The translations under genes and the position numbers were made by a program. From assembly GCA_951802115.1 (NCBI GenBank), contig CATOPL010000001.1, positions 186,001 through 250,000 of the forward strand: a stretch of DNA of 64,000 nucleotides. Reading direction: 5' to 3'. The notes beneath the pieces are model-generated. The model did no database searches and had not been told where the DNA came from. It saw only the letters and a list, made by a program, of their open reading frames with translations. Within the stretch, counting starts at the first letter, position 1. Each line of letters begins with the position of its first letter. The stretch comes from an uncultured Lachnospiraceae bacterium (GTDB lineage: Bacteria > Bacillota > Clostridia > Lachnospirales > Lachnospiraceae). Below are positions 1 through 64,000 of the stretch, piece after piece.

Positions 1-177
1 CATCTGTACCGCACACTGTTCCTGCGTCAGATGTTCCAGGTCCATCAGCCGGATACATTCAAACTCGTCCAGTGTCATTGTGAGCCCTTCCCACGATGAC
101 GCCTGACCGTCTGCCGGCGCAAACCGCGCACAGACAGGTTCCGCACAAATACGTCTTCTTTTGCATGGCCTTGGCAT
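1..177 (-). CDS. DUF134 (UPF0251) family predicted DNA-binding protein, C-terminus cut by window edge
   Basis: The first 59 residues begin MPRPCKRRRIC, the hallmark N-terminus of DUF134/UPF0251 proteins. The segment around LDEFECIRLMDLE leads into the sigma-70-region-4-like helix-turn-helix of this family. GGAGG lies 8 nt before the ATG. Family members are small predicted regulators, often next to metal or radical-cofactor genes; the target here is unknown. The rest of the gene lies beyond position 1. The upstream promoter overlaps a perfect palindrome, so self-regulation is possible but is only inferred. Confidence 0.88.
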   Translation of the reverse strand, partial: MPRPCKRRRICAEPVCARFAPADGQASSWEGLTMTLDEFECIRLMDLEHLTQEQCAVQM

Positions 178-265
178 TTTCCTACCTCCGACTGCCGTCA
201 GACACCCATGGAAGACCCCGGAGCAAACCCTTACATAACGCTCCCCGGATGTCCTCTCTAAGTCT

Positions 266-293
266 ATTATAACTCGTATTTGACATATGTCAA
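266..293 (-). promoter_or_regulatory. Sigma-A promoter of the DUF134 gene, -35 inside a 14-bp palindrome
   Basis: On the minus strand the -35 TTGACA (288-293) and -10 TATAAT (266-271) both match consensus, with a 16-bp spacer. The -35 is one half of the perfect palindrome TTGACATATGTCAA (280-293), a natural place for a dimeric repressor. The leader to the ATG is about 80 nt. Confidence 0.75.
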
Positions 294-336
294 TAATATA
301 CGATACATCCTTTTATCCCACATGGATATCCGTCGT

Positions 337-1254
337 TTAAAATCCTCTTTCTTTCAGTTCTGCCGCGATCTTTTCATACGTTGACAGTATCACGCCGTAT
401 TTTCTGCCCATTCGTACCACCTCAAAAATCAGTCCGTCCATCTCAGAAAGCTTTCCCTGTTTTACATCACGCTGCATGGAAGTGGAGGCCTCCGGCGTCA
501 GGCTGTCCAGAATATCCAGATTTGTATTTACTATATCCGTCTCAAAACGAATTCCCATGGCGTTTGCCAACACATCAATTTCCCGGATCAAGGCCGCAAA
601 TGTATCCCGAATCTTACCAGGTTTCTGCATCTCTCCTGCCATCGCGTCATAATACTGCCCGCATGCCGCTGCCGGAGAAACATAGGAAAATTTCTGCAGT
701 GCGTCTCTGCGAATATTGTCTGACAGAACTGCAGTAATCCCGCTCTCATCCAGATCTTTTTTCACCTCTGCCAGAATATCCCGGTATTCTGAAGGCTCTC
801 TGACTCCGAATACTACGCGGAAAATATCTCCCTTCTGCCACAGACATCCCGGCTCTTTAATTTCTCCCGCAATATAGATGCAGCCATCTGTTACCAGTAT
901 TTCCGGCAGCTGCCTTTGAAGCCTTCCCCCGGTCCCGTAAATATTCAAAAGCGGTATTACGACCGTCCCCGGCTTCGCCGCCCCGCGGATAAAAGGAATC
1001 GTCTCTTCCAGGGAATACCCTTTTACACAGACAAAAATAATATCCGGATGTCCATGATAATGCTCCATATCTGTGGCTTTGACCGGACATATCGTATAAT
1101 TCCCTTTTTTTGTTGTCTCCATATGCAGTCCTTCTGTCTGCATTGCTTTCAGATGAGCTCCTCTTGCAATCAACGTCACATCTTTTCCCGCCTCTGTCAT
1201 ACAGGCTCCCATGCAACCTCCGGTTCCTCCGGCCCCGATAATCAGATATTCCAT
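337..1254 (-). CDS. 2-dehydropantoate 2-reductase family protein (PanE/ApbA-like), 305 aa
   Basis: The N-terminus is a Rossmann NAD(P)-binding fold (MEYLIIGAGGTGG) followed by an IARG segment, as in ketopantoate reductases, and the C-terminal half is the expected helical domain. PanE makes pantoate for coenzyme A. Distant members reduce other 2-oxo acids and no panB or panC is nearby, so the substrate is uncertain. I chose the ATG at 1254 because AAAGGAGG sits before it; an in-frame ATG 54 nt upstream lacks this site. The gene follows the diguanylate cyclase gene by 57 nt and may be cotranscribed with it. Confidence 0.8.
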   Translation of the reverse strand: MEYLIIGAGGTGGCMGACMTEAGKDVTLIARGAHLKAMQTEGLHMETTKKGNYTICPVKATDMEHYHGHPDIIFVCVKGYSLEETIPFIRGAAKPGTVVIPLLNIYGTGGRLQRQLPEILVTDGCIYIAGEIKEPGCLWQKGDIFRVVFGVREPSEYRDILAEVKKDLDESGITAVLSDNIRRDALQKFSYVSPAAACGQYYDAMAGEMQKPGKIRDTFAALIREIDVLANAMGIRFETDIVNTNLDILDSLTPEASTSMQRDVKQGKLSEMDGLIFEVVRMGRKYGVILSTYEKIAAELKERGF

Positions 1255-1311
1255 TCTTTTACGTCCTCCTTTTTCCGGTCTGTCATCTGTTTTCTGATAC
1301 TTCCACAAAAT

Positions 1312-2688
1312 CTATGAGGTCTCCATTCCTTCTTCATAAAATCTGCAGCCGCAGCGCCCGTGTTCTTTTACCTGATACAATGCAGCGTCCGCTTTCTGAT
1401 ACAGGTCATCTGTAAAACCACTGTCTGAAAATGCCCCGCCCACACTCAGTGAAACCTGAGGCAGTCCATCCTGCGGATTCATCAGCTGATCATTCATTTC
1501 TGTAATCTTTCTCTTAATCACAGCGCTCATTTCCTCTGTCATACTGGTCAATATAACAGCGAATTCGTCTCCTCCGATCCTCGCCGGATAATCTGTGGCG
1601 CGAAACCCGTCTTTCAGAAGTCCCGCCACCTTCTTCAGTACCTGATCCCCAACCTCATGTCCGTATCCGTCATTCACCAGTTTAAATTTATCCACATCGA
1701 CAATCAAAAATCCCAGCGGAGCATCCTGCATCCGAAACACATTTTTCAGCTGTTCAAATCCGCCTCTGTTTATAATGCCTGTCAGCGGATCATGCTCTGC
1801 ACGGTAACGAAGCATTGCCTCATTGGCATTTTTTATCTCAAAAATATCATTGTATGTTAAAGCCAGATATTTGAATTCATAGGAACCTGTAATCTCCATC
1901 ATTTTTTCTTCTCTGATACAGTTTACATAAACATGAAGCGGCTTTACGATCAGCACACTGATCATAATAAAAGTAATAATTGTTTCCACAAACAATATAC
2001 TGATCAGCCGGCGCTGATTTGCCATCGTAGATTCCAGATCCCCGGCATTTTCAAGCATCTGCCGATGAGTCAGCTCATGTATACTTTCCATCGAATTGTC
2101 AACGCTGTCAAAAATCTGCGTCTTGGCCTCCTGATAGGCAGGACCGAAAAGTATCTCTCTGGCCTTTTCGATCATATCCTGCTGATTCAGACTCTGATCC
2201 TGGCTGTTTAGATGAACTGACTGCACTTCCGAAGGCAGACCGTCCTGTTCATATCCCTGTGCCTCCGAGACAAGCCGCATGGCATAGATTTCTTCTGTCA
2301 TCAGATCCGTGGAATGCTGAAGCGCTTCCAGCATATATTCGTATGTTTTTTCTCCGTCATAATAACTTTTCAGCTGCTCCAGCGCCGTTTCTCTGCGCCG
2401 GGTAACATGCACTTCCGTAAAATAATTTTCCATATAAACGGGGTCAAACGTCACCGCATATAGTCTTGCCTGTTCAGTCAGGTAAGCAGAACCCTCTGTT
2501 AACAGCAAATGATTTTCTTCGCAGACAATATAATCGTCCATGGAATTGTGTACATCCTTATATTTTTGCGAAATATGAATAGTTGCCGATATCAGCATAA
2601 TATACAAAAAGAACGATATACATATCATAATTATATTTACAGTACTGATTCGGATCCCATTAATTTTCCCCGGTTTTTTCTCCGCCAT
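1312..2688 (-). CDS. Membrane-anchored GGDEF diguanylate cyclase, 458 aa
   Basis: It makes cyclic di-GMP from two GTP. A membrane helix lies near residues 15-38 and a second near 230-252, enclosing about 190 helical residues that should face outside and sense a signal. The C-terminal GGDEF domain has an intact active site (residues 372-376) and, five residues before it, RATD, which fits the RxxD product-inhibition site. An active enzyme with feedback control is therefore expected. The start at 2688 has GGAGG 9 nt upstream; the ATG at 2694 is too close to that site. No EAL domain is present. Confidence 0.88.
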   Translation of the reverse strand: MAEKKPGKINGIRISTVNIIMICISFFLYIMLISATIHISQKYKDVHNSMDDYIVCEENHLLLTEGSAYLTEQARLYAVTFDPVYMENYFTEVHVTRRRETALEQLKSYYDGEKTYEYMLEALQHSTDLMTEEIYAMRLVSEAQGYEQDGLPSEVQSVHLNSQDQSLNQQDMIEKAREILFGPAYQEAKTQIFDSVDNSMESIHELTHRQMLENAGDLESTMANQRRLISILFVETIITFIMISVLIVKPLHVYVNCIREEKMMEITGSYEFKYLALTYNDIFEIKNANEAMLRYRAEHDPLTGIINRGGFEQLKNVFRMQDAPLGFLIVDVDKFKLVNDGYGHEVGDQVLKKVAGLLKDGFRATDYPARIGGDEFAVILTSMTEEMSAVIKRKITEMNDQLMNPQDGLPQVSLSVGGAFSDSGFTDDLYQKADAALYQVKEHGRCGCRFYEEGMETS

Positions 2689-2904
2689 TGTCATTCCCCT
2701 CCCTTTTGTATCCGTTAACTTTTCTCTGGCATCGCACTGCCGGATTTTATCCTGTTAAAATATAACATATTTTAATATAATTTCCAATATCGATTATGGC
2801 AAAGTCCACCCTTTCTTCCTGTTCACAATCTTTATAAGACCTGTCTGAGCACATGAAAAGCTACCGTAAAATACGATTCTGTCTGTTTGCTCAACAGCGC
2901 TTTA

Positions 2905-2951
2905 CAGAATATATGGGACTGAAAAACAAGTTTTCAGTCCCATATATTCTG
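2905..2951. terminator. 21-bp perfect hairpin downstream of the 176-aa gene
   Basis: 2905-2925 pairs with 2931-2951 around a 5-nt loop, 14 nt after the stop at 2965. It lies between two minus-strand genes. No clear T-tract follows on the minus strand (some T follows on the plus strand), so intrinsic termination is likely but not certain. Confidence 0.6.
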
Positions 2952-2964
2952 TTTCCTTTGCGGT

Positions 2965-3495
2965 CTACTGCCCGCACATGACAATCACCTTATCCGGGGT
3001 GGTCTGCGGCGGAATACTCCTGGTTGTCGAACTGTACAGTACGATCAGCGTGTTCCCTCCCGGATTTCCATAAAAGGTTTGGTTGTTCCTTGTAACTACT
3101 TCCGTTGCCGGAGAAAGATTCAGTTTCAGCGACTGATCCGATGCTGTCAGCACATTATTAAAATATGCGACAGTCACCATCTGCCCTTCTGTCCGGGGCG
3201 CTACCACCGCGGCCACAAACTGCGGCGGGTAGATCAGAGGAGCCGGCTGACTGCTGCTGTAGAACACGGTCACCGGCATCGTCTCATATAAAGTCTCAAA
3301 ATTTATTACATACGTATTTGCGTTTACAAAGAAATTAGTAATCCCGCCTTCCTCATCCTCCACTGTGATTAACTGTGTACATCCGCCGTATCCTCCCCCA
3401 TTTGCAGACATCATCTGCATCTGTGTGATTACTCCGGTCACTGACAGATATACCGGTCTTCGGTTCCACCCTCTTGGGTCAAAGTCCATTGCCAT
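2965..3495 (-). CDS. Unrecognised 176-aa protein, beta-rich
   Basis: I do not recognise the family. The protein begins MAMDFDPRGW and is rich in beta-branched and aromatic residues, with a Gly-rich stretch (about residues 30-38) and repeated Tyr-Ser/Thr segments. There is no signal peptide or membrane segment. Its composition suggests an all-beta fold. AAGGA lies 9 nt before the ATG at 3495; a TTG three codons upstream is less well placed. It is monocistronic, with its own promoter and a hairpin after the stop. Confidence 0.7.
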   Translation of the reverse strand: MAMDFDPRGWNRRPVYLSVTGVITQMQMMSANGGGYGGCTQLITVEDEEGGITNFFVNANTYVINFETLYETMPVTVFYSSSQPAPLIYPPQFVAAVVAPRTEGQMVTVAYFNNVLTASDQSLKLNLSPATEVVTRNNQTFYGNPGGNTLIVLYSSTTRSIPPQTTPDKVIVMCGQ

Positions 3496-3525
3496 AACCA
3501 ACAATCCTTATTTTCTTTTCCCCAT

Positions 3526-3555
3526 ATCATATGACTTTTCCTGCTTTTCTGACAA
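3526..3555 (-). promoter_or_regulatory. Predicted sigma-A promoter of the 176-aa gene
   Basis: On the minus strand, -35 TTGTCA (3550-3555) and -10 TATGAT (3526-3531) with an 18-bp spacer, about 30 nt before the chosen ATG. Each hexamer differs from consensus by one base. Confidence 0.55.
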
Positions 3556-3817
3556 TATAAAATGCCGGAGATTCAGCATGTCAGGCACACTTACATGTGT
3601 ATCACAGGTCAAAGAACGAAATATTTATGAAGTTTCATACTATTGAAGACATTCTGCAGAGACTGATCGGTTCGTATCCGCAGATTGATATCATCTGTCT
3701 TGGAATCGCCGGTTTTTATGACTGCAGACACCTGCAGAGCTCCTGGTTTTCTCCATCTGACAATTCTGACATTGTCAGAGATCTTTCCGCTGCCAGGTCT
3801 GATGCAAAATGGACACG
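3556..3817. other. Intergenic stretch between the 176-aa gene promoter and the tRNA terminator
   Basis: No supported gene. A plus-strand open frame (3597-3935) crosses this stretch and runs antisense through the tRNA. It has no good ribosome binding site and no recognised domain, so I do not call it. No clear repeat or RNA motif was seen. Confidence 0.5.
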
Positions 3818-3845
3818 AAAAAAGCGACTGAATAAGCCGCTTTTT
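3818..3845 (-). terminator. Terminator of tRNA-Val
   Basis: Just downstream of the tRNA on the minus strand, the arms AAAAAGCG and CGCTTTTTT form a hairpin ending in a run of T, a standard intrinsic terminator. Confidence 0.75.
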
Positions 3846-3847
3846 AA

Positions 3848-3920
3848 TGGAGATAGCAGGACTCGAACCTGTGACCCTCTACACGTCAAGCAGATGCTCT
3901 CCCAGCTGAGCTATATCTCC
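3848..3920 (-). tRNA. tRNA-Val (anticodon GAC)
   Basis: The 73-nt cloverleaf reads GGAGATA acceptor, D-arm with AGCTCAG and GGGAGAGC, anticodon arm with GAC at 3885-3887, T-arm with GGTTCGAGTCC, and a closing TATCTCC acceptor strand with discriminator A. The 3' CCA is not encoded (A is followed by TT), so RNase Z cleavage and CCA addition are needed; an rnz gene lies 10 kb away at 14224-15138. Confidence 0.96.
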
Positions 3921-4231
3921 ATGCGCAGATTATAGCACAGTCTGATGCAAAATGCAAATCCTTTTCTCCATTTTCACGCCGCTCCTTACTGTTCTGCTGC
4001 TTTTCACACCGCCCAGTATGGCCGTTTCATACAGGCTGGCTTCGGAATGTGCGCTGTGATACCGGAGCGTGTTTGAGCATTGCCTTCTGGCAGCAAAAGA
4101 AATTCCCCAATCTTTAGAGATTATTTTAAGAATATTATGTTATAATAAAGACCACGCGGCATCCGTCAGAAGTCTGCTTTGCAGCCGCCTTCCTCATCGC
4201 CTGTATAAACAATAGAAAAGAGATCGATATT
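3921..4231. other. Intergenic region between tRNA-Val and the response regulator
   Basis: This 311-bp gap holds one copy of a dispersed repeat (4068-4094) and a TATAAT hexamer at 4141-4146 that could be the -10 of the response regulator gene. No good -35 is visible at the right distance. Nothing else is recognised. Confidence 0.5.
4068..4094 (+). repeat. Dispersed 27-nt repeat, copy 1
   Basis: Starts CGTGTTTGAGCATTGC and ends CTTCTGGCAGC. Related copies lie at 20683-20709 and, for the first ~20 nt, at 57605-57631, all in gaps between genes. Confidence 0.5.
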
Positions 4232-4912
4232 ATGAGAATCCTTCTTGTAGAAGATGATGAAAAATTAAATGATTCTCTCGCCTTTCAGCTGAGAGCGGAA
4301 GGATTTTCCGTGGACACCTGCAGGGATGGAGAAGAAGCTCTGTATTACATAGGAGAAAACATTCATGATCTGATCCTTCTGGACCGGATGCTTCCACAGA
4401 TCAGCGGTACAGAAGTATTAAGACAGATACGGCGCAGAAATAATCAGACACCCGTCATCCTGATCACAGCGCTGGGGTCTCTGGATGACAAAGTAACCGG
4501 ACTGGATCTGGGGGCCGACGACTATCTGGTCAAACCTTTTGCCTTTGAAGAACTGATGGCGCGTATCCGCTGCGTCGCCCGCCGTCCGAGAAAGCTCCGG
4601 CTCGGGGAGCGGTTCACCTGGGGCGATATTACTTATCTTTCAGATGAAAATATACTTACCGGCAGTCTGGGCAGTTGTCACATGTCCAAAAGAGAAGGCT
4701 CCCTTATGGAAGCCTTTCTCAGAAGTCCCGGACAAACACTGTCACGCACTCTTCTTCTCAGCAAAGTATGGGGCATGGACAGTGATGTAGAAGACGGCAA
4801 TCTCGATAATTATATTCATTTCCTGCGAAGACGGCTGAAAACAGTCAGTCGTTCTGTACAGATACAGACTGTCCGCGGTATAGGCTACCGCATCAGCTGC
4901 TCTGATTTATAA
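4232..4912 (+). CDS. OmpR/PhoB-family response regulator, 226 aa
   Basis: The receiver domain has the acidic pair near residues 8-9, the phospho-acceptor Asp51 (LILLDRMLP), Thr in the LITAL segment and Lys in VKPF. A C-terminal winged-helix DNA-binding domain ends in the typical RGIGYRI. It is transcribed alone. The neighbouring kinase gene is convergent and hybrid-type with its own receiver, so the cognate kinase is not obvious. The ribosome binding site is weak (AGAAAAGAG), but the ATG gives the standard family N-terminus. Confidence 0.92.
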   Translation: MRILLVEDDEKLNDSLAFQLRAEGFSVDTCRDGEEALYYIGENIHDLILLDRMLPQISGTEVLRQIRRRNNQTPVILITALGSLDDKVTGLDLGADDYLVKPFAFEELMARIRCVARRPRKLRLGERFTWGDITYLSDENILTGSLGSCHMSKREGSLMEAFLRSPGQTLSRTLLLSKVWGMDSDVEDGNLDNYIHFLRRRLKTVSRSVQIQTVRGIGYRISCSDL

Positions 4913-4948
4913 AGCGTCTATTTTGCTGCCCTGCAGAACTTTGTACGG

Positions 4949-7717
4949 TTATCGCTGCCTCAGCCATCTGCCCATACATTTTACCAGGCAGTCCGGGTCC
5001 AGCGGTTTGCTGATATGTTCGTTCATTCCCGCTTTCCGGCTTTCCATCACATCCTCTGCAAAGGCATTTGCGGTCATAGCAATGATCGGGATCGCCTCTG
5101 CATCCTTCTGTCCGGACTCTCTGATTGCCCTTGTCGCCTCATATCCGTTCATTACCGGCATCTGAATATCCATAAAAATCAAATCATAGTAACCTGCTCC
5201 CCGATTTTCAAACATCTGCACGGCTTCTGCCCCGTTTTCCGCCAGCTCCGGTTCCGCCCCCGTCTCTCTGATAAGCTCTTCGGCAATCTCCCGGTTCAGT
5301 TCATTATCTTCAACCAGAAGAATCCGACAACCTTCCAGGGACAGACCGGACCAGTCGTCCATTTCGATGTGTTCGTCTGCCATTTGTGTTTTTTGAACAG
5401 CTGCATCTATATCCTGCTCTTTCAAGTACAGCGTAACCGTGAACTGACTTCCTTTGTTTTTCTCACTCTCCACCTGAATTGTGCCGTTCATCATCTGAAT
5501 AATATTCTGGGCAATCGCCATACCCAGTCCGCTTCCTTCGATTTTACTTACCCGGGAATCTTCTGCACGGCTAAAAGGCTCGAAGATGTGTCTGACAAAT
5601 TCCTCATCCATTCCGATTCCGTTATCCCGGAATATAAATTCATAGCATCCGTATCCGTATTTTCCGGAAGACTTTTCTTTGATTTCCAGTTCAAGTTTTC
5701 CGCCTCGCGGTGTATATTTCACAGAATTTCCGAGAATGTTCACAAACACCTGCTGAATTCTCATCTGATCTCCGATCACATATTCATGTTCCACATCCAC
5801 GGAACAAAGCAGCAACTCCAGCCCCTTTTCCCTGGCAGCCGGTCGAATCATTGTCAGTAGATTCTGCACCAGCTCAGAAAGACAGAAATTCTCCTCAGAC
5901 AGACTGATTTTTCCGGACTCAATTTTACTCATATCCAGAACTTCATTGACCAGCGCCAGAAGATGCCTGCTGGATACTTTGATCTTGTCCAGACAGTCTT
6001 TTACCCTCTCCGGTTCCAAAAGGTGAGAGCCGGCAATCGTCGTCATCCCGATAATCGCATTCAAAGGTGTCCGGATATCGTGACTCATCCGGGAAAGAAA
6101 ATCACTTTTGGATGAATTCGCCAGCTTGGCCGCCTCATACGCTTCTTTCAGAACCTGTCTCGACTGTTCTTCCTTTATCTTGCTTTCTGTTACATCCTGC
6201 GCCACGTAGAGCGCTGTTCTGGCACCTCCTTTTTCTTCGTCTGCCAGAATTACAGTTGCCCGCACCCAACCTTCCTTCACATAGTCAAAACCGCCGTTTA
6301 CTTTCCTGTATTCCATGGCGATAACCGGATGCTCTTCCGTAAGTTCTTCCACAAGCCTCTGATAACCAAACGTTCTCAAATAGCACTCCCGGTCATCCGG
6401 ATGTACAAACTTTTCCGCATAGGATAACACTCCTGCTTCATAGTTTCTCCTGCTTCCCAACGCTTCCCCGGCCTCTTTGTACTCGCTGACGATCTGAAAG
6501 GTGTTTTTTTCCAGATCCAAATAATAAGAAGAGAAGAAAAGACTGCTCAGACTGGCGATAATCGCCGCACGCTGTTTTTGTTCAATGGAGCTTTTTTCCT
6601 GCTGAAGTTTTTCTTCTGTGATATCTCTCCCCAGAATATTGACGATCACACGATCTTTCTGCCTCAAAAAAAATATATGATTTTCCACCCACATAATCGA
6701 ATCTTTTCGAATGCGATATTCACATATTTCTTCTCTGGATTTCTGAACCCGTTCCGCCTTTTTACGAAGATTGGCCAGAGAAAAGGCATTCAAAAACCGC
6801 TCCCTGTCCATTTCATGTATGCCGCTGGCAGCCGCCTTTTGAATATAATACTCATAATCTCCCGTTACCGCCTGATCAGGCCGTTCCCCTTTGTTGAGAT
6901 ACACACGGTCACACATCCCGGTATCCAGATGAACCGTTGTCATGATATTATACCTTGAACGCACAACTGCTGCCAGCCGTTCCTGATTCTGAATGTTGAT
7001 CTCCTGGCGCTCCAGACCCTCACGATATGCGTCATGCACATCTTTAGAATAGATCATCACGCTCTGTCTGCTGTCCGTATATTGATAATCCGGAATAAAC
7101 TCCAGAGTATACCACCGGTAATCTTCTCCCACACGTTTCCGATAACTGCAGCTTGTCATCTCTTTTCCCGCTTTCAGTTCCCGGCGCAGATAGTTAATAT
7201 CTGAAAATTTCGCATATCTTTCCCTGTCATCTTCGAACAGCATCACACTCCCGGCAAACCATTTCAGATATCCAGACAGTGTTTTCGGCATTTCCGTCGG
7301 ATCCTCGAATTCCTCCGAGTCCATTTTCACAATTTCATAACTGTCATCCGTCAGATTTCCTCTTATGATTTTATGGAATGTATAATTTGCCACCTCAATA
7401 TGAGGCGTAATCGTGATGACAAACGCGGGAATCCCGTCCCCCCACATTGTCCTGACAGCCGTAATATCTACAGCTTCCCCAAATGGATTGTCGTAATTAA
7501 TGCTCTTGCTTTCCTTTTTATTTTCTATATACAAAAGCGGACAGTTTCTGCAGCTTCCATTCCATGCTTCATGGCAGACCATACCCAAGTCCGTCCGGGG
7601 CATATTCTCCTTTATACATTTATTATAGTATAGAATACGGTGATCATCCTCACGTATCACATAAATCCCTGTTGACGGAAGGGAATCCAGAATTGATGCA
7701 TAATCCTCCAGCCTCAC
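4949..7717 (-). CDS. Hybrid sensor histidine kinase with PAS-like modules and C-terminal receiver, 922 aa
   Basis: In order: about 520 residues of PAS-like sensory modules without membrane segments, with a Cys-rich HEAWNGSCRNCP motif early on; a short coiled coil; HisKA with His546 in SHDIRTPLN; the HATPase domain with DNGIGM and GSGLGM; and a receiver with Asp850 in IFMDIQMPVMNG. The kinase probably senses a cytoplasmic signal and relays phosphate to its own receiver. I chose GTG at 7717 because AGGAGG lies 8-9 nt upstream; the ATG 72 nt further up has no ribosome binding site. The 3' end faces the response regulator gene across 36 nt. Confidence 0.9.
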   Translation of the reverse strand: MRLEDYASILDSLPSTGIYVIREDDHRILYYNKCIKENMPRTDLGMVCHEAWNGSCRNCPLLYIENKKESKSINYDNPFGEAVDITAVRTMWGDGIPAFVITITPHIEVANYTFHKIIRGNLTDDSYEIVKMDSEEFEDPTEMPKTLSGYLKWFAGSVMLFEDDRERYAKFSDINYLRRELKAGKEMTSCSYRKRVGEDYRWYTLEFIPDYQYTDSRQSVMIYSKDVHDAYREGLERQEINIQNQERLAAVVRSRYNIMTTVHLDTGMCDRVYLNKGERPDQAVTGDYEYYIQKAAASGIHEMDRERFLNAFSLANLRKKAERVQKSREEICEYRIRKDSIMWVENHIFFLRQKDRVIVNILGRDITEEKLQQEKSSIEQKQRAAIIASLSSLFFSSYYLDLEKNTFQIVSEYKEAGEALGSRRNYEAGVLSYAEKFVHPDDRECYLRTFGYQRLVEELTEEHPVIAMEYRKVNGGFDYVKEGWVRATVILADEEKGGARTALYVAQDVTESKIKEEQSRQVLKEAYEAAKLANSSKSDFLSRMSHDIRTPLNAIIGMTTIAGSHLLEPERVKDCLDKIKVSSRHLLALVNEVLDMSKIESGKISLSEENFCLSELVQNLLTMIRPAAREKGLELLLCSVDVEHEYVIGDQMRIQQVFVNILGNSVKYTPRGGKLELEIKEKSSGKYGYGCYEFIFRDNGIGMDEEFVRHIFEPFSRAEDSRVSKIEGSGLGMAIAQNIIQMMNGTIQVESEKNKGSQFTVTLYLKEQDIDAAVQKTQMADEHIEMDDWSGLSLEGCRILLVEDNELNREIAEELIRETGAEPELAENGAEAVQMFENRGAGYYDLIFMDIQMPVMNGYEATRAIRESGQKDAEAIPIIAMTANAFAEDVMESRKAGMNEHISKPLDPDCLVKCMGRWLRQR

Positions 7718-8139
7718 TGATCCTGCCTCCTGATATCTATTATTTCTGCAAACAGCGAACCGGAACAGATTGCCAGCGCATCCATTCACAGCATGCAGAA
7801 CTCCCGCTGTACTGCAGTCTGATACAAAATCCCTGACACGTCCGTCAGGAACTCTGAAAAGCCAATTCAGGCCTGAATATTTTATCCTATTTTATCAGAT
7901 TTCAGGACATATTTCACTACCTGATTTCAAAATATGCGGATCCTTTCTCCTGTTTCCTTCTGCGCGCTCAGAAAAGCTTATGATCTGCTCTGTTAAAAAA
8001 CCATGACCTGTGCTATACTATATCTCATCACCATGTACTCCCTTCATCTCGCCGCGCAGGCTATTATGAGGCAGATTTCTGTTAAAAGCGCATGAACATA
8101 ACATTTCCGGACGACTATAAAAACAGGAGGATCTATTTT
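7718..8139. other. Divergent intergenic region, hybrid kinase and redox unit
   Basis: A 422-bp gap. It contains a perfect 14-bp palindrome ATTCAGGCCTGAAT (7865-7878) on the kinase side, next to AT-rich minus-strand -10-like sequences, and an extended -10 promoter at 8011-8019 on the redox side. No gene is supported. Confidence 0.5.
8011..8019 (+). promoter_or_regulatory. Extended -10 promoter candidate for the redox unit
   Basis: TG-C-TATACT fits an extended -10 element; no good -35 is seen. The leader to the lipoprotein ATG would be about 115 nt. Confidence 0.4.
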
Positions 8140-8715
8140 ATGCAAACCCCTTACAAATTTTTTCTGTTGTTATCCATTTGCACTGCTGTCCTGACTGCAG
8201 GTTGCAGCAAAACCAGCCAGAATACAGAAACACCCGGCAATGCCGGGCTGGAGACTTCTTCCGAAAACGGCGCTTCCTCTGCATCGATCGACTTTGAGGC
8301 TGTCACCATTGATGGGACTGCCGTCTCAGCCGATCTGTTTTCAGAAGCCAGACTTACCATGGTCAATGTATGGGCTACTTACTGCAATCCCTGTCTGAGC
8401 GAAATGCCGGGACTTGGAGAGCTTGCCGACGCTTATAATCCTGAAGATTTTCAACTGATTGGAATTATCAGTGATGTTCCGGAAGGCGCAGAGGAAAAAG
8501 CTTTGAATCATGCATCTGATCTGGTTGAACAGACCGGTGCAGATTACCCGCATCTGCTTCTGAATGAATCGTTGTATCGCGCGCTTCTGACCGAAGTATC
8601 CGCGGTTCCGACGACTTATTTCATCAATGAGGGAGGAGAAATCCTCGATATCGTGACAGGCGCCATGGAGAAATCTGCATGGGAGGAAAAGATTGATGCA
8701 CTTCTGGAAAAATAA
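8140..8715 (+). CDS. TlpA/ResA-like thioredoxin-fold lipoprotein, 191 aa
   Basis: The signal peptide ends in a lipobox LTAGC, with Cys22 as the lipidated residue. A Ser/Thr/Asn linker is followed by a thioredoxin fold with active-site Cys82-Asn-Pro-Cys85 (WATYCNPC) and the cis-Pro segment VPTTYF. It should act outside the membrane as a thiol-disulfide oxidoreductase. GGAGG precedes the ATG at 8140; a start 48 nt upstream would bury the signal peptide. The gene overlaps the next one by 20 nt and heads a three-gene unit. Confidence 0.9.
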   Translation: MQTPYKFFLLLSICTAVLTAGCSKTSQNTETPGNAGLETSSENGASSASIDFEAVTIDGTAVSADLFSEARLTMVNVWATYCNPCLSEMPGLGELADAYNPEDFQLIGIISDVPEGAEEKALNHASDLVEQTGADYPHLLLNESLYRALLTEVSAVPTTYFINEGGEILDIVTGAMEKSAWEEKIDALLEK

Positions 8716-8848
8716 TTCTTCATATTTTTGGGTATACGGACTCCTGATAGGAATCTTCTGTTTCATTGCCGGCCTGTCAGAAGGGCAGTTTACTGTCATA
8801 TGGCAGAAAGCCATCATGATCTGTCTGGAATGTATCGGAATCGGGTAA
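8696..8848 (+). CDS. CD1871A-family CXXC small protein, 50 aa
   Basis: This short frame starts with ATG at 8696 behind GGAGG (9 nt spacing) and overlaps the lipoprotein gene by 20 nt. It encodes one membrane helix (about residues 11-27), then a segment ending KAIMICLECIGIG. The terminal CLEC-IGIG is the signature I remember for the CD1871A family. The stop lies 5 nt before the next ATG. Function is unknown; the CXXC and its place between a thioredoxin-like lipoprotein and a polyferredoxin point to electron or thiol transfer at the membrane. Confidence 0.85.
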   Translation: MHFWKNNSSYFWVYGLLIGIFCFIAGLSEGQFTVIWQKAIMICLECIGIG

Positions 8849-8853
8849 ATGCC

Positions 8854-9699
8854 ATGAACAAACTGCGTCTCACCATACAAATCGTTTATACAATCCTCAC
8901 GAACGGCTATGCCTATGGTTTTCTGGCAGGAAAAATCTATCGGGGCAGGCTGAAGTATGCCTGTGTTCCTGGCCTGAACTGCTATTCCTGCCCCGGCGCT
9001 ATCGCATCCTGCCCCATAGGGGCCCTGCAGGCGCTCCTAAATCAACAGGGGTTCCATATTCCCTTTGCAGCACTGGGGTTTTTCTTCCTTTTCGGAAGCA
9101 TCCTGGGGAGGACCGTATGCGGCTGGCTGTGTCCGTTTGGCCTTGTACAGGACCTTCTCCATAAAATACCCTTTCTTCAGAAAAGAAAAAAGCTGCCTTT
9201 TCATCAAATATTCAAACACGGAAAATACATAGTCCTCCTATTCCTGGTATGTACAGGCTCCCTGTTTCTGTTTGGAGGACTTGCCAAAATCCCGGCTTTC
9301 TGCAAATATCTGTGTCCTTCCGGCACGCTTCTGGGCGCACTGCCCCTGCTGCTGACCAACAGGCTTCTGCGCAGTCAGATCGGCGGACTGTTTTTCTGGA
9401 AACTCGGAGTGTTGCTTATACTTCTTCTGCTGTCCATAAAAGTCTACCGCCCCTTCTGCCAGTATCTCTGCCCGCTGGGCGCCGTCTATGGACTCTTTAA
9501 CCGTTTTAGTCTGATACAGATCCGCTGGGAAAAGGAACGCTGCATCTCCTGTCAGGCCTGCCAGAAGGTATGCCCTGTAGATCTTCCTGCTGATCGAATA
9601 TCTCATTCCCCGGAATGTATCCGCTGCGGAAGATGTATCGAAGCCTGCCCTGTAAAATGTCTACACATATCAGGCCCTGCTCGTCAGAACCACAGATAA
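8854..9699 (+). CDS. Membrane 4Fe-4S polyferredoxin, NapH/YccM-like, 281 aa
   Basis: About four to five membrane helices carry CxxxCP-type motifs: CYSCPGAIASCP near 43-53, CGWLCP at 89-94, CKYLCP at 150-155 and CQYLCP at 202-207. The C-terminus has two complete 4Fe-4S ferredoxin motifs (Cys230/233/236/240 and Cys255/258/261/265). Such proteins pass electrons through or along the membrane. The ATG at 8854 follows the stop of the small CXXC gene by 5 nt, so translation is probably coupled; its own ribosome binding site is weak. A longer frame from 8728 would duplicate sequence of the overlapping small gene and is unlikely. Confidence 0.87.
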   Translation: MNKLRLTIQIVYTILTNGYAYGFLAGKIYRGRLKYACVPGLNCYSCPGAIASCPIGALQALLNQQGFHIPFAALGFFFLFGSILGRTVCGWLCPFGLVQDLLHKIPFLQKRKKLPFHQIFKHGKYIVLLFLVCTGSLFLFGGLAKIPAFCKYLCPSGTLLGALPLLLTNRLLRSQIGGLFFWKLGVLLILLLLSIKVYRPFCQYLCPLGAVYGLFNRFSLIQIRWEKERCISCQACQKVCPVDLPADRISHSPECIRCGRCIEACPVKCLHISGPARQNHR

Positions 9700-9719
9700 A
9701 TCTACAATCCTGTGGTTCT
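9686..9719. terminator. Convergent hairpin across two stop codons
   Basis: AGAACCACAG (9686-9695) pairs with CTGTGGTTCT (9710-9719). Both the polyferredoxin stop and the FlxA-like stop fall inside it, so it probably ends transcription from both sides; the T-tract is short. Confidence 0.5.
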
Positions 9720-10019
9720 TTGAGCTGCCGTATAAAGACCGCCAGACTGCTCCGTTTCCTTAGGATTTTCTGATTTTTGGACTTTTTCTTTCTGTTGTTT
9801 TTTCCTTTTCAGCTGCTCAATCTGACGCCTGACATTTTCAATCTGCTGTTCAATCTTTTTCACTTTTTCCTCATCCTTATTACGAATGGCCTTTTCTTTC
9901 TCCTGATTCAGCTGCAAAAGTTTCTGCTCCAGAGCTTTCAGACGAACGTCACTTCCACCTCCGGAAAAGCTGCCCCCTTCCATAGACGGCATACCAAAAC
10001 CAACTGCGTTTACATTCAT
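9702..10019 (-). CDS. FlxA-like coiled-coil protein, 105 aa
   Basis: A short N-terminal segment with Gly/Ser (MNVNAVGFGMP) is followed by a long charged heptad region from about residue 27 to 85, rich in Lys, Glu and Gln. This matches FlxA-like proteins of Clostridia in length and layout; their role is poorly known. It is the third gene of a regulator-kinase operon, starting 6 nt after the kinase stop, with GGAGG before the ATG. Confidence 0.7.
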   Translation of the reverse strand: MNVNAVGFGMPSMEGGSFSGGGSDVRLKALEQKLLQLNQEKEKAIRNKDEEKVKKIEQQIENVRRQIEQLKRKKQQKEKVQKSENPKETEQSGGLYTAAQRTTGL

Positions 10020-10025
10020 TATCTG

Positions 10026-11483
10026 CTACCTCCTGTTTAAAGTTGGACTGTTTATCAACAGTTCCTCCTTCTCTATATCGTCGGACCCGTTCTGAGAATC
10101 ACAGGATTGATGCAAACCGTCTGTTTCCTGTTGTAAACTGCCAAAAAGCATCCACAGCCGATATGTTCCGTCAGAAACCGCATTTTCAACTGTCCCGTGA
10201 TTTTTCTGCACAACCGCTCGTATATTTGAAAGTCCGATTCCTTCCCTTGGAAGTATCTGTAATTCCTTTGCACAGCTGTTCTCAATCGTCAGCATCCAGA
10301 AATTTCCTTTTTTCCGGCTGAACATACGGAGCAGTCTCTCTTCTTCCGGCACTTCTTCACATGCCCTGATGGCATTGTCGACGGCATTCGACAAAAGAAC
10401 GCACCAGTCTATATCCTGGATCGCGCTGCATCCTGGAATTGCCAGTTCACATTCAATCCTGATACCTTTTTGCTTCGCCGCAGAAAATTTACTTCCCAAA
10501 AGCGCGTCAACTGCTGCATTTCCTGTCCTGACCACACAGGACAGTTCTGCCGCAGTCTGTTCCAGACTGACCAGATAATCAATCGCCCGGCCTGTTTTTC
10601 CTGTTTTTAAAAGTTCTGTCAGCACAGTCAGATGATTCTGAATATCGTGGCGAAACGCTCTTGTCTGTCTCTCGCGCAGAACCGCTTCCTGCATATAATG
10701 CTTCTGATCTTCCGCCTGTTGTTCCAGCAGACAAAGCCTTTGTTCCGCACGCAGAATCTGCAGAATTTTCTGATAAGCCGACAGGATTGCCAACAGGCAG
10801 ATGCAGGCGAAAAACTGCACAAACAAAAGCTCTCCATGATTAATATTTAACATGGTCCGGATCTGACCGCTCCTTGTATCCACCTGAATTTCGTCTCCAT
10901 AGACCGCAACTTGTATAATTCTCATGACCAGCGATATGAAAAAAACAGGAATTGTCAGCTGTATCAGCGTCTGTCGGTTTGTCTTGGAAATATCCTCCCG
11001 AAAATGTCTCAATATAAAAATATAAAGACTGTTTACCAGCAGCAATCGCAGGCACTCTCTCACAGTATCTGACGGCGGGATCCACTTCTCATGTTCCAGT
11101 AAAAAGGGCAGTAAGATCCGGTACCCGACCCAGCTTGTAATTCCCCCGCTGACACTTAAAACTGACAGAACAAGCACGGACATGGTCATTGCTTCCACCC
11201 ATTTTCTTTTCAGGAGTGTCCTGCCACAGCAGGTCAGCAGCAGAATCTCGGCCACAAGTCCAAAGCTTCCCTGCAGATGATATATAATCTCCCAGGTATG
11301 GGCAGCGGCAGACAACGCCATATAACAGATTCCCTGCCGCCATCGGAACGGAACCGTACAGTACCTGCAGTAAAAGAAAAACGTTATCAATGGCAGCATC
11401 ATATGGGCAAGCAGGCCTGGAACAACCATATACCATTGAAACTCACAGCATATATCTGTAAAATTCTTGATCAGCCATTCCAT
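10026..11483 (-). CDS. GHKL-family sensor histidine kinase (AgrC/ComD type), 485 aa
   Basis: The N-terminal half has about six predicted membrane helices. A coiled coil then leads to the H-box with His279 (FRHDIQNHL), typical of kinases paired with LytTR regulators. The C-terminal GHKL ATPase has an N-box (LLSNAVDNAIRAC) and a G-box (GIGLSNI). The gene overlaps its regulator by 13 nt. No agrB, agrD or other peptide-signal gene is visible nearby, so the signal is unknown. GGGGAAAAG precedes the ATG. Confidence 0.9.
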   Translation of the reverse strand: MEWLIKNFTDICCEFQWYMVVPGLLAHMMLPLITFFFYCRYCTVPFRWRQGICYMALSAAAHTWEIIYHLQGSFGLVAEILLLTCCGRTLLKRKWVEAMTMSVLVLSVLSVSGGITSWVGYRILLPFLLEHEKWIPPSDTVRECLRLLLVNSLYIFILRHFREDISKTNRQTLIQLTIPVFFISLVMRIIQVAVYGDEIQVDTRSGQIRTMLNINHGELLFVQFFACICLLAILSAYQKILQILRAEQRLCLLEQQAEDQKHYMQEAVLRERQTRAFRHDIQNHLTVLTELLKTGKTGRAIDYLVSLEQTAAELSCVVRTGNAAVDALLGSKFSAAKQKGIRIECELAIPGCSAIQDIDWCVLLSNAVDNAIRACEEVPEEERLLRMFSRKKGNFWMLTIENSCAKELQILPREGIGLSNIRAVVQKNHGTVENAVSDGTYRLWMLFGSLQQETDGLHQSCDSQNGSDDIEKEELLINSPTLNRR

Positions 11484-12184
11484 TGTCTTTTCCCCATATA
11501 CTCCATCATTTTTTTCATAAGTATCGAATGACAGTTTTTGGAAACCGGAATCTGTTCCCCGTTTTCCAGGAAAGCCCTTCCCTCTCTGTATTCCGACAAA
11601 TACTCCGGATTAACCAGGAAGCTGCGATGACATTTTATAAAATCCGGCGCGGTCTGCTGCTCCACTTCTTTCAGTTTTCCGTAGTATTCGATAATCCCAT
11701 TTTTTGTATGCAGAAATATCTTCCGATTCATCACCTCACAGTAATAAATATCTTTAAGCTTTATATTTCTGCACCAGTGCATGGTCTGCACAGACAGATA
11801 TTTCTCTTCCCTGCTGTGCAGGCGCTTCAGGCTGCGTTTTAATGCTTTCTCCAAGCGCTGATCCTCTACCGGCTTGCACAGATAATCCATAGCCTCCACT
11901 TCAAACGCATCCAGCATGCATTCCTTCAGTACCGTCACAAAGATCAGTATCCCTTCAAATTCTTTCTTCCTGAGCCGTTTTGCCAGATCCATCCCGTTTA
12001 AATCGGGCATTTGAATATCCAGAAAAATCAGATCAAAATCCAGAGACGTATACAGAAACTGCACTGCATTCGTATAGCAGGAAATACGAAACGGCTCTTC
12101 CCACTGTTCCAGCTTTGAAGCAATCATCTGTTTCAGCCGCTCACACATCACAGACTCGTCATCACAGACTGCAATTTTTATCAT
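11471..12184 (-). CDS. LytTR-family response regulator, 237 aa
   Basis: The receiver domain has phospho-acceptor Asp56 (LIFLDIQMPDLNG). The C-terminal LytTR DNA-binding domain starts near residue 130 and contains FIKCHRSFLVNP. It is the first gene of the operon with the GHKL kinase and FlxA-like genes; AAGGAG precedes the ATG. It likely binds paired direct repeats, but I could not identify a clean pair upstream. Confidence 0.92.
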   Translation of the reverse strand: MIKIAVCDDESVMCERLKQMIASKLEQWEEPFRISCYTNAVQFLYTSLDFDLIFLDIQMPDLNGMDLAKRLRKKEFEGILIFVTVLKECMLDAFEVEAMDYLCKPVEDQRLEKALKRSLKRLHSREEKYLSVQTMHWCRNIKLKDIYYCEVMNRKIFLHTKNGIIEYYGKLKEVEQQTAPDFIKCHRSFLVNPEYLSEYREGRAFLENGEQIPVSKNCHSILMKKMMEYMGKRQWNG

Positions 12185-12322
12185 GGCAGAATCTCCTTCC
12201 TCTTTGCTGACCAGTACCTGTTATAACATCTGTCAGCTCACTTATAAAGCAGAATGTTGCAGAAAGACCGAAAAATGCTGTCAGATGACATTCACAATCA
12301 AGTACTGTCAGACACACTCTGA

Positions 12323-12358
12323 GGCTGCCGCAAAACGCACTCATGTTTTGCAGCAGCC
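12323..12358. repeat. GGCTGC-type hairpin repeat, copy 1 (possible terminator of the ispD operon)
   Basis: 12323-12336 pairs with 12345-12358 over 14 positions with one mismatch and an 8-nt loop. The arm GTTTTGCAGCAGCC recurs, slightly changed, at 38638-38650 in a similar hairpin. Both copies lie downstream of minus-strand operons. No T-tract follows here. Confidence 0.55.
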
Positions 12359-12445
12359 CCAGAACCACATTTCGCAGCGTCCCGTGCGCTTCTTATGATC
12401 TGCCCCGGTCTTGTCCAATACACCACCGTGAAGCCTGAACAGAAC

Positions 12446-13177
12446 CTAGCTTTGCCTCTCCGCAAATATCCCGGCAATCTCAAGATCTTCCGGCGTTGTA
12501 ATTTTCAGATTCCCGTAAGAGCCTTCTACCAGATGGATCGGACATCCGCAGACATTTTCCACCACCATCGCATCATCTGTAATCTGGATTCCCTGTTCCA
12601 GAAGTTCTTTCTCTTTTTTAATCACTTCCCGATAGGCCGGAATAATCAACTCTGACGCAAACACCTGCGGCGTCTGAACCTGCCAGACCAGACTCCGGTT
12701 AGGCGTCATTCGAACACATCCTTTTTCATCTGTAATCTTAATCGTATCTTTTACCGGCATCCCCACCACACAGGCACGGCTTCTGCACACTTCCTGATAG
12801 GCACGGTCGAGTATTTCGTCATTAATAAAAGGACGTGCGCCGTCATGGATAAAGATATACCCGTCCATTCCGTACTCTTTTTCCAGTACGCGGAGTCCTT
12901 CCCACACAGAATGATAACGTTCGGCCCCGCCTTCTACAACTGCTTTCACTTTCTGAAATCCATATTTCTCTACTATTTCCCGGCGACAATATGATATCTG
13001 TCCTTTTCCGGCAATCAAAATCACATCATCGATCAGCCCGGATTTCTCAAATACATTCAATGAATAATACAAAACCGGTCTGCCATGGATAAGAAGGTAC
13101 ATTTTGGACTGCGTCATGCCCATACGCTTTCCGCGCCCGCCGGCCAGTACGATTGCCGCACAACGTGATTTTTTCAT
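12446..13177 (-). CDS. ispD: 2-C-methyl-D-erythritol 4-phosphate cytidylyltransferase, 243 aa
   Basis: It joins CTP and MEP to give CDP-ME in the non-mevalonate isoprenoid pathway. The N-terminus has the nucleotidyltransferase signature ([13 protein letters not shown]), then HDGARPF and the late WQVQTPQVF and TDDAMVVE segments of IspD. The start overlaps the tsaD stop as ATGA, so translation is coupled. It is the last gene of the tsaE operon; no other MEP gene is in the window. Confidence 0.93.
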
Positions 13178-14214
13178 CTCTTCTCCTGTCGTTCTCCCAG
13201 TTTCAGATTCGGGACTGCATTCAGATCCAGTCCGTGGCGGACTCCTCTTTGGTATTCATAGTATGCCGCCGCACCGATCATCGCCGCGTTGTCTGTACAC
13301 AAAACGGGAGACGGATAATACAAGGAGATCCTTTCTTTTTTACATGCTGTTTCCATCATAGAACGTAAAGAAGTATTAGACGCAACACCGCCGGCAAGGA
13401 CCAGCTTCTGCATCCCGTAATCCTTCACCGCCGCCAAAGCATGAGATACCAGTACATCGCAGACCGCCTTCTGAAATGAAGCCGCGATATCCGCCTGACA
13501 GACTTCTTCTCCTTTCATCCTGCAGCCGTTGATATGGTTTAATACGGCTGATTTCACACCGCTGAAACTGAAGTCATAAGGCGCCCCTTCGACTTTTGCC
13601 CGCGGAAAATGTATGGCATCTGCGTTTCCCTCTTTTGATATCCGATCTATTTTCGGACCGCCCGGATACCCCAGGCCGACAGCGCGGGCAACTTTGTCAA
13701 ATGCTTCGCCGGCCGCGTCATCTCTGGTCTTCCCTGTGATCTCATATTCTCCGTAATCGTGCACAATCACCAGATGGGTATGCCCCCCTGAAACCACAAG
13801 GCAGACAAAAGGAGGCTCAAGTTCCTGATGTTCAATATAGTTAGCTGAAATATGCCCTTCAATATGATGTACGCCGACCAGCGGCAGTCCGGCCGCATAG
13901 CTGATCGCTTTCGCCTCCGCAACCCCTACCAGAAGAGCTCCTACCAGCCCGGGACCATAAGTGACGCCGATTGCATCCAGATCCTTCAACGTTACATCTG
14001 CCTGGCCCAGCGCCTCCTGAATCACGTAATTGATCCGCTCTACATGCTTTCTTGACGCAATTTCCGGAACCACTCCGCCATACAGAGTATGCAGATCAAT
14101 CTGTGAAGATATCACATTTGAAAGAACTTCTCTGCCGTTTTTCACAACTGCGGCTGCAGTTTCATCACAGGAGCTTTCAATCGCCAGAATCAATATTTCT
14201 TTTTTTTCTTCCAT
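13174..14214 (-). CDS. tsaD: tRNA t6A threonylcarbamoyltransferase TsaD, 346 aa
   Basis: It transfers threonylcarbamoyl to A37 of ANN-decoding tRNAs together with TsaB and TsaE. Visible hallmarks are IESSCDETA at the N-terminus, the metal-binding HHIEGH, and the ASKHA-fold [10 protein letters not shown] near the C-terminus. Length is normal. tsaB and tsaE are upstream in the same operon, giving the full complex apart from TsaC/Sua5, which is not here. Confidence 0.97.
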
Positions 14215-14223
14215 GGTTGCCGC

Positions 14224-15138
14224 TCACTCTTCCTTATCAAAATCCAGTTCCACAGACATCCGGTCTTTTCCCGCCTTTGCAGCCGGAAAGATACTGCGTA
14301 CCTCTTCCATATAATCTTCCGGGCGCGTCAGCGACGGACTATAGTGCGTCAACCACAGTTCTCTGACTTTTGCTGACTTTGCCAGACCCGCCGCCTCTAA
14401 AAATGTCATATGTTTATGTTCTCTGGCCTTTGCCTCTTTCTCCTTCTCTCCGTACATTCCCTCGCAGATAAAAAGGTCCGAATGCCGCGCATGCTCTGCA
14501 ATCGCCTGGACTGGCCTGGTATCTGTACAGTACGTAAGTTTGATGCCTTTCCTCTGCTTTCCCAGAACCATCTCAGGTGTGTATGTCTTTTCCTCTGTCA
14601 GAATCGTCTCACCCTTCTGAAGCCTGCTCCAGTATTTTTTGGGAATATCCAGCCGAAGAGCTTCTTCCAGCTGAAAGCGTCCTGCACGATCCAGTTCCAG
14701 AGTGTATCCATAACACAGGACATTGTGATTTACTTTAAACGCCTTCAGCCGATAGCCATTCAAATCGAATTCTTCTTCCGCTCCGTTTATCTCCCTGAAC
14801 CGGATCGAAAACGGCAGTTCCGGTGCAATGACCCGAAGTGAATTAACTACCCGTTCCAGACCCTTGGGTCCGATCAGAGTCAAAGGTTCCGTCCGGTCCG
14901 CATTTCCCATAGTCAGAAGAAGGCCCGGAAGACCGCTGATATGATCTCCGTGATAATGAGTAAAGCAGATTACATCAATGGGTTTAAAACTCCATCCTTT
15001 TTCCTTGATGGCGATCTGCGTTCCTTCTCCGCAGTCAATCAGCAGACTGCTCCCATTATAACGCACCATCAGGGAAGTCAGCCAACGATAGGGAAGCGGC
15101 ATCATCCCACCGCTCCCCAGCAGACAGATATCAAGCAT
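14224..15138 (-). CDS. rnz: Ribonuclease Z, 304 aa
   Basis: A metallo-beta-lactamase-fold nuclease that trims tRNA 3' ends, needed for tRNAs without encoded CCA such as the tRNA-Val here. The motif THYHGDHISGLPGLL supplies the zinc ligands; CEGMYG and LTHYSPS occur later as in RNase Z. I set the start at the ATG at 15138 (GGAGAG upstream), giving MLDICLLGSGG; the longer frame to 15192 adds unrelated residues. It sits 9 nt upstream of tsaD in a tRNA-processing operon. Confidence 0.93.
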   Translation of the reverse strand: MLDICLLGSGGMMPLPYRWLTSLMVRYNGSSLLIDCGEGTQIAIKEKGWSFKPIDVICFTHYHGDHISGLPGLLLTMGNADRTEPLTLIGPKGLERVVNSLRVIAPELPFSIRFREINGAEEEFDLNGYRLKAFKVNHNVLCYGYTLELDRAGRFQLEEALRLDIPKKYWSRLQKGETILTEEKTYTPEMVLGKQRKGIKLTYCTDTRPVQAIAEHARHSDLFICEGMYGEKEKEAKAREHKHMTFLEAAGLAKSAKVRELWLTHYSPSLTRPEDYMEEVRSIFPAAKAGKDRMSVELDFDKEE

Positions 15139-15246
15139 AATCTCTCCTAACTTTATAACTTTGCAGCTTCCGTCGGCGTCAGCAGAATTCACATTGCCCT
15201 TTTGCTTTCAGCCCTTGAAAACTACGCTACACGGGAGACTGTCTTT

Positions 15247-15495
15247 TTACAAAAATTCCGTCTCCTCTTCCACTGCCACAGGAAGCAGGAAGCCTCTGAT
15301 CAGACGCTCATAGCACGTCTCACACAGATCAAACTGATGACGCTCCCCGTCTCTATTCGAAAAATATCCCCAATGGGTATCCCCTGAAAATACACCTTCC
15401 TGTATGATTCCTTTTTCCAGTTTCAATTCCCGCCCGCATTGATTGCAGACGATCTTTTTTAATATTTTTTCTTCTGTTCCCACATACTGGCGCAT
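15247..15495 (-). CDS. Small zinc-ribbon-like protein, 82 aa
   Basis: No family recognised. Two CxxC pairs (Cys17/Cys20 and Cys58/Cys61) suggest a zinc knuckle, with an acidic C-terminus. GGGGAGG precedes the ATG. It sits between rimI and rnz in the same direction and probably belongs to the operon, which hints at a role near tRNA or ribosome maturation; that is inference from place only. Confidence 0.7.
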   Translation of the reverse strand: MRQYVGTEEKILKKIVCNQCGRELKLEKGIIQEGVFSGDTHWGYFSNRDGERHQFDLCETCYERLIRGFLLPVAVEEETEFL

Positions 15496-15558
15496 ATTTT
15501 TATCCTCCCCGTATCACAGCTTTTTCGCTTACATGGAGATTATATATTGCCTCCAGAT

Positions 15559-16011
15559 TTAATGAAATAGGGAACCACTGCCATCTCTTTTCCACATGAT
15601 CCACGCATCCTCCGACGGCTTTTCATAAAAACGTCTGCGAACGCCTTCTTTTACAAAGCCCAGCTTCTCATAGACATGGATTGCACACTCATTACTGACC
15701 CGCACTTCCAGCGTAAACTCCCGTATTCCGCGCTTCTGTCCCGCTTCAAGCAATGCTTTTACAAGCGTTTTTCCCAATCCCCTGCCTCGATATGGCTCTG
15801 CCAGTACAATATTGGTAACATCACCCTCATCCATTGCCTGAACGAGTCCGGCATAACCGGCTATTTTTCCTTCTTCCTCCAGAACGAGGAACAGATAATC
15901 CGGATTTTCCAGACTTTCCAGCAGTTGTTTTTCTGACCAGGGCACCGTAAAATACTGTCTTTCCAGCTCTGCTGCCCCGGAAATATCCGCTCTACACATC
16001 CGGCGTATCAT
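15559..16011 (-). CDS. rimI: Ribosomal protein alanine N-acetyltransferase RimI, 150 aa
   Basis: A GNAT-fold acetyltransferase. The acetyl-CoA loop is seen as YRGRGLGKTL, followed by the RimI-type FTLEVRVSNECAIHVYEKLGF. RimI acetylates the N-terminus of ribosomal protein S18. The start overlaps the tsaB stop as ATGA; the tsaB-rimI pairing is common in Firmicutes. Confidence 0.93.
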   Translation of the reverse strand: MIRRMCRADISGAAELERQYFTVPWSEKQLLESLENPDYLFLVLEEEGKIAGYAGLVQAMDEGDVTNIVLAEPYRGRGLGKTLVKALLEAGQKRGIREFTLEVRVSNECAIHVYEKLGFVKEGVRRRFYEKPSEDAWIMWKRDGSGSLFH

Positions 16012-16763
16012 TCACAACGCTCCTTTTGTTCCCGCTCTTTTTCCGCACGTTCCCGTTCCGCCTGAGACAGCCTGAAATAATCCGGACGATATTCTGCCGC
16101 TGTTTCTGTTTTTCCTTCCCTGATGTACGCAAGCGCCAGCATGCCTACGGAGCCGGCTCTTTGTCTGCTCAGGTGGGCGGGCGCATAGAAATGCTTCTTT
16201 CCTTCCCGGGAAAGTTCTGCCAGCAAGATCTCTGTCAGCCTGTGCCGGTATACGGGAACCCCGTCTCCCAGAAAGATCACATCTCTTTTCAGACGGCAGA
16301 GCTGCTCTGCAACTTCCGCAATATCCGCCGCTGCGGGCTCCATAAGTTTTTCCAGACGCCCCTGGCAAAACTCATAGATTCCTGTATAAACCTGGTTCCG
16401 TCTTGCATCCATCAGAGGGCAGATCAGCTTCTCTGTGCCATACAGATTGCAGGCAAGTGCATCCAGAGTGGGAACTGCAACCAGCGGTCTGTCCAGAGCA
16501 AGTCCCAGACCTTTGGCCGTGGCCGATCCGATGCGCAGACCGGTAAAAGAACCGGGCCCCGCCGCCACCGCAACAGCATCTATCGTCTCCAGACTGCTCT
16601 CTGTCATTTTTACAATCTCATCAAGCATGGGAAGCAGTGTCTGAGAATGAGTTTTCTTATAGTTTACCGTATATTCTGCCAACAGGCTGTTCTCTCCCCC
16701 GCTGTTTTCCACTATGGCGACTGACGCTACCAGTCCGGAGCTGTCCAAAGCAAGAACTCTCAT
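16008..16763 (-). CDS. tsaB: tRNA t6A complex dimerisation protein TsaB, 251 aa
   Basis: An ASKHA-fold partner of TsaD. Hallmarks are LALDSSG at the start, then AVAAGPGSFTGLRIG and PTLDALA, all typical of TsaB. The first base of its ATG is the last base of the tsaE stop region, so the genes are packed end to end. Length is normal. The C-terminus is a charged Glu/Arg tail. Confidence 0.96.
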   Translation of the reverse strand: MRVLALDSSGLVASVAIVENSGGENSLLAEYTVNYKKTHSQTLLPMLDEIVKMTESSLETIDAVAVAAGPGSFTGLRIGSATAKGLGLALDRPLVAVPTLDALACNLYGTEKLICPLMDARRNQVYTGIYEFCQGRLEKLMEPAAADIAEVAEQLCRLKRDVIFLGDGVPVYRHRLTEILLAELSREGKKHFYAPAHLSRQRAGSVGMLALAYIREGKTETAAEYRPDYFRLSQAERERAEKEREQKERCE

Positions 16764-17203
16764 CAGATATTTTCTACCTCCAATCCTTCCACGGTGATCC
16801 TGCGGTAATCAAAGCCTTTTTGAAGACATTTTTCAATCGTCACCCTGCATGTTTCTGCCGGTAGCAGCTCTTCGATCAGTTCCGCCCATTCCACCAAGCA
16901 GACCCCCTCTCCATAGAAACAGTCTTCATAGCCAATCTCTTCCATCTCTTCCACATCACTGATCCGGTATACATCAAAGTGGTAAAAAGGAAGCCTCCCA
17001 CCCTCATAGTTCTGAACAATCGTAAAAGTGGGACTGTTGACCGCTTCACAAATGCCCAGTCCTGCAGCAACTCCCTGGGTGAAAACAGTCTTTCCAGCGC
17101 CCAGATCACCCGTCAGCGATATAATCCTCCCTTGCTGTACCGTCTCCCCGATTCTCTTTCCAAGCGCAAAAGTTTCCTCTGCGCAGAATGTTTCCATTAC
17201 CAT
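16763..17203 (-). CDS. tsaE: tRNA t6A complex ATPase TsaE, 146 aa
   Basis: A P-loop ATPase that turns the TsaBD complex over. The Walker A reads GDLGAGKT; NSPTFTIVQNY and HFDVYRI are typical of TsaE. First gene of the operon. GGAGAAAGCT precedes the ATG at 17203, and a good promoter lies about 55 nt further up. Confidence 0.96.
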   Translation of the reverse strand: MVMETFCAEETFALGKRIGETVQQGRIISLTGDLGAGKTVFTQGVAAGLGICEAVNSPTFTIVQNYEGGRLPFYHFDVYRISDVEEMEEIGYEDCFYGEGVCLVEWAELIEELLPAETCRVTIEKCLQKGFDYRRITVEGLEVENI

Positions 17204-17259
17204 AGCTTTCTCCGATATTTCGCAGTATTATCCTCTCTCCTGCAGTCATACACAGGATG

Positions 17260-17288
17260 ATTGTAGCACAGTACAAAAGGATTGACAA
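17260..17288 (-). promoter_or_regulatory. Sigma-A promoter of the tsaE-tsaB-rimI-rnz-tsaD-ispD operon
   Basis: On the minus strand, -35 TTGTCA (17283-17288), 17-bp spacer, -10 TACAAT (17260-17265). It overlaps the end of the upstream hypothetical gene's 3' flank. Confidence 0.65.
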
Positions 17289-17293
17289 TCCTC

Positions 17294-18217
17294 TCAGATA
17301 TCCAGAATATCCAGTTTTCTGTAATTCTCTGCCCGCTCCACGACGCTTTGTATATCCGGATCTCCTTTTACAAATTCATAGTCAGACCAAATGCGCGAAA
17401 CCTCCGCCTGAATCTGCGAAACCTCATGCGGATCCTCTTCCCGTGTACGAAGATAATAATCAACCATCAGCGTTCCCGGAATAAAATCCAGTTCCGCCGG
17501 TTCCCCGTAATCCGCCATCTGAAACCCGCCTTCCAGAATACAGGCACATTTATCCAGAAAAATTTGAAGGCAGGTGGCCGCAGAATTACCATTCAGATCA
17601 AAGACCTGCAATACCGAGCCATTTTCCAGCACAATCTGATTTTCCTCCTTTACAAATGTTTCTGAATCACAGAAATCATAAAAACGACTGACAAAATCCT
17701 GAAGATACTCTAGCTCTTCCTCTTTCATCGTCTGCTCCATCCCATGGCACAGAACATCCAGCGCCCGTTCCATCTCGCACAGAATCTCACAGTCCCGGCA
17801 GGCAGAAAGCTTCCGGAAAACCGCCTGCAGCCTTGCAAAGCTTAAGATCCCCCAGATATAACTCTGACGATTGGTAATTTCCTCCGCCTTCTCCATCACC
17901 TCTTCCAGAATTTCATTATAAAGCAGTTCCTCTTCTTCGAGCATGCCCACCTGCTCATCGCAGTCGTACATAAACATCTCGCACTCATCATATACCTGTT
18001 CAAAACTGCTGTAGATCGTAGATGCACGGTCCAGATACAGACGTGCGCGTTCCAAGTCCCCTTTCAGCTGGTATTCTTTTCCCATCCGATAATATTTCTC
18101 AGCCAGCTTTGACAGCTCCGTCACTTCTCTGTGCGGCATCCCCTGCACAGATGTATTTGTTTCAGCAGCTTCTTCATTTGATTTCTTTGTAAATAACCCC
18201 TTTAAAAATCCGGCCAT
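17294..18217 (-). CDS. Unrecognised 307-aa protein with TPR-like helical N-terminus
   Basis: No family recognised. Residues about 35-75 (AEKYYRMGKEYQLKGDLERA and on) look like a tetratricopeptide-type helical pair. The rest is mainly acidic helices with scattered Cys, ending in a segment with LDFIPGTLMVDYYLR. No signal peptide or membrane span. It may be a scaffold or an enzyme-associated protein. Start ATG at 18217 follows a GGAGG. It sits alone between tex and the tsa operon. Confidence 0.75.
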   Translation of the reverse strand: MAGFLKGLFTKKSNEEAAETNTSVQGMPHREVTELSKLAEKYYRMGKEYQLKGDLERARLYLDRASTIYSSFEQVYDECEMFMYDCDEQVGMLEEEELLYNEILEEVMEKAEEITNRQSYIWGILSFARLQAVFRKLSACRDCEILCEMERALDVLCHGMEQTMKEEELEYLQDFVSRFYDFCDSETFVKEENQIVLENGSVLQVFDLNGNSAATCLQIFLDKCACILEGGFQMADYGEPAELDFIPGTLMVDYYLRTREEDPHEVSQIQAEVSRIWSDYEFVKGDPDIQSVVERAENYRKLDILDI

Positions 18218-18377
18218 TTCTGTTTCCTCCTGCTTTTTTGTTTACTTTCAGTACTACAGCCAACGCTCCAAACTTAACAGCATTTAATAAAGGATAGGTT
18301 TTGATAAAAACATTCGCCCGTCTGGACGCCTGCTATGGACAGTTGTACATTGGCAATTTATAAAATAATATTTTTAG

Positions 18378-18403
18378 TAAGTATAAATCAAAAACTATAC
18401 TTA
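18378..18403. repeat. Inverted repeat with a third half-site in the tex/hypothetical gap
   Basis: TAAGTATA (18378-18385) and TATACTTA (18396-18403) face each other across 10 nt, and a further TAAGTA copy follows a few bases on. It lies in an AT-rich stretch upstream of the 307-aa gene. It may be an operator; no protein is suggested. Confidence 0.35.
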
Positions 18404-18437
18404 TTGATAAGTACAAGTTATGATATACAAAACTGTA

Positions 18438-20579
18438 TCACATCTTCATTGTCAGCGCAATCCGCTTCTTTTCCAGATCCACACTGATCACTTTTACTTC
18501 CACAATATCTCCGACTTTCACTGCTTCCAGTGGATGCCTGATATATCGGTCCGATATCTGTGAAATATGAACCAGGCCGTCCTGATGTACTCCGATATCC
18601 ACAAATGCTCCAAAATCGATAATATTGCGCACAGTTCCTTTGAGCACCATACCGGGTGTCAGATCTTTCATATCCAGCACATCACTGCGGAGCACCGGGC
18701 GCGGCATCTCATCCCTTGGGTCCCTGGCAGGCTTTTCAAGTTCCGCAATCATATCCTTCAGTGTCAGTTCCCCGACTCCCAGCTCTTCCGCCGTCTGCTT
18801 CGGTCTGCCAATTTTTTTTGATATCCCTTTTAATCCTCCACTGACAATATCTTCTGCCGAATATCCAAGCGAAGTGAGCAGCTTAGTTGCCGCCTCGTAG
18901 CTCTCCGGGTGCACGCTCGTAGCATCCAGAGGATTGCTCCCGCCCGTAATGCGCAGAAATCCGGCACACTGCTCAAATGCCTTGGGGCCGAGTTTTGGCA
19001 CTTTCAAAAGCTGACGGCGGTCTGCAAAACGTCCATTTGCTTCCCTGTACGCTACTATATTTTTCGCCAGCGTTTTTGTGATACCCGAAATATATTCCAG
19101 AAGCGGCGCAGACGCCGTATTCAGATCTACGCCCACCTTATTCACTGAATCTTCCACCACACCGCCCAGAGCCTCGCTCAGACGCTTCTGATTCATATCA
19201 TGCTGATACTGTCCCACACCAATCGCCTTTGGATCAATCTTCACCAGTTCTGCCAACGGATCCTGCAGCCTTCTGGCGATCGACGCCGCACTGCGCTGTC
19301 CTACGTCAAAGTTCGGAAATTCTTCTGTCGCCAGCTTACTGGCAGAATATACAGAAGCTCCTGCTTCACTGACGATTACATACTGTACCTTCTGCGGAAT
19401 CTCTTTGAACAGTTCTACGATGACCTGTTCGGATTCCCTGGACGCAGTTCCGTTGCCAAGAGAGATCAGAGTAATTTGGTATCTCTCAATCAGTTTTTTT
19501 AATATTTCTTTGGCTTCTTTTACTTTATTCTGAGGCGCAGTCGGGTAGATCACTACTGTATCCAGTACTTTACCTGTAGGGTCCACCACCGCCAGTTTAC
19601 ACCCGGTACGAAATGCCGGGTCCCAGCCAAGAACCGTCTGCCCGGTGACCGGAGGCTGTAAGAGAAGCTGTTCCAGATTCTTTCCAAAGACCTGAATCGC
19701 CCCTTCCTCTGCCTGATCTGTCAGCAGATTGCGGATTTCACGTTCAATAGCCGGAGCAATCAGCCGGGCATAACTGTCCGCCACCGTCTCTTGCAACGCC
19801 TCTGTCGTATGGGGATTATCTTTTGAGATCACCTGCTTTTCCAAATAGCGAATAATTTTGTCCACCGGCGCCTCAATCTTCACTGTTAAAATCTTCTCAG
19901 CCTCTCCCCTGTTCAGAGCCAACGTACGATGACCCGGCATTTTGTTCAGCGGCTGAATGAAATGGTAATAAGTCTCGTAGACAGACTTCTTCTTCTCGTC
20001 CTTTGCTTCAGATATAATAGTTCCTTCTTTTAAAGTAATATTACGAATATATGTACGATAATCTGCCTCATCAGAAATATTCTCAGCGATAATATCTTTC
20101 GCTCCAGAAAGAGCGTCTTCCACGGTCGCAACTCCTTTTTCTTCCGACAGGTAGGCAACCGCTTCTTCCTCCAGCGAATGCTTCGTCATCTGCAGCTGAA
20201 TAATATTTGCCAGTCCTTCCAGTCCTTTCTCCTTTGCCATTGTTGCACGAGTTCGGCGTTTGGGACGATAAGGACGGTACAGATCATCTACCGCAACCTG
20301 AGTCTCAGCCGCCTCAATCTGGGCCCGCAGTTCTTCCGTCAGTTTCCCCTGTTCCTCGATGCTGGACAGAACCTGCGCTTTTTTATCTTCCAGATTGCGC
20401 AGATACGTCAGACGTTCATCCAGTTTTCGGAGCTGTTCGTCATTTAAAGCTCCTGTAGCTTCTTTTCGATAGCGGGAAATAAAGGGAATGGTATTCCCTT
20501 CGTCAATCAGATTGACGGCGGCTTCCACCTGCTGTCTTTTTACCTGTAATTCCTCGGTCAGTTTCTGTAAAATATCCAT
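18438..20579 (-). CDS. tex: Tex-family RNA-binding transcription accessory protein, 713 aa
   Basis: Architecture as in Tex: N-terminal helical domain, YqgF-like RNase fold (about residues 315-440, with GWDPAFRTGCKLAVVD), helix-hairpin-helix region (LNTASAPLLEYISGI) and C-terminal S1 domain (VDIGVHQDGLVHISQ). Tex binds nucleic acid and affects transcription and RNA decay. AAGGAG precedes the ATG at 20579; the nine residues encoded further upstream lack a site. Confidence 0.95.
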   Translation of the reverse strand: MDILQKLTEELQVKRQQVEAAVNLIDEGNTIPFISRYRKEATGALNDEQLRKLDERLTYLRNLEDKKAQVLSSIEEQGKLTEELRAQIEAAETQVAVDDLYRPYRPKRRTRATMAKEKGLEGLANIIQLQMTKHSLEEEAVAYLSEEKGVATVEDALSGAKDIIAENISDEADYRTYIRNITLKEGTIISEAKDEKKKSVYETYYHFIQPLNKMPGHRTLALNRGEAEKILTVKIEAPVDKIIRYLEKQVISKDNPHTTEALQETVADSYARLIAPAIEREIRNLLTDQAEEGAIQVFGKNLEQLLLQPPVTGQTVLGWDPAFRTGCKLAVVDPTGKVLDTVVIYPTAPQNKVKEAKEILKKLIERYQITLISLGNGTASRESEQVIVELFKEIPQKVQYVIVSEAGASVYSASKLATEEFPNFDVGQRSAASIARRLQDPLAELVKIDPKAIGVGQYQHDMNQKRLSEALGGVVEDSVNKVGVDLNTASAPLLEYISGITKTLAKNIVAYREANGRFADRRQLLKVPKLGPKAFEQCAGFLRITGGSNPLDATSVHPESYEAATKLLTSLGYSAEDIVSGGLKGISKKIGRPKQTAEELGVGELTLKDMIAELEKPARDPRDEMPRPVLRSDVLDMKDLTPGMVLKGTVRNIIDFGAFVDIGVHQDGLVHISQISDRYIRHPLEAVKVGDIVEVKVISVDLEKKRIALTMKM

Positions 20580-20635
20580 ATTACTCCTTCGATCTTCCGG
20601 AATCAAGTGTCCGGCTGTTTCTCTGTTCGTCTCCT

Positions 20636-20664
20636 ATTTTATCCAATTCCATATTTTTAAGCAA
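20636..20664 (-). promoter_or_regulatory. Predicted sigma-A promoter of tex
   Basis: On the minus strand, -35 TTGCTT (20659-20664), 17-bp spacer, -10 TAAAAT (20636-20641), about 55 nt before the chosen ATG. Confidence 0.5.
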
Positions 20665-20682
20665 GTGTTAATTCCCCTGAAA

Positions 20683-20709
20683 CGTGTCTGAACACTGCTT
20701 TCTGACAGC
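20683..20709 (+). repeat. Dispersed 27-nt repeat, copy 2
   Basis: Starts CGTGTCTGAACACTGC and ends TTTCTGACAGC. It matches copy 1 (4068-4094) at about 22 of 27 positions. Downstream it also shares an AATTTGCAG with the copy at 57605. Confidence 0.5.
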
Positions 20710-20837
20710 TGTATGTCTCAATTTGCAGGAGATTTGATCCTGGTGAACGAGGTATCGCGGGCTACGCCAGGTGATTGTTCAAGATCCAGTACGGAACAAA
20801 CCAGATCATTCACCGAAATACAATTCCTCTGAGCGAT

Positions 20838-20883
20838 ACAGCCCCGTCTGTATGATATGCAGCTATCATGCAGACGGGGCTGT
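20838..20883. terminator. Strong hairpin downstream of thrH
   Basis: 20838-20857 pairs with 20864-20883 (20 bp with one G-T), loop of 6 nt, GC-rich base. It begins 30 nt after the thrH stop. No T-run follows on the minus strand. Confidence 0.6.
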
Positions 20884-20912
20884 GCCTCCCGACAGTTTAT
20901 TTTCCGCCGGCG

Positions 20913-21515
20913 TCAATCCAGAACGTTTTTAATTGCCGCCAGAAATTCATCATATTCTTCAAATGCCAAAAGATCCGGATTGTCTTTCTTAATCTGTTCC
21001 GTACTCCGGAATAAAAAGCCGGCCTTGCCAGCCCGTATCATTCCCAGATCATTAAAGCTGTCCCCTGCAGCAATGGTTTCAAACCCTGCAGACTGCAATG
21101 CTTTTACAGTCGTCAACTTGGAATTTTCAATCCGCATCCGATAACCGGTAATCTCTCCGTCCGGTGCAACTTCAAGACTGTTGCAGAACAGCGTTGGCCA
21201 TCCCAGTTTCTCCATCAGAGGCTTTGCAAACTCAGTAAATGTATCGCTCAGGATCAGCACCTGAGTCAATGTCCTGAGTTCGTCCAGAAACGCTCTGGCC
21301 CCCGGAAGCGGTTCGATCCCTGCAATCGTCTTTTGAATCTCTTTCAGCCCCAGATGATGTTCTTTTAAAATATTCAGCCGATACGCCATCAGCCTGTCAT
21401 AGTCCGGCTCATCCCTGGTGGTTCTCTTCAGCTCCGGTATCCCGGTCGCTTCTGCAAAAGCAATCCAGATCTCCGGCACCAGCACGCCCTCCAGATCTAA
21501 ACATACGATGTCCAT
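20913..21515 (-). CDS. thrH: Phosphoserine phosphatase/homoserine phosphotransferase ThrH, 200 aa
   Basis: A HAD-superfamily protein. Motif 1 is CLDLEGVLVPEIW, the ThrH version rather than DxDxT; LILSDTFTEF is motif 2, and GDSFNDLGM is the final metal-binding motif. ThrH dephosphorylates phosphoserine and can pass the phosphate to homoserine. It follows the homoserine dehydrogenase gene by about 50 nt, which favours the homoserine role. No thrB or thrC is in the window. Confidence 0.9.
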   Translation of the reverse strand: MDIVCLDLEGVLVPEIWIAFAEATGIPELKRTTRDEPDYDRLMAYRLNILKEHHLGLKEIQKTIAGIEPLPGARAFLDELRTLTQVLILSDTFTEFAKPLMEKLGWPTLFCNSLEVAPDGEITGYRMRIENSKLTTVKALQSAGFETIAAGDSFNDLGMIRAGKAGFLFRSTEQIKKDNPDLLAFEEYDEFLAAIKNVLD

Positions 21516-21564
21516 ACTTTCTCTCCCATCTAATCATCCGCATCTGCTCAGATATCCGCCGTTT

Positions 21565-22761
21565 TCAGCCTTCCACCCGAATCATGCTGATGATCTGCGC
21601 ATCTTTCGCTTTTTCCGCGTATTCTGCCTCGGTCATCACCGGTGTAATAAATCCGATCTCTCCGGATATACCTGCATGAATCCTTTCTCCGTCCCCAAAC
21701 AGCTTTTCAGGTTCAGCATCCGATTTCACACGGATGAAAAACCGCCGGTTCATCTGTTCCACAGGAGCAAGCTCAAGCTTCTCCGGATCCCAGAACAGTG
21801 TGATGATCTTGCCCAGATGTCTTGCTGCATCCACCATATCTCCGGCCACCGCACTGGCTGTCGGAAGCTTGCCCGCCCCGCTGCCGTAAAACATCGAATT
21901 GCCGAGCATATTTCCTTTGACAAAAACCGCGTTAAATACATCATTGACCACATAAAGCGGATGCTCTCTGTGAACCAGCGCCGGACTTACCATAGCGCAG
22001 TAGGTATCCCCTACTTTTCTACTGATAGCCAGCAGCTTGACAGAACGGTTCAGCTTCTTTGCATACAGAAAGTCTTCAGAGGTTATTTTTGTGATACCTT
22101 CCGTATAGATATCCCGATAATCCACCTGATTGCCGCTTGCGAGGGAGGTCAGAATCGCAATCTTGCGGCAGGCGTCCCATCCTTCCACATCCGCTTCCGG
22201 ATGCAGCTCTGCATAACCTTTATCCTGTGCTTCTTTCAGCACATCCAGATATTCCAGGCCCTCCCGGTCCATTTTCGTCAGCATATAGTTTGTCGTTCCA
22301 TTGAGAATTCCTGACACTTCCAGGATTACATCTGCAGTCAGAGAAGAATTCAGCGGACGGATAATCGGAATACCGCCGCCCACGCTGGCTTCGAACAGAT
22401 AATTTACCTGATGATCCTTGGCAATCTGAATCAACTCTGCACCGTACTCTGCTACCAGTTCCTTGTTGGATGTGCACACGCTTTTTCCAGTTTCCAGACA
22501 CCGTTTTGTGAATTCATACGCCGGATGCAGTCCGCCCATGACTTCCGCCACAATACGGACTTCCTCGTCATTAATAATATCCTCAAAATCATGTGTCAGC
22601 ACTTCCATAACCGGATCATCCGGAAATTCCCGCAGATCCAGCACATACTTGATGCGCAGCTTTTGACCCACCTTTTTATCGATACTTTTTTCGTTGGTTC
22701 TGATCACCTCATAGACGCCCGATCCAACCGTACCATATCCCATAATCGCTACTTTTATCAT
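21565..22761 (-). CDS. hom: Homoserine dehydrogenase, 398 aa
   Basis: It reduces aspartate semialdehyde to homoserine for threonine and methionine. The NAD(P) site is MGYGTVGSGVYEV; SNKELVAEYG and the GILNGTTNYML plus EADVEGWDACRKIAIL segments carry the catalytic residues. Length is close to that of short Hom proteins, and the end lacks a full ACT domain. It lies 6 nt after the ACT/PheB gene. GGGAG precedes the ATG. Confidence 0.96.
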   Translation of the reverse strand: MIKVAIMGYGTVGSGVYEVIRTNEKSIDKKVGQKLRIKYVLDLREFPDDPVMEVLTHDFEDIINDEEVRIVAEVMGGLHPAYEFTKRCLETGKSVCTSNKELVAEYGAELIQIAKDHQVNYLFEASVGGGIPIIRPLNSSLTADVILEVSGILNGTTNYMLTKMDREGLEYLDVLKEAQDKGYAELHPEADVEGWDACRKIAILTSLASGNQVDYRDIYTEGITKITSEDFLYAKKLNRSVKLLAISRKVGDTYCAMVSPALVHREHPLYVVNDVFNAVFVKGNMLGNSMFYGSGAGKLPTASAVAGDMVDAARHLGKIITLFWDPEKLELAPVEQMNRRFFIRVKSDAEPEKLFGDGERIHAGISGEIGFITPVMTEAEYAEKAKDAQIISMIRVEG

Positions 22762-22767
22762 TTGATC

Positions 22768-23211
22768 TTACTCCCTGCCTAATATTTTCAAATAATGAAC
22801 GCTTTCCTGCTCCTCGATCCTTCCAATCATGGCAGAGACATCCCCGGTTGTCGGCAATACCTCAATGCTCAGCGTCAGAGACGCCACCCCACTGATCGGT
22901 ATACTCTGGTGGATCGTCAGAATATTGGCCCCGAATTCCGCCACAATATTCAATACCACGGACAAAAGTCCCGGTTCATCCTCCATCTGCAGTACAAAAG
23001 TGACCGTCTTCCCTTTGGCCTTGTCATGAAAAGGAAAAATGTCATCCTGATATTTGTAATAAGAACTTCTGCTGATACCCACTAAATCCACTGCGTCCTG
23101 TATGGACGGAACCTTGTCTGACTCAAGGAGACGCTTGGCCTCCACGACCTTCAAAAGCACCTCCGGAACCGCTTTTTCTCTGAGCACATAGTATCTGCTC
23201 TTCTCTGTCAT
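22768..23211 (-). CDS. ACT domain protein of the PheB/UPF0735 family, 147 aa
   Basis: N-terminal helix-turn-helix-like segment (SIQDAVDLVGISRSSYYKY) followed by an ACT domain (VTFVLQMEDEPGLLSVVLNIV). Family members sit near threonine or phenylalanine genes and may sense amino acids; the exact function is not settled. It starts 3 nt after the prfB stop and is followed closely by hom. Confidence 0.9.
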   Translation of the reverse strand: MTEKSRYYVLREKAVPEVLLKVVEAKRLLESDKVPSIQDAVDLVGISRSSYYKYQDDIFPFHDKAKGKTVTFVLQMEDEPGLLSVVLNIVAEFGANILTIHQSIPISGVASLTLSIEVLPTTGDVSAMIGRIEEQESVHYLKILGRE

Positions 23212-23214
23212 TCT

Positions 23215-24331
23215 CTACTCCTCCGGCATCAAATTGATCCATTTTAAATACGCATTAATAAACGGATCGATCTTACCATCCATCACACCGTCCACATTGC
23301 TGACCTCCGCACTGGTCCGATGATCTTTTACCATGGTATAGGGCTGCATGACATAAGAACGAATCTGATTCCCCCAGGCAATATCGCTGACTTCCCCGCG
23401 GATGCCGGAAAGTTTCTCCGCCTGCTTCTGCTGCTCAAGAAGATACAGCTTTGCTTTCAGCATCTGCATGGCTTTATCCTTGTTCTGATGCTGAGAACGT
23501 TCATTCTGACACTGCACTACAATCCCTGTCGGAATATGGGTAATACGGATTGCCGAAGAGGTCTTATTGATATGCTGTCCGCCGGCGCCGCTGGAACGAT
23601 ATGTATCGATCCGCAGATCATCCGCATTCACTTCAATATCTATATCGTCCTCGATATCCGGCATCACATCCAGAGATACAAAGGAAGTCTGTCTTTTGCC
23701 CTGGGCGTTAAAGGGCGAAATCCTTACCAGGCGGTGAACGCCTTTCTCCGACTTCAGATAGCCATACGCATTTTCGCCATTGACCTGAAAAGTTACCGAC
23801 TTAATGCCGGCTTCATCTCCGTCAAGATAATCAAGCACTTCCACAGAAAATCCTTTTCGCTCTGCCCAGCGGGTATACATCCGATACAGCATTCCCGCCC
23901 AGTCGCAGCTCTCCGTACCTCCTGCACCTGCATTGAGCTTTAAAATCGCATGGTTGCTGTCATACTCACCGGACAGCAGAGTCCGAATCCGCATGGACTC
24001 CAGCTTTCCTGCAAAATCATCCAGTTCCTCCTGGATTTCCGGAATCAGAGAAGCATCATTCTCTTCATATCCCATCTCCAGCAAAGTCTCGATATCCTCA
24101 TACTGTCTCTGCAGACTCTCAAAGCTCTCTTTTTCTTCCTTGAGACTGTTTAATTCCTTCATACCCGCCTGAGAACGTTCTACATCGTCCCAGTAGCCGG
24201 GCACCTCCATCTCCTTTTCCAGTTCCTCTATCCTGAGCGTTTTTGCAGCCAGGCTAAAGTGAATCCCTCAGTTCTGTCATGGGTTGTGCATAATTGTTCA
24301 GTGTATATTTAAACTGATCCAGTTCTACCAC
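23215..24331 (-). CDS. prfB: Peptide chain release factor 2, programmed +1 frameshift, 371 aa
   Basis: RF2 ends translation at UGA and UAA. A 25-codon first frame starts with GTG at 24331 (AGAAGG 7 nt upstream; protein VELDQFKYTLNN) and ends at an in-frame stop at 24254-24256. After a +1 slip on CTT the main frame (24255 to 23215) continues S-L-A-A-K-T-L-R-I-E-E-L-E, matching RF2. The SPF anticodon-like motif (VRISPF) and GGQ (SGAGGQHINKTSSAI) are intact. The in-frame stop is TAG rather than TGA, which is odd because RF2 does not read UAG. Starting at the internal ATG 24210 would lose a conserved N-terminus. Confidence 0.93.
24254..24268 (-). promoter_or_regulatory. Programmed +1 frameshift site of prfB with TAG stop
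   Basis: On the mRNA sense the codons read AGG-GAT-TCA-CTT-TAG-C. CTT is the usual slippery codon and AGG is the usual place for an internal Shine-Dalgarno-like element, here AGGGAT, weaker than the classic AGGGGG. Skipping the first T of TAG gives AGC and the RF2 main frame. Confidence 0.85.
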
Positions 24332-24350
24332 AACGACACCTTCTTTCTTA

Positions 24351-24475
24351 TTTATAGTCCCATATTTGTTCTCATAATGCACGGTTAGGAGATCTCTTTT
24401 CAGACACTTGCGTGTCTGCGCATCGATCTGTGCATTATTCGCACATATACTGTTTTATAGTTCCGTATTTGTTCT
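24351..24475. repeat. 22-nt direct repeat flanking a hairpin between secA and prfB
   Basis: 24351-24372 and 24454-24475 match at 20 of 22 bases (TTTATAG..CC.TATTTGTTCT). Between them are an inverted pair ATAATGCAC/GTGCATTAT and a 7-bp hairpin CAGACAC-TTGC-GTGTCTG (24401-24418). The hairpin could end secA transcription. The repeat may reflect a small duplication. Confidence 0.5.
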
Positions 24476-24486
24476 GCCGTTCATTT

Positions 24487-27051
24487 TTATTTCCGGCCGC
24501 AGCACTGTTTGTATTTTTTGCCGCTTCCGCAGGGACAGGGATCATTCGGATATACTTTCTGCGCTGTACGCTGAACCGGCTTTTTGGCAAGCGACGCATC
24601 TTTATTCGTTCCTGTCACTTTGGCCACTTCCTCACGCTCAGCTTTTTCTTCCACTCTGATATGGAGCAGAATACGCACCGTATCTTCCTGAATACTGTTC
24701 GTCATCGCCTCAAACATCTCATAGCCGCTCATTTTATATTCTACCAGCGGGTCTCTCTGTCCATACGCCTGGAGGCCGATACCCTGACGAAGCTGATCCA
24801 TATCATCAATATGATTCATCCATTTGCGGTCGATCGTTTTCAAAAGGAACACCCGCTCCAGTTCACGGATTAGTTCCGCATTGGGGAATTCTGCTTCTTT
24901 TGCTTCATACAGCCTGGTCGCTTCCTGCTTCAGCGCATGCTTCATCTCCGCCTTCGTCCTGCAGCCAAGTCGTTCCACTGTGACGGTCTCCAGAGGTATA
25001 ACCGGGAGCAATGTCTCATTAAGTCCGGTCAGATCCCATTCTTCCGGCTCCTGATCGTCGCCGATAAAAGTGTCCACGGTATTTTCCACGGTATCCGAGA
25101 TCATCTTGTAGATGGAGTCTCTCATGCTCTCGCCGTCCAGTACCCGGCGGCGCTCCGCATAAATAACCTCCCTCTGTTCGTTCATAACCTGATCGTATTC
25201 CAGCAGGTTTTTACGAATACCGAAGTTATTGTGCTCAATCTTCATCTGCGCCTTCTCGATCGCATCCGTCAGCATCTTGTGTTCAATCTCTTCATTCTCC
25301 GGCACGCCCAAGGCATTGAACATACTCATCAGCCGTTCAGAACCAAACAGCCTCATCAGATCGTCTTCCAGAGAAATATAAAAACGGGATTCACCCGGAT
25401 CCCCCTGACGGCCGGAACGTCCGCGGAGCTGATTGTCAATACGTCTTGCCTCATGGCGCTCTGTACCAATGATTTTAAGGCCTCCTGCCGCTCTTGCCTC
25501 ATCATCCAGCTGGATATCGGTACCGCGGCCCGCCATATTAGTAGCGATCGTCACAGCCCCGTGCTGACCTGCCAGCGCCACAATCTCCGCTTCCCGTTCA
25601 TGAAATTTGGCATTCAGCACCTCATGCTGAATTCCTCTCTTGGTAAGCATACGACTCAGTTCTTCAGAACCTTCAATGGTAATCGTACCCACCAATACCG
25701 GCTGACCTTTGGCGTGAGCCGCTTCTATGGCATTGCAGACTGCCAGAAGCTTCTCCCTGCGCGTCTTATAAACTGCATCCTGCAGATCTTTACGCTGTAC
25801 CGGACGGTTGGTTGGAATCTCAATCACATCCATACCGTAGATAGCGCGAAACTCTTTTTCTTCTGTCAGCGCCGTACCGGTCATACCGCATTTCTTGGCA
25901 TATTTGTTGAAAAAATTCTGGAAAGTGATATTCGCCAATGTCTTGCTTTCTCTTTTCACTTTCACATGCTCTTTGGCTTCGATTGCCTGATGCAGACCAT
26001 CCGAATAACGGCGGCCCGGCATAATACGTCCGGTGAACTCATCCACAATAAAGATCTGATCATCTTTCACCACATAATCCTGATCACGGAACATAAGATT
26101 ATTGGCGCGCAGAGCCAGCTCCATATTGTGCTGAATCTCCAGGTTCTCCGGATCAGCCAGATTCTCAATTTTAAAATACTGTTCTACTTTTTTGATACCG
26201 TCTGCCGTCAGATGAACAATCTTGTCCTTCTCATTGACGATAAAATCACCGGTCTCTTCGATTTCCTCTCCCATGATAGCATCCATCTTGGAAAATTCTT
26301 TGCTTGCCTCTCCGCGCTTTAATGTATGCGCCACATAGTCACAGAGTTCATACAGCTTGGTGGACTTGCCGCTCTGTCCGGAAATGATCAGCGGAGTGCG
26401 AGCCTCATCAATCAGAATCGAATCAATCTCATCGATGATTGCATAGTGCAGTTCCCTCTGTACTAGCTGGTTCTTGTAAATGACCATATTATCACGCAGA
26501 TAGTCAAAACCCAGTTCGTTGTTCGTGATATACGTGATATCGCAGCCATATGCGGCACGGCGCTCCTCCTTGGTGGAACTGTTCAGCACCACGCCTACCG
26601 TCATGCCCAGGAACTCATGTACCTGCCCCATCCACTGCGCATCACGGTTTGCCAGATAATCATTAACCGTAACCACGTGAACGCCCTTTCCTTCCAGCGC
26701 GTTCAGATAGGCCGGCAGTGTGGATACCAGCGTCTTTCCCTCTCCGGTACGCATCTCTGCGATCCGTCCCTGATGCAGAATCATACCGCCGATCAACTGC
26801 ACCCGGTAGTGCTCCATGCCCAGTACACGCCTTGCCGCTTCCCGGACCGTGGCAAATGCCTCCGGAAGCAGGTCATCCAAAGAAGTGCCTTCCGAAAGTC
26901 TCTGTCTGTACTCTTTTGTCTTATCCCGCAGTTCCTCATCGCTGAGCGCCTGCATGGAGGGACGCAGCGCCTCAATCCGGTCAATAACCGGATCAATCAG
27001 CTTCAGTTCCCGTTCACTGTGAGTCCCGAACAGTTTATCAAATATCTTCAT
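24487..27051 (-). CDS. secA: Preprotein translocase motor subunit SecA, 854 aa
   Basis: The ATPase that drives proteins through SecYEG. Walker A is GEGKTLVST; the DEAD-box-like Walker B is [31 protein letters not shown] lies in the second nucleotide-binding domain. The C-terminus ends in the zinc-binding SEC-C motif ([13 protein letters not shown]). AGGAG precedes the ATG. Length is normal for Firmicutes; only one secA is seen. Confidence 0.98.
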
Positions 27052-27107
27052 GCTACTCTCCTATCGAATCTTCAATGGGCCGCCCTTTTTCAGGCAGAAT
27101 ATCTCTT

Positions 27108-27135
27108 ATTATAGCATAAATATGGGATTTGGCAA
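27108..27135 (-). promoter_or_regulatory. Predicted secA promoter overlapping the hpf terminator
   Basis: On the minus strand, -35 TTGCCA (27130-27135), 16-bp spacer, -10 TATAAT (27108-27113), about 55 nt before secA. The -35 lies in the stem of the hpf hairpin. Confidence 0.55.
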
Positions 27136-27149
27136 TTGCCAAATCCCAT
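27122..27149. terminator. Palindromic hairpin between hpf and secA
   Basis: A perfect 28-bp palindrome (ATGGGATTTGGC, AATT, GCCAAATCCCAT) starting 34 nt after the hpf stop, likely its terminator. Confidence 0.65.
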
Positions 27150-27183
27150 GCAGACTTTTAAAACCGCTATTTTTATTGATTTT

Positions 27184-27708
27184 TTACAAATCCGGCTCCA
27201 GAATTCCGTAAGTGCCGCCTTTTCTTTTATAAACGACATTGATCTCATCCGTCTCTGCATTCACAAAGGCAAAGAAAGCATGTCCAAGCAGTTCCATCTG
27301 TACACAGGCATCCTCCGGATACATTGGTTTGATATCAAACTTTTTGCTCCTGATGATCCTGACCTCCTGGTCTTCGGAATCCTTTTCCAGAAATTCTTTC
27401 TGAAAATTCCCGCCCCCCTGCTGTCTGGCAATCAGCTTGTTCTTATACTTCCGCAGCTGACGCTCAATTACTTCCTCCACCAGATCAATGGACACATACA
27501 TATCGGTACTTGATTGTTCTGACCGGATTATGTTCCCCTTTACCGGAATCGTCACCTCAATCTTCTGACGCTCCTTCTCCACACTTAAAGTTACATGAAC
27601 TTCCGTATCCGGAGTAAAGTAGCGCTCCAGCTTTCTCAGTTTGTCCGTTACCGCCGACCGAAGGCCGTCCGTAATGTCGATATTTTTCCCGCTGATGATG
27701 TAACGCAT
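27184..27708 (-). CDS. hpf: Ribosome hibernation-promoting factor, long form, 174 aa
   Basis: The N-terminal S30AE domain (MRYIISGKNIDITDGL) binds the 30S decoding region. The C-terminal domain, from about residue 115 (FDIKPMYPEDACVQMELLGH to YGILEPDL), joins two ribosomes into 100S dimers. This long form is standard in Firmicutes. AAAGGAG precedes the ATG at 27708; the ten residues encoded above it are not expected in the family. Confidence 0.95.
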   Translation of the reverse strand: MRYIISGKNIDITDGLRSAVTDKLRKLERYFTPDTEVHVTLSVEKERQKIEVTIPVKGNIIRSEQSSTDMYVSIDLVEEVIERQLRKYKNKLIARQQGGGNFQKEFLEKDSEDQEVRIIRSKKFDIKPMYPEDACVQMELLGHAFFAFVNAETDEINVVYKRKGGTYGILEPDL

Positions 27709-27784
27709 GAAACCACTCCTTTGCTTTTTATTCTGCATCTGTGTGCTTTTTCATCTACCCCCGCACATCCGGATGCCTGTTTTT

Positions 27785-27813
27785 ATCATACCATTATTTG
27801 GGTAATTCTGCAA
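27785..27813 (-). promoter_or_regulatory. Possible hpf promoter
   Basis: On the minus strand, -10 TATGAT (27785-27790), 17-bp spacer, weak -35 TTGCAG (27808-27813) inside the 3' end of hisA. Confidence 0.35.
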
Positions 27814-28579
27814 TGAATTTCACTACCTCTTCATAATTCATTTCCCCTCCGAACAGATCAAGAGCGCTGCCAATCGTCACATGCAGTCTGTTCCTTCCGA
27901 GTTCTTTTAACTTTCTCAGATCCTGAAAGTTCCCGATCCCCCCTGCATAGGTAATCGGAATTCCCTCCCAGGCTCCGAGCAGACGTACCAGCGGCTCTTC
28001 AATCCCCTGTGCTTTCCCCTCCACATCCACTGCATGAACAAGAAATTCCGAACACCAGCCGGCAAGCTCCTCCAGAATTTCTTCTGACAGCGTCACCTGT
28101 GTAAACTTCTGCCACCGGTCTGTTACAATATAATATTTCTTCTCTTTTCTCCTGCAGCTTAAATCCAGCACCAGGTGCTCTTTCCCTACTTCCGCTTTTA
28201 TTCTGCGCAGATTTTCCCAGTCTATTATCCCGTCCCGAAAGACACTGGAGGTCACGATCACATGGCTGGCTCCGGCATCCAGATACTCCGCCGCATTATC
28301 CGCCCGGATACCTCCTCCTGCCTGCAGACCTCCGGGATATTCCCGAAGAGCCCGAAGAGCCTGTCTCTTCGTCTCCTCATAATACTTTGTCCCCTCCTTA
28401 TTCAGAAGAATGACATGTCCGCCCCGGATACCGCTTTTCCTGTAAAACTGTGCATAGAACACGGCATCCTGTTCTGCAACATAATTCTCCTTTGCCCGGC
28501 TGTCCGCATCACGCAGACTCCCTCCTACAATCTGTTTCACTTTTCCGTTATGTATATCAATACAGGGTCGAAATTCCAT
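27794..28579 (-). CDS. hisA: HisA of eukaryotic (HIS6) type, ProFAR isomerase, 261 aa
   Basis: A TIM-barrel isomerase of histidine synthesis. The sequence fits the fungal/plant HIS6 branch rather than the common bacterial HisA: CIDIHNGKVKQIVGGSL at the start, LVLDLSCRR in the middle, FLVHAVDVEGKAQGIEEPLV, and TIGSALDLFGG at the end. The early Asp and middle Asp expected to catalyse are present. No other his gene is nearby, which is unusual. GAGGAGG precedes the ATG. Function is inferred from the family. Confidence 0.85.
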   Translation of the reverse strand: MEFRPCIDIHNGKVKQIVGGSLRDADSRAKENYVAEQDAVFYAQFYRKSGIRGGHVILLNKEGTKYYEETKRQALRALREYPGGLQAGGGIRADNAAEYLDAGASHVIVTSSVFRDGIIDWENLRRIKAEVGKEHLVLDLSCRRKEKKYYIVTDRWQKFTQVTLSEEILEELAGWCSEFLVHAVDVEGKAQGIEEPLVRLLGAWEGIPITYAGGIGNFQDLRKLKELGRNRLHVTIGSALDLFGGEMNYEEVVKFIAELPK

Positions 28580-28605
28580 CTGTAATCCTCCTCGTATAAT
28601 AAGTT

Positions 28606-28628
28606 TGTAAGCAAGAGAAACGCTTACA
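28606..28628. promoter_or_regulatory. Inverted repeat upstream of hisA
   Basis: TGTAAGC (28606-28612) and GCTTACA (28622-28628) around 9 nt, 27 nt before the hisA start. On the minus strand one part, TGTAAGCGTTTCTC, partly resembles a catabolite (cre) site but lacks the final CA. Operator role is inferred. Confidence 0.35.
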
Positions 28629-28743
28629 CAGAATTTGCATTTCCGTCAGACCCGCAGCCCGCTGTCACTGCTGCTTGTACTGTCCTGTATCCGTCGGTAT
28701 TTCTGCCGCTCAGACAATGCACTTATAAAATAAGGGCCGCCGT

Positions 28744-28765
28744 CCGGCAGCCCTCATTTTTACGG
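28744..28765 (-). terminator. Terminator after the Asp-rich lipoprotein gene
   Basis: AGGGCTGCCG and CGGCGGCCCT pair (one mismatch, tight loop) on the minus strand, followed by TTATTTTAT. Starts 7 nt after the stop. Confidence 0.7.
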
Positions 28766-28771
28766 CAGGTC

Positions 28772-29158
28772 TTATTCGGTCCCGTTTTCCACAGTTCCGG
28801 TTCCGTCTACCGCATCATTATTGTTTACATCTCCGTCTACCATGGTGTCATCTCCGGTCACATCGTTGACCAGATCGTCCACCACATCGTTGGTATCATT
28901 TCCGATCTCCTCCAGAAGACCATCCCCGTCCACATCCGTATGATCATAGACGCCGTCTCCATCGGTATCAAAGAGAATGTCATCTACATTTGTTCCGGTG
29001 CCGTTGGTACCATTCGTCCCGTCCGTTACCATACTGTTTTCTCCGGCAGCTCCGTTGTTATCTGTGGTAGTTCCGTTGTCCGCTCTGCCGCACGCAGTGA
29101 CGACTGAAAGTGTCACCAGCAACAGCATGCCAACGCAATACTTCTTCAACTGTTTCAT
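28772..29158 (-). CDS. Asp/Asn-rich lipoprotein with a calcium-binding-like repeat, 128 aa
   Basis: A signal peptide ends in the lipobox VVTAC (Cys23). The mature part is low-complexity Asn/Gly/Thr/Asp and holds DTDGDGVYDHTDVDGDGL (about residues 63-80), a thrombospondin-type-3/EF-hand-like calcium loop pair. The rest is likely unstructured. No enzyme domain. It sits downstream of dapB across about 100 nt; a link with lysine synthesis is not evident. Confidence 0.8.
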   Translation of the reverse strand: MKQLKKYCVGMLLLVTLSVVTACGRADNGTTTDNNGAAGENSMVTDGTNGTNGTGTNVDDILFDTDGDGVYDHTDVDGDGLLEEIGNDTNDVVDDLVNDVTGDDTMVDGDVNNNDAVDGTGTVENGTE

Positions 29159-29259
29159 AATTGTCTCTCCTTTTAATTAAAATTAAAGATGAAAAACAGT
29201 GTTTGACCTGCTGTTAGTAATATGGACAACTTTTCAGTTTTTATACATTTAAAAATATT

Positions 29260-30024
29260 TTATGACTGTGCATCAATCACATGACTCATCTGGTAATGTC
29301 CCGCCGGTTTTCCCGCAAGGAATTTAGCCGCCTGAACGGCGCCCTTGCCAAATACCGCGCGGGAGTAAGCCGTATGGCTGAACGTGACAACTTCATCCGT
29401 ACCGGCGAAAATCACATCATGATCTCCCACTATGGTTCCGCCCCGTACTGCAGATATTCCGATCTCTTTCTGATCTCTCTTTTCCCGCGTCTGGCTTCTG
29501 TCAAACTTGTACTCATAGACGTTGCCCAGAGACTCGTTAATGGAATCTGCCAGTGCCAGCGCGGTACCGCTGGGCGCATCCACTTTCCTGTTATGGTGTT
29601 TCTCCACAATCTCGATATCAAAACCGGCCGGGGCAAGAATATTTGCCGCCTCTTTCAGAAGTTTCAGCAGCATGTTTACTCCCAGAGACATGTTGGCCGA
29701 CTTTAATACGGCGACTTCCCGGCTCGCTTCTTCTACTGCCGCAAGCTGTTCTTCTGTAAGCCCGGTCGTGCAAAGCACCATGGGAATCTTTCTCTCTCTG
29801 CCATATGCAAGAAGCGCGTCTGTGGCTTTTGCCGACGCAAAATCAATAATGACATCAGCTTCTGCATCACAGTCCTGAATACTGGTGTACACCGGATACC
29901 CGTTATCCCTGCAGTCAACCAGGTCAATACCCGCCACAATCTCTATATCCGCATCTTCTTTGATCAGGCCGGTAATTACCTGCCCCATATAACCGTTACA
30001 GCCGTGCATAATCGCTCTGACCAT
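29260..30024 (-). CDS. dapB: 4-hydroxy-tetrahydrodipicolinate reductase, 254 aa
   Basis: It reduces the DapA product with NAD(P)H in lysine and diaminopimelate synthesis. The dinucleotide site is HGCNGYMGQVI; EKHHNRKVDAPSGTAL is the substrate-binding signature. AGGAG precedes the ATG at 30024, which is preferred to the in-frame ATG 18 nt upstream. It follows dapA by 108 nt and should be under the same lysine riboswitch. Confidence 0.96.
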   Translation of the reverse strand: MVRAIMHGCNGYMGQVITGLIKEDADIEIVAGIDLVDCRDNGYPVYTSIQDCDAEADVIIDFASAKATDALLAYGRERKIPMVLCTTGLTEEQLAAVEEASREVAVLKSANMSLGVNMLLKLLKEAANILAPAGFDIEIVEKHHNRKVDAPSGTALALADSINESLGNVYEYKFDRSQTREKRDQKEIGISAVRGGTIVGDHDVIFAGTDEVVTFSHTAYSRAVFGKGAVQAAKFLAGKPAGHYQMSHVIDAQS

Positions 30025-30132
30025 CGTATTTCTCCTATTCAAATTCTGTATCTGTTCAGCGCTACAGCGAATTTATTCTAAGATGTTGCACAGTAAATAT
30101 TCACTCCGGCACTGCATTTCAAATGATATGAA

Positions 30133-31023
30133 TTATTTTGTCTTAATTCCGAAAGCCTCCATTGCTGCTTTGAGATGTTTCTGATGCTCTTCTTCCATCG
30201 TGGTAAGCGGCATGCGAAGGGGGCCCACTTCCCATCCCATCAGATTCAGAGCCGCTTTTACCGGAATCGGATTAACTTCACAGAACAACTGATCAATCAG
30301 AGGAATCGCTTTCAGCTGTAGTGCAAGACTCCCTGCCAGATCTCCTTCCATAAATTTTGCCACAATGTCATGAGTTTCCCTGGGCGCAATATTCGACAGC
30401 ACCGAGATCACGCCTTTTCCTCCCAGAGACAAAAGCGGTACGATCTGATCATCATTTCCCGAATAAATATCCAGAGAATCACCGCACAGACTGGCAATCT
30501 TCGCCACCTGAGATATATTGCCGCTGGCTTCCTTTACCGCCACAATATTTTCTACATTTTTAGCCAGATAAGCCAGTGTCTCCGGTGTGATATTGACGCC
30601 GGTACGACTTTGAATATTATATAAAACCACCGGAATTTTCACCGACTCTGCAATCTTTGTAAAATGTGCAATCAAACCTTTCTGAGTTGCCTTATTGTAA
30701 TAAGGAGTCACAAGCAACAATCCGTCCGCACCATATTTCTCCGCCTCCTGCGACAGATAAACCGCGGTATCTGTACAATTAGACCCGGTACCTGCAATAA
30801 CCGGAATCCTTTTCGCCACTTTCTCAATGGCAAAACGAATCACTTCCAGATGTTCTTCATGCGACAATGTGGAAGCCTCTCCGGTTGTTCCGCAGATAAT
30901 AATGCTGTCCGTTCCATTCGAAATCTGAAACTCCAAGAGTTCCCCAAGTTTTGCATAATTCACTGTACCTGTCTCTGTCATCGGTGTGACAACGGCAACA
31001 CCGGCACCTGTAAAAATTGACAT
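30133..31023 (-). CDS. dapA: 4-hydroxy-tetrahydrodipicolinate synthase, 296 aa
   Basis: It condenses pyruvate with aspartate semialdehyde. GTTGEASTLSHEEH is the pyruvate site; VPVVLYNIQSRTGV and the Schiff-base Lys in IVAVKEASG are in place. GGAGGGG precedes the ATG at 31023. The start at 31104 would put coding sequence through the riboswitch terminator, so it is rejected. Expression is expected to fall when lysine is high. Confidence 0.97.
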   Translation of the reverse strand: MSIFTGAGVAVVTPMTETGTVNYAKLGELLEFQISNGTDSIIICGTTGEASTLSHEEHLEVIRFAIEKVAKRIPVIAGTGSNCTDTAVYLSQEAEKYGADGLLLVTPYYNKATQKGLIAHFTKIAESVKIPVVLYNIQSRTGVNITPETLAYLAKNVENIVAVKEASGNISQVAKIASLCGDSLDIYSGNDDQIVPLLSLGGKGVISVLSNIAPRETHDIVAKFMEGDLAGSLALQLKAIPLIDQLFCEVNPIPVKAALNLMGWEVGPLRMPLTTMEEEHQKHLKAAMEAFGIKTK

Positions 31024-31052
31024 GATTTTCCCCTCCTGAATAGTCTTTTGTT

Positions 31053-31090
31053 CAAAAATATAAGAAAGAGGCGTGCACATGTACGCCTCT
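31053..31090 (-). terminator. Riboswitch-controlled terminator before dapA
   Basis: On the minus strand AGAGGCGT and ACGCCTCT form a stem (31067-31090) followed by a T-rich tail (31053-31066). It lies between the lysine aptamer and the dapA ribosome binding site, as needed for attenuation. Confidence 0.85.
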
Positions 31091-31139
31091 CCAGAGTTCA
31101 ACATTTATGAAATGATACCTTTGTCAGATCATTCCTGCC

Positions 31140-31308
31140 CGGATAGCGCTTCATCTGCATCAGATGACAGTCATGTGATTCTTCACCACATGCCCAAGTA
31201 ACAGATATACAGGCTATCTGTTCTTTCGGCGTTCCTCCCTTTCCTCTGTCTTCCTCTGCGCCTGCACACATCTGCCAGCATACTTATGATTCACGCAACC
31301 TCTATCTC
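31140..31308 (-). promoter_or_regulatory. Lysine riboswitch (L-box)
   Basis: The minus strand shows the L-box order: GATAGAGGTTGCG, a TCATAAGTATG segment, AAAGGGAGGAACGCCGAAAG, an apical GGGCATGTGG arm, ATGACTGTCAT, and the closing GAAGCGCTATC. The ends GATAG and CTATC form P1. It binds lysine and here should favour the downstream terminator. Confidence 0.9.
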
Positions 31309-31327
31309 CCTTAATTCAACTGTTCCC

Positions 31328-31356
31328 AATATAGCATCTTCTGATTCCTTTGTCAA
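31328..31356 (-). promoter_or_regulatory. Sigma-A promoter of the riboswitch-dapA-dapB unit
   Basis: On the minus strand -35 TTGACA (31351-31356), 17-bp spacer, -10 TATATT (31328-31333). Transcription would begin about 15 nt before the aptamer. Confidence 0.75.
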
Positions 31357-31366
31357 CACGGGGAAC

Positions 31367-31855
31367 TCATTCCTTCAGTGCGGAAATCTGATAGACTTCA
31401 TCCGCCCATTCCTTGATCTCAGGGCAAAGCCGGATACCGGTAAAAATCAACTCCGTACCGTCCGCCGCTTCCTCCAAAAGTCCACGAATATCCGAAATCC
31501 CGGCAATTCCGTATTCCAAAAGACCCAGAATTTCATCCAGCACCAGTACATCACACTCGCCTGTTGCAAGCACTTTTCTCGCAAAACTGAGTCCGTTTCT
31601 CATATTCAGAGTCTCTTCTTTACGTTCCTGGGCATTCAGATCTTCAAACGCCTCTTCCTGACGCTGAAAACGAAACAGCTTGATTTCAGGCTCCAGTCTC
31701 TGGATAAAATTAATTGCTTCCGGCTGCTTTCCTTTTAAAAACTGAACAATAATAACAGACTTTCCCCTGCTGGCCTCTCTGATCGCCTGCCCCAGGGCTG
31801 CTGTTGTCTTTCCTTTTCCGTTTCCAAAATAAATCTGTAACTTACTCCCGTCCAT
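31367..31855 (-). CDS. Cob(I)yrinic acid/corrinoid adenosyltransferase, CobO/BtuR family, 162 aa
   Basis: It adenosylates corrinoids using ATP. The P-loop is FGNGKGKTTAALGQ, followed by the family's VIIVQFLKG and the Walker-B-like VLVLDEILGLL. The usual C-terminal RHAP-like motif is replaced by LIFTGIRLCPEI, so the match is to a divergent member. The start at 31855 (GGGGAAG upstream) keeps a leader after the promoter at 31911-31939; the ATG at 31897 would be only a few nt from the transcript start. No other cobalamin gene is near. Confidence 0.82.
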   Translation of the reverse strand: MDGSKLQIYFGNGKGKTTAALGQAIREASRGKSVIIVQFLKGKQPEAINFIQRLEPEIKLFRFQRQEEAFEDLNAQERKEETLNMRNGLSFARKVLATGECDVLVLDEILGLLEYGIAGISDIRGLLEEAADGTELIFTGIRLCPEIKEWADEVYQISALKE

Positions 31856-31910
31856 AGCTTCCCCGCATTCCCAAACCTGAAACAGAAATTTCCGCATTTA
31901 CTTATTGTCC

Positions 31911-31939
31911 ATATTACACCAGCATCGGAAGAAATGCAA
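31911..31939 (-). promoter_or_regulatory. Predicted promoter of the corrinoid adenosyltransferase gene
   Basis: On the minus strand -35 TTGCAT (31934-31939), 17-bp spacer, -10 TAATAT (31911-31916). Confidence 0.5.
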
Positions 31940-31956
31940 GCTTTTATCCTTTTTCC

Positions 31957-32583
31957 CTAATCCAGATATTCCAGTTTACTGACAGATACTTCGTATGCAA
32001 CTCTGCGCTCGCTTTCCTCCTCATCAATTTTTTTCATGTATTCCCGGCTTTGAATCCTGCCCCATATCTGAGTATGGCCGCCTACCTCAAAACCGGATGC
32101 AAAACGGGCATTTCTCCCCCAGCAGATACAAGGAATGTAATCAGATTTCCCATAAGGCCGATTTACTGCCAGAAGAATATCGGCAATTTCCCTCCCCAGC
32201 GGCGTTTTGCGATAGACAGGCATCTTGCAGATAAATCCGTCCAGAAAGATTTGATTTGTCTTGGCATTTTCCACTTCTTCTTCAATGAATTCCAGTTCTC
32301 TGACAAAAACAGACAGCACCAGCCGGTTTTTCTTTTCTTCATGCCGGTTATAAGAGCGGAACTGCCCGTTTGCCTGAATATAAGCTCCTCGATAATCTTC
32401 ATTCACATCGATCAGCCTTTCAGAGATCATCAGTGGTATCACATCGCAGGAATCGCTCAAACGTTTTACCGACACATTCAGCATATAAAAGCCTTCCCCA
32501 AAAACTTCATGGCTGAAAGAAAAATCGGATACGACTTCCCCCACAATAGACACCTGGTTGTTTTCAATAATCTTATCTGACAT
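31957..32583 (-). CDS. Single-stranded DNA-binding-like protein, clostridial type, 208 aa
   Basis: Two OB-fold-like halves: residues about 10-100 (VSIVGEVVSDFSFSHEVFGE) and 105-208 (IFLDGFICKMPVYRKTPLGREI). The second half has the typical SSB pattern NRPYGKSDYIPCICWGRNA. This two-domain form is found in Clostridia beside the normal SSB; its role is not clear. AGGGAGAAC precedes the ATG at 32583, preferred to the longer frame from 32679. Confidence 0.78.
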   Translation of the reverse strand: MSDKIIENNQVSIVGEVVSDFSFSHEVFGEGFYMLNVSVKRLSDSCDVIPLMISERLIDVNEDYRGAYIQANGQFRSYNRHEEKKNRLVLSVFVRELEFIEEEVENAKTNQIFLDGFICKMPVYRKTPLGREIADILLAVNRPYGKSDYIPCICWGRNARFASGFEVGGHTQIWGRIQSREYMKKIDEEESERRVAYEVSVSKLEYLD

Positions 32584-32739
32584 AATTTTGTTCTCCCTTC
32601 TGTTTGACGAAGTGTCTCTTTTCGTATTTTGTCTATAATATATATTCAGCACCCTTTCCAAATATTCCTGTTTTTTCATTTTTTATTCAACTTTTTTCCA
32701 GAACCCTCTGTCTGAAGCAGTATTTTTTTATAAAAATGC

Positions 32740-32767
32740 TTGTTTTCCCGGAGAAATGTGATACACT
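32740..32767 (+). promoter_or_regulatory. Possible typA promoter
   Basis: TTGTTT (32740-32745), 16-bp spacer, TACACT (32762-32767). The leader would be about 145 nt. Confidence 0.4.
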
Positions 32768-32798
32768 ATTAAACTTGTAGACAGACTGTATGAAAACC

Positions 32799-32880
32799 CG
32801 CAGGCTACGTCCAGCGACCCAGAGTTTCTGTCATTGTCATATAGAAAGATGACAGCATATTTGCGCGCCTGCTGCCTGCG
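32799..32880 (+). ncRNA. Possible structured leader of typA
   Basis: CGCAGGC (32799-32805) can pair with GCCTGCG (32874-32880), enclosing an inner hairpin CTGTCAT/ATGACAG (32828-32834 with 32849-32855). A closed multi-helix shape just before typA resembles a cis-acting RNA. No known class is recognised. Confidence 0.35.
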
Positions 32881-32918
32881 AAAGTAAATTTATAAAGATA
32901 AAGATGAGGATTGGTTTT

Positions 32919-34751
32919 ATGAAACGTGAAGATGTAAGAAACATAGCGATCATCGCCCATGTAGACCATGGAAAAACAACACTGGTAGATGAACTTTTAA
33001 AACAGAGCGGGGTTTTCCGCGCCAATCAGGAAGTAGCAGAGCGAATCATGGATTCCAACGATATCGAGCGGGAACGGGGCATTACGATCCTGTCCAAAAA
33101 TACCGCTGTCTTCTATAAAGATGTAAAGATTAATATCGTTGACACTCCCGGACATGCTGATTTCGGCGGAGAAGTGGAGCGGGTGCTGAAAATGGTAAAC
33201 GGCGTCATCCTGGTAGTAGACGCATTTGAGGGCTCCATGCCGCAGACAAAATTCGTGCTGAAAAAAGCACTGGAGCTGGATCTTCCGGTCATCGTCTGCA
33301 TCAATAAAATCGACCGCCCGGAAGCGCGTCCTGCCGAAGTTATTGACGAGGTTCTGGAACTTTTAATGGATCTGGACGCTTCCGATGAACAGCTTGACTG
33401 TCCCTTTGTATTCGCCTCTGCAAAAGGAGGCTACGCCACCCTGGATCTCGAAAAAGAAGCCCGAGATATGATGCCTCTTTTTGATACCATACTAGATTAC
33501 ATTCCTGCTCCTGAAGGCAACCCTGACGCCCCTACTCAGGTACTGATCAGTACGATCGACTATAATGAGTATGTAGGTCGAATCGGCGTCGGCAAAGTAG
33601 ACAATGGAAGTGTCAGCGTCAATCAGGAAGTTGTGATTGTCAATCACCATGAACCGGACAAAATAAAAAAAGTAAAGATCAGCAAACTTTATGAATTTGA
33701 TGGCCTGAATAAAGTACCTGTAACCAGTGCCACTGTCGGTTCCATCGTGGCAATCTCCGGTATCGCGGACCTGCATATCGGAGACACGCTCTGTGCTCCC
33801 GAAGCACCCAACGCCATCCCCTTCCAGAAAATCTCCGAACCGACTATCGCCATGCAGTTCAATGTCAACGACAGTCCTCTGGCCGGCACAGAAGGAAAAT
33901 ACATCACTTCCCGGCATCTGCGCGACCGACTGTTCCGGGAGCTGAACACCGACGTCAGCCTCCGGGTAGAAGAGACAGAAAATACCGACAGCTTTAAGGT
34001 ATCCGGACGCGGAGAACTTCATCTGTCCGTACTGATTGAAAATATGCGCCGGGAAGGATATGAATTTTCCGTCAGCAAGGCGGAAGTTCTGTATCATTAT
34101 GATGAAAAAGGGAAACGGCAGGAGCCGATAGAGCTTGCCTATGTGGACGTAGACGACGAATATGCAGGCAGCGTAATCCAGAAGCTGGGTGAACGTAAAG
34201 GTGAGCTTCTCAACATGCATACCAATAACAGCGGTTCCACCCGGCTGGAATTCTCTATTCCTTCCAGAGGACTGATTGGATACCGCGGTGAATTCATGAC
34301 AGACACAAAGGGCACCGGCGTGCTGAATACCATTTTTAACGGATACGAATCGTATAAAGGCGACATCCAGTACCGCAAGCAGGGTTCTCTGATCGCCTTC
34401 GAATCCGGAGAATCCATTACTTACGGACTGTTCAATGCCCAGGAGCGCGGAACTCTGTTTATCGGACCGGGCGAAAAAGTCTATTCCGGCATGGTCGTGG
34501 GACAGAACGGAAAAGCAGAGGATATTGAACTTAATGTCTGTAAGACCAAAAAGCTCACCAATACCCGCTCCTCCAGCGCAGACGAAGCTCTGAAACTGAC
34601 GCCGCCCAGAATTTTAAGCCTTGAACAATGTCTGGAATTTATCGATACCGACGAACTTCTGGAGATTACACCCAAAAGCCTTCGAATCCGCAAAAAGATT
34701 CTCGACCCTACGCAACGCAAAAGAGCTGCTATGCGAAAAGAATCCATATAA
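32919..34751 (+). CDS. typA: Translational GTPase TypA/BipA, 610 aa
   Basis: A ribosome-binding GTPase of the EF-G family that aids 50S assembly and stress growth. The P-loop is AHVDHGKTTL, the switch region has ERERGITI, followed by DTPGHADFGGEVER and NKIDRPEARP. The C-terminal TypA-specific domain is present (TPKSLRIRKK). GAGGATT precedes the ATG at 32919; the five upstream residues are not conserved. Single plus-strand gene between minus genes. Confidence 0.97.
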   Translation: MKREDVRNIAIIAHVDHGKTTLVDELLKQSGVFRANQEVAERIMDSNDIERERGITILSKNTAVFYKDVKINIVDTPGHADFGGEVERVLKMVNGVILVVDAFEGSMPQTKFVLKKALELDLPVIVCINKIDRPEARPAEVIDEVLELLMDLDASDEQLDCPFVFASAKGGYATLDLEKEARDMMPLFDTILDYIPAPEGNPDAPTQVLISTIDYNEYVGRIGVGKVDNGSVSVNQEVVIVNHHEPDKIKKVKISKLYEFDGLNKVPVTSATVGSIVAISGIADLHIGDTLCAPEAPNAIPFQKISEPTIAMQFNVNDSPLAGTEGKYITSRHLRDRLFRELNTDVSLRVEETENTDSFKVSGRGELHLSVLIENMRREGYEFSVSKAEVLYHYDEKGKRQEPIELAYVDVDDEYAGSVIQKLGERKGELLNMHTNNSGSTRLEFSIPSRGLIGYRGEFMTDTKGTGVLNTIFNGYESYKGDIQYRKQGSLIAFESGESITYGLFNAQERGTLFIGPGEKVYSGMVVGQNGKAEDIELNVCKTKKLTNTRSSSADEALKLTPPRILSLEQCLEFIDTDELLEITPKSLRIRKKILDPTQRKRAAMRKESI

Positions 34752-34829
34752 ATGTCTGTCTGGGAATCCGGCCGGGAAACCGACCGTATCAAGAAATCGT
34801 TATAATGATAACATATTCAGAAGCAGAAT

Positions 34830-34860
34830 GCAACTGCGGCTGTACACAGCCTGCAGTTGC
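34830..34860 (+). terminator. Possible typA terminator
   Basis: GCAACTGC (34830-34837) and GCAGTTGC (34853-34860) pair, with an inner GGCTGT/ACAGCC. It lies in the convergent gap between typA and the ABC gene. No strong T-tract. Confidence 0.5.
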
Positions 34861-34890
34861 CTGATATCATGCATGAAGTCAATACACAAA

Positions 34891-36729
34891 TCACCTTTCT
34901 CCTCCTGCAAATACCTGCATCGCCGTCTCTTCTTCAAACTGTCTGGCATACAGTTCCTGATAGTATCCTCCCTGCCCGAGCAGCTCCTGATGCGTTCCCT
35001 GTTCGATGATCTTTCCGTTTTTCACCACCAGAATCAGATCCGCTTTCCGGATTGTAGACAATCGATGCGCAATCACAAAAGAAGTATGACCTTTCATCAG
35101 ATGGTCCACCGCATGCTGGATCATCTGTTCTGTCTTTGTATCAATCGAAGACGTCGCCTCGTCCAGCACAAAAATTGCCGGATCTGCCAGTATCGCCCGT
35201 GCAAAGGAAATCAGCTGCTTTTCTCCTACAGACAGTCTTCCACCGCTCTCGCCCACGCTGCTCTCGTAACCACAGGGAAGCTTCTCTGCTATTGTATGTG
35301 CAGATACCTGCCTGGCCGCCTTTTCCACTTCTTCATCTGAGGCATCTAACCGGCCATAACGAATATTCTCCCGAAGCGTTCCGGAAAACAGATGCGGATT
35401 CTGCAGTACATATCCCATCTGACTGTGAAGCCAGAGCTGAGAACGCTCCCTGTAGTCCACACCGTCAATCAGAATCCGTCCTGCTGTTGGTTCAAAGAAA
35501 CGTCCCAGTAAATTTACCAGCGTAGATTTTCCGGCTCCGGTCTCGCCCACGATCGCCACATTTTTCCCCGCCGGTACATGCAGATTAAAATGTTCCAGTA
35601 CATATTCTTTCCCGTCCGGATACCGAAAGGATACATCCTCGAACACGACATCCCCCCGGATTCGTTCCCAGTTCTCCTTTTTTGCCGTAAAAGCGTCTCC
35701 ATAGCGGTTGATCACCTCTTCCCGATCCACTACATTCGGTTCCTGCTCCAGAAGATCCGTCACCCTCTCGATATTGGCCTGACAGGAAATCAGCTCCGAC
35801 AGAAGTCTTGCCAGCTGCTGAATCGGTTCGAAAATGATCACTGCGTAAGAGATAAAGACAGACAGGGTTCCCAGATGGATCCGTCCGTTTTGCACCATTT
35901 CCCCTCCTCTGGCAAGTACAATGGCGGAAACTACGGAACCGCAAAACAAAATCAGCGGAATATAAACCGCATTGAGCTTCGCTGAACGGGAGGATACCAT
36001 GTGCATCTCTGTTGTTTTCTTAAAAAATTCCCGGTCATTATTTTCCTCAATCCCCAGACTTTTGGAAGTTTTCACCCCAGTAATTCCCTCGTTGTAGGCG
36101 CCGGTAATCTGAGAATTGATCCGACGCACCTTTCGGTTCCAGCTGAGGATTTTATTCTGGAAATAGACGGTCAAAACCGCGATTCCGGGTACCACCAGCA
36201 TAATGATAAGCGCCAGTCCCGGATTCAGCAGCAGCATAACAGCGAACACCGCCGTCACATAAACCAGCGCCCAGAACATATCTACCAGTCCCCAGGCGAT
36301 CATGGAGGCAATTTTCAAGGTATCACTCATAACCCGGGCATGAATATATCCCACCGGCGTCGTATTATAGTAGGAGAAGGACAGGGTCTGCAAATGCGCA
36401 AACTGCGCCCATTTCAGATCCCGGCCAATATTCATTTCGATGGTCGTGGCGGCATGCACAGAAATATATACGCTGATTGTCTGCAGAACAATCATCAGTA
36501 CATAAACCAGCGCAAAAAGCTTCAACCCCTTCACTGTATGCAACGTGATAAAATGATCAATCGCATAACTTTGGAACAGCGGCACCAGAATATCCGCTCC
36601 CGCCAGAAAAACGTTCAGGCCCGCCGTCATAAGAAAATACTTTTTATATGGTCTGAAAAACGGAAACATTTTCGCCCACACCCGCAGACTAAACGGTTTG
36701 TTGTATTCCTGCTCTTCATATGCTGCCAT
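34891..36729 (-). CDS. ABC exporter, membrane-ATPase half transporter (subunit 2), 612 aa
   Basis: Six membrane helices (about residues 20-320) and a C-terminal ATPase. Walker A is GETGAGKSTLVN; Walker B with catalytic Glu is FVLDEATSSID; the signature reads LSVGEKQ rather than LSGGQ. It overlaps its partner by 14 nt, and the two form a heterodimer: the catalytic Glu here pairs with the partner's normal LSGGQ. The start at 36729 has GGAGG 8 nt upstream. The substrate (drug, lipid or peptide) cannot be told. Confidence 0.93.
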   Translation of the reverse strand: MAAYEEQEYNKPFSLRVWAKMFPFFRPYKKYFLMTAGLNVFLAGADILVPLFQSYAIDHFITLHTVKGLKLFALVYVLMIVLQTISVYISVHAATTIEMNIGRDLKWAQFAHLQTLSFSYYNTTPVGYIHARVMSDTLKIASMIAWGLVDMFWALVYVTAVFAVMLLLNPGLALIIMLVVPGIAVLTVYFQNKILSWNRKVRRINSQITGAYNEGITGVKTSKSLGIEENNDREFFKKTTEMHMVSSRSAKLNAVYIPLILFCGSVVSAIVLARGGEMVQNGRIHLGTLSVFISYAVIIFEPIQQLARLLSELISCQANIERVTDLLEQEPNVVDREEVINRYGDAFTAKKENWERIRGDVVFEDVSFRYPDGKEYVLEHFNLHVPAGKNVAIVGETGAGKSTLVNLLGRFFEPTAGRILIDGVDYRERSQLWLHSQMGYVLQNPHLFSGTLRENIRYGRLDASDEEVEKAARQVSAHTIAEKLPCGYESSVGESGGRLSVGEKQLISFARAILADPAIFVLDEATSSIDTKTEQMIQHAVDHLMKGHTSFVIAHRLSTIRKADLILVVKNGKIIEQGTHQELLGQGGYYQELYARQFEEETAMQVFAGGER

Positions 36730-38515
36730 TCGCGCTGCCTCCTGTCTGAAAGAGTGTCTGTCTGCGGTCACTGCCGGTCATCTGAATCTCATAAATCTGC
36801 CGGTAAATACCATTTTTTTGAATCAGTTCCGCATGAGTCCCGATCTCCTCTGTCCGTCCCCGGTTCAGTACCAGGATTTGATCCGCCCCCATCAGTGTAG
36901 TGATTCTGTGAGAGATCAGAAGCGCTGTGGCATCTTTTACCTGTTCTTTCAGAGCCTGGCGAATCTGATGGTCGGTTTCTGCGTCCACAGCCGACAGAGA
37001 ATCGTCAAAAACCATCACCGGCGCCTTCTGAAGCAGCATCCTCGCAATCGCCACCCGTTGCCTCTGTCCGCCCGAAAGAGTTACGCCCCGTTCTCCGACC
37101 AGCGTCTCATAACCGTCCGCAAAATTCATAATCGATTCGTCCACGCAGGCCGTTCTCGCCGCATCCTGGATCTCCTCCATGGAAGCCGCCGGTCTGGAAG
37201 CGGCAATATTCTCACGGATCGTGCGCGAATAGAGAAACGGTTCCTGAAGCACCACTCCTATATGGCGACGCAGCCAGCCAAGAGGAAGTTTACGAATATC
37301 GATGCCGCCAATCGTAATTGTCCCTTCCTCCAGCTCATACAGTCTGGTCAGAAGCTGTACGATCGTGGATTTCCCGCTTCCTGTCCCTCCCAGAATACCG
37401 AAAGTTTTTCCCTGTGGAATTGTAAAAGACACATCATCCAGTACCTTTTCCCCCTGTTCATAGGAAAAAGAGACATGAGAAAAGACAATATCCAGATGTT
37501 GCAAAAGGACAGGGGGCTGTGCCTTCATCTTCCCGCCGCTGTACGCTTCTTCCTGCCCGTGAATGATATAATCCACGCGTTCAAAGGACACCCCTGCCTT
37601 GCTCATATCAGACAGGATGCGCCCCAGACCGCGGACCGGCCACACCAGCACTGTATTGTAGGTGGCAAAAGCTACAAATTCCCCCACTGACATATTACCG
37701 TGAACCGCTTCCGTCGCCCCCAGCACAATCACTGCCGTCACCTGCAGTCCTGTAATCAGATCTCCCACCCCCCAGTAAATACCGGACAGGGTCCCCAGCC
37801 GAATCCATAAACGGGCAAAAGCTTCATTTTTCTCCCGGAATCGTTCCATCTCGAACCTCTCCCGTCCAAAAGCACGCACCACTCGAACTCCGGTGGCATT
37901 TTCCTGCACGACTGTGGACAGTTCCCCTTCCGCCTCGTCTGCTTTGGTAAAACGTTCGGCAATCAAGCGATAGAAAACCGCCGAATATACGACAATAACC
38001 GGCACAAAAAGCAGCACCATCAAAGACAGCCTTCGGTTCATGGACATCATCAGCGTAAAAGAGATTGCCACCAGAAAAACAGTTCGGAACACTTCCAGAA
38101 GCTGCGTCACCACAAAGTTCCGGATCACCTCCACATCGGATGTACATCTTTGGATAATATCTCCGGTCTGGTTCTTATCATGCCAGCTCATGGGAAGTCT
38201 CTGCACATGCGAAAACAGTTCATCGCGCATGTTTTTTGCAAAGTTCTCTCCTGCCTGTGCAGTGCAGGCACGGGTTATAAACAGGAAGCTTCCAGACAAC
38301 ACCGCCACCAGCACGATTACCAGCGACAAAAACCACAGATGCTCTTCCAGCCACATATATCCTCCCCCGCCCAGCACCTCATCGATACAGAACCGGAAAA
38401 TCTGCGGTGTTACGGCATTCAACGCAGTCGTCACAAAAGAAGCCGCCGCCGCGCATATAAAATATCGTTTAGAGCCATATAAATATCTTAAAATCAGTTC
38501 CATTTTTCTGTTCAA
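36716..38515 (-). CDS. ABC exporter, membrane-ATPase half transporter (subunit 1), 599 aa
   Basis: N-terminal membrane domain, then an ATPase with Walker A GGTGSGKSTIV, a normal signature LSGGQRQRVAIARM, and a Walker B that reads VMVFDDSLSAVD, so the catalytic Glu is Asp. This is the degenerate site typical of heterodimeric exporters. I chose TTG at 38515 because ACGGAGG lies 7-8 nt upstream, whereas the next ATG (38503) is too far from it. Confidence 0.93.
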   Translation of the reverse strand: MNRKMELILRYLYGSKRYFICAAAASFVTTALNAVTPQIFRFCIDEVLGGGGYMWLEEHLWFLSLVIVLVAVLSGSFLFITRACTAQAGENFAKNMRDELFSHVQRLPMSWHDKNQTGDIIQRCTSDVEVIRNFVVTQLLEVFRTVFLVAISFTLMMSMNRRLSLMVLLFVPVIVVYSAVFYRLIAERFTKADEAEGELSTVVQENATGVRVVRAFGRERFEMERFREKNEAFARLWIRLGTLSGIYWGVGDLITGLQVTAVIVLGATEAVHGNMSVGEFVAFATYNTVLVWPVRGLGRILSDMSKAGVSFERVDYIIHGQEEAYSGGKMKAQPPVLLQHLDIVFSHVSFSYEQGEKVLDDVSFTIPQGKTFGILGGTGSGKSTIVQLLTRLYELEEGTITIGGIDIRKLPLGWLRRHIGVVLQEPFLYSRTIRENIAASRPAASMEEIQDAARTACVDESIMNFADGYETLVGERGVTLSGGQRQRVAIARMLLQKAPVMVFDDSLSAVDAETDHQIRQALKEQVKDATALLISHRITTLMGADQILVLNRGRTEEIGTHAELIQKNGIYRQIYEIQMTGSDRRQTLFQTGGSANGSI

Positions 38516-38598
38516 GCGACAACCTCCGTATAAGTGTCAGATTCTTTGACTCTATTCACTGATCATTTTCGGAATCGAACTGTTTTTCATGTCAGAAA

Positions 38599-38650
38599 GG
38601 CTGCTGTAAAACGTGCTGCTGGGCAGGCAGGATCACATTTTGCAGCAGCC
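38599..38650. repeat. GGCTGC-type hairpin repeat, copy 2 (likely terminator of the radical SAM pair)
   Basis: 38599-38611 pairs with 38638-38650, then after one mismatch 38613-38615 with 38634-38636. On the minus strand TTTCTGAC follows. The arm TTTTGCAGCAGCC is shared with the hairpin at 12323-12358. Confidence 0.6.
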
Positions 38651-38699
38651 CTTTTGTCTTTGCCCCGCTGCAGTCAACGCGCGCTGCCAGAGCAAGATC

Positions 38700-39953
38700 T
38701 CAGAAACTGATACATTCCGGAAATGCTTCTTCTTTCATAATTCCCCACATTTTGTCAATATAGGAAAGTGTATAGTAACTTTCATAATAGTGATAATAAA
38801 ACGCACCTTTGGGCGTCATCTGGTAATTCCCGTTTTCTTCTCTGACAAACCCCATCATTTTTGCCACCTTCAGTTCCAGACCATACATTTTTTTCAGCGG
38901 AACTCCGAAAAAATCTTCAAAATCCCGGCTGCTTATCCTGGTACTGTAAGCAGTCCAGAACAAATAATATATCATCCGCTGACGAAGAGAAAAACGCAGC
39001 GTCAAAGATGTCGGCAACCGCTTCTGTTCCAGACATCTTATATACTCCTCTGTAGAAAAAGTATTGATTTTAAACTGATCCCTTAAAAGAGTGGCGCCGG
39101 AACAGCCAAACCCCAGAAAATTCTCTCTGGTCATAGATGAATAACCGGAATTTTCCCCGCTGGAAAAAGTCCAGATGGAATTGCGGACATAGCCCTGTTC
39201 TCCGCAGTATGCCGTCACTGCGTCAAGAAGACATCGTTTTTCTCTTTTTGGCATCGCTGAAACCCGACTGGTCGTAAACGTAAAATCAATAAAGGGATAA
39301 ATCGCAATATGATTTGCACCATTTTGAAAGGCTGTGTCAATATCAAACTTCAAATCATTAAAAGTCTGTCCCGGAAGCGCAAAGATAAAGTCCATGGACA
39401 CTGTTTCAAAATTCACTTTCTGCAGCGCTTCCCCCATGGCGGCAACATCTACCGGTTTTCTTCCCAGAATCTTCTGGTATTTATCCCCGAAAGACTGAAT
39501 CCCAATACTGATTCTGGTTACACCCGCATCTTTCAGCGTCTGCAGCAGCGGTATCGTCACATTGTCCGGATGTAACTCCACGCCAATTCCTTCCGTAATT
39601 AAAAAATATTCCTCAACCGTGCAGATAATCTCTTTGATACGGTCTGCCGCCAGCGCCGGCGTTCCGCCGCCGAAATACAGGCTGGTGACCGTTTTTTTAT
39701 TCTCTGTCTGCTCACCGACCAGGCGAATCTCCTTCAGAAGTGCATCCACATAACGACTGCACATTTCCTGTGAGTACAACACTTTACAGTAAGGGCAGAA
39801 ATTACAGATGCTCCTGCAAAAAGGAATATGGATATAGAGCCCCAGTTCTCTGCATTCTTCATAGAACAGCTGCCGGTCATATTCCTTTTGAAACAGAAAC
39901 GGTTTCATTGAACGAGTCAGCCACATCCTGGTCAGGTTTGTGATTACACCCAT
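38700..39953 (-). CDS. HemW-like radical SAM protein, 417 aa
   Basis: The radical SAM cluster motif is CRSICNFC within LYIHIPFCRSICNFCPYC, and SLYFGGGTPALAAD plus VTRISIGIQSFGD match the HemW/HemN branch. HemW proteins bind or transfer heme or act on coproporphyrinogen; members with this motif were often annotated as HemN wrongly. The usual housekeeping hemW lies near lepA in most genomes, so this may be a paralogue. It begins 10 nt after the preceding radical SAM gene; GAGGGG precedes the ATG. Confidence 0.85.
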   Translation of the reverse strand: MGVITNLTRMWLTRSMKPFLFQKEYDRQLFYEECRELGLYIHIPFCRSICNFCPYCKVLYSQEMCSRYVDALLKEIRLVGEQTENKKTVTSLYFGGGTPALAADRIKEIICTVEEYFLITEGIGVELHPDNVTIPLLQTLKDAGVTRISIGIQSFGDKYQKILGRKPVDVAAMGEALQKVNFETVSMDFIFALPGQTFNDLKFDIDTAFQNGANHIAIYPFIDFTFTTSRVSAMPKREKRCLLDAVTAYCGEQGYVRNSIWTFSSGENSGYSSMTRENFLGFGCSGATLLRDQFKINTFSTEEYIRCLEQKRLPTSLTLRFSLRQRMIYYLFWTAYSTRISSRDFEDFFGVPLKKMYGLELKVAKMMGFVREENGNYQMTPKGAFYYHYYESYYTLSYIDKMWGIMKEEAFPECISF

Positions 39954-39963
39954 AAGTTCCCCT

Positions 39964-40866
39964 CTATATGTATTTCAGATAAGTCCGCAGCATCTCCAGA
40001 ATGACGCGGATATTTCCCTGAAACAGCAGTGTGTATTCTGCCACAAAAAAATAGCCGCACGCCTCACACAGCCCCGCTGTTTCAATACAGCGCCCGCAGA
40101 CGCTGAGCTTCCCGTTTTCCATCACCACACACTGATGACAGGGCGTGGGAAAGCGGTTGTCAATCAGATAGGGAAAGGCGCTTTTCAGGTTAAAAACCGG
40201 CGCTCCTTCCTGCATCATGTGGGTAATCACCTGACAGCATGCCGCCTTTTCATCCCGGCCAAGCGCAAGTTCTTTCGTATCCGGATAGGGCGTATGGAAA
40301 TTAAAAGAAACAGCCCGTACATGCTCCATGTCCCGGGCTGTCCGGCACACCTCCCGGACAGCATCCTGATTCAGCCGGTTAACCGCCATGTAAAAACAGA
40401 TGTTGTCAGAAGACGCGCGCCGGATATTTTCCATTATAAGGTCATAAGTATCTCCTCTGATTCGATTATGCCGTTTTCTGTCTCCGTCCAAACTTAAAAG
40501 AATCAGATCTGCCTCCGGCAGATCGATAGGAAAGGTTCCGTTCGTAACCACATTCACAATCAGAAAACCCATCTGCTTTGCTTCAATCACCAGATCGCGG
40601 AGTCTCTTTTCCCCGTCTTCCCACAGAAAGGTTTCTCCACCGCAGAAAAACAAAATACGTACTCCCATTGCATACAGATACTCCATCTCGTTTCGAATCT
40701 GACGGTATGGATGAATGATTCCTGTGATGTTGTTGACAGAACAGTGCCGGCACTTCAGATTGCATCGGTCTGTAACTATAATCGTGCCCAGAATCGGATC
40801 TTTTTTCCGGAATAAAACAGCCCGGATGCCAAACCCTGCAAAATAAACAAAAGAAGATAATTTCAT
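39964..40866 (-). CDS. Radical SAM protein with C-terminal Cys-rich (SPASM-like) region, 300 aa
   Basis: The cluster motif is CNLKCRHC (in TDRCNLKCRHCSVNN), then FFCGGETFLW as the GGE motif. The C-terminus has Cys clusters (CHQCV, CGRC, CEAC) that could hold extra iron-sulfur clusters. Substrate unknown. It begins just past the ROK gene; both an ATG at 40866 and a TTG at 40887 (overlapping the ROK stop) are possible, and I chose the ATG with low confidence because neither has a clear ribosome binding site. Confidence 0.8.
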   Translation of the reverse strand: MKLSSFVYFAGFGIRAVLFRKKDPILGTIIVTDRCNLKCRHCSVNNITGIIHPYRQIRNEMEYLYAMGVRILFFCGGETFLWEDGEKRLRDLVIEAKQMGFLIVNVVTNGTFPIDLPEADLILLSLDGDRKRHNRIRGDTYDLIMENIRRASSDNICFYMAVNRLNQDAVREVCRTARDMEHVRAVSFNFHTPYPDTKELALGRDEKAACCQVITHMMQEGAPVFNLKSAFPYLIDNRFPTPCHQCVVMENGKLSVCGRCIETAGLCEACGYFFVAEYTLLFQGNIRVILEMLRTYLKYI

Positions 40867-40876
40867 ATATTTTCGT

Positions 40877-41815
40877 CTATTCTTCAATCACCAGCTTTGC
40901 CGAACCAAAGATTCCGGCATCATTTCCCAGCGTCGCAAGAACAAATTCCACGTCTCTGCACCCTTTAAATGTATATTTTACATAGTATTTCCTGATATAG
41001 TCCAGAATAACCGGCCCCGCCTTGGACACACCGCCGCCGATCACGAATACTTCCGGATCTACCGTGCTCGCAATGTTGGCAAGCGCAAGTCCCAGATATT
41101 TCCCAAATCGCTCCGCCACCTTGCAGGAGAATTCATCTCCCTCCTTGACAGCGTCCCATACGTCCTTGGCTGTCATCGTTTCCAGTTCCAGAACAGTCTG
41201 TTCTGTTTTTTCCTGCTGCATCCATTTTGCGAGACTTACAATTCCATTGGCGGAAGCAACCTGTTCCAGACATCCCTGATTACCGCATCCGCAAAACCAC
41301 GGAATATCGTCATCTACATGAATATGTCCGATTTCTCCGCCTGCCCCGTTCGTCCCGACCACAATCTGTCCGTCTATAATGATGCCGCCGCCCACACCGG
41401 TGCCAAGCGTTACCATAACGCCGCTGTTATGCCCTGCCGCTGCACCTTTCCACATCTCGCCAAGAGCCGCTACATTGGCGTCGTTTCCTCCGCGGCAGAC
41501 AAGTCCCGTCAGCTCTGACAGTTCTCTGGTTACTTCTTTATATCCCCAGCCAAGATTTGCCGTATGAGGCACAACTCCCTCAGCATTAATGGGCCCCGGA
41601 ACTCCAATCCCGATCCCGGCCACATCTTCCCTGGAAATATTTTTCTCTACCAGCTTTGCCAGCGCATAGGCCGCAATATCCGGCAGAATTGCCTTTCCGG
41701 AATCCTCGGTTCTGGTCGGTATTTCCCATTTGTCCAAAAGCTGTCCGTCAATCTGGAACAAACCCATTTTCACAGTCGTTCCGCCCACATCAATACCAAA
41801 ACAATAATTTTTCAT
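40877..41815 (-). CDS. ROK-family glucokinase, 312 aa
   Basis: It phosphorylates glucose with ATP. DVGGTTVKMGLF is the phosphate loop; GTGVGGGIIIDG follows; the zinc motif CGCGNQGCLEQ is intact; GGGVSKAG is near the end. No N-terminal DNA-binding domain, so it is a kinase rather than a repressor. It follows hprK directly, a pairing common in Firmicutes. GGAGG precedes the ATG. Confidence 0.94.
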   Translation of the reverse strand: MKNYCFGIDVGGTTVKMGLFQIDGQLLDKWEIPTRTEDSGKAILPDIAAYALAKLVEKNISREDVAGIGIGVPGPINAEGVVPHTANLGWGYKEVTRELSELTGLVCRGGNDANVAALGEMWKGAAAGHNSGVMVTLGTGVGGGIIIDGQIVVGTNGAGGEIGHIHVDDDIPWFCGCGNQGCLEQVASANGIVSLAKWMQQEKTEQTVLELETMTAKDVWDAVKEGDEFSCKVAERFGKYLGLALANIASTVDPEVFVIGGGVSKAGPVILDYIRKYYVKYTFKGCRDVEFVLATLGNDAGIFGSAKLVIEE

Positions 41816-41833
41816 CCCGCCATACCTCCTGTT

Positions 41834-42763
41834 TTAATGTTTATTTCTGTTGATGCTCTCCTGCACCCTGCGATACAATTCCTGTGCTGCATTGTATCCC
41901 ATCTTCTTCTGTCTGTGATTGACGGCCGCCGCCTCTACAATGATAGCAAGATTTCTTCCCGGACGAATCGGAATCGAATAGCAGATAATCTTATTGCCCA
42001 GAAATTCCGTGTATTCTTCATTCAGGCCCAGACGATCATATTCTTTATCTTTATCCCATTCCTCCAGCTTGATCACCATATCAATATTCTGTGTCTCTTT
42101 TACACTCTCCACGCCATATAAGGTTTTCACATCTATAATGCCGATTCCTCTCAGCTCAATAAAATGCCGTGTAATCTCCGGAGAGGTTCCAACCAGAGTA
42201 TCATCGCTCACTTTATGGATCTCGACCACATCATCCGTAATCAGACGATGTCCGCGTTTCAGAAGCTCCAATGCCGTCTCACTCTTTCCGATTCCGCTCT
42301 CTCCCATGATCAGCACGCCTTCTCCATATACATCTACCAGCACCCCATGAATAGAGATACAGGGCGCCAGCTCCACATTCAGCCAGCGGATGATTTCCGC
42401 CATCAAAGAGGATGTGGCGCGTTCGCTCAAAAGCAGAGGTTTCTTATATTTTCTGGCCAGCTCAATCATCGCTTCATCCGGCTCCGTTCTGGATGCATAA
42501 ATTACACAGGGAATTCTGCTGGACATAAAAAGCTCATAATTCTTCATCTTCACTTCCGGGTCCAGACTGTTTAAATACGTATATTCCACATATCCGATGA
42601 TCTGCACCCTTTCACATGCAAAATGTTCAAAATATCCCGCCAGCTGAAGAGCCGGTCGATTGATCTCTGCACTGTTGATCTCAATTCCGTCCGTTTCAAT
42701 CTCAGGAACCAGATTTTTAAGCCCCAGCTTGTCGATCATTTTATTCAGTGTCACTGTTTTCAT
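41834..42763 (-). CDS. hprK: HPr kinase/phosphorylase, 309 aa
   Basis: It phosphorylates Ser46 of HPr and removes the phosphate, controlling carbon catabolite repression. The Walker A is GESGIGKSETALEL, followed by RGHRLITDDVVEI; the C-terminal signature ISRGRN-like region reads RPGRNLAIIVE. Length is normal. GGAGAAGGAG precedes the ATG. Confidence 0.97.
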   Translation of the reverse strand: MKTVTLNKMIDKLGLKNLVPEIETDGIEINSAEINRPALQLAGYFEHFACERVQIIGYVEYTYLNSLDPEVKMKNYELFMSSRIPCVIYASRTEPDEAMIELARKYKKPLLLSERATSSLMAEIIRWLNVELAPCISIHGVLVDVYGEGVLIMGESGIGKSETALELLKRGHRLITDDVVEIHKVSDDTLVGTSPEITRHFIELRGIGIIDVKTLYGVESVKETQNIDMVIKLEEWDKDKEYDRLGLNEEYTEFLGNKIICYSIPIRPGRNLAIIVEAAAVNHRQKKMGYNAAQELYRRVQESINRNKH

Positions 42764-42887
42764 AAATGTTTTCTCCTTCTCCTATACCTTCAGTGGACAA
42801 GGGGACACACGGTTTTGCACCCTTCGGACCCCAGATACCGGGTTTTTCTTTTCTACACTTTTAAATACCGGCTGTATACACAGCTAA

Positions 42888-42916
42888 ATCATACCATTTT
42901 TTCTATTGCTTATCAA
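42888..42916 (-). promoter_or_regulatory. Sigma-A promoter of hprK inside the uvrC 3' end
   Basis: On the minus strand -35 TTGATA (42911-42916), 17-bp spacer, -10 TATGAT (42888-42893). It starts within the last codons of uvrC, giving hprK and glucokinase their own transcript. Confidence 0.6.
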
Positions 42917-44717
42917 CATGAAAGAAATCAAAAACCTGCCTGGCCGCACGCGAATTCATACCGGGAATTTCTGCCAGTTCTTCCACGTCTGCCTGCCTGA
43001 TATCCTCCAATGTACGAAAACCTTTCATCAGTGCTTTTCTCCTGGCCGGACCAATGCCCGGTATATCATCCAGAATAGAATGCACCTGTTCTTTACTCCT
43101 CAAAGAGCGATGAAACTCAATGGCAAACCGGTGTGCTTCATCCTGAATTCTTGTCACCAGGCGAAAGCCTTCGCTGTCTCTGTCAATAGGCAATTCCACA
43201 TTGTTAAAATAGATTCCCCTGGTACGGTGTCTGTCATCTTTTACCATACCGCAGACCGGTACCTGAACGCCGATTGCAGCCATAACTTTCAAAGCAATAT
43301 TAACCTGCCCTTTTCCTCCGTCCATCATGATCAGGTCCGGATAATTTTCATAGTGCGACAGCCTTCTTATCAGCATCTCCTCCATGCTGGCATAATCGTC
43401 TGCTCCCCGAACTCCCTTGATCCGGAATTTCCGGTAGTCCGAACGTTTCGGACGCCCTTTTTCATAGACGACCATAGACCCCACCGTCTGAAACCCGCTG
43501 ATATTGGAAATGTCGTACGCCTCTACTCTTGTGATCTCAGGAAGTCCCAGAAGTTTCGCAATCTCCTTCATCGCTCCGATCGTTCTTCCCTCTTCTCTCC
43601 GGATGCGTTCCTTATCCTGTGTGAGCACCATCTGCGCATTCTTCATGGCCAGTTCCACCAGTTTTTCTTTTTCCCCTTTTCTGGGTACCCGGATATGAAC
43701 CTTCTGTGCCCTTCTTTTGCTCAGCCATTCCTCAATAATTTCCTTTTCTCCAATCTCAAACTGAATCATCAACTCTCTTGGAATATACGGCGTTCCTGCA
43801 TAAAACTGCTTCAAAAACGCTGCCATGATTTCTTCCTGTCTGTCCTCTCCTGCAATATGCAGACAAAAATGATCTCTGCCGATCAGCCTGCCCTCCCGGA
43901 CAAAGAAAATCTGCACGACTGCATCCTCCTGATCCGAAGCCATAGCGATCACGTCTTTGTCCTCCATATGGCTGCTGGTTATTTTCTGCTTCTGCGCAAT
44001 CTTACTGACACTGTTCAGAAGTTCCCGATATTCAATCGCTTTTTCAAACTCCAGATTTTCTGACGCAGCTTTCATCTTTTCTTCCAGTTCCTTCAGTATC
44101 AGCGAATAATTTCCATTAAGAAAAGAAAGCGCTTTTTTTACCGACTCCCCATACTCCTCTTTCGAGATATAGCCCTGGCACGGTGCCGGGCATTGATGGA
44201 TATGATAATTCAGGCAGGGTCTCTCTTTTCCCTGCATTTTCGGCAGCACTTTATTACAGGTTCGAATCCCGTACAGCTTATGTATCAGATCGATGGTGTC
44301 TTTTACCGCGCCTGCACTCGTGTAGGGACCAAAATATTTCGCACGATCCTTATGCATCTGTCTTGCCAGCATGACTCTGGGATAAGCTTCCTGAACCGTC
44401 ACTTTTATAAACGGATAAGCTTTATCATCCATCAGCATCGTATTGTACTTGGGCCGATGTTCTTTGATCAAATTGCATTCCAGCACCAGAGCCTCCAGCT
44501 CTGAATCGGTGATAATATATTCAAACCTCGCAATATGCGTCACCATCTGCTCAATTTTCACCCCTTTATTTCTGCTGGACTGAAAATACTGACGCACACG
44601 GTTCTTCAGGGAAATTGCTTTTCCCACGTAGATAATCGCATCTTTCTCATCATGCATCAAATAGACTCCGGGCTTTGCCGGCAGCTTTTTCAATTCCTCT
44701 TCAATATCAAATGCCAT
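42903..44717 (-). CDS. uvrC: Excinuclease ABC subunit C, 604 aa
   Basis: It makes both cuts in nucleotide excision repair. N-terminal GIY-YIG nuclease ([20 protein letters not shown]), a UVR motif near residues 205-235 ([14 protein letters not shown]), the UvrC RNase-H-like domain ([20 protein letters not shown]), and C-terminal helix-hairpin-helix ([15 protein letters not shown]). The ATG at 44717 has GGAGG 7 nt upstream; eight residues encoded above it are rejected. Confidence 0.97.
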
Positions 44718-44838
44718 AACTCCGCCTCCCATCTGTCGCACCAGACTTTCACACTTTCATCTCTGTTTCTTCCAGAATCTTATCATGATCAAGTTCTGAT
44801 TCCTCCGCCTCCTGGACTTACCCGCACAGATCACAGCA

Positions 44839-44915
44839 GACAGCCTGCGGGTTTTTGTATATCCCCTCCGGACATCCGTTGACCGAATGGGCATACATAA
44901 AACCCGCAGGCTGTC
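44839..44915. terminator. Long-loop hairpin downstream of ftsH
   Basis: 44839-44855 pairs perfectly with 44899-44915 (17 bp) around a 43-nt loop. It begins 9 nt after the ftsH stop. Its arm AAAACCCGCAGGCT also appears in the typA leader (32795-32806), probably a common hairpin arm. Confidence 0.6.
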
Positions 44916-44923
44916 TTTCTGCA

Positions 44924-46819
44924 TTATTCTGCAAATATTAATTCTTCCTGCTGATATCCGTCCTCTTCCGCTTTTACTTTATGGAAAATTTCCATAAATT
45001 CCTTACCTGTGATCGTCTCTTTTTCAATCAGAAACTCAGCGATTTTGTCCAGACAATCCCGATTCTCAGACAGAAGACGTTTTGCCTCCGCATAAGACTC
45101 TTTCAGTATACGCATCACCTCGCTGTCAACGTCAGCTGCTGTCTCATCGCTGCAGTTCAGTACCGTTCCATTATTTAAATACATGCTTTCTTTGGATTCC
45201 AGACCCACCAGACCGAATTTTTCAGACATCCCATACTGCGTCACCATAGCGCGGGCCATCTTTGTCGCCTGCTGAATATCATTTGCCGCTCCGGTTGTGA
45301 CCGTCTCAAACACCAGCTCCTCGGCTGCGCGTCCGCCCAGATAACCGACCAGCATTGCCTCAATTTCTTTTTTCGTATTCAGATATTTCTCTTCTTCCGG
45401 CACATGCATGACATAGCCCAGCGCGCCCATGGTGCGCGGAACAATCGTAATTTTCTGAACAGGTTCAGAATCCTTCTGAAGAGCGCTGACCAGCGCATGC
45501 CCCACCTCATGGTAAGAAACGATCTTTCGTTCTTCTGCACTCAGAATGCGGTCCTTCTTTTCTTTTCCCATCAGAACTACTTCCACGGCTTCAAACAGGT
45601 CTTTTTGCGACACTGCCTGTCTTCCGTTTTTTACGGCCAGAATCGCAGCCTCATTGATCATATTTGCCAGATCGGAACCGACCGCTCCGCTGGTGGCAAG
45701 CGCAATCGCTTCCAGATCCACAGACTCATCCAGACGCACATTTTTTGCATGTACTTTCAGAACGTCTACACGTCCTTTCAGATCCGGACGCTCCACAACA
45801 ATCCGCCGGTCAAAACGTCCGGGACGCAGAAGCGCCTGATCCAGAATCTCCGGACGGTTGGTCGCCGCAAGCACCAGACACGCCTTATTGCTCTCAAAAC
45901 CATCCATCTCCGCCAGAAGCTGATTCAGTGTCTGTTCCCGCTCGTCATTCCCTCCGAGTTTGGAATCGCGGCTTTTTCCGATTGCATCGATCTCGTCAAT
46001 AAATATAATGCAGGGAGCGTTCTTCTTCGCCTCCTCAAACAAATCCCGTACCCGGGAAGCGCCGACGCCGACAAACATTTCCACAAAATCCGAACCGGAC
46101 AGAGAGAAAAACGGCACATGCGCCTCCCCTGCAACTGCTTTGGCCAGAAGCGTTTTACCGGTTCCGGGAGGTCCGACTAACAGAGCGCCTTTGGGAAGCT
46201 TCGCTCCAATCTCTGCGTAACGCTCCGGATTGTGCAGAAAATCCACTACTTCCACCAGAGACTCTTTGGCTTCCTCCTGGCCTGCCACATCTTTAAAAGT
46301 AACTCCTGTTTCCTTTTCAATATAGACTTTGGCCTTACTTTTGCCGACCCCCATCATTCCGCCGCCTCCCATGCGCCGCATCAGATATCCAAATGCCACC
46401 CAGATCAGCAGCAGAGGCAGCAGACTCCAGACAACCTGCCATACCAGGGTAGAAAATGTATCCTGAATATACGGAGTGATCTCCACTCCCTTTTCTTTAA
46501 GAAGCGGCAGCAGCGCCTCGTCATCCATCTTCCCTGTATAATAAGTAATCTCTACATTTCCTACCGGCTGAGTTCTCGGAGTAATTTCCCATGTAAGACC
46601 AGTGTCCTCAACCTTTTCTACTTTATCCTCCTCAAGCATCTCTATAAATTCGTTATAGCCGATCTCTTTTGACCCTGCATCCTTCATCATATTCTGTATG
46701 AAGTTCAGCGCCATAAAACTTGCCAGCATAAAAACGAGAAATATAACAATACTTTGACGGTTCTTTGGTCCTTTTTGATTGTTATCTCCAGATCCTGTTG
46801 GAGTATTTTTATCCTTCAT
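44924..46819 (-). CDS. ftsH: ATP-dependent zinc metalloprotease FtsH, 631 aa
   Basis: A membrane protease that degrades membrane and some soluble proteins. Two N-terminal membrane segments (about residues 23-40 and 125-145), AAA domain with [13 protein letters not shown] and the second region of homology ([20 protein letters not shown]), and zinc site HEVGH. AAGGAGG precedes the ATG at 46819. Confidence 0.98.
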
Positions 46820-47180
46820 CTTATTCCTCCTTGCGCATAGCACTTCCTATTATAGTGAACCTTCATTTTAAAATCAATACACCTTCTGAGAAATTTTATC
46901 TTCCTTTTCTAAAATAAATATAAAAACAGCGGCGCCTTTCCTCCGATGTCCTTGAAAAACTGGTGGATTTTTTTTCGGGGATAAGATATAATGAAATGAG
47001 TTTTTATTACAGATGTGTGCTCTCTGAGTCTCTTTCTGCCTGATTTTATGAGACGGTTCTTGTCAGATATACAAAAATTTATAAGGCGTACGGCAATTAA
47101 ACGGGAATGCGTCGGGCGCAGAATCAGCTCCACAGGAGATTCCGGGAATACATGGCTACTTTCAGGAGGAATCACATTAT
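46820..47180. other. Divergent region between ftsH and pyrG
   Basis: A 361-bp gap. It contains a good minus-strand ftsH promoter (46849-46877) and a TATAAT (46987-46992) that may serve pyrG, with no good -35. The pyrG leader would be about 180 nt, but I do not see a clear attenuator or the run of G expected for stuttering control. Confidence 0.5.
46849..46877 (-). promoter_or_regulatory. Sigma-A promoter of ftsH
   Basis: On the minus strand -35 TTGATT (46872-46877), 17-bp spacer, consensus -10 TATAAT (46849-46854), 30 nt before the start. Confidence 0.7.
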
Positions 47181-48785
47181 ATGCCAGTCAAATATGTATT
47201 TGTTACGGGAGGAGTCGTATCCGGTCTTGGAAAAGGAATTACGGCCGCTTCCCTTGGGCGTCTTCTAAAAGCGCGCGGCTACAAAGTCACCATGCAGAAA
47301 TTTGATCCATATATCAACATCGATCCCGGCACCATGAACCCTGTGCAGCACGGGGAAGTCTTTGTCACCGACGACGGTGCGGAAACAGACCTGGATCTCG
47401 GACATTACGAGCGCTTTATCGACGAAAGCCTGAATAAAAACTCGAATGTCACCACCGGAAAAGTATACTGGTCTGTGCTGCAAAAAGAACGCAGAGGTGA
47501 TTACGGCGGCGGCACGGTACAGGTCATTCCGCATATTACAAATGAAATCAAAAGCCGCTTTTACCGCAACTATACGTCCGAGGATATGCATATTGCCATC
47601 ATTGAGACCGGCGGCACGGTAGGCGATATTGAAAGTCAGCCTTTCCTGGAGGCCATCCGGCAGTTCCAGCATGAAGTGGGGCACGACAATGCCATTATCA
47701 TTCATGTAACTCTGATCCCCTATCTGAAAGCTTCCGGAGAGATGAAGACCAAACCTACTCAGGCTTCTGTCAAAGAGCTGCAGGGTATGGGGATACAGCC
47801 CGATATCATTGTTTGCCGCACAGAACTCCCCCTGGAAAAAGGCATTAAGGACAAGATTGCCCTGTTCTGCAATGTTCCAAAATATCATGTACTGCAGAAT
47901 CTGGATGTCGAATATCTCTACGAAGCGCCGCTGGCCATGGAAGAAGAGCATCTGGCACAGGTTGCCTGTGAGTGTCTGAATCTTCCCTGTCCGGATCCTG
48001 ACCTTACTGACTGGACGGAGATGGTCAATAAGCTCCGCAATCCGGTAACGGAAGTAAGCATTGCCCTTGTCGGCAAATATATACAGCTCCACGACGCTTA
48101 TATTTCTGTCGTGGAGGCACTAAAGCACGGTGGCATCGACAACCGGGCTGTGGTAAATATCAAATGGATCGATTCTGAACTTGTCACAGAAGCAAATGCA
48201 CAAGAGCTTTTCGGTGATGTATCAGGCATTCTGGTACCCGGAGGATTTGGAGACCGGGGCATTGACGGCAAAATCACGGCTATCCGTTATGCCCGGGAAC
48301 ACCGGATTCCCTTCCTTGGACTGTGCCTTGGCATGCAGCTGGCCATTGTAGAATATGCACGGCACGTCGCAGGACTGGAAGACGCCCACAGTATGGAGCT
48401 TGATCCCAATACTCCTTACCCGGTCATCGCTCTGATGCCGGATCAGAACGGAGTGGAAGACATCGGCGGAACTCTGAGACTTGGTTCCTGCCCCTGTGTA
48501 CTGAACAAAGACTCCAAAGCATATATGCTGTATAAAAGTGAGCAGATCGAAGAACGTCACCGCCATCGCTATGAAGTCAACAATGACTACCGTTCTGTTC
48601 TGACCGAACACGGACTGACGTTGTCCGGACTGTCACCGGACGGACGGATCGTAGAGATGATCGAGCTGAAAGATCATCCTTTCTTCCTTGCAACTCAGGC
48701 GCATCCGGAGCTGAAGTCCCGTCCGAACCGCCCCCATCCTCTGTTTAAAGGATTTGTGGAAGCAGCTGTAGGCAAACAGTCCTGA
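47181..48785 (+). CDS. pyrG: CTP synthase, 534 aa
   Basis: It converts UTP to CTP using glutamine and ATP. The synthetase domain begins [21 protein letters not shown], with [15 protein letters not shown]; the glutaminase domain has [10 protein letters not shown] with the active Cys, and ends with [14 protein letters not shown] lies 11 nt before the ATG. Single plus-strand gene. Confidence 0.98.
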
Positions 48786-48809
48786 TCCGCAAATAATACT
48801 GTAAAAACA

Positions 48810-48867
48810 ATCCTGCCCCGGCTGCCAATACTTTCACTCATATCAGTATTGGCAGCCGGGGCAGGAT
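48810..48867. terminator. Bidirectional terminator between pyrG and lsrF
   Basis: A perfect 23-bp stem (48810-48832 with 48845-48867), 12-nt loop, GC-rich base. TTTTT follows on the minus strand; a short T-rich tail follows on the plus strand. Confidence 0.85.
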
Positions 48868-48906
48868 CTTGTAACATTCATTTAGGAACACAGTTCCTGA
48901 TCCGCA

Positions 48907-49785
48907 TCAGTGAATCATATCCTGATAGAATTCATAGGCCTCTTTGTCTGTAAAGCCTTCATGCACTATTTTCCCGATTGCCTGCGCCATCTCTACCGGA
49001 TGCTCGCTCTGGAAAATATTTCTTCCCATGTCGACGCCCCTTGCTCCTTTGGAGATAACCGTATATGCCATCGTCAGGGCTTCCGCCTCCGGAAGCTTCT
49101 TTCCGCCCGCCACCACGACAGGCACCGGACACGCCGCCACCACCTCTTCAAAATTGTCGCAGTTGTAAGTCTTTACCAGCTGAACCCCCATCTCCGCCAC
49201 AATCCTCGTGGCAAGCTTAAAGAAACGGTCCGTCCGCTCCATATTTTTCCCAACCGCCACCACACCCAGAGTGGGAATACTGTAGCGCATACCGGCATTG
49301 ATAACCTTTGACAGATTATCAATACTGGAGAGCTGACCGTCCGCTCCGATAAATGTCTGTACTGCCATACAGTCTGCATTCATCCGGATTGCATCTTCCA
49401 CATCGACTGCCACTACCTCATGAGACAGATCATCATCGAGCATTGAAGATCCGGAAGTCACCCGCAGTGCAATCCCTTTCGTAATCTGAGGAGGGACACA
49501 GGCACGGATAGCTCCTCTGGTTCCCATAAACACATCCACATAAGGCGCCAGCTTTGGAAGCAGCAGATCCAGCCGTTCCAACCCTGCGGTAGAACCCATA
49601 AAATATCCATGATCAAACGCAAACATGACGGAATTGCCGCTATTGGGATTAAATATATGAGACAGATGCTTCTGCATCCCCCAGTCAAGACTGTTTGCAC
49701 CTTTTACATAAAAACCTTCCTGGTTGGCAAAGGGCGTGCCCACATGGTAATTCTTTGCCACTTTCATTCCTTCTTTGTCTGCCAT
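48907..49785 (-). CDS. lsrF: 3-hydroxy-5-phosphonooxypentane-2,4-dione thiolase LsrF homologue, 292 aa
   Basis: A class I aldolase-fold thiolase that moves an acetyl group from the phosphorylated autoinducer-2 product to CoA. The similarity to E. coli LsrF is long and clear by eye: LDWGMQKHLSHIFNP, FAFDHGYFMG, GLERLD, TRIVAEMG and VDMGRNIFQSEHPV. Lys205 in VQLVKTY is the Schiff-base lysine position. AAAGGAAAAG precedes the ATG at 49785; the frame above it lacks similarity. It is divergent from the lsrK homologue. Confidence 0.93.
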   Translation of the reverse strand: MADKEGMKVAKNYHVGTPFANQEGFYVKGANSLDWGMQKHLSHIFNPNSGNSVMFAFDHGYFMGSTAGLERLDLLLPKLAPYVDVFMGTRGAIRACVPPQITKGIALRVTSGSSMLDDDLSHEVVAVDVEDAIRMNADCMAVQTFIGADGQLSSIDNLSKVINAGMRYSIPTLGVVAVGKNMERTDRFFKLATRIVAEMGVQLVKTYNCDNFEEVVAACPVPVVVAGGKKLPEAEALTMAYTVISKGARGVDMGRNIFQSEHPVEMAQAIGKIVHEGFTDKEAYEFYQDMIH

Positions 49786-49824
49786 TGTTTCTTTTCCTTT
49801 CCTGAGCCTGTTTTTGTGCAGACC

Positions 49825-49858
49825 TCGGCAGACGCTGAAAATAACTTGTGTCTGCCGA
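49825..49858. repeat. Inverted repeat in the lsrF leader
   Basis: TCGGCAGAC (49825-49833) and GTCTGCCGA (49850-49858), 16 nt apart, downstream of the lsrF transcript start. Could be an operator or an RNA hairpin. Confidence 0.45.
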
Positions 49859-49885
49859 TAACCTGCCCGTCTTCTGGTAGTTAAT

Positions 49886-49914
49886 AATATACGCTTTTGG
49901 GCTTTCCTTGTCAA
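49886..49914 (-). promoter_or_regulatory. Sigma-A promoter of lsrF
   Basis: On the minus strand -35 TTGACA (49909-49914), 17-bp spacer, -10 TATATT (49886-49891). The leader is about 95 nt. Confidence 0.75.
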
Positions 49915-50050
49915 TCCGGACCTCCTTAGCTGACTTCAGGTAAAATCCCCAAAAGCAGAGAAGCAAAGCAGCTGCATCTGTTGACAAACCTGTATTTTCA
50001 TGGCAAACTTTTTTATATAAGGATGCATTTTGTTCAAAGGAGGGGCTATT

Positions 50051-51616
50051 ATGACCGAACAGTTTTTGATGGCAATCGACGCCGGAACCGGAAGTGTAAG
50101 AGCTGTCCTGTTTCATACAGACGGAACCCAGGCTGGATGCGTTCAGCGCGAATGGGAACACAAGGAAGATCCCCGCTATCCGGGCAGTATGGATTTCGAC
50201 TGGGTACACAACTGGAAGCTGACCTGCAGCTGTATTCGTGGCGTACTAAAGGAGACGGGTATCCATCCGCAGCAGATTGCCGCTGTCTCTACTACCTGTA
50301 TGAGAGAGGGCATCGTTCTTTATGACCGCGCAGGAAATGAGATCTGGGCCTGCGCCAATGTGGATGCCCGCAGCGATGAGGAAGTCGGAAAACTAATCCG
50401 GATGAATCCCGAACTGGAAAAGGAAATCTACCTGCAGAGCGGTCAGACTTATGCGCTTGGCGCGTTACCCAGACTGTTATGGGTAAAAGATAAGATGCCG
50501 GAAATCTATGAAAAGACAGACGCTGTCGGCATGTTCAACGACTGGCTGATCCGCAGACTCACCGGCGTGGAAGCCATTGAGCCGAGCAACGGATCCACCA
50601 CCGGCATCTTTGATCTGAAAAGCCGCAGTTGGGACGCTTCCATCGCCCGAAAATGCGGACTTCGGGACGATATTTTTCCGCCGGTGACAGAATGCGGTAC
50701 TGTCATTGCAGCTGTCAGTGAAAAAGGTGAGGCGGATACCGGACTGAAAAAAGGCACTCCGGTCGTTGCAGGCGGCGGAGACTGTCAGCTGGGAGCCATT
50801 GGCGTTGGAGCCACTATGCCGAACCAGGCAGCCGTCTTTGGCGGCAGTTTCTGGCAATATGAATTCAACACTGCAGATGGGGCAACGGATCCTGGGTGCC
50901 GGGTGCGCGTAAACTGCCATGCCGTACCGGGTGTCTGGCAGTATGAAGCGCTTGCTTTCAAACCCGGTCTGGTCATGCGCTGGTTCCGTGACGGCTTCTG
51001 CCAGTTCGAAAAAGAGCAAAGCAAAATCACCGGTGAAGACCCCTATGATCTTATGAACCGGGAGGCTGCAAAGATCCCTGCCGGCTGTTACGGCATGATG
51101 TGCACTTTCAGCGATGTGATGAATTTTATCCACTGGAAGCACGCGGCGCCATCCTTTATCAACTTTGAACTGGACCCGGCAAAATTCAACCGCTATACGT
51201 TTTACCGCGCGATTCTTGAAAATACTGCCCTGCTGGTCAAAGGTCATATGGAGCTGGTCCGGGAAGCGACCGGAAACCTTCCGTCCGAGATAATCTTCGC
51301 CGGCGGCGCGTCCAAAAGTCCTCTCTGGTCCCAGATTCTGGCAGATGTTCTGGGCATGCCCGTGAAAGTCCCCGTCGTCAAAGAAGCCACGGCACTGGGA
51401 GCCGCCATTCTTGCCGGATATGGAGTCGGTATTTATGAAACTATAGAAGAAGGAGTCCGCCAGACAGTCAGATGGGACAGAACGTTTCAGCCCGACCTCA
51501 GAAATCATGAAATTTACAGTGAACTCTACCACGCATGGAGAAGCGTCTATGCCGCTCAGCTTGAGCTGGTCAATCAAGGACTGACAAAATCTATGTGGAC
51601 CGCCCCAGGCCTGTAG
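50051..51616 (+). CDS. lsrK: Autoinducer-2 kinase LsrK homologue, 521 aa
   Basis: A FGGY-family sugar kinase. The match to E. coli LsrK is strong across its length: MAIDAGTGSVRAVLF, SMREGIVLY-like CMREGIVLYDRAGNEIWAC, ANVDARSDEEV, VVAGGGDCQLGAIG, MRWFRDGFC, SQILADVLGMPVKVPVVKEA, and the C-terminus GLTKSMWTAPGL. It should phosphorylate DPD (open AI-2). GGAGGGG precedes the ATG at 50051. The cupin gene follows by 76 nt in the same direction. Confidence 0.93.
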   Translation: MTEQFLMAIDAGTGSVRAVLFHTDGTQAGCVQREWEHKEDPRYPGSMDFDWVHNWKLTCSCIRGVLKETGIHPQQIAAVSTTCMREGIVLYDRAGNEIWACANVDARSDEEVGKLIRMNPELEKEIYLQSGQTYALGALPRLLWVKDKMPEIYEKTDAVGMFNDWLIRRLTGVEAIEPSNGSTTGIFDLKSRSWDASIARKCGLRDDIFPPVTECGTVIAAVSEKGEADTGLKKGTPVVAGGGDCQLGAIGVGATMPNQAAVFGGSFWQYEFNTADGATDPGCRVRVNCHAVPGVWQYEALAFKPGLVMRWFRDGFCQFEKEQSKITGEDPYDLMNREAAKIPAGCYGMMCTFSDVMNFIHWKHAAPSFINFELDPAKFNRYTFYRAILENTALLVKGHMELVREATGNLPSEIIFAGGASKSPLWSQILADVLGMPVKVPVVKEATALGAAILAGYGVGIYETIEEGVRQTVRWDRTFQPDLRNHEIYSELYHAWRSVYAAQLELVNQGLTKSMWTAPGL

Positions 51617-51692
51617 AACGAACCTTTTTTGCGTCTTGAAAGCCTACCGATTGGAAACTTATAAATGGAATTAGGATAAGGAGAACAAACCT

Positions 51693-52043
51693 ATGTATAT
51701 CATTGATGAAAAAGACAGAGAATACCGTTTCGGAGACAGCGGCCCCAAATACCTGATGAAGGGTCCGCGTATGAATTTCGCCCTTGTACAGTTTATGCCG
51801 GGTCAGGACTTTCCGGCACATTACCACAATATAATGGAAGAAAATTTTTATATTCTTGAAGGAGAAATTGACATTGTAGTGGACGGAGTCGTCAATCCCC
51901 TTCAGCCCGGACAAATGATCCACATCGAACCGGGTGAAATCCATTACTGCAAAAACAGCTATGACAGACCCGTCAAAATGGTATCGACACTTGCACCTTA
52001 TCAGGAAACAGACAAGGTGGATGTGGAAGACTTTACTTACTAA
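51693..52043 (+). CDS. Single-domain cupin protein, 116 aa
   Basis: Both cupin motifs are complete: PAHYHNIMEENFYILEG (His43, His45, Glu49 or Glu50) and PGEIHYCKN (His84), so a metal site is expected. Cupins include isomerases and dioxygenases. It lies downstream of lsrK, where LsrG (a different fold) would act on phospho-DPD, so a role in AI-2 breakdown is a reasonable guess but not shown. AGGAGAAC precedes the ATG. Confidence 0.85.
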   Translation: MYIIDEKDREYRFGDSGPKYLMKGPRMNFALVQFMPGQDFPAHYHNIMEENFYILEGEIDIVVDGVVNPLQPGQMIHIEPGEIHYCKNSYDRPVKMVSTLAPYQETDKVDVEDFTY

Positions 52044-52071
52044 ACATACAGTAAAATGAAACGGGGCATCG

Positions 52072-52096
52072 TGCCGGGCCGCTCCCGCGGCCGGCA
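52072..52096 (+). terminator. Terminator after the cupin gene
   Basis: TGCCGG-G-CCGC pairs with GCGGCCGGCA (one bulge) around TCCC, in the convergent gap between the cupin and alaX genes. The T-tract is weak. Confidence 0.6.
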
Positions 52097-52152
52097 GAAT
52101 TCCTCTGTTGTAAAAACTGCTGTCATTTATCAATATGGACATCGGCTTCTGA

Positions 52153-53355
52153 CTACGCCCCCATAATCATATCTTGAATCTTTTCTTTTATCCCGGCAAG
52201 AGAGCCCTGCACCATCTGGGGTTTTCCACCGCCTTTTCCCTGGAATTTATCATTTAAAGCTTTGGAGAATACTCTCAGGTCCACCGTACGGCTCCCGAGA
52301 ATATAATGATATCCGTCCTCATCCGTTCCAATGAACGCACCGCAGACTCCTTCACATTTCTCCATGGCGCTGTTCACAAAACTTCGTGCTGCAATATTGT
52401 CCAGTTCTTTTTCAAAAATGCAGACATTTCGCTCTCCCGCACCCAGTCCTTCCAGCCTCTGCTGCAGATAACGCTCCTGCAGCCGATTCAGCTGTTCTCT
52501 CGTACTATTTTGCTGTTCTTTCAAATGCAGCATTGCTTCCCCGATTTTCTCCGGTTTGGCAGACAGCGCCACCGATATCTCGGTCACGCTCCGCTGTTTT
52601 TTCTGATAATCTGCCAGTGCACGGAATCCGCACAGAATCGTCATCCGACATCCGCCCCTGTGCCTTTCACAGGCAATAATTTTGATCAGTCCGATCTCCC
52701 CGGAGCGATCCACATGCGGGGCGCAGCAGGCGCAGATATCGTATCCCGGAATTGACACAATGCGAATCTGCCCGTCAATCTCGATTTTGCTCCGATAATT
52801 CACCTGTTTCAACTGATCCTTTGTCGGATACAGTACCTGTACCGGTACATTTTCAAACACGCCCCGATTGGCGCGCAGCTCCAGATCCTGCACCTGCTCT
52901 TTTGTGAGCTCTCCATTGAAATCCAGCGTTGTGATCTCATCGCCCAGATGAAATCCCACATTATCATAACCATACAGATTATGTACAAGTCCGGATATTA
53001 TATGTTCTCCTGTATGCTGCTGCATACGGTCAAAACGCACTTCAAAATTCAGCCTGCCTTTCACTTTGCGTCCTGGCTCCAACGGTTCTTTTGTCTCATG
53101 ACAAACGATGCCGTTCTTCTCCCGCGTGTCCGCCACTTCCTTATCGTCCAGCCAGCCAACATCCCCGGGCTGTCCGCCGCCCTCCGGAAAAAATGCCGTC
53201 TGATCCAGCACAATCCAATACCCTGATTCCCCGCCTTTTACGATCGGCTTTTCTTCACAGGATATTACTGTCGCTTCGAATTCTTTTCTGTGACTGTCCT
53301 TATTATACAGCCGCACTGTCTCCTGACTCTGCAGATCCATCTGTTTTGCTTCCAT
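52153..53355 (-). CDS. Alanyl-tRNA editing protein AlaX, long form with DHHA1 domain, 400 aa
   Basis: It removes serine or glycine wrongly put on tRNA-Ala. The editing site is seen as MQQHTGEHIISGL (HxxxH) and the later CCAPHVDRSGEIG with ERHRGGCRM. A coiled coil near 255-295 and a C-terminal DHHA1 region (GGGKPQMVQGSL) make this the long form. No AlaRS catalytic domain. AAAGGAG precedes the ATG. Confidence 0.92.
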   Translation of the reverse strand: MEAKQMDLQSQETVRLYNKDSHRKEFEATVISCEEKPIVKGGESGYWIVLDQTAFFPEGGGQPGDVGWLDDKEVADTREKNGIVCHETKEPLEPGRKVKGRLNFEVRFDRMQQHTGEHIISGLVHNLYGYDNVGFHLGDEITTLDFNGELTKEQVQDLELRANRGVFENVPVQVLYPTKDQLKQVNYRSKIEIDGQIRIVSIPGYDICACCAPHVDRSGEIGLIKIIACERHRGGCRMTILCGFRALADYQKKQRSVTEISVALSAKPEKIGEAMLHLKEQQNSTREQLNRLQERYLQQRLEGLGAGERNVCIFEKELDNIAARSFVNSAMEKCEGVCGAFIGTDEDGYHYILGSRTVDLRVFSKALNDKFQGKGGGKPQMVQGSLAGIKEKIQDMIMGA

Positions 53356-53517
53356 TATTTTTCTCTCCTTTACAATTCCTTTCCGTACTCTGAACCTCTC
53401 ACAAAACCAAATCCCCCCACAGCAAGCCGGTTTCTATTAAGTCTGTAGCACAGCAAACTGCGGATGACAAACACAGGGTGAAAGGGAACTCCAGATATGT
53501 TCTGACAACAGACATCA

Positions 53518-56427
53518 TCAATAATACTGCTCAATATAATGATAAGCTTTATCAAATACTTCCTGATCCCTGATCCCATATTTCCGCCAGATAATCGTTC
53601 GCAGCTCTTTTTTTACTTCCTGCTGACCTGCGGTTGTTCTCTGCCAGCCATCAAATCGTACATATTTTACAATAGAATCAATATCGGCTACAATTCTCTC
53701 TACAATAATCGGAGTTTTTTCATTTCTGATCCCTTTAAAAAGCTCCGTCAAAGCTGCTTTTCCTTTATCTATCTCTTCCTCAGGGACCGTCTCTTTTTCT
53801 GCCTGAGCTGTCTCTTTTGCCAGTTCCAGCAACAATTTTAGAAACTCAATGCTCGTAACAAGTCCCTGTTGGTGCTTTTCCCGAAGCTGCTCCAGCTTCT
53901 CGCCCAGCTTTATGAACCGGACATCCCTGGAATGTCTGCGTATCCTTGCCACAAGATCAATCTCTACTTTCATCGTTACTTTCCGGAGATCTTTCTGTTT
54001 CTCAATAAACTCATCAATCAGCTCTGCATCCAGTGTCAAAATATCCATATCGTCGTGCACTTCTCCAACATCCAGATTTTCATGCACTAACTCCATGGTC
54101 TTGGCGCCCAACGCGGCCCAGATCAACCCTCCACGGCCGTCTGTCGGACGTACAGACTCATACACTCTGGTAAGCCATTGATAATCCGACTTGTACGGTT
54201 CGAAGCTTAAATCCGGTGACAGCGCTTCCCACGCTTTATTCAAAACCCTGTAATCCGCGCCAAATTCATCTTTCTCTTTATTTGTAGGAAGACACTCCTG
54301 CGCCGCCAGAAGCCCTTCCCACCCTTCTATTGTCCGATCAATTCCCAGAAAGTATTCCAGACATATGTGCATCAAAGCAGGAATTTCTTTTTTTACCTCT
54401 TCTATGTTAGTGATTACTTTTTTCATACTGGATTCATCAAAATCCAGCGCCTTTGCCACATTATCAAAAATACCGATATAATCGACAATCAGACCATGTG
54501 TCTTTCCCTCATTGTAGGTTCGATTCGTACGACAGATTGCCTGCAGAAGATTGTGATCCTTCATCGGTTTATCCAGATACATAACCTGCAGAATCGGGGC
54601 ATCAAATCCTGTAAGCAGCTTCGCCGTAACAATCACCAGTTTTAAAGGATGTTTTGGATCCCTGAACCGGTCAAGCAGCTTACCCTCTTCTGTTCTGTCA
54701 CGTCGATATGCCTTATACCTGTCTTCCTTGTCATTATTCGTGTCCATCACAATCGTTGACGCGTCTTCACCCAGCAGCTGATCCAGCTCTTCTTTATACA
54801 TCAGACAACACTCTCTGTCATAACAGACCACCTGACCTTTGTACCCATTCGGTTCTATTTTTTTCTGATAATGTTTTGCAATATGCCCGCATACTTTTTT
54901 AATTCGCTTCCTGTCATACATAATCGCTTTCATATTGACTCTGCGCGACAGCTCCGCTTTGTCCTCATCTGAAAGTTTTTCCGTCAGCAGATCAAACTCC
55001 TGATTGAGTTTTTCTTTATCCACATGCAGCTCTACCGGAACCGGTTCAAAATTCAGCGGCAGCGTCGCTTTGTCTCGGATGGATTCTGAGAAAGAATACC
55101 TGCTCATATATCCGCTTTTGTCTTCCACTGCGCCAAACGTATGAAATGTGTTTCGATCCAGCCGGTTGATCGGAGTACCTGTAAAACCAAAGAAAAATGC
55201 ATTGGGCAGCGCCTGTCTCATCTTCTCGCCCAGATTCCCTTCCTGCGACCGATGAGCTTCATCCACCATGACGATAATATTTTTTCTCTCATTCAGTGTC
55301 CTGTTTACATCCGCAAATTTAAATATGGTCGTGATCGCAATTTTTCTCTGATCTCCTGCAAAGAATGTTTCCAGTTTTTCCCTGCTTCCAAGGCTCTGCA
55401 GATTCGGAATGTCCGACGCATGAAACGTGGCTGTAATCTGTGTTTCCAGGTCAATGCGGTCGTCTACAATCACAACCGTGGGATTATGCAATTCCGGAAT
55501 CATCCTGAGTTTCTGTGCAGTAAAAACCATCAAAAGTGATTTCCCTGAGCCCTGAAAATGCCAGATCAACCCTTTCCGCGGGTATCCCTCTTTTACACGT
55601 TCTATGATCTGGTTAGCCGCTTCATATTGTTGATAGCGACATATAATTTTATATTTTCGGAACTTTTTGTCTGTAGCAAATATGGTAAAAAAACGAAAAA
55701 TATCCATCACCTTTTCCGGCATAAGCATATCCGCCAGTCTGACCTTCACATCTACCAGGCTGCCCTCTTTTTTATGCTCTCCGGTGTGCCATGGCCCCCA
55801 CATATCAACAGGCATACCGACAGAACCATACCGATAATATTTCCCCTCCGTCGCAAAATTAAATACATTTGATACAAACATACCTGGAATGCTTTTTTCG
55901 TAGGAAGCAACGTCTTCTGCTCCGTCCAGCCAGGTAATCGCACTGCGTACAGGAGTCTTCAGCTCCCCGATTACTAATGGAAACCCATTGACAAGGAGCA
56001 CAATATCCAGACGCTTCCCGTTTTCTGCCGAAGGATATATCCATTGATGAGTGACCACATATTCATTTAATTCCATTTCTTCTTTTGAAAGCGTGCCAAA
56101 GTAACGGATCGATACCGGCTTTCCGCCTTCTCCGAACGGAAACGAATTGTTTTCGAATATCAATTTCTTAAATGCTTCGTTCTGTGTTACCAGATTACTG
56201 CCGCTCGCAGTGAGAAACAGCGTCCGAATCCGATAAATCACCTCGTCCGCGCGGGATGGTTCTTCTGCAATCACCGGGTTCAGGCGGATCAAGGCAGACT
56301 TTACCATCGGCTCTACAAGGATATCCGTATGCCGACGCAAAAGCCTGTCCGCCTCGATATATTTCCAGCCGATATCTGTAAGCGTGCGAATCGTCAACTG
56401 CTCAATTGTGTTGTTTTCATTAAACAT
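53518..56427 (-). CDS. hsdR: Type I restriction enzyme R subunit, 969 aa
   Basis: The motor and nuclease subunit. An N-terminal PD-(D/E)xK nuclease (LDIVLLVNGFPLVIGELKTP) is followed by a helicase with QGSGKSLLM, VDEAHRSQEG (DEAH box), and TGFDAPILQVMYLDKP. The C-terminal region should contact the methylase. I set the ATG at 56427 behind AGGGGGG. Last gene of the hsdM-hsdM-hsdS-hsdR operon. No frameshift is seen. Confidence 0.95.
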   Translation of the reverse strand: MFNENNTIEQLTIRTLTDIGWKYIEADRLLRRHTDILVEPMVKSALIRLNPVIAEEPSRADEVIYRIRTLFLTASGSNLVTQNEAFKKLIFENNSFPFGEGGKPVSIRYFGTLSKEEMELNEYVVTHQWIYPSAENGKRLDIVLLVNGFPLVIGELKTPVRSAITWLDGAEDVASYEKSIPGMFVSNVFNFATEGKYYRYGSVGMPVDMWGPWHTGEHKKEGSLVDVKVRLADMLMPEKVMDIFRFFTIFATDKKFRKYKIICRYQQYEAANQIIERVKEGYPRKGLIWHFQGSGKSLLMVFTAQKLRMIPELHNPTVVIVDDRIDLETQITATFHASDIPNLQSLGSREKLETFFAGDQRKIAITTIFKFADVNRTLNERKNIIVMVDEAHRSQEGNLGEKMRQALPNAFFFGFTGTPINRLDRNTFHTFGAVEDKSGYMSRYSFSESIRDKATLPLNFEPVPVELHVDKEKLNQEFDLLTEKLSDEDKAELSRRVNMKAIMYDRKRIKKVCGHIAKHYQKKIEPNGYKGQVVCYDRECCLMYKEELDQLLGEDASTIVMDTNNDKEDRYKAYRRDRTEEGKLLDRFRDPKHPLKLVIVTAKLLTGFDAPILQVMYLDKPMKDHNLLQAICRTNRTYNEGKTHGLIVDYIGIFDNVAKALDFDESSMKKVITNIEEVKKEIPALMHICLEYFLGIDRTIEGWEGLLAAQECLPTNKEKDEFGADYRVLNKAWEALSPDLSFEPYKSDYQWLTRVYESVRPTDGRGGLIWAALGAKTMELVHENLDVGEVHDDMDILTLDAELIDEFIEKQKDLRKVTMKVEIDLVARIRRHSRDVRFIKLGEKLEQLREKHQQGLVTSIEFLKLLLELAKETAQAEKETVPEEEIDKGKAALTELFKGIRNEKTPIIVERIVADIDSIVKYVRFDGWQRTTAGQQEVKKELRTIIWRKYGIRDQEVFDKAYHYIEQYY

Positions 56428-56495
56428 AAGTCCCCCCTGCAAACATAAGCGATTGACAGAAAATTTTGATTTATGCTGCCATATCAAAAATTAAC

Positions 56496-57566
56496 TTACC
56501 CGAGATTGTCCGCCATTATTTTTTTGTATATCGCGTTCAAATCCGCCATCGCTCTCTCTAATTCTGATTTTGACTGATCAGTCTGGCGAACAAAGGCAGC
56601 AAATTGTTTCTGTAATTCTATAGGAGGTATGCTTATCAGCAATTTCTTCAATAGTTTGAAATGACGATTATAGCCCATATTGGGGATGTTCGCTGTTCTG
56701 AGTTCATGCAAAAGAAAAATATAATCTAAATCTTTACGTTTTACCTTCAAAAGTTTAACTCCATCTGCTCCAAGGAAAAAGGGTTGATCGGCATACTTGA
56801 GAATCCTTGTATGATCTCCAAAAATAATCGCTGGAACTTTCTTGTACAGACCCTCTGTATCATTCCAATATCCAGCTATGTATTCCTGACCCTGGTCATA
56901 AATCGGAAATGAGCCTGTTGGCAAATAGTCAGCCTTCTGAATCTTGGTTCCATGCCTGGTTGCGTCTGTCACGGCAACATCAAAAGGCACTTTTTCCCAT
57001 GGGGTTTCTTCTGTAAATACATCCCCAAACATCTCAACAAACCGCGCTTTCACCAATTCATCCGTCTTCTGCAGCAACCTTTTATACGCTTCCACTGTGT
57101 CATTCACCGCCCACAGTGCTTTAGCTAATTTACGCTGTTCATTCAAACATGGAAGCTCAAATTCCAGAACCTTCAGGTCACTCCAGTTTATGGTAGGCGA
57201 AAGAGAACCAACTGATATTTTTATAGCAGCATCCAGAAAATAATCAGAACTGATAAATAAGGGAAAAAAATCTTTATCTATTACATCTTCTTTGGGACGA
57301 AGCACCATGCCATGTGCGGAGAAAACCCCATCGAAGGGAGCGATCGCCACTTTTTTCTGATATGCCCGGCGTTTCCCAAACAGCACATCTCCTTTTTTCA
57401 TAATCAATTTTTCCCCTTTGGGCGCAATATCCGACCCAAATCGGGTAACATTCAGACAGCCTGGATCTAAATGCTCTAACCCAATATAGGTGAATCTGTC
57501 TTCTTCCGTCGGCTTTTTCTTATCTGTATTGTTAACTGCTATTTCCTCAAAGCAATACTTTGCCAT
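56496..57566 (-). CDS. hsdS: Type I restriction specificity subunit HsdS, 356 aa
   Basis: Two target-recognition domains separated by coiled coils (about residues 150-170 and 315-350). The first domain spans the N-terminal half (SPTINWSDLKVLEFELP), the second follows WEKVPFDVAV. The DNA target cannot be read from sequence. Length is a little short but both domains look complete. Upstream of hsdR by 68 nt. Confidence 0.9.
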   Translation of the reverse strand: MAKYCFEEIAVNNTDKKKPTEEDRFTYIGLEHLDPGCLNVTRFGSDIAPKGEKLIMKKGDVLFGKRRAYQKKVAIAPFDGVFSAHGMVLRPKEDVIDKDFFPLFISSDYFLDAAIKISVGSLSPTINWSDLKVLEFELPCLNEQRKLAKALWAVNDTVEAYKRLLQKTDELVKARFVEMFGDVFTEETPWEKVPFDVAVTDATRHGTKIQKADYLPTGSFPIYDQGQEYIAGYWNDTEGLYKKVPAIIFGDHTRILKYADQPFFLGADGVKLLKVKRKDLDYIFLLHELRTANIPNMGYNRHFKLLKKLLISIPPIELQKQFAAFVRQTDQSKSELERAMADLNAIYKKIMADNLG

Positions 57567-57604
57567 AATTAATTCTCTTTCGTATTAATTTCAAGAGTTC
57601 TGAT

Positions 57605-57681
57605 CGTGTCTGAAAATTGCTTTTCATTGGCTGTGCGTTGTAATTTGCAGAAGTTCTGTGCCAAATGAATTTTCAAACACG
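57605..57681. repeat. Dispersed repeat copy 3 forming an inverted repeat between hsdS and the second hsdM
   Basis: The left arm CGTGTCTGAAAATT (57605-57618) pairs with AATTTTCAAACACG (57668-57681) with one mismatch; the right arm includes the stop codon of the second hsdM. The first ~20 nt resemble the repeats at 4068 and 20683. Confidence 0.5.
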
Positions 57682-59169
57682 CTCTAATTTCGTTTCCAGC
57701 ATCTGATTCAACCGCGTATAATACATCCTCATTCTGTCAGATGACCGCTTCCAACTGTCATATCTCTGTTTTACCGTTCGAATATCCATTTCTACTGTTC
57801 CTTTTTCATTTTTCAGATAAAGCGAAATGTTCAGCGAGAAATCATTTTTCTCAATTTCATCTCTCCGGACCATTCTGGCAAAATCGTCGTCTCTTTCATA
57901 TTCTTCGTATGCTTTCACAATTTTCTGAATATGCTGCACCGTCAGGTAGCTCTGCGCATTTTTTCGTTCCACTTCCTGAACGGCATTGATAAACAAAACG
58001 GTTCCCCGGCGTTCTGCCTTCTTACTTGTTCGGCAGATCACAATACACGCTTCCATGGGAGAATTATAAAACAGATTTGGTCCCAGGCCGATCACACATT
58101 CCAGATTATCACTTCGCACCAGCTTTTCCCTCATATTCCGCTCTTCTTTCCGAAACAAAACTCCATGTGGGAACAAAATAGCACATCTGCCTGTATTCTT
58201 ATCCATACTTTTCAAAATATGCTGTAAAAAGACATAGTCCGCCCGCCCCTGCGGCGGAACTCCCAAAAAATTACGTCCATACTTATCGCCGACAAACGCT
58301 TCCCGGTCCCACTGGCTGATGGAATAGGGCGGATTTGCCAGTATCAAATCAAACTGCTTCAGTCGACCACCTTCTATAAACGCCGGTTCTTTTAATGTAT
58401 CGCCGTTTACAATCTGAAAATCCTTCACGCCATGCAGAAACAGATTCATCCTTCCAATCGCTGAAGTAAGCGCATTGATCTCCTGCCCGTATACAGACAC
58501 ATTTCTCCACTCTTTTTTCTGTTCTTTCAGACAGGCAATGGCTGAAATCAGCATTCCTGCGCTTCCGCAGGTAGGATCATAGATCGATTCCCCTGATTCC
58601 GGCCGCAGCATTTCTGTCATCAGGTGCACCACTGTCCGATTGGTATAAAATTCCTGCGCTGTATGTCCGCTGTCGTCCGCAAATTTTTTAATCAGATATT
58701 CATAACCCTGCCCGAGTTCATCCTCCGGGCAGTTCTCCAAAGACAATGTTCTGGAACTGAAATGTTCCAGCAGTTCTTTTAACAGCCTGTCCGGCAGCCT
58801 GCTTTTATTCGTCCAGGCGGCTTCTCCGAAAATACCGCCCAGTTTTTCCATATTTGCCTGCTCTACTTTGTGAAAAGCCTCTACAAGTGCCGAACCTACA
58901 TTTTCCGCAACCATACGCACATCATTCCAGTGATAACCTTTTGGCACCATAAAATGATGATTTTCTTCCCACTCCAGCGCTTCTTCCTCGCCGTCAAAGT
59001 CAAGCAAGATCTGTCTGCATTCTTCATCATACACATCACAGATTCTTTTGAAAAACAGAAGCGGAAATATGTACTGCTTATAAGCTCCCGCATCAATATT
59101 GGTCCGCAGTAGTACCGCTGAGTTCCACAAATACGATTGTAACTCTTCAATACTGATCCTTTTACTCAA
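57673..59169 (-). CDS. hsdM: Type I DNA methyltransferase subunit HsdM, second copy, 498 aa
   Basis: An adenine-N6 methylase. AdoMet motif I reads DPTCGSAGML and the catalytic motif IV is NPPY. It starts with TTG at 59169, overlapping the TGA stop of the first hsdM (TTGA), with GGAGG 9 nt upstream, so translation is coupled. It differs widely from the first copy (motif I DPAAGTGGML, NPPF there), so it is not a recent duplicate. The 3' end lies inside a repeat. Confidence 0.9.
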   Translation of the reverse strand: MSKRISIEELQSYLWNSAVLLRTNIDAGAYKQYIFPLLFFKRICDVYDEECRQILLDFDGEEEALEWEENHHFMVPKGYHWNDVRMVAENVGSALVEAFHKVEQANMEKLGGIFGEAAWTNKSRLPDRLLKELLEHFSSRTLSLENCPEDELGQGYEYLIKKFADDSGHTAQEFYTNRTVVHLMTEMLRPESGESIYDPTCGSAGMLISAIACLKEQKKEWRNVSVYGQEINALTSAIGRMNLFLHGVKDFQIVNGDTLKEPAFIEGGRLKQFDLILANPPYSISQWDREAFVGDKYGRNFLGVPPQGRADYVFLQHILKSMDKNTGRCAILFPHGVLFRKEERNMREKLVRSDNLECVIGLGPNLFYNSPMEACIVICRTSKKAERRGTVLFINAVQEVERKNAQSYLTVQHIQKIVKAYEEYERDDDFARMVRRDEIEKNDFSLNISLYLKNEKGTVEMDIRTVKQRYDSWKRSSDRMRMYYTRLNQMLETKLERV

Positions 59170-60713
59170 TGTACATATCCTCCATTTTCCAAAAGCCTGC
59201 TCATTCGTTCCTCTGCCCTGCACACTTCTTCCAACGCTTCATAATACTGTTTTCGGATTTCCGACGGCGCTATCATTTCTTCTTTCTTCTTCTCAATATA
59301 ATTATTGACCGCCAATGTATACCCTTTGTCTTTTATTTCTTTTATTGTAACGATTTTTGATCTCTCGGTCACATTTTCGTAAGCTTTATAAAACGAATAT
59401 ATCTCTTTTACATTTTCGTCGCTGAGTAAATTTTGCGCTCTCTGAGGCGTATACATTTTAGACGCGTCAATCAGACAGATTTTTCCTTTGTGATCGGTTT
59501 CCTTGCTGTTATTGAGCAACAGTATACAGGCCGATACCCCTGTAGAATAAAAAATTCCACCGGCCAGCGTGATAACGCACTCCAGCTTATCTGACAGTAT
59601 CAGCCGCTTTCTCACTTCTCCATCCTGTCCGCCCCTAAACAGTACTCCTTGCGGAAGAACGACTGCACATCTGCCCTTTTCTTCATCCATTGACTTTATC
59701 ATATGTTGAAGCCAGGCACAGTCACCGTTCGAATCCGACAGGCTCCCCCACATGTTCCTGCCAAAATTATCTGATGCAAACTGCTCCGCCCCCCAGTTCT
59801 TTAAAGAAAAAGGGGGATTGGCGATTACACAGTCAAATGTTTTCAGTTTTCCGCTTTCCAGATAATTTGGCGAGCGCAGCGTATCTCCCTGAGTTACCTG
59901 AAAGTCCCTTGCCCCATGCAGGAAGAGGTTCATCCGCGCGATTGCAGAAGTAGCAAGATTCTTTTCCTGACCATAGATTCTTCCATAGGTCCGTCTGTCG
60001 CCTTTCATATGTTGAATCGCCTCGATCAGCATACCTCCGGTACCCGCCGCCGGATCGTAAACCGTCTCTCCTGGTTCCGGTGACAAAAGTCTGATCATCA
60101 GCCGCACCACCGATCTGGGCGTGTAAAACTCCCCTGCATTTTTCTTGGACAGATCGGCAAATTTTTTGATCAGAAACTCATAGGCATCTCCCATGATATC
60201 CGCCGGATAATCATGATTTCCCACCCGAATACCGGACATATGTTCCACCAGATTTTTCAGCCTTTCATCCGACAGTTTCGACTTATCGGTCCAGGTTGCA
60301 TCGTCAAAACTGGAAAACACGCCGTTTAGCGTATCCGGGTTAGCCCGTTCAATCCCGTTCATTGCTGCGGCAATGGCAAGTCCTACGTCTGTACTGACAG
60401 CGCGAACATCCTTCCAGTGACAGCCCTTCGGAATCACAAATCTGTGATTTTCCGGAAAAGCTGCATATTCTTCGTCTCCGCCGGAAACTTCCAGCGCCTC
60501 CTGCATTTCCTCATCGTATACATCAGACAGTCTCTTAAAAAACAGAACAGGTGTCACATAGCTTTTATACTCGTCCTGATTAATCGGGCCGCGCAGAATA
60601 TTACAGCATTCAAAAATATGTGAGAACAGCTTTTGACTGGTTGTCTCTTCTTTTTCATCTGCTGTTCTTTTCAAACTTCTCTGTTTCCCGTTGCTCTTTA
60701 TCTTCTGTGCCAC
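59166..60713 (-). CDS. hsdM: Type I DNA methyltransferase subunit HsdM, first copy, 515 aa
   Basis: An adenine-N6 methylase with N-terminal helical domain (INQDEYKSYVTPVLFFKRLSD), AdoMet motif I DPAAGTGGML and motif IV NPPF. A longer, basic N-terminal tail is present. The start is GTG at 60713 with AAGGAG upstream (11 nt). It lies 22 nt downstream of the Methyltransf_32-type gene and opens the restriction operon. Both motif sets look intact. Confidence 0.9.
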   Translation of the reverse strand: MAQKIKSNGKQRSLKRTADEKEETTSQKLFSHIFECCNILRGPINQDEYKSYVTPVLFFKRLSDVYDEEMQEALEVSGGDEEYAAFPENHRFVIPKGCHWKDVRAVSTDVGLAIAAAMNGIERANPDTLNGVFSSFDDATWTDKSKLSDERLKNLVEHMSGIRVGNHDYPADIMGDAYEFLIKKFADLSKKNAGEFYTPRSVVRLMIRLLSPEPGETVYDPAAGTGGMLIEAIQHMKGDRRTYGRIYGQEKNLATSAIARMNLFLHGARDFQVTQGDTLRSPNYLESGKLKTFDCVIANPPFSLKNWGAEQFASDNFGRNMWGSLSDSNGDCAWLQHMIKSMDEEKGRCAVVLPQGVLFRGGQDGEVRKRLILSDKLECVITLAGGIFYSTGVSACILLLNNSKETDHKGKICLIDASKMYTPQRAQNLLSDENVKEIYSFYKAYENVTERSKIVTIKEIKDKGYTLAVNNYIEKKKEEMIAPSEIRKQYYEALEEVCRAEERMSRLLENGGYVH

Positions 60714-60735
60714 TTTAGAATCTGCTCCTTCCCGT

Positions 60736-61959
60736 CTATCGTTTTGCAGAACGATGCCTCTGGAGCGTGTCTGAAAATCTTTCGTCCGAAAACAAAAGCT
60801 GATCCAGTGTCGGCTTCAGAGCAAACGTTTTTTTCAGCTCCTCCACTTCCCGCAAAGCATCCTCCTTCACTGGCTTTGGAATGACCGTCCGTACTGCACG
60901 GATCAGAATATTCTTGGGTGTATGAGATAAATCCACAAATTCCAGAAGCTGTGTTTTATAACCACAGGCGGTTAAAAGATTTCCCCGGATGGCATCCGTC
61001 ATAAGCGCCGCCGTTCGTTCCTGTACAATCCCATAACGAGTCAGAATGGAAAGCTTTTCACTTTTTATCTGCCGGTTCAGTTCATGCTGACAGCAGGGCA
61101 CAGAGAAGATCAGCCCGGCTTTCCAGCGAACTGCATGATAAAGCGCATAGTCGGTAGCCGTGTCGCAGGCGTGGAGAGAGACGACTATGTCCACCGGATA
61201 CGGACAGTCATAGCCGCTGATATCCCCCACCTCAAAATGCAGTCCGTGATAGCCGTATTTCTCTGCTGCCCGGTTGCAGTTTCTGATGACTTCCTCTTTC
61301 AGATCCAGGCCGGTAATCCGGACATTGAGCTTTTTTATTACGGTCAGATAATAGTAGATGATAAAAGTCAGATAAGATTTTCCGCATCCGAAGTCGACGA
61401 CGGTAATGGTATGATCTTGCGGCAGATTTTCGATCTCATCATCAATCAGTTCCACAAAACGGTTGATCTGTCTGTACTTATCGGACATGGAACGAACTAC
61501 TTTTCCCTCCGCCGTGAAGATGCCCATATCCACCAGCGGCGGAATCACAGTCCCTTCTTCAAGAATATAATGCTTTTTCCGGTTGTGTACATTCTTTTCC
61601 TTTGGGGCCTGCGATATTCTCTTTTTCTGAAAAGAAGCTCTCCCCCCTTTGGAAATACGAATGCTATACTCCCATTCTCCATTCCAGGCATTGCACTGAC
61701 GAAAAGCAGAAGACAGGGCTTCCAGCAAAAAAGCCCCCACCCTGTCTTCTGTCAGATTCTCATGAAACACCTGTTTCTCTGTATATTGTTCCGCCTGCCA
61801 GACGGAGGACAAACGATTAAGAACGATTTTCCGGTACTGTCGTTTTTCTCCTTCGCCCTCTGTCACCGTCTTTTTCACATTGCTCAAAATAATTTTATAA
61901 GGCTGTGCCTCGATCAGTCCTGCTGCCATCTGCCGCAGATTCTGTTCTGTTTCTTTCAT
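60736..61959 (-). CDS. SAM-dependent methyltransferase, Methyltransf_32-type, 407 aa
   Basis: The methyltransferase fold is in the middle, with motif I VVDFGCGKSYLTF and the later VVSLHACDTATD and VPCCQHEL, typical of the Methyltransf_32/GSTCD-like group. The target (RNA, protein or DNA) is unknown. Its GGGAG ribosome binding site is built from the last codons of the Hsp70 gene, three nt away, so the two genes are tightly linked. Confidence 0.85.
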   Translation of the reverse strand: MKETEQNLRQMAAGLIEAQPYKIILSNVKKTVTEGEGEKRQYRKIVLNRLSSVWQAEQYTEKQVFHENLTEDRVGAFLLEALSSAFRQCNAWNGEWEYSIRISKGGRASFQKKRISQAPKEKNVHNRKKHYILEEGTVIPPLVDMGIFTAEGKVVRSMSDKYRQINRFVELIDDEIENLPQDHTITVVDFGCGKSYLTFIIYYYLTVIKKLNVRITGLDLKEEVIRNCNRAAEKYGYHGLHFEVGDISGYDCPYPVDIVVSLHACDTATDYALYHAVRWKAGLIFSVPCCQHELNRQIKSEKLSILTRYGIVQERTAALMTDAIRGNLLTACGYKTQLLEFVDLSHTPKNILIRAVRTVIPKPVKEDALREVEELKKTFALKPTLDQLLFSDERFSDTLQRHRSAKR

Positions 61960-61962
61960 GAA

Positions 61963-63657
61963 TTACTCCCATTCGTCCAGTTTTTCCAGGAATTCAATCA
62001 GTTCCTGTTTGGTCTGCGCGATCTGTTCCTGGTCGTAAGAGTTCAATGCATGTTCAAACTTTCGCAGCACCTGCTCCACCTGCGCGCGTTTATAGCCCAG
62101 ACTCTCCTCATAGATCCGTTCACCGCGCAGCAGAAGCACTTTATTTTCTTCTTTGTCCCGGGGATGGATTTTCAGATAGGACAGTGTTTCCAAACGCTCC
62201 TCTATCTCTTCCTCACTCATATCCAGATCCCGGTCTTTGAACACCTGACGAATCTTTTTCCCGCTGGAAATCACTTTTACTTCTACTTCCAGAATCGAAT
62301 TGATATCATAAGTATAAGTCACATCTACCGCTTCCTCTCCCGCCTTGTTGGCAGGAACGTCAATCAGCAGCTCTCCCAGAGACAGATTATTGACTGCAAA
62401 ACGACTCTCTCCCTGCAGAATGTGAATTCTGATTTTTGTTTGGTTGTCGCGAACCGTATACAAACGCTCAGTCCGGCTGGCAGGAATAACGGTATTTCTC
62501 TCAATAATCGGAAGAAACACCCCGTTTTCAAACCGGTGCTCTTCATATTCTCTTACCACTTCCGTTCCCAGCGTAAACGGACATACATCTGTCAGAATCA
62601 CTTCCCGGATTCCTTCTCTTCGTTCCTTCATCGCCGCCTGAACAGCCGCGCCCAGAGCTACCGTCTCATCCGGGTTCAGGTTGGTATCCGGAATCATATG
62701 AAACAGCTTTCCTGCAAATTTCCGGATCACCGGCGACTTGGTCGCGCCGCCTACCAGCACCACTTTATCGATGTCTGACAGCCTGATATGCGCATCCTTT
62801 AAACTTCTCTTTACAGGCTGACGAATACGTTCCAGAAGCTCCTCGCACGCTTCTTCATAATCGGCAAGCTCTACGGAAAGCGCATACTCTTCTCCATTGA
62901 TATTGCACTGCATCTTCGACGTACGGGCAGAACCAAACCCCATTTTACACAGTTCCGCCTGCTTGCGGATATGTTTAGCCGACTTTTCATTTAAAGTAAA
63001 ACGGTTGATCTGCGAAAATTTATCGTAAAACATCTTTTCCAGCACCGCCGTAAAATCTTCTCCTCCAAGAAAATTATCGCCGGCCACTGCATGAACCTCC
63101 AGAATGGTATCATACAGTTCCAGAATCGAGACGTCAAAGGTCCCTCCTCCCAGGTCAAAGACCAGAAACCTTGCCTGACCTTTCTGCTGCCACAGGCCAT
63201 AGGCAATGGCCGCCGCCGTAGGCTCACTGATAATGCGCTCCACTTTCAGACCCGCCAGTTCTCCCGCACGCTTCGTGGCACGCCTTCTGGCATCATTAAA
63301 ATAAGCCGGTACACTGATGACCGCTTCGGTCACCGGCTCCTGCAGATATGCTTCCGCATCTTCTTTTAAAAACCGAAGAACAAAGGACGAAAGCTCTTCC
63401 GCAGTAAAGGACTTATCTCCCAGAGAAAATTTTTTACTGCTTCCCATACTTCTTTTAAACAGCGATGCCCCGCTGCCCGGACACAGAAGCATCCGTTCCA
63501 TGGCAGATTCTCCCACATAGATCTGCCCTTCTTCGCCAATGCTCACCACCGACGGCGTCATGGATTTTCCCAGCCGGTTCGGTATAATCTTCGGGCCGTC
63601 TTCCGTATAATACGCCACGAGACTGTTCGTGGTCCCAAGATCAATTCCTACTATCAT
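61963..63657 (-). CDS. Hsp70-family chaperone, HscC/DnaK-like, 564 aa
   Basis: The ATPase has the DnaK phosphate 1 motif IVGIDLGTTNSLVAY, VFDLGGGTFDVSIL and VVLVGGATKSPVIR. The substrate-binding part is present but shorter than in DnaK, and the length resembles HscC (Hsc62). It should work with a J-domain protein; the upstream partial gene is a candidate partner. Only AAGGAG is seen, 14 nt before the ATG. Confidence 0.88.
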   Translation of the reverse strand: MIVGIDLGTTNSLVAYYTEDGPKIIPNRLGKSMTPSVVSIGEEGQIYVGESAMERMLLCPGSGASLFKRSMGSSKKFSLGDKSFTAEELSSFVLRFLKEDAEAYLQEPVTEAVISVPAYFNDARRRATKRAGELAGLKVERIISEPTAAAIAYGLWQQKGQARFLVFDLGGGTFDVSILELYDTILEVHAVAGDNFLGGEDFTAVLEKMFYDKFSQINRFTLNEKSAKHIRKQAELCKMGFGSARTSKMQCNINGEEYALSVELADYEEACEELLERIRQPVKRSLKDAHIRLSDIDKVVLVGGATKSPVIRKFAGKLFHMIPDTNLNPDETVALGAAVQAAMKERREGIREVILTDVCPFTLGTEVVREYEEHRFENGVFLPIIERNTVIPASRTERLYTVRDNQTKIRIHILQGESRFAVNNLSLGELLIDVPANKAGEEAVDVTYTYDINSILEVEVKVISSGKKIRQVFKDRDLDMSEEEIEERLETLSYLKIHPRDKEENKVLLLRGERIYEESLGYKRAQVEQVLRKFEHALNSYDQEQIAQTKQELIEFLEKLDEWE

Positions 63658-63661
63658 CTGT

Positions 63662-64000
63662 CTATCTTGTCTCCTTACGAAGTTTTTTTACCATTTCCTC
63701 AAGTTCCAGATCTACAGGACAGAGTTCAAATGCTTTCTCATAGCACTCCAGCGCTTCTTTTTTATAACTTGTTCCCAAACACAGATAATAAAGTCCCATA
63801 TTCCGGTATTTTTCATAACACGCTCCATTCCTGCAGTGCTCGCACCGATATCCTGCGTCCATCAGCTGGAACAGTTCATAGGCTTTATCCGTATTTCCCA
63901 TATACAGACAGCATTCTCCTATCCGTGACAGATGCAGCGCACGTTTTGACGGATAGGCAAGATAGGCCTCTTCTGAAGAGGCATCTGCAAGATACAGGTC
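63662..64000 (-). CDS. TPR-like protein, C-terminal 112 residues (cut by window edge)
   Basis: The frame is open to the window edge and reads DLYLADASSEEAYLAYPS, then AYELFQLMDAGYRC and further helical repeats (ALECYEKAFELCP). This pattern is TPR-like, and a Cys group (CEHCRNGAC) might bind metal. The N-terminus, which could hold a J domain, is outside the window. Stop codon 4 nt before the Hsp70 start. Confidence 0.7.
   Translation of the reverse strand, partial: DLYLADASSEEAYLAYPSKRALHLSRIGECCLYMGNTDKAYELFQLMDAGYRCEHCRNGACYEKYRNMGLYYLCLGTSYKKEALECYEKAFELCPVDLELEEMVKKLRKETR

Follow-up and report, generated by a model that had tools for sequence, protein, structure and literature searches.

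A cupin encoded after lsrK as a candidate replacement for LsrG in autoinducer-2 breakdown

Genes at the locus

The window, a 64,000-nucleotide stretch of DNA analysed here from a Lachnospiraceae-like, gut-type bacterium, holds a trio of adjacent genes, encoding LsrF, LsrK and a cupin, that appear to form a breakdown set for autoinducer-2 (AI-2; DPD). The features are as follows:

48907..49785, minus strand: lsrF, class I aldolase-fold thiolase (3-hydroxy-5-phosphonooxypentane-2,4-dione thiolase), 292 aa; NF006081 match and catalytic residues
49786..50053, no strand: intergenic region separating the divergent lsrF and lsrK, with an 11/12 sigma-70-like match inside
50054..51616, plus strand: lsrK, autoinducer-2 (DPD) kinase of the FGGY family, 520 aa; NF008187, FGGY_N and FGGY_C matches
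51693..52043, plus strand: single-domain cupin, 116 aa, proposed phospho-DPD isomerase in LsrG's stead; Cupin_2 match and predicted metal-ligand set

Profile scores and coordinates confirmed the layout given in a preliminary description of this DNA, namely divergent lsrF and lsrK with a single-domain cupin gene after lsrK. LsrF scored 399.5 bits against NF006081 (LsrF thiolase, cut-off 297), and its D58, K205 and D252 align with E. coli LsrF D57, K203 and D251, whose roles are described in PMC2728841. The lsrF reading frame spans 48907-49914 on the minus strand, with 49785 as the likeliest start. LsrK matched NF008187 (autoinducer-2 kinase) over the whole protein at 750.9 bits (cut-off 528) as well as the Pfam FGGY_N and FGGY_C domains. 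Each of the two proteins is ∼50% identical to its E. coli counterpart.

The start codons of lsrF and lsrK lie 268 bases apart, and 76 bases separate the lsrK stop from the cupin start. The sigma-70-like match (49914-49886, minus strand) points to lsrF. Terminator and promoter scans of the locus gave nothing useful; six promoter-like sites were found in 48750-52300 vs. 3.2 (sd 1.6) in shuffled sequences, and such matches are therefore no evidence of function.

The cupin protein

The cupin scored 63.7 bits against Pfam Cupin_2 (cut-off 27.2) and matched only general cupin models; its best NCBIfam score, 23 bits, fell below the cut-off of 338. None of the matched models was ABM (PF03992), the family of LsrG. 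H43, H45, E50 and H84 form a predicted metal-ligand set (HxH...E and ...H) across two cupin motifs. The conservation claimed earlier for these motifs held up well: the four residues are invariant in 45/45 aligned sequences and are also kept in all eight members of a wider set that includes the most divergent ones. The AlphaFold model has a mean pLDDT of 90.6, and the best matches of this predicted structure in a fold search include cupin phosphomannose isomerases and KdgF, with many cupins of differing functions reaching similar scores.

Linkage of the cupin to lsr genes

Gene counts per locus were taken from tblastn, since ORF clustering splits families. Among the best 80 cupin relatives, lsrK adjoins the cupin in 79 and lsrG lies beside none. 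We concluded that the cupin-LsrK linkage is not due to chance. The view that the locus is not a real feature was rejected, and so was the view that the cupin is unrelated to AI-2. The 80 closest relatives sit in AI-2 loci; relatives mainly outside such loci would, by the preliminary description, have counted against its proposal. The cupin is a general member of AI-2 loci in Clostridia and some other groups.

LsrK and the cupin were found in the same 12 genomes among 397 of the family, and LsrF was present in 62 of 63 genomes with lsrK and the cupin. Two LsrKs above the cut-off, the window's included, were detected in a phylum draw (398 genomes) and likewise in a class draw (391 genomes). In the class draw, the cupin of genome G993 is accompanied by lsrR, lsrA, lsrB and lsrF; in the phylum draw, lsrK of G659 is followed only by a distant cupin match (32% identical to the Salmonella cupin across 82 residues). 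A mirror-tree test gave r = 0.80 overall (86 loci); cupin-LsrF and LsrK-LsrF correlations over 64 loci were 0.54 and 0.62. Inside the clostridial clade the cupin-LsrK value was 0.45 (82 loci), so this test adds little.

Absence of LsrG and the position after lsrK

LsrG, an ABM-family (4S)-4-hydroxy-5-phosphonooxypentane-2,3-dione isomerase, is the E. coli enzyme for phospho-DPD isomerisation. The earlier statement that lsrG is missing from the window now extends to the genome (93.6% complete), in which no ABM-family (PF03992, LsrG-type) protein was found at E ≤ 1, and to the 62 lsrK- and cupin-containing genomes searched, in which a genuine LsrG was found in 0/62. A needed lsrG elsewhere, the other result that the preliminary description had named as a refutation, was not encountered in these genomes. 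Weak ABM matches in nine of these 62 were rejected as other ABM proteins, at 18-46 bits vs. 154-180 bits for real LsrG (n = 3 controls, two inside the profile and the Salmonella one, at 154 bits, outside it). LsrG proteins match PF03992 at 74-86 bits. In four of the five alphaproteobacterial loci opened, LsrG occupies the cupin's position after lsrK.

A further search, for some other conserved gene that might encode the isomerase, clustered 1347 mechanically predicted ORFs from the loci of the 80 best cupin relatives plus a portion of the window. No other recurring enzyme gene suited to this step emerged. The largest clusters were lsr genes and the cupin, followed by a family found in 22 loci and then by apparent antisense-shadow ORFs; the 22-locus family matches Mem_trans (PF03547) and was rejected as a transporter, not an enzyme.

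Several loci do not fit a simple replacement. One accessory lsr locus each in Salmonella (L142) and E. coli YJ3 (L170) combines lsrG with an epimerase gene and with a related cupin that shares 40-45% identity with the window's and lacks R26 and E49, so the cupin there is not a simple substitute and either duplicates LsrG or has another role. A Deinococcus plasmid carries lsrK and the cupin, with neither lsrF nor lsrG within the 18 kb seen. In G001, a 50% identical cupin sits with a non-LsrK FGGY kinase and other non-lsr genes. The more distant kinases of G759 and G684 fall below the LsrK cut-off, and the stretches seen there contain no cupin match. One Enterobacter record was set aside as uninformative: its lsrK is broken and close to the end of the record, and the 12.9 kb seen contain no lsrG and no cupin. 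In Lacticaseibacillus, rbsD (annotated D-ribose pyranase) follows the cupin, and an RbsD/FucU gene adjoins LsrG in Roseicitreum.

Proposed pathway and alternative roles of the cupin

LsrK would add phosphate to DPD at C5, as its strong family match suggests. The cupin, probably holding a divalent metal through H43, H45, E50 and H84, would then act on phospho-DPD in a keto-hydroxyl isomerisation that passes via an enediol(ate). LsrF, judged by its family match and kept catalytic residues, would move the acetyl group to CoA and yield DHAP and acetyl-CoA. Linkage to LsrK, absence of LsrG, retention of LsrF and the presence of LsrG in the cupin's slot elsewhere make the LsrG isomerisation the most likely role of the cupin. 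We put the probability at roughly 0.57 that this is an AI-2 breakdown module in which a metal-binding cupin takes LsrG's step between LsrK and LsrF, a reading drawn from sequence comparison. The isomerase role proposed in the preliminary description thus gains from the missing lsrG and the shared slot, but the joint occurrence of lsrG and cupin in the Salmonella and E. coli loci limits it.

That joint occurrence favours a role for the cupin in another step of the same pathway: opening, hydrating or interconverting forms of AI-2 before LsrK acts, or dealing with by-products, for example a phosphorylated furanone, with the LsrG step in Clostridia being spontaneous or left to an unlinked enzyme. 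The rbsD and RbsD/FucU neighbours point the same way, as does the yeast cupin Cff1p, which is needed for the AI-2-like furanone MHF according to the parts of PMC8092285 consulted. However, no alternative isomerase gene recurs across the 80 clostridial-type loci, and the E. coli K-12 lsr stretch has no cupin, either annotated or found by tblastn; we regard a different step as unlikely, though a serious possibility. A non-enzymatic role, as a phospho-AI-2-binding or regulatory protein tuning LsrK or LsrR, would agree with the AraC_binding match of the Salmonella cupin (39 bits, cut-off 21) and with the LsrK genes that accompany close cupin relatives. It is improbable given the invariance of the four putative metal ligands, even in the most divergent members, and the retention of the cupin in reduced loci from which LsrR is gone.

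A further possible role is that of a metal-dependent dioxygenase or C-C lyase, resembling the quercetin or diketone dioxygenases, that would split the pathway's 2,4-diketone or else a reductone form. Quercetin 2,3-dioxygenase is the best PDB match of the cupin by sequence profile (4e-12), and a pentane-2,4-dione is an intermediate of the pathway. Yet LsrF, kept in nearly all of the genomes, already splits the diketone, and a reaction that consumes O2 is unlikely in carriers that belong mostly to the Clostridia, a group made up largely of strict anaerobes; we give this role very little credence, slightly less than a regulatory one.

Reduced loci and possible salvage of AI-2

The window locus is a reduced version of the AI-2 locus, without LsrR and LsrB. 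LsrR, reported missing from the window, had no match at 1e-15 in the whole genome (controls, 514 bits). The reported lack of a transporter was upheld for LsrB (best match 117 bits; the two control genomes scored 609 and 613), the component of LsrACDB that the genome-wide search covered; a complete lsr operon is thus not found. The cupin is not tied to compact AI-2 loci: 53 of the 80 best cupin-relative loci have lsrR, lsrA, lsrB and lsrF all present.

The window's genome contains luxS, and some relatives group pfs, luxS, lsrK, cupin and lsrF in a single cluster, beside which neither an lsr transporter nor a repressor lies. Tentatively, and with somewhat less than even odds, LsrK, cupin and LsrF in window-like lineages may salvage the by-product of the cell's own LuxS and no longer serve signalling. 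DPD made in the cytoplasm would be phosphorylated, isomerised by the cupin and converted to DHAP and acetyl-CoA, which would complete carbon recovery from S-adenosylhomocysteine.

If the proposed replacement is true, AI-2 breakdown in many Clostridia runs on an enzyme unrelated to LsrG, and an unnamed cupin family gains a testable reaction. Surveys built on lsrG would then overlook working pathways, and those built on LsrB would overlook pathways lacking the transporter. In some gut bacteria, the luxS-linked clusters would turn AI-2 into a recycled metabolite in place of a signal.

Comparison with known systems

The window shares true LsrK and LsrF family members with the lsr operon of E. coli and Salmonella (lsrACDBFG, lsrRK) and differs from it in lacking LsrG, LsrR and LsrB and in having a cupin after lsrK. 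The cupin resembles LsrG in proposed reaction and in the alphaproteobacterial gene slot, whereas the families (cupin vs. ABM) are unrelated. Single-domain phosphomannose isomerases (7zvy, 7zvm) and KdgF are similar in fold and size and act in (phospho)sugar chemistry, but they are 14-25% identical to the window cupin and their substrates differ; the profile match to phosphomannose isomerases begins past the GPKYLMKGPR stretch.

STM4071 is presumably the Salmonella cupin, as judged from its number adjoining lsrK and not from its sequence. A table in PMC4804515 places it among lsr genes altered in a fabR mutant, with no function given there. Yeast Cff1p (YML079w), likened here by description, is a cupin in AI-2-like furanone chemistry and the proposed maker of MHF, with no tie to lsr genes in the parts of PMC8092285 consulted.

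The RASTtk/PATRIC role "Cupin domain protein in autoinducer 2 (AI-2)-related operon" names the same setting. In Bacillus sp. B87 this role is listed with lsrR, lsrK, lsrC, lsrD and the thiolase (PMC8876208), in passages that give no function, and the likeness to the window's cupin is by role name. A literature search, with the clostridial LsrB study (Torcato 2019) outside its reach, returned the B87 paper for lsrK together with a cupin, and none for lsrK, lsrF and a cupin combined by gene name. The role name tying a cupin to AI-2 operons is thus already known; what may be new is the LsrG-replacement pattern, together with transporter-less forms, some of them luxS/pfs-linked, in which self-made AI-2 may be salvaged.

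Confirmation of the lsrF, lsrK and cupin genes

The preliminary description had lsrF and lsrK diverging and a cupin gene following lsrK. All three genes were confirmed at these positions, LsrF and LsrK scoring above curated cut-offs:

48907-49785, minus strand: lsrF (NCBIfam equivalog model, 399.5 bits against a cut-off of 297)
50054-51616, plus strand: lsrK (NCBIfam equivalog model, 750.9 bits against a cut-off of 528)
51693-52043, plus strand: cupin gene (Cupin_2 and other general models only)

The lsrF open reading frame extends to 49914, and the start at 49785 was chosen for the ribosome site seen there by eye. D57, K203 and D251 of E. coli LsrF, described as the catalytic lysine and two candidate acid-base residues (PMC2728841), align with D58, K205 and D252 of the window's LsrF. 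No close paralogue of the cupin was found in the window's genome (next best match E 0.03). A long inverted repeat at 48818-48873, between a CTP synthase-like gene (pyrG) and lsrF, both repeat and pyrG being called by eye, is possibly a two-way terminator.

Association of the cupin with LsrK

A scan of species-representative genomes gave 190 relatives of the cupin, and the loci of the best 80 (72-88% identical) were studied. LsrK was present in 79 of the 80; in the exception, L087, a contig edge is 226 bases away from the cupin. The lsrK gene is upstream of the cupin on the same strand in 78 loci, with a gap of 12-448 bases, and divergent from it in L067. Together, lsrR, lsrA, lsrB, lsrF and lsrK occur in 53 loci (lsrC and lsrD are outside this count), and nine further loci have lsrR and some transporter genes. 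In loci that show the full set, lsrA, lsrB and lsrF share one strand and lsrR-lsrK-cupin occupies the opposite one. LsrG was found in none of the 80 loci. By record title, the carriers among these best 80 are mostly Clostridia, with Treponema, Chloroflexi or their kin, three "Planctomycetaceae" assemblies and one "Atopobium" assembly.

Genome draws made independently of the cupin agree with the association. LsrK exceeded its cut-off in 12 of 397 genomes of the family draw, and the same 12 carry the cupin at 205-235 bits; three other genomes match the cupin at 120.5, 47 and 42 bits. The class and phylum draws (391 and 398 genomes) added two LsrKs over the cut-off in total. In genome G993 the cupin lies 45 bases past lsrK, accompanied by lsrR, lsrA, lsrB and lsrF, and G659, with LsrK over the cut-off, has only a remote cupin match. 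No cupin match was seen near the sub-cut-off kinases of G759 and G684 in the stretches viewed.

Of the 80 loci, 22 contain a Mem_trans (PF03547) transporter gene, a possible carrier of AI-2 or a product, which mostly lies past lsrF (e.g., L081 224-1210). In Clostridium magnum (L064 7995-9947) a full-length cupin stands beside fragments of lsrK, lsrB and lsrF, reflecting either decay of the locus or faulty assembly. A 50% identical cupin in genome G001 (L144 614-5963) accompanies an FGGY kinase other than LsrK and, by eye, FAD-linked oxidase-like and DeoR-like regulator genes; the wider cupin family may thus serve another FGGY-kinase pathway too.

Absence of LsrG and the proposed role of the cupin

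The window's genome (3.31 Mb, 37 contigs, 93.6% complete) has no protein of the ABM family, to which LsrG belongs, at E<=1; the family model gives 74 and 86 bits for two real LsrGs. A profile built from seven LsrGs found no genuine LsrG among 62 lsrK- and cupin-carrying genomes (the 12 of the family draw plus the genomes that carry 50 of the 80 loci). Matches in nine of the 62 were rejected, as they scored 18-46 bits, against 154-180 for three real LsrGs, and the displayed alignments of the top ones lack the GNLRFD stretch. LsrF is kept in 62 of 63 genomes (the 62 and G993) at 1e-60, and in 61 over its cut-off. Since LsrF acts on isomerised phospho-DPD (PMC8016206), something must isomerise it, unless the isomerisation proceeds fast enough by itself.

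The AI-2 loci of Clostridia that lack LsrG regularly pair the cupin with LsrK. The preliminary description proposed that it performs LsrG's isomerisation in a compact breakdown route. The replacement is the best current explanation, at somewhat better than even odds (roughly 0.57); the tie to a compact locus did not hold, the cupin being regular in clostridial loci.

Because the two coexist in some enteric loci, the cupin may instead act at a step other than LsrG's. In the accessory lsr locus of a Salmonella record (L142), lsrACDBFG shares a strand with an epimerase gene, opposite lsrR-lsrK-cupin; that of E. coli YJ3 (L170) is arranged likewise, with lsrG, epimerase gene and cupin. At least 80% of a query spanning the lsrK end and cupin was matched in 125 of 5426 E. 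coli genomes, one of the 125 being opened. Neither E. coli K-12 nor a Klebsiella record carries the cupin in its lsr stretch, which in both includes lsrG. At 40-45% identity to the window's cupin, those of Salmonella and YJ3 share its metal ligands but differ from it at R26 and E49. Coexistence fits both redundancy and a separate step. An LsrK tree of 28 rows needs four changes of the label "cupin", so gains or losses of the cupin have occurred.

We found no paper assigning a function to this cupin in the literature searched. STM4071, which by its number adjoins lsrK, is presumably the Salmonella cupin. In one table STM4071 appears alongside lsr genes among those altered in a fabR mutant (PMC4804515), and another holds the RASTtk/PATRIC role name "Cupin domain protein in autoinducer 2 (AI-2)-related operon" (PMC8876208). 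Yeast requires the cupin Cff1p to make MHF, an AI-2 mimic (PMC8092285). The words lsrG, lsrF and cupin are absent from the main text of a 2025 survey of AI-2 in gut bacteria (PMC12503165).

Reduced loci and linkage to luxS

Among the 80 loci, lsrK and the cupin occur without lsrR, lsrA and lsrB in eight whose lsrK side extends for 7.8 kb or more (L038, L045, L050, L053, L057, L067, L096 and L097); the window is a ninth case. In its genome the best LsrB match was 117 bits, where two full-locus relatives gave 609 and 613, and LsrR gave nothing at 1e-15 (both controls 514 bits). Neither reached control level in this genome and in those of the seven listed loci other than L097, the best being 157 bits against 609-613 for LsrB and 66 against 514 for LsrR. 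Other sugar importers might carry AI-2 in the window's genome. In the LsrK tree the window and L050 are sisters; the four-row clade they belong to also holds the full loci L041 and L043, and the reduced form is therefore probably derived.

luxS is present in seven of the eight genomes searched for LsrB and LsrR (exception G797, 1.5 Mb), including the window's (191 bits, on another contig), and lies inside the fetched stretch in five of the 80 loci (L049, L057, L067, L097 and L107). L097 has lsrK, cupin, a rubrerythrin-like gene, lsrF, luxS and pfs on one strand (8414-13428); AI-2 synthesis and breakdown genes are side by side, with no lsr transporter or repressor genes in the stretch. Its lsrK, lsrF, luxS and pfs pass NCBIfam cut-offs, and the rubrerythrin-like gene Pfam's only. 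L107 reads lsrK end (cut by the contig edge), cupin, lsrF, rubrerythrin-like gene (other strand), luxS, pfs. G805 and G812 each have pfs, luxS and lsrF within about 10 kb of one another. Because pfs and luxS cluster with lsrK, cupin and lsrF in transporter-less or luxS-linked loci, these genes may serve salvage: pfs and luxS make DPD from SAH, and LsrK, the cupin and LsrF would convert it to DHAP and acetyl-CoA without an import step.

A rubrerythrin-like gene adjoins lsrF in four luxS-linked loci:

L097, 10472-11008: model match
L107, 1843-2436: model match
L180, 13482-14021: by eye
L181, 13640-14179: by eye

Comparison with plasmid-borne lsr loci

Among 72,556 plasmid records, LsrK occurs in 79 (E<=1e-60), an LsrG-like gene in 77 (E<=1e-10) and the cupin in seven (E<=1e-8; four Salmonella, two Lacticaseibacillus, one Deinococcus). 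One record from each of ten genera was opened, the remaining LsrK and LsrG counts being comparable by organism name only. lsrK adjoins the cupin in all five cupin records examined of the seven. One Lacticaseibacillus plasmid, typed conjugative, has an lsr locus with cupin and rbsD flanked on both sides by transposase genes (L121 2258-11348).

Five alphaproteobacterial loci (L122, L123, L125, L126 and L127) have a class II aldolase/adducin protein (L122 1914-3164; PF00596 match run for L122) and no annotated LsrF, apparently a second case of replacement within this pathway. In one of them, from Roseicitreum, LsrG lies elsewhere within the locus. On plasmids of S. meliloti, Thalassospira, Rhizobium and Paracoccus, lsrK is directly followed by LsrG (42-53% identical to E. 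coli LsrG and carrying the annotation antibiotic biosynthesis monooxygenase); in the Lacticaseibacillus plasmid and in Clostridia, the cupin occupies that slot.
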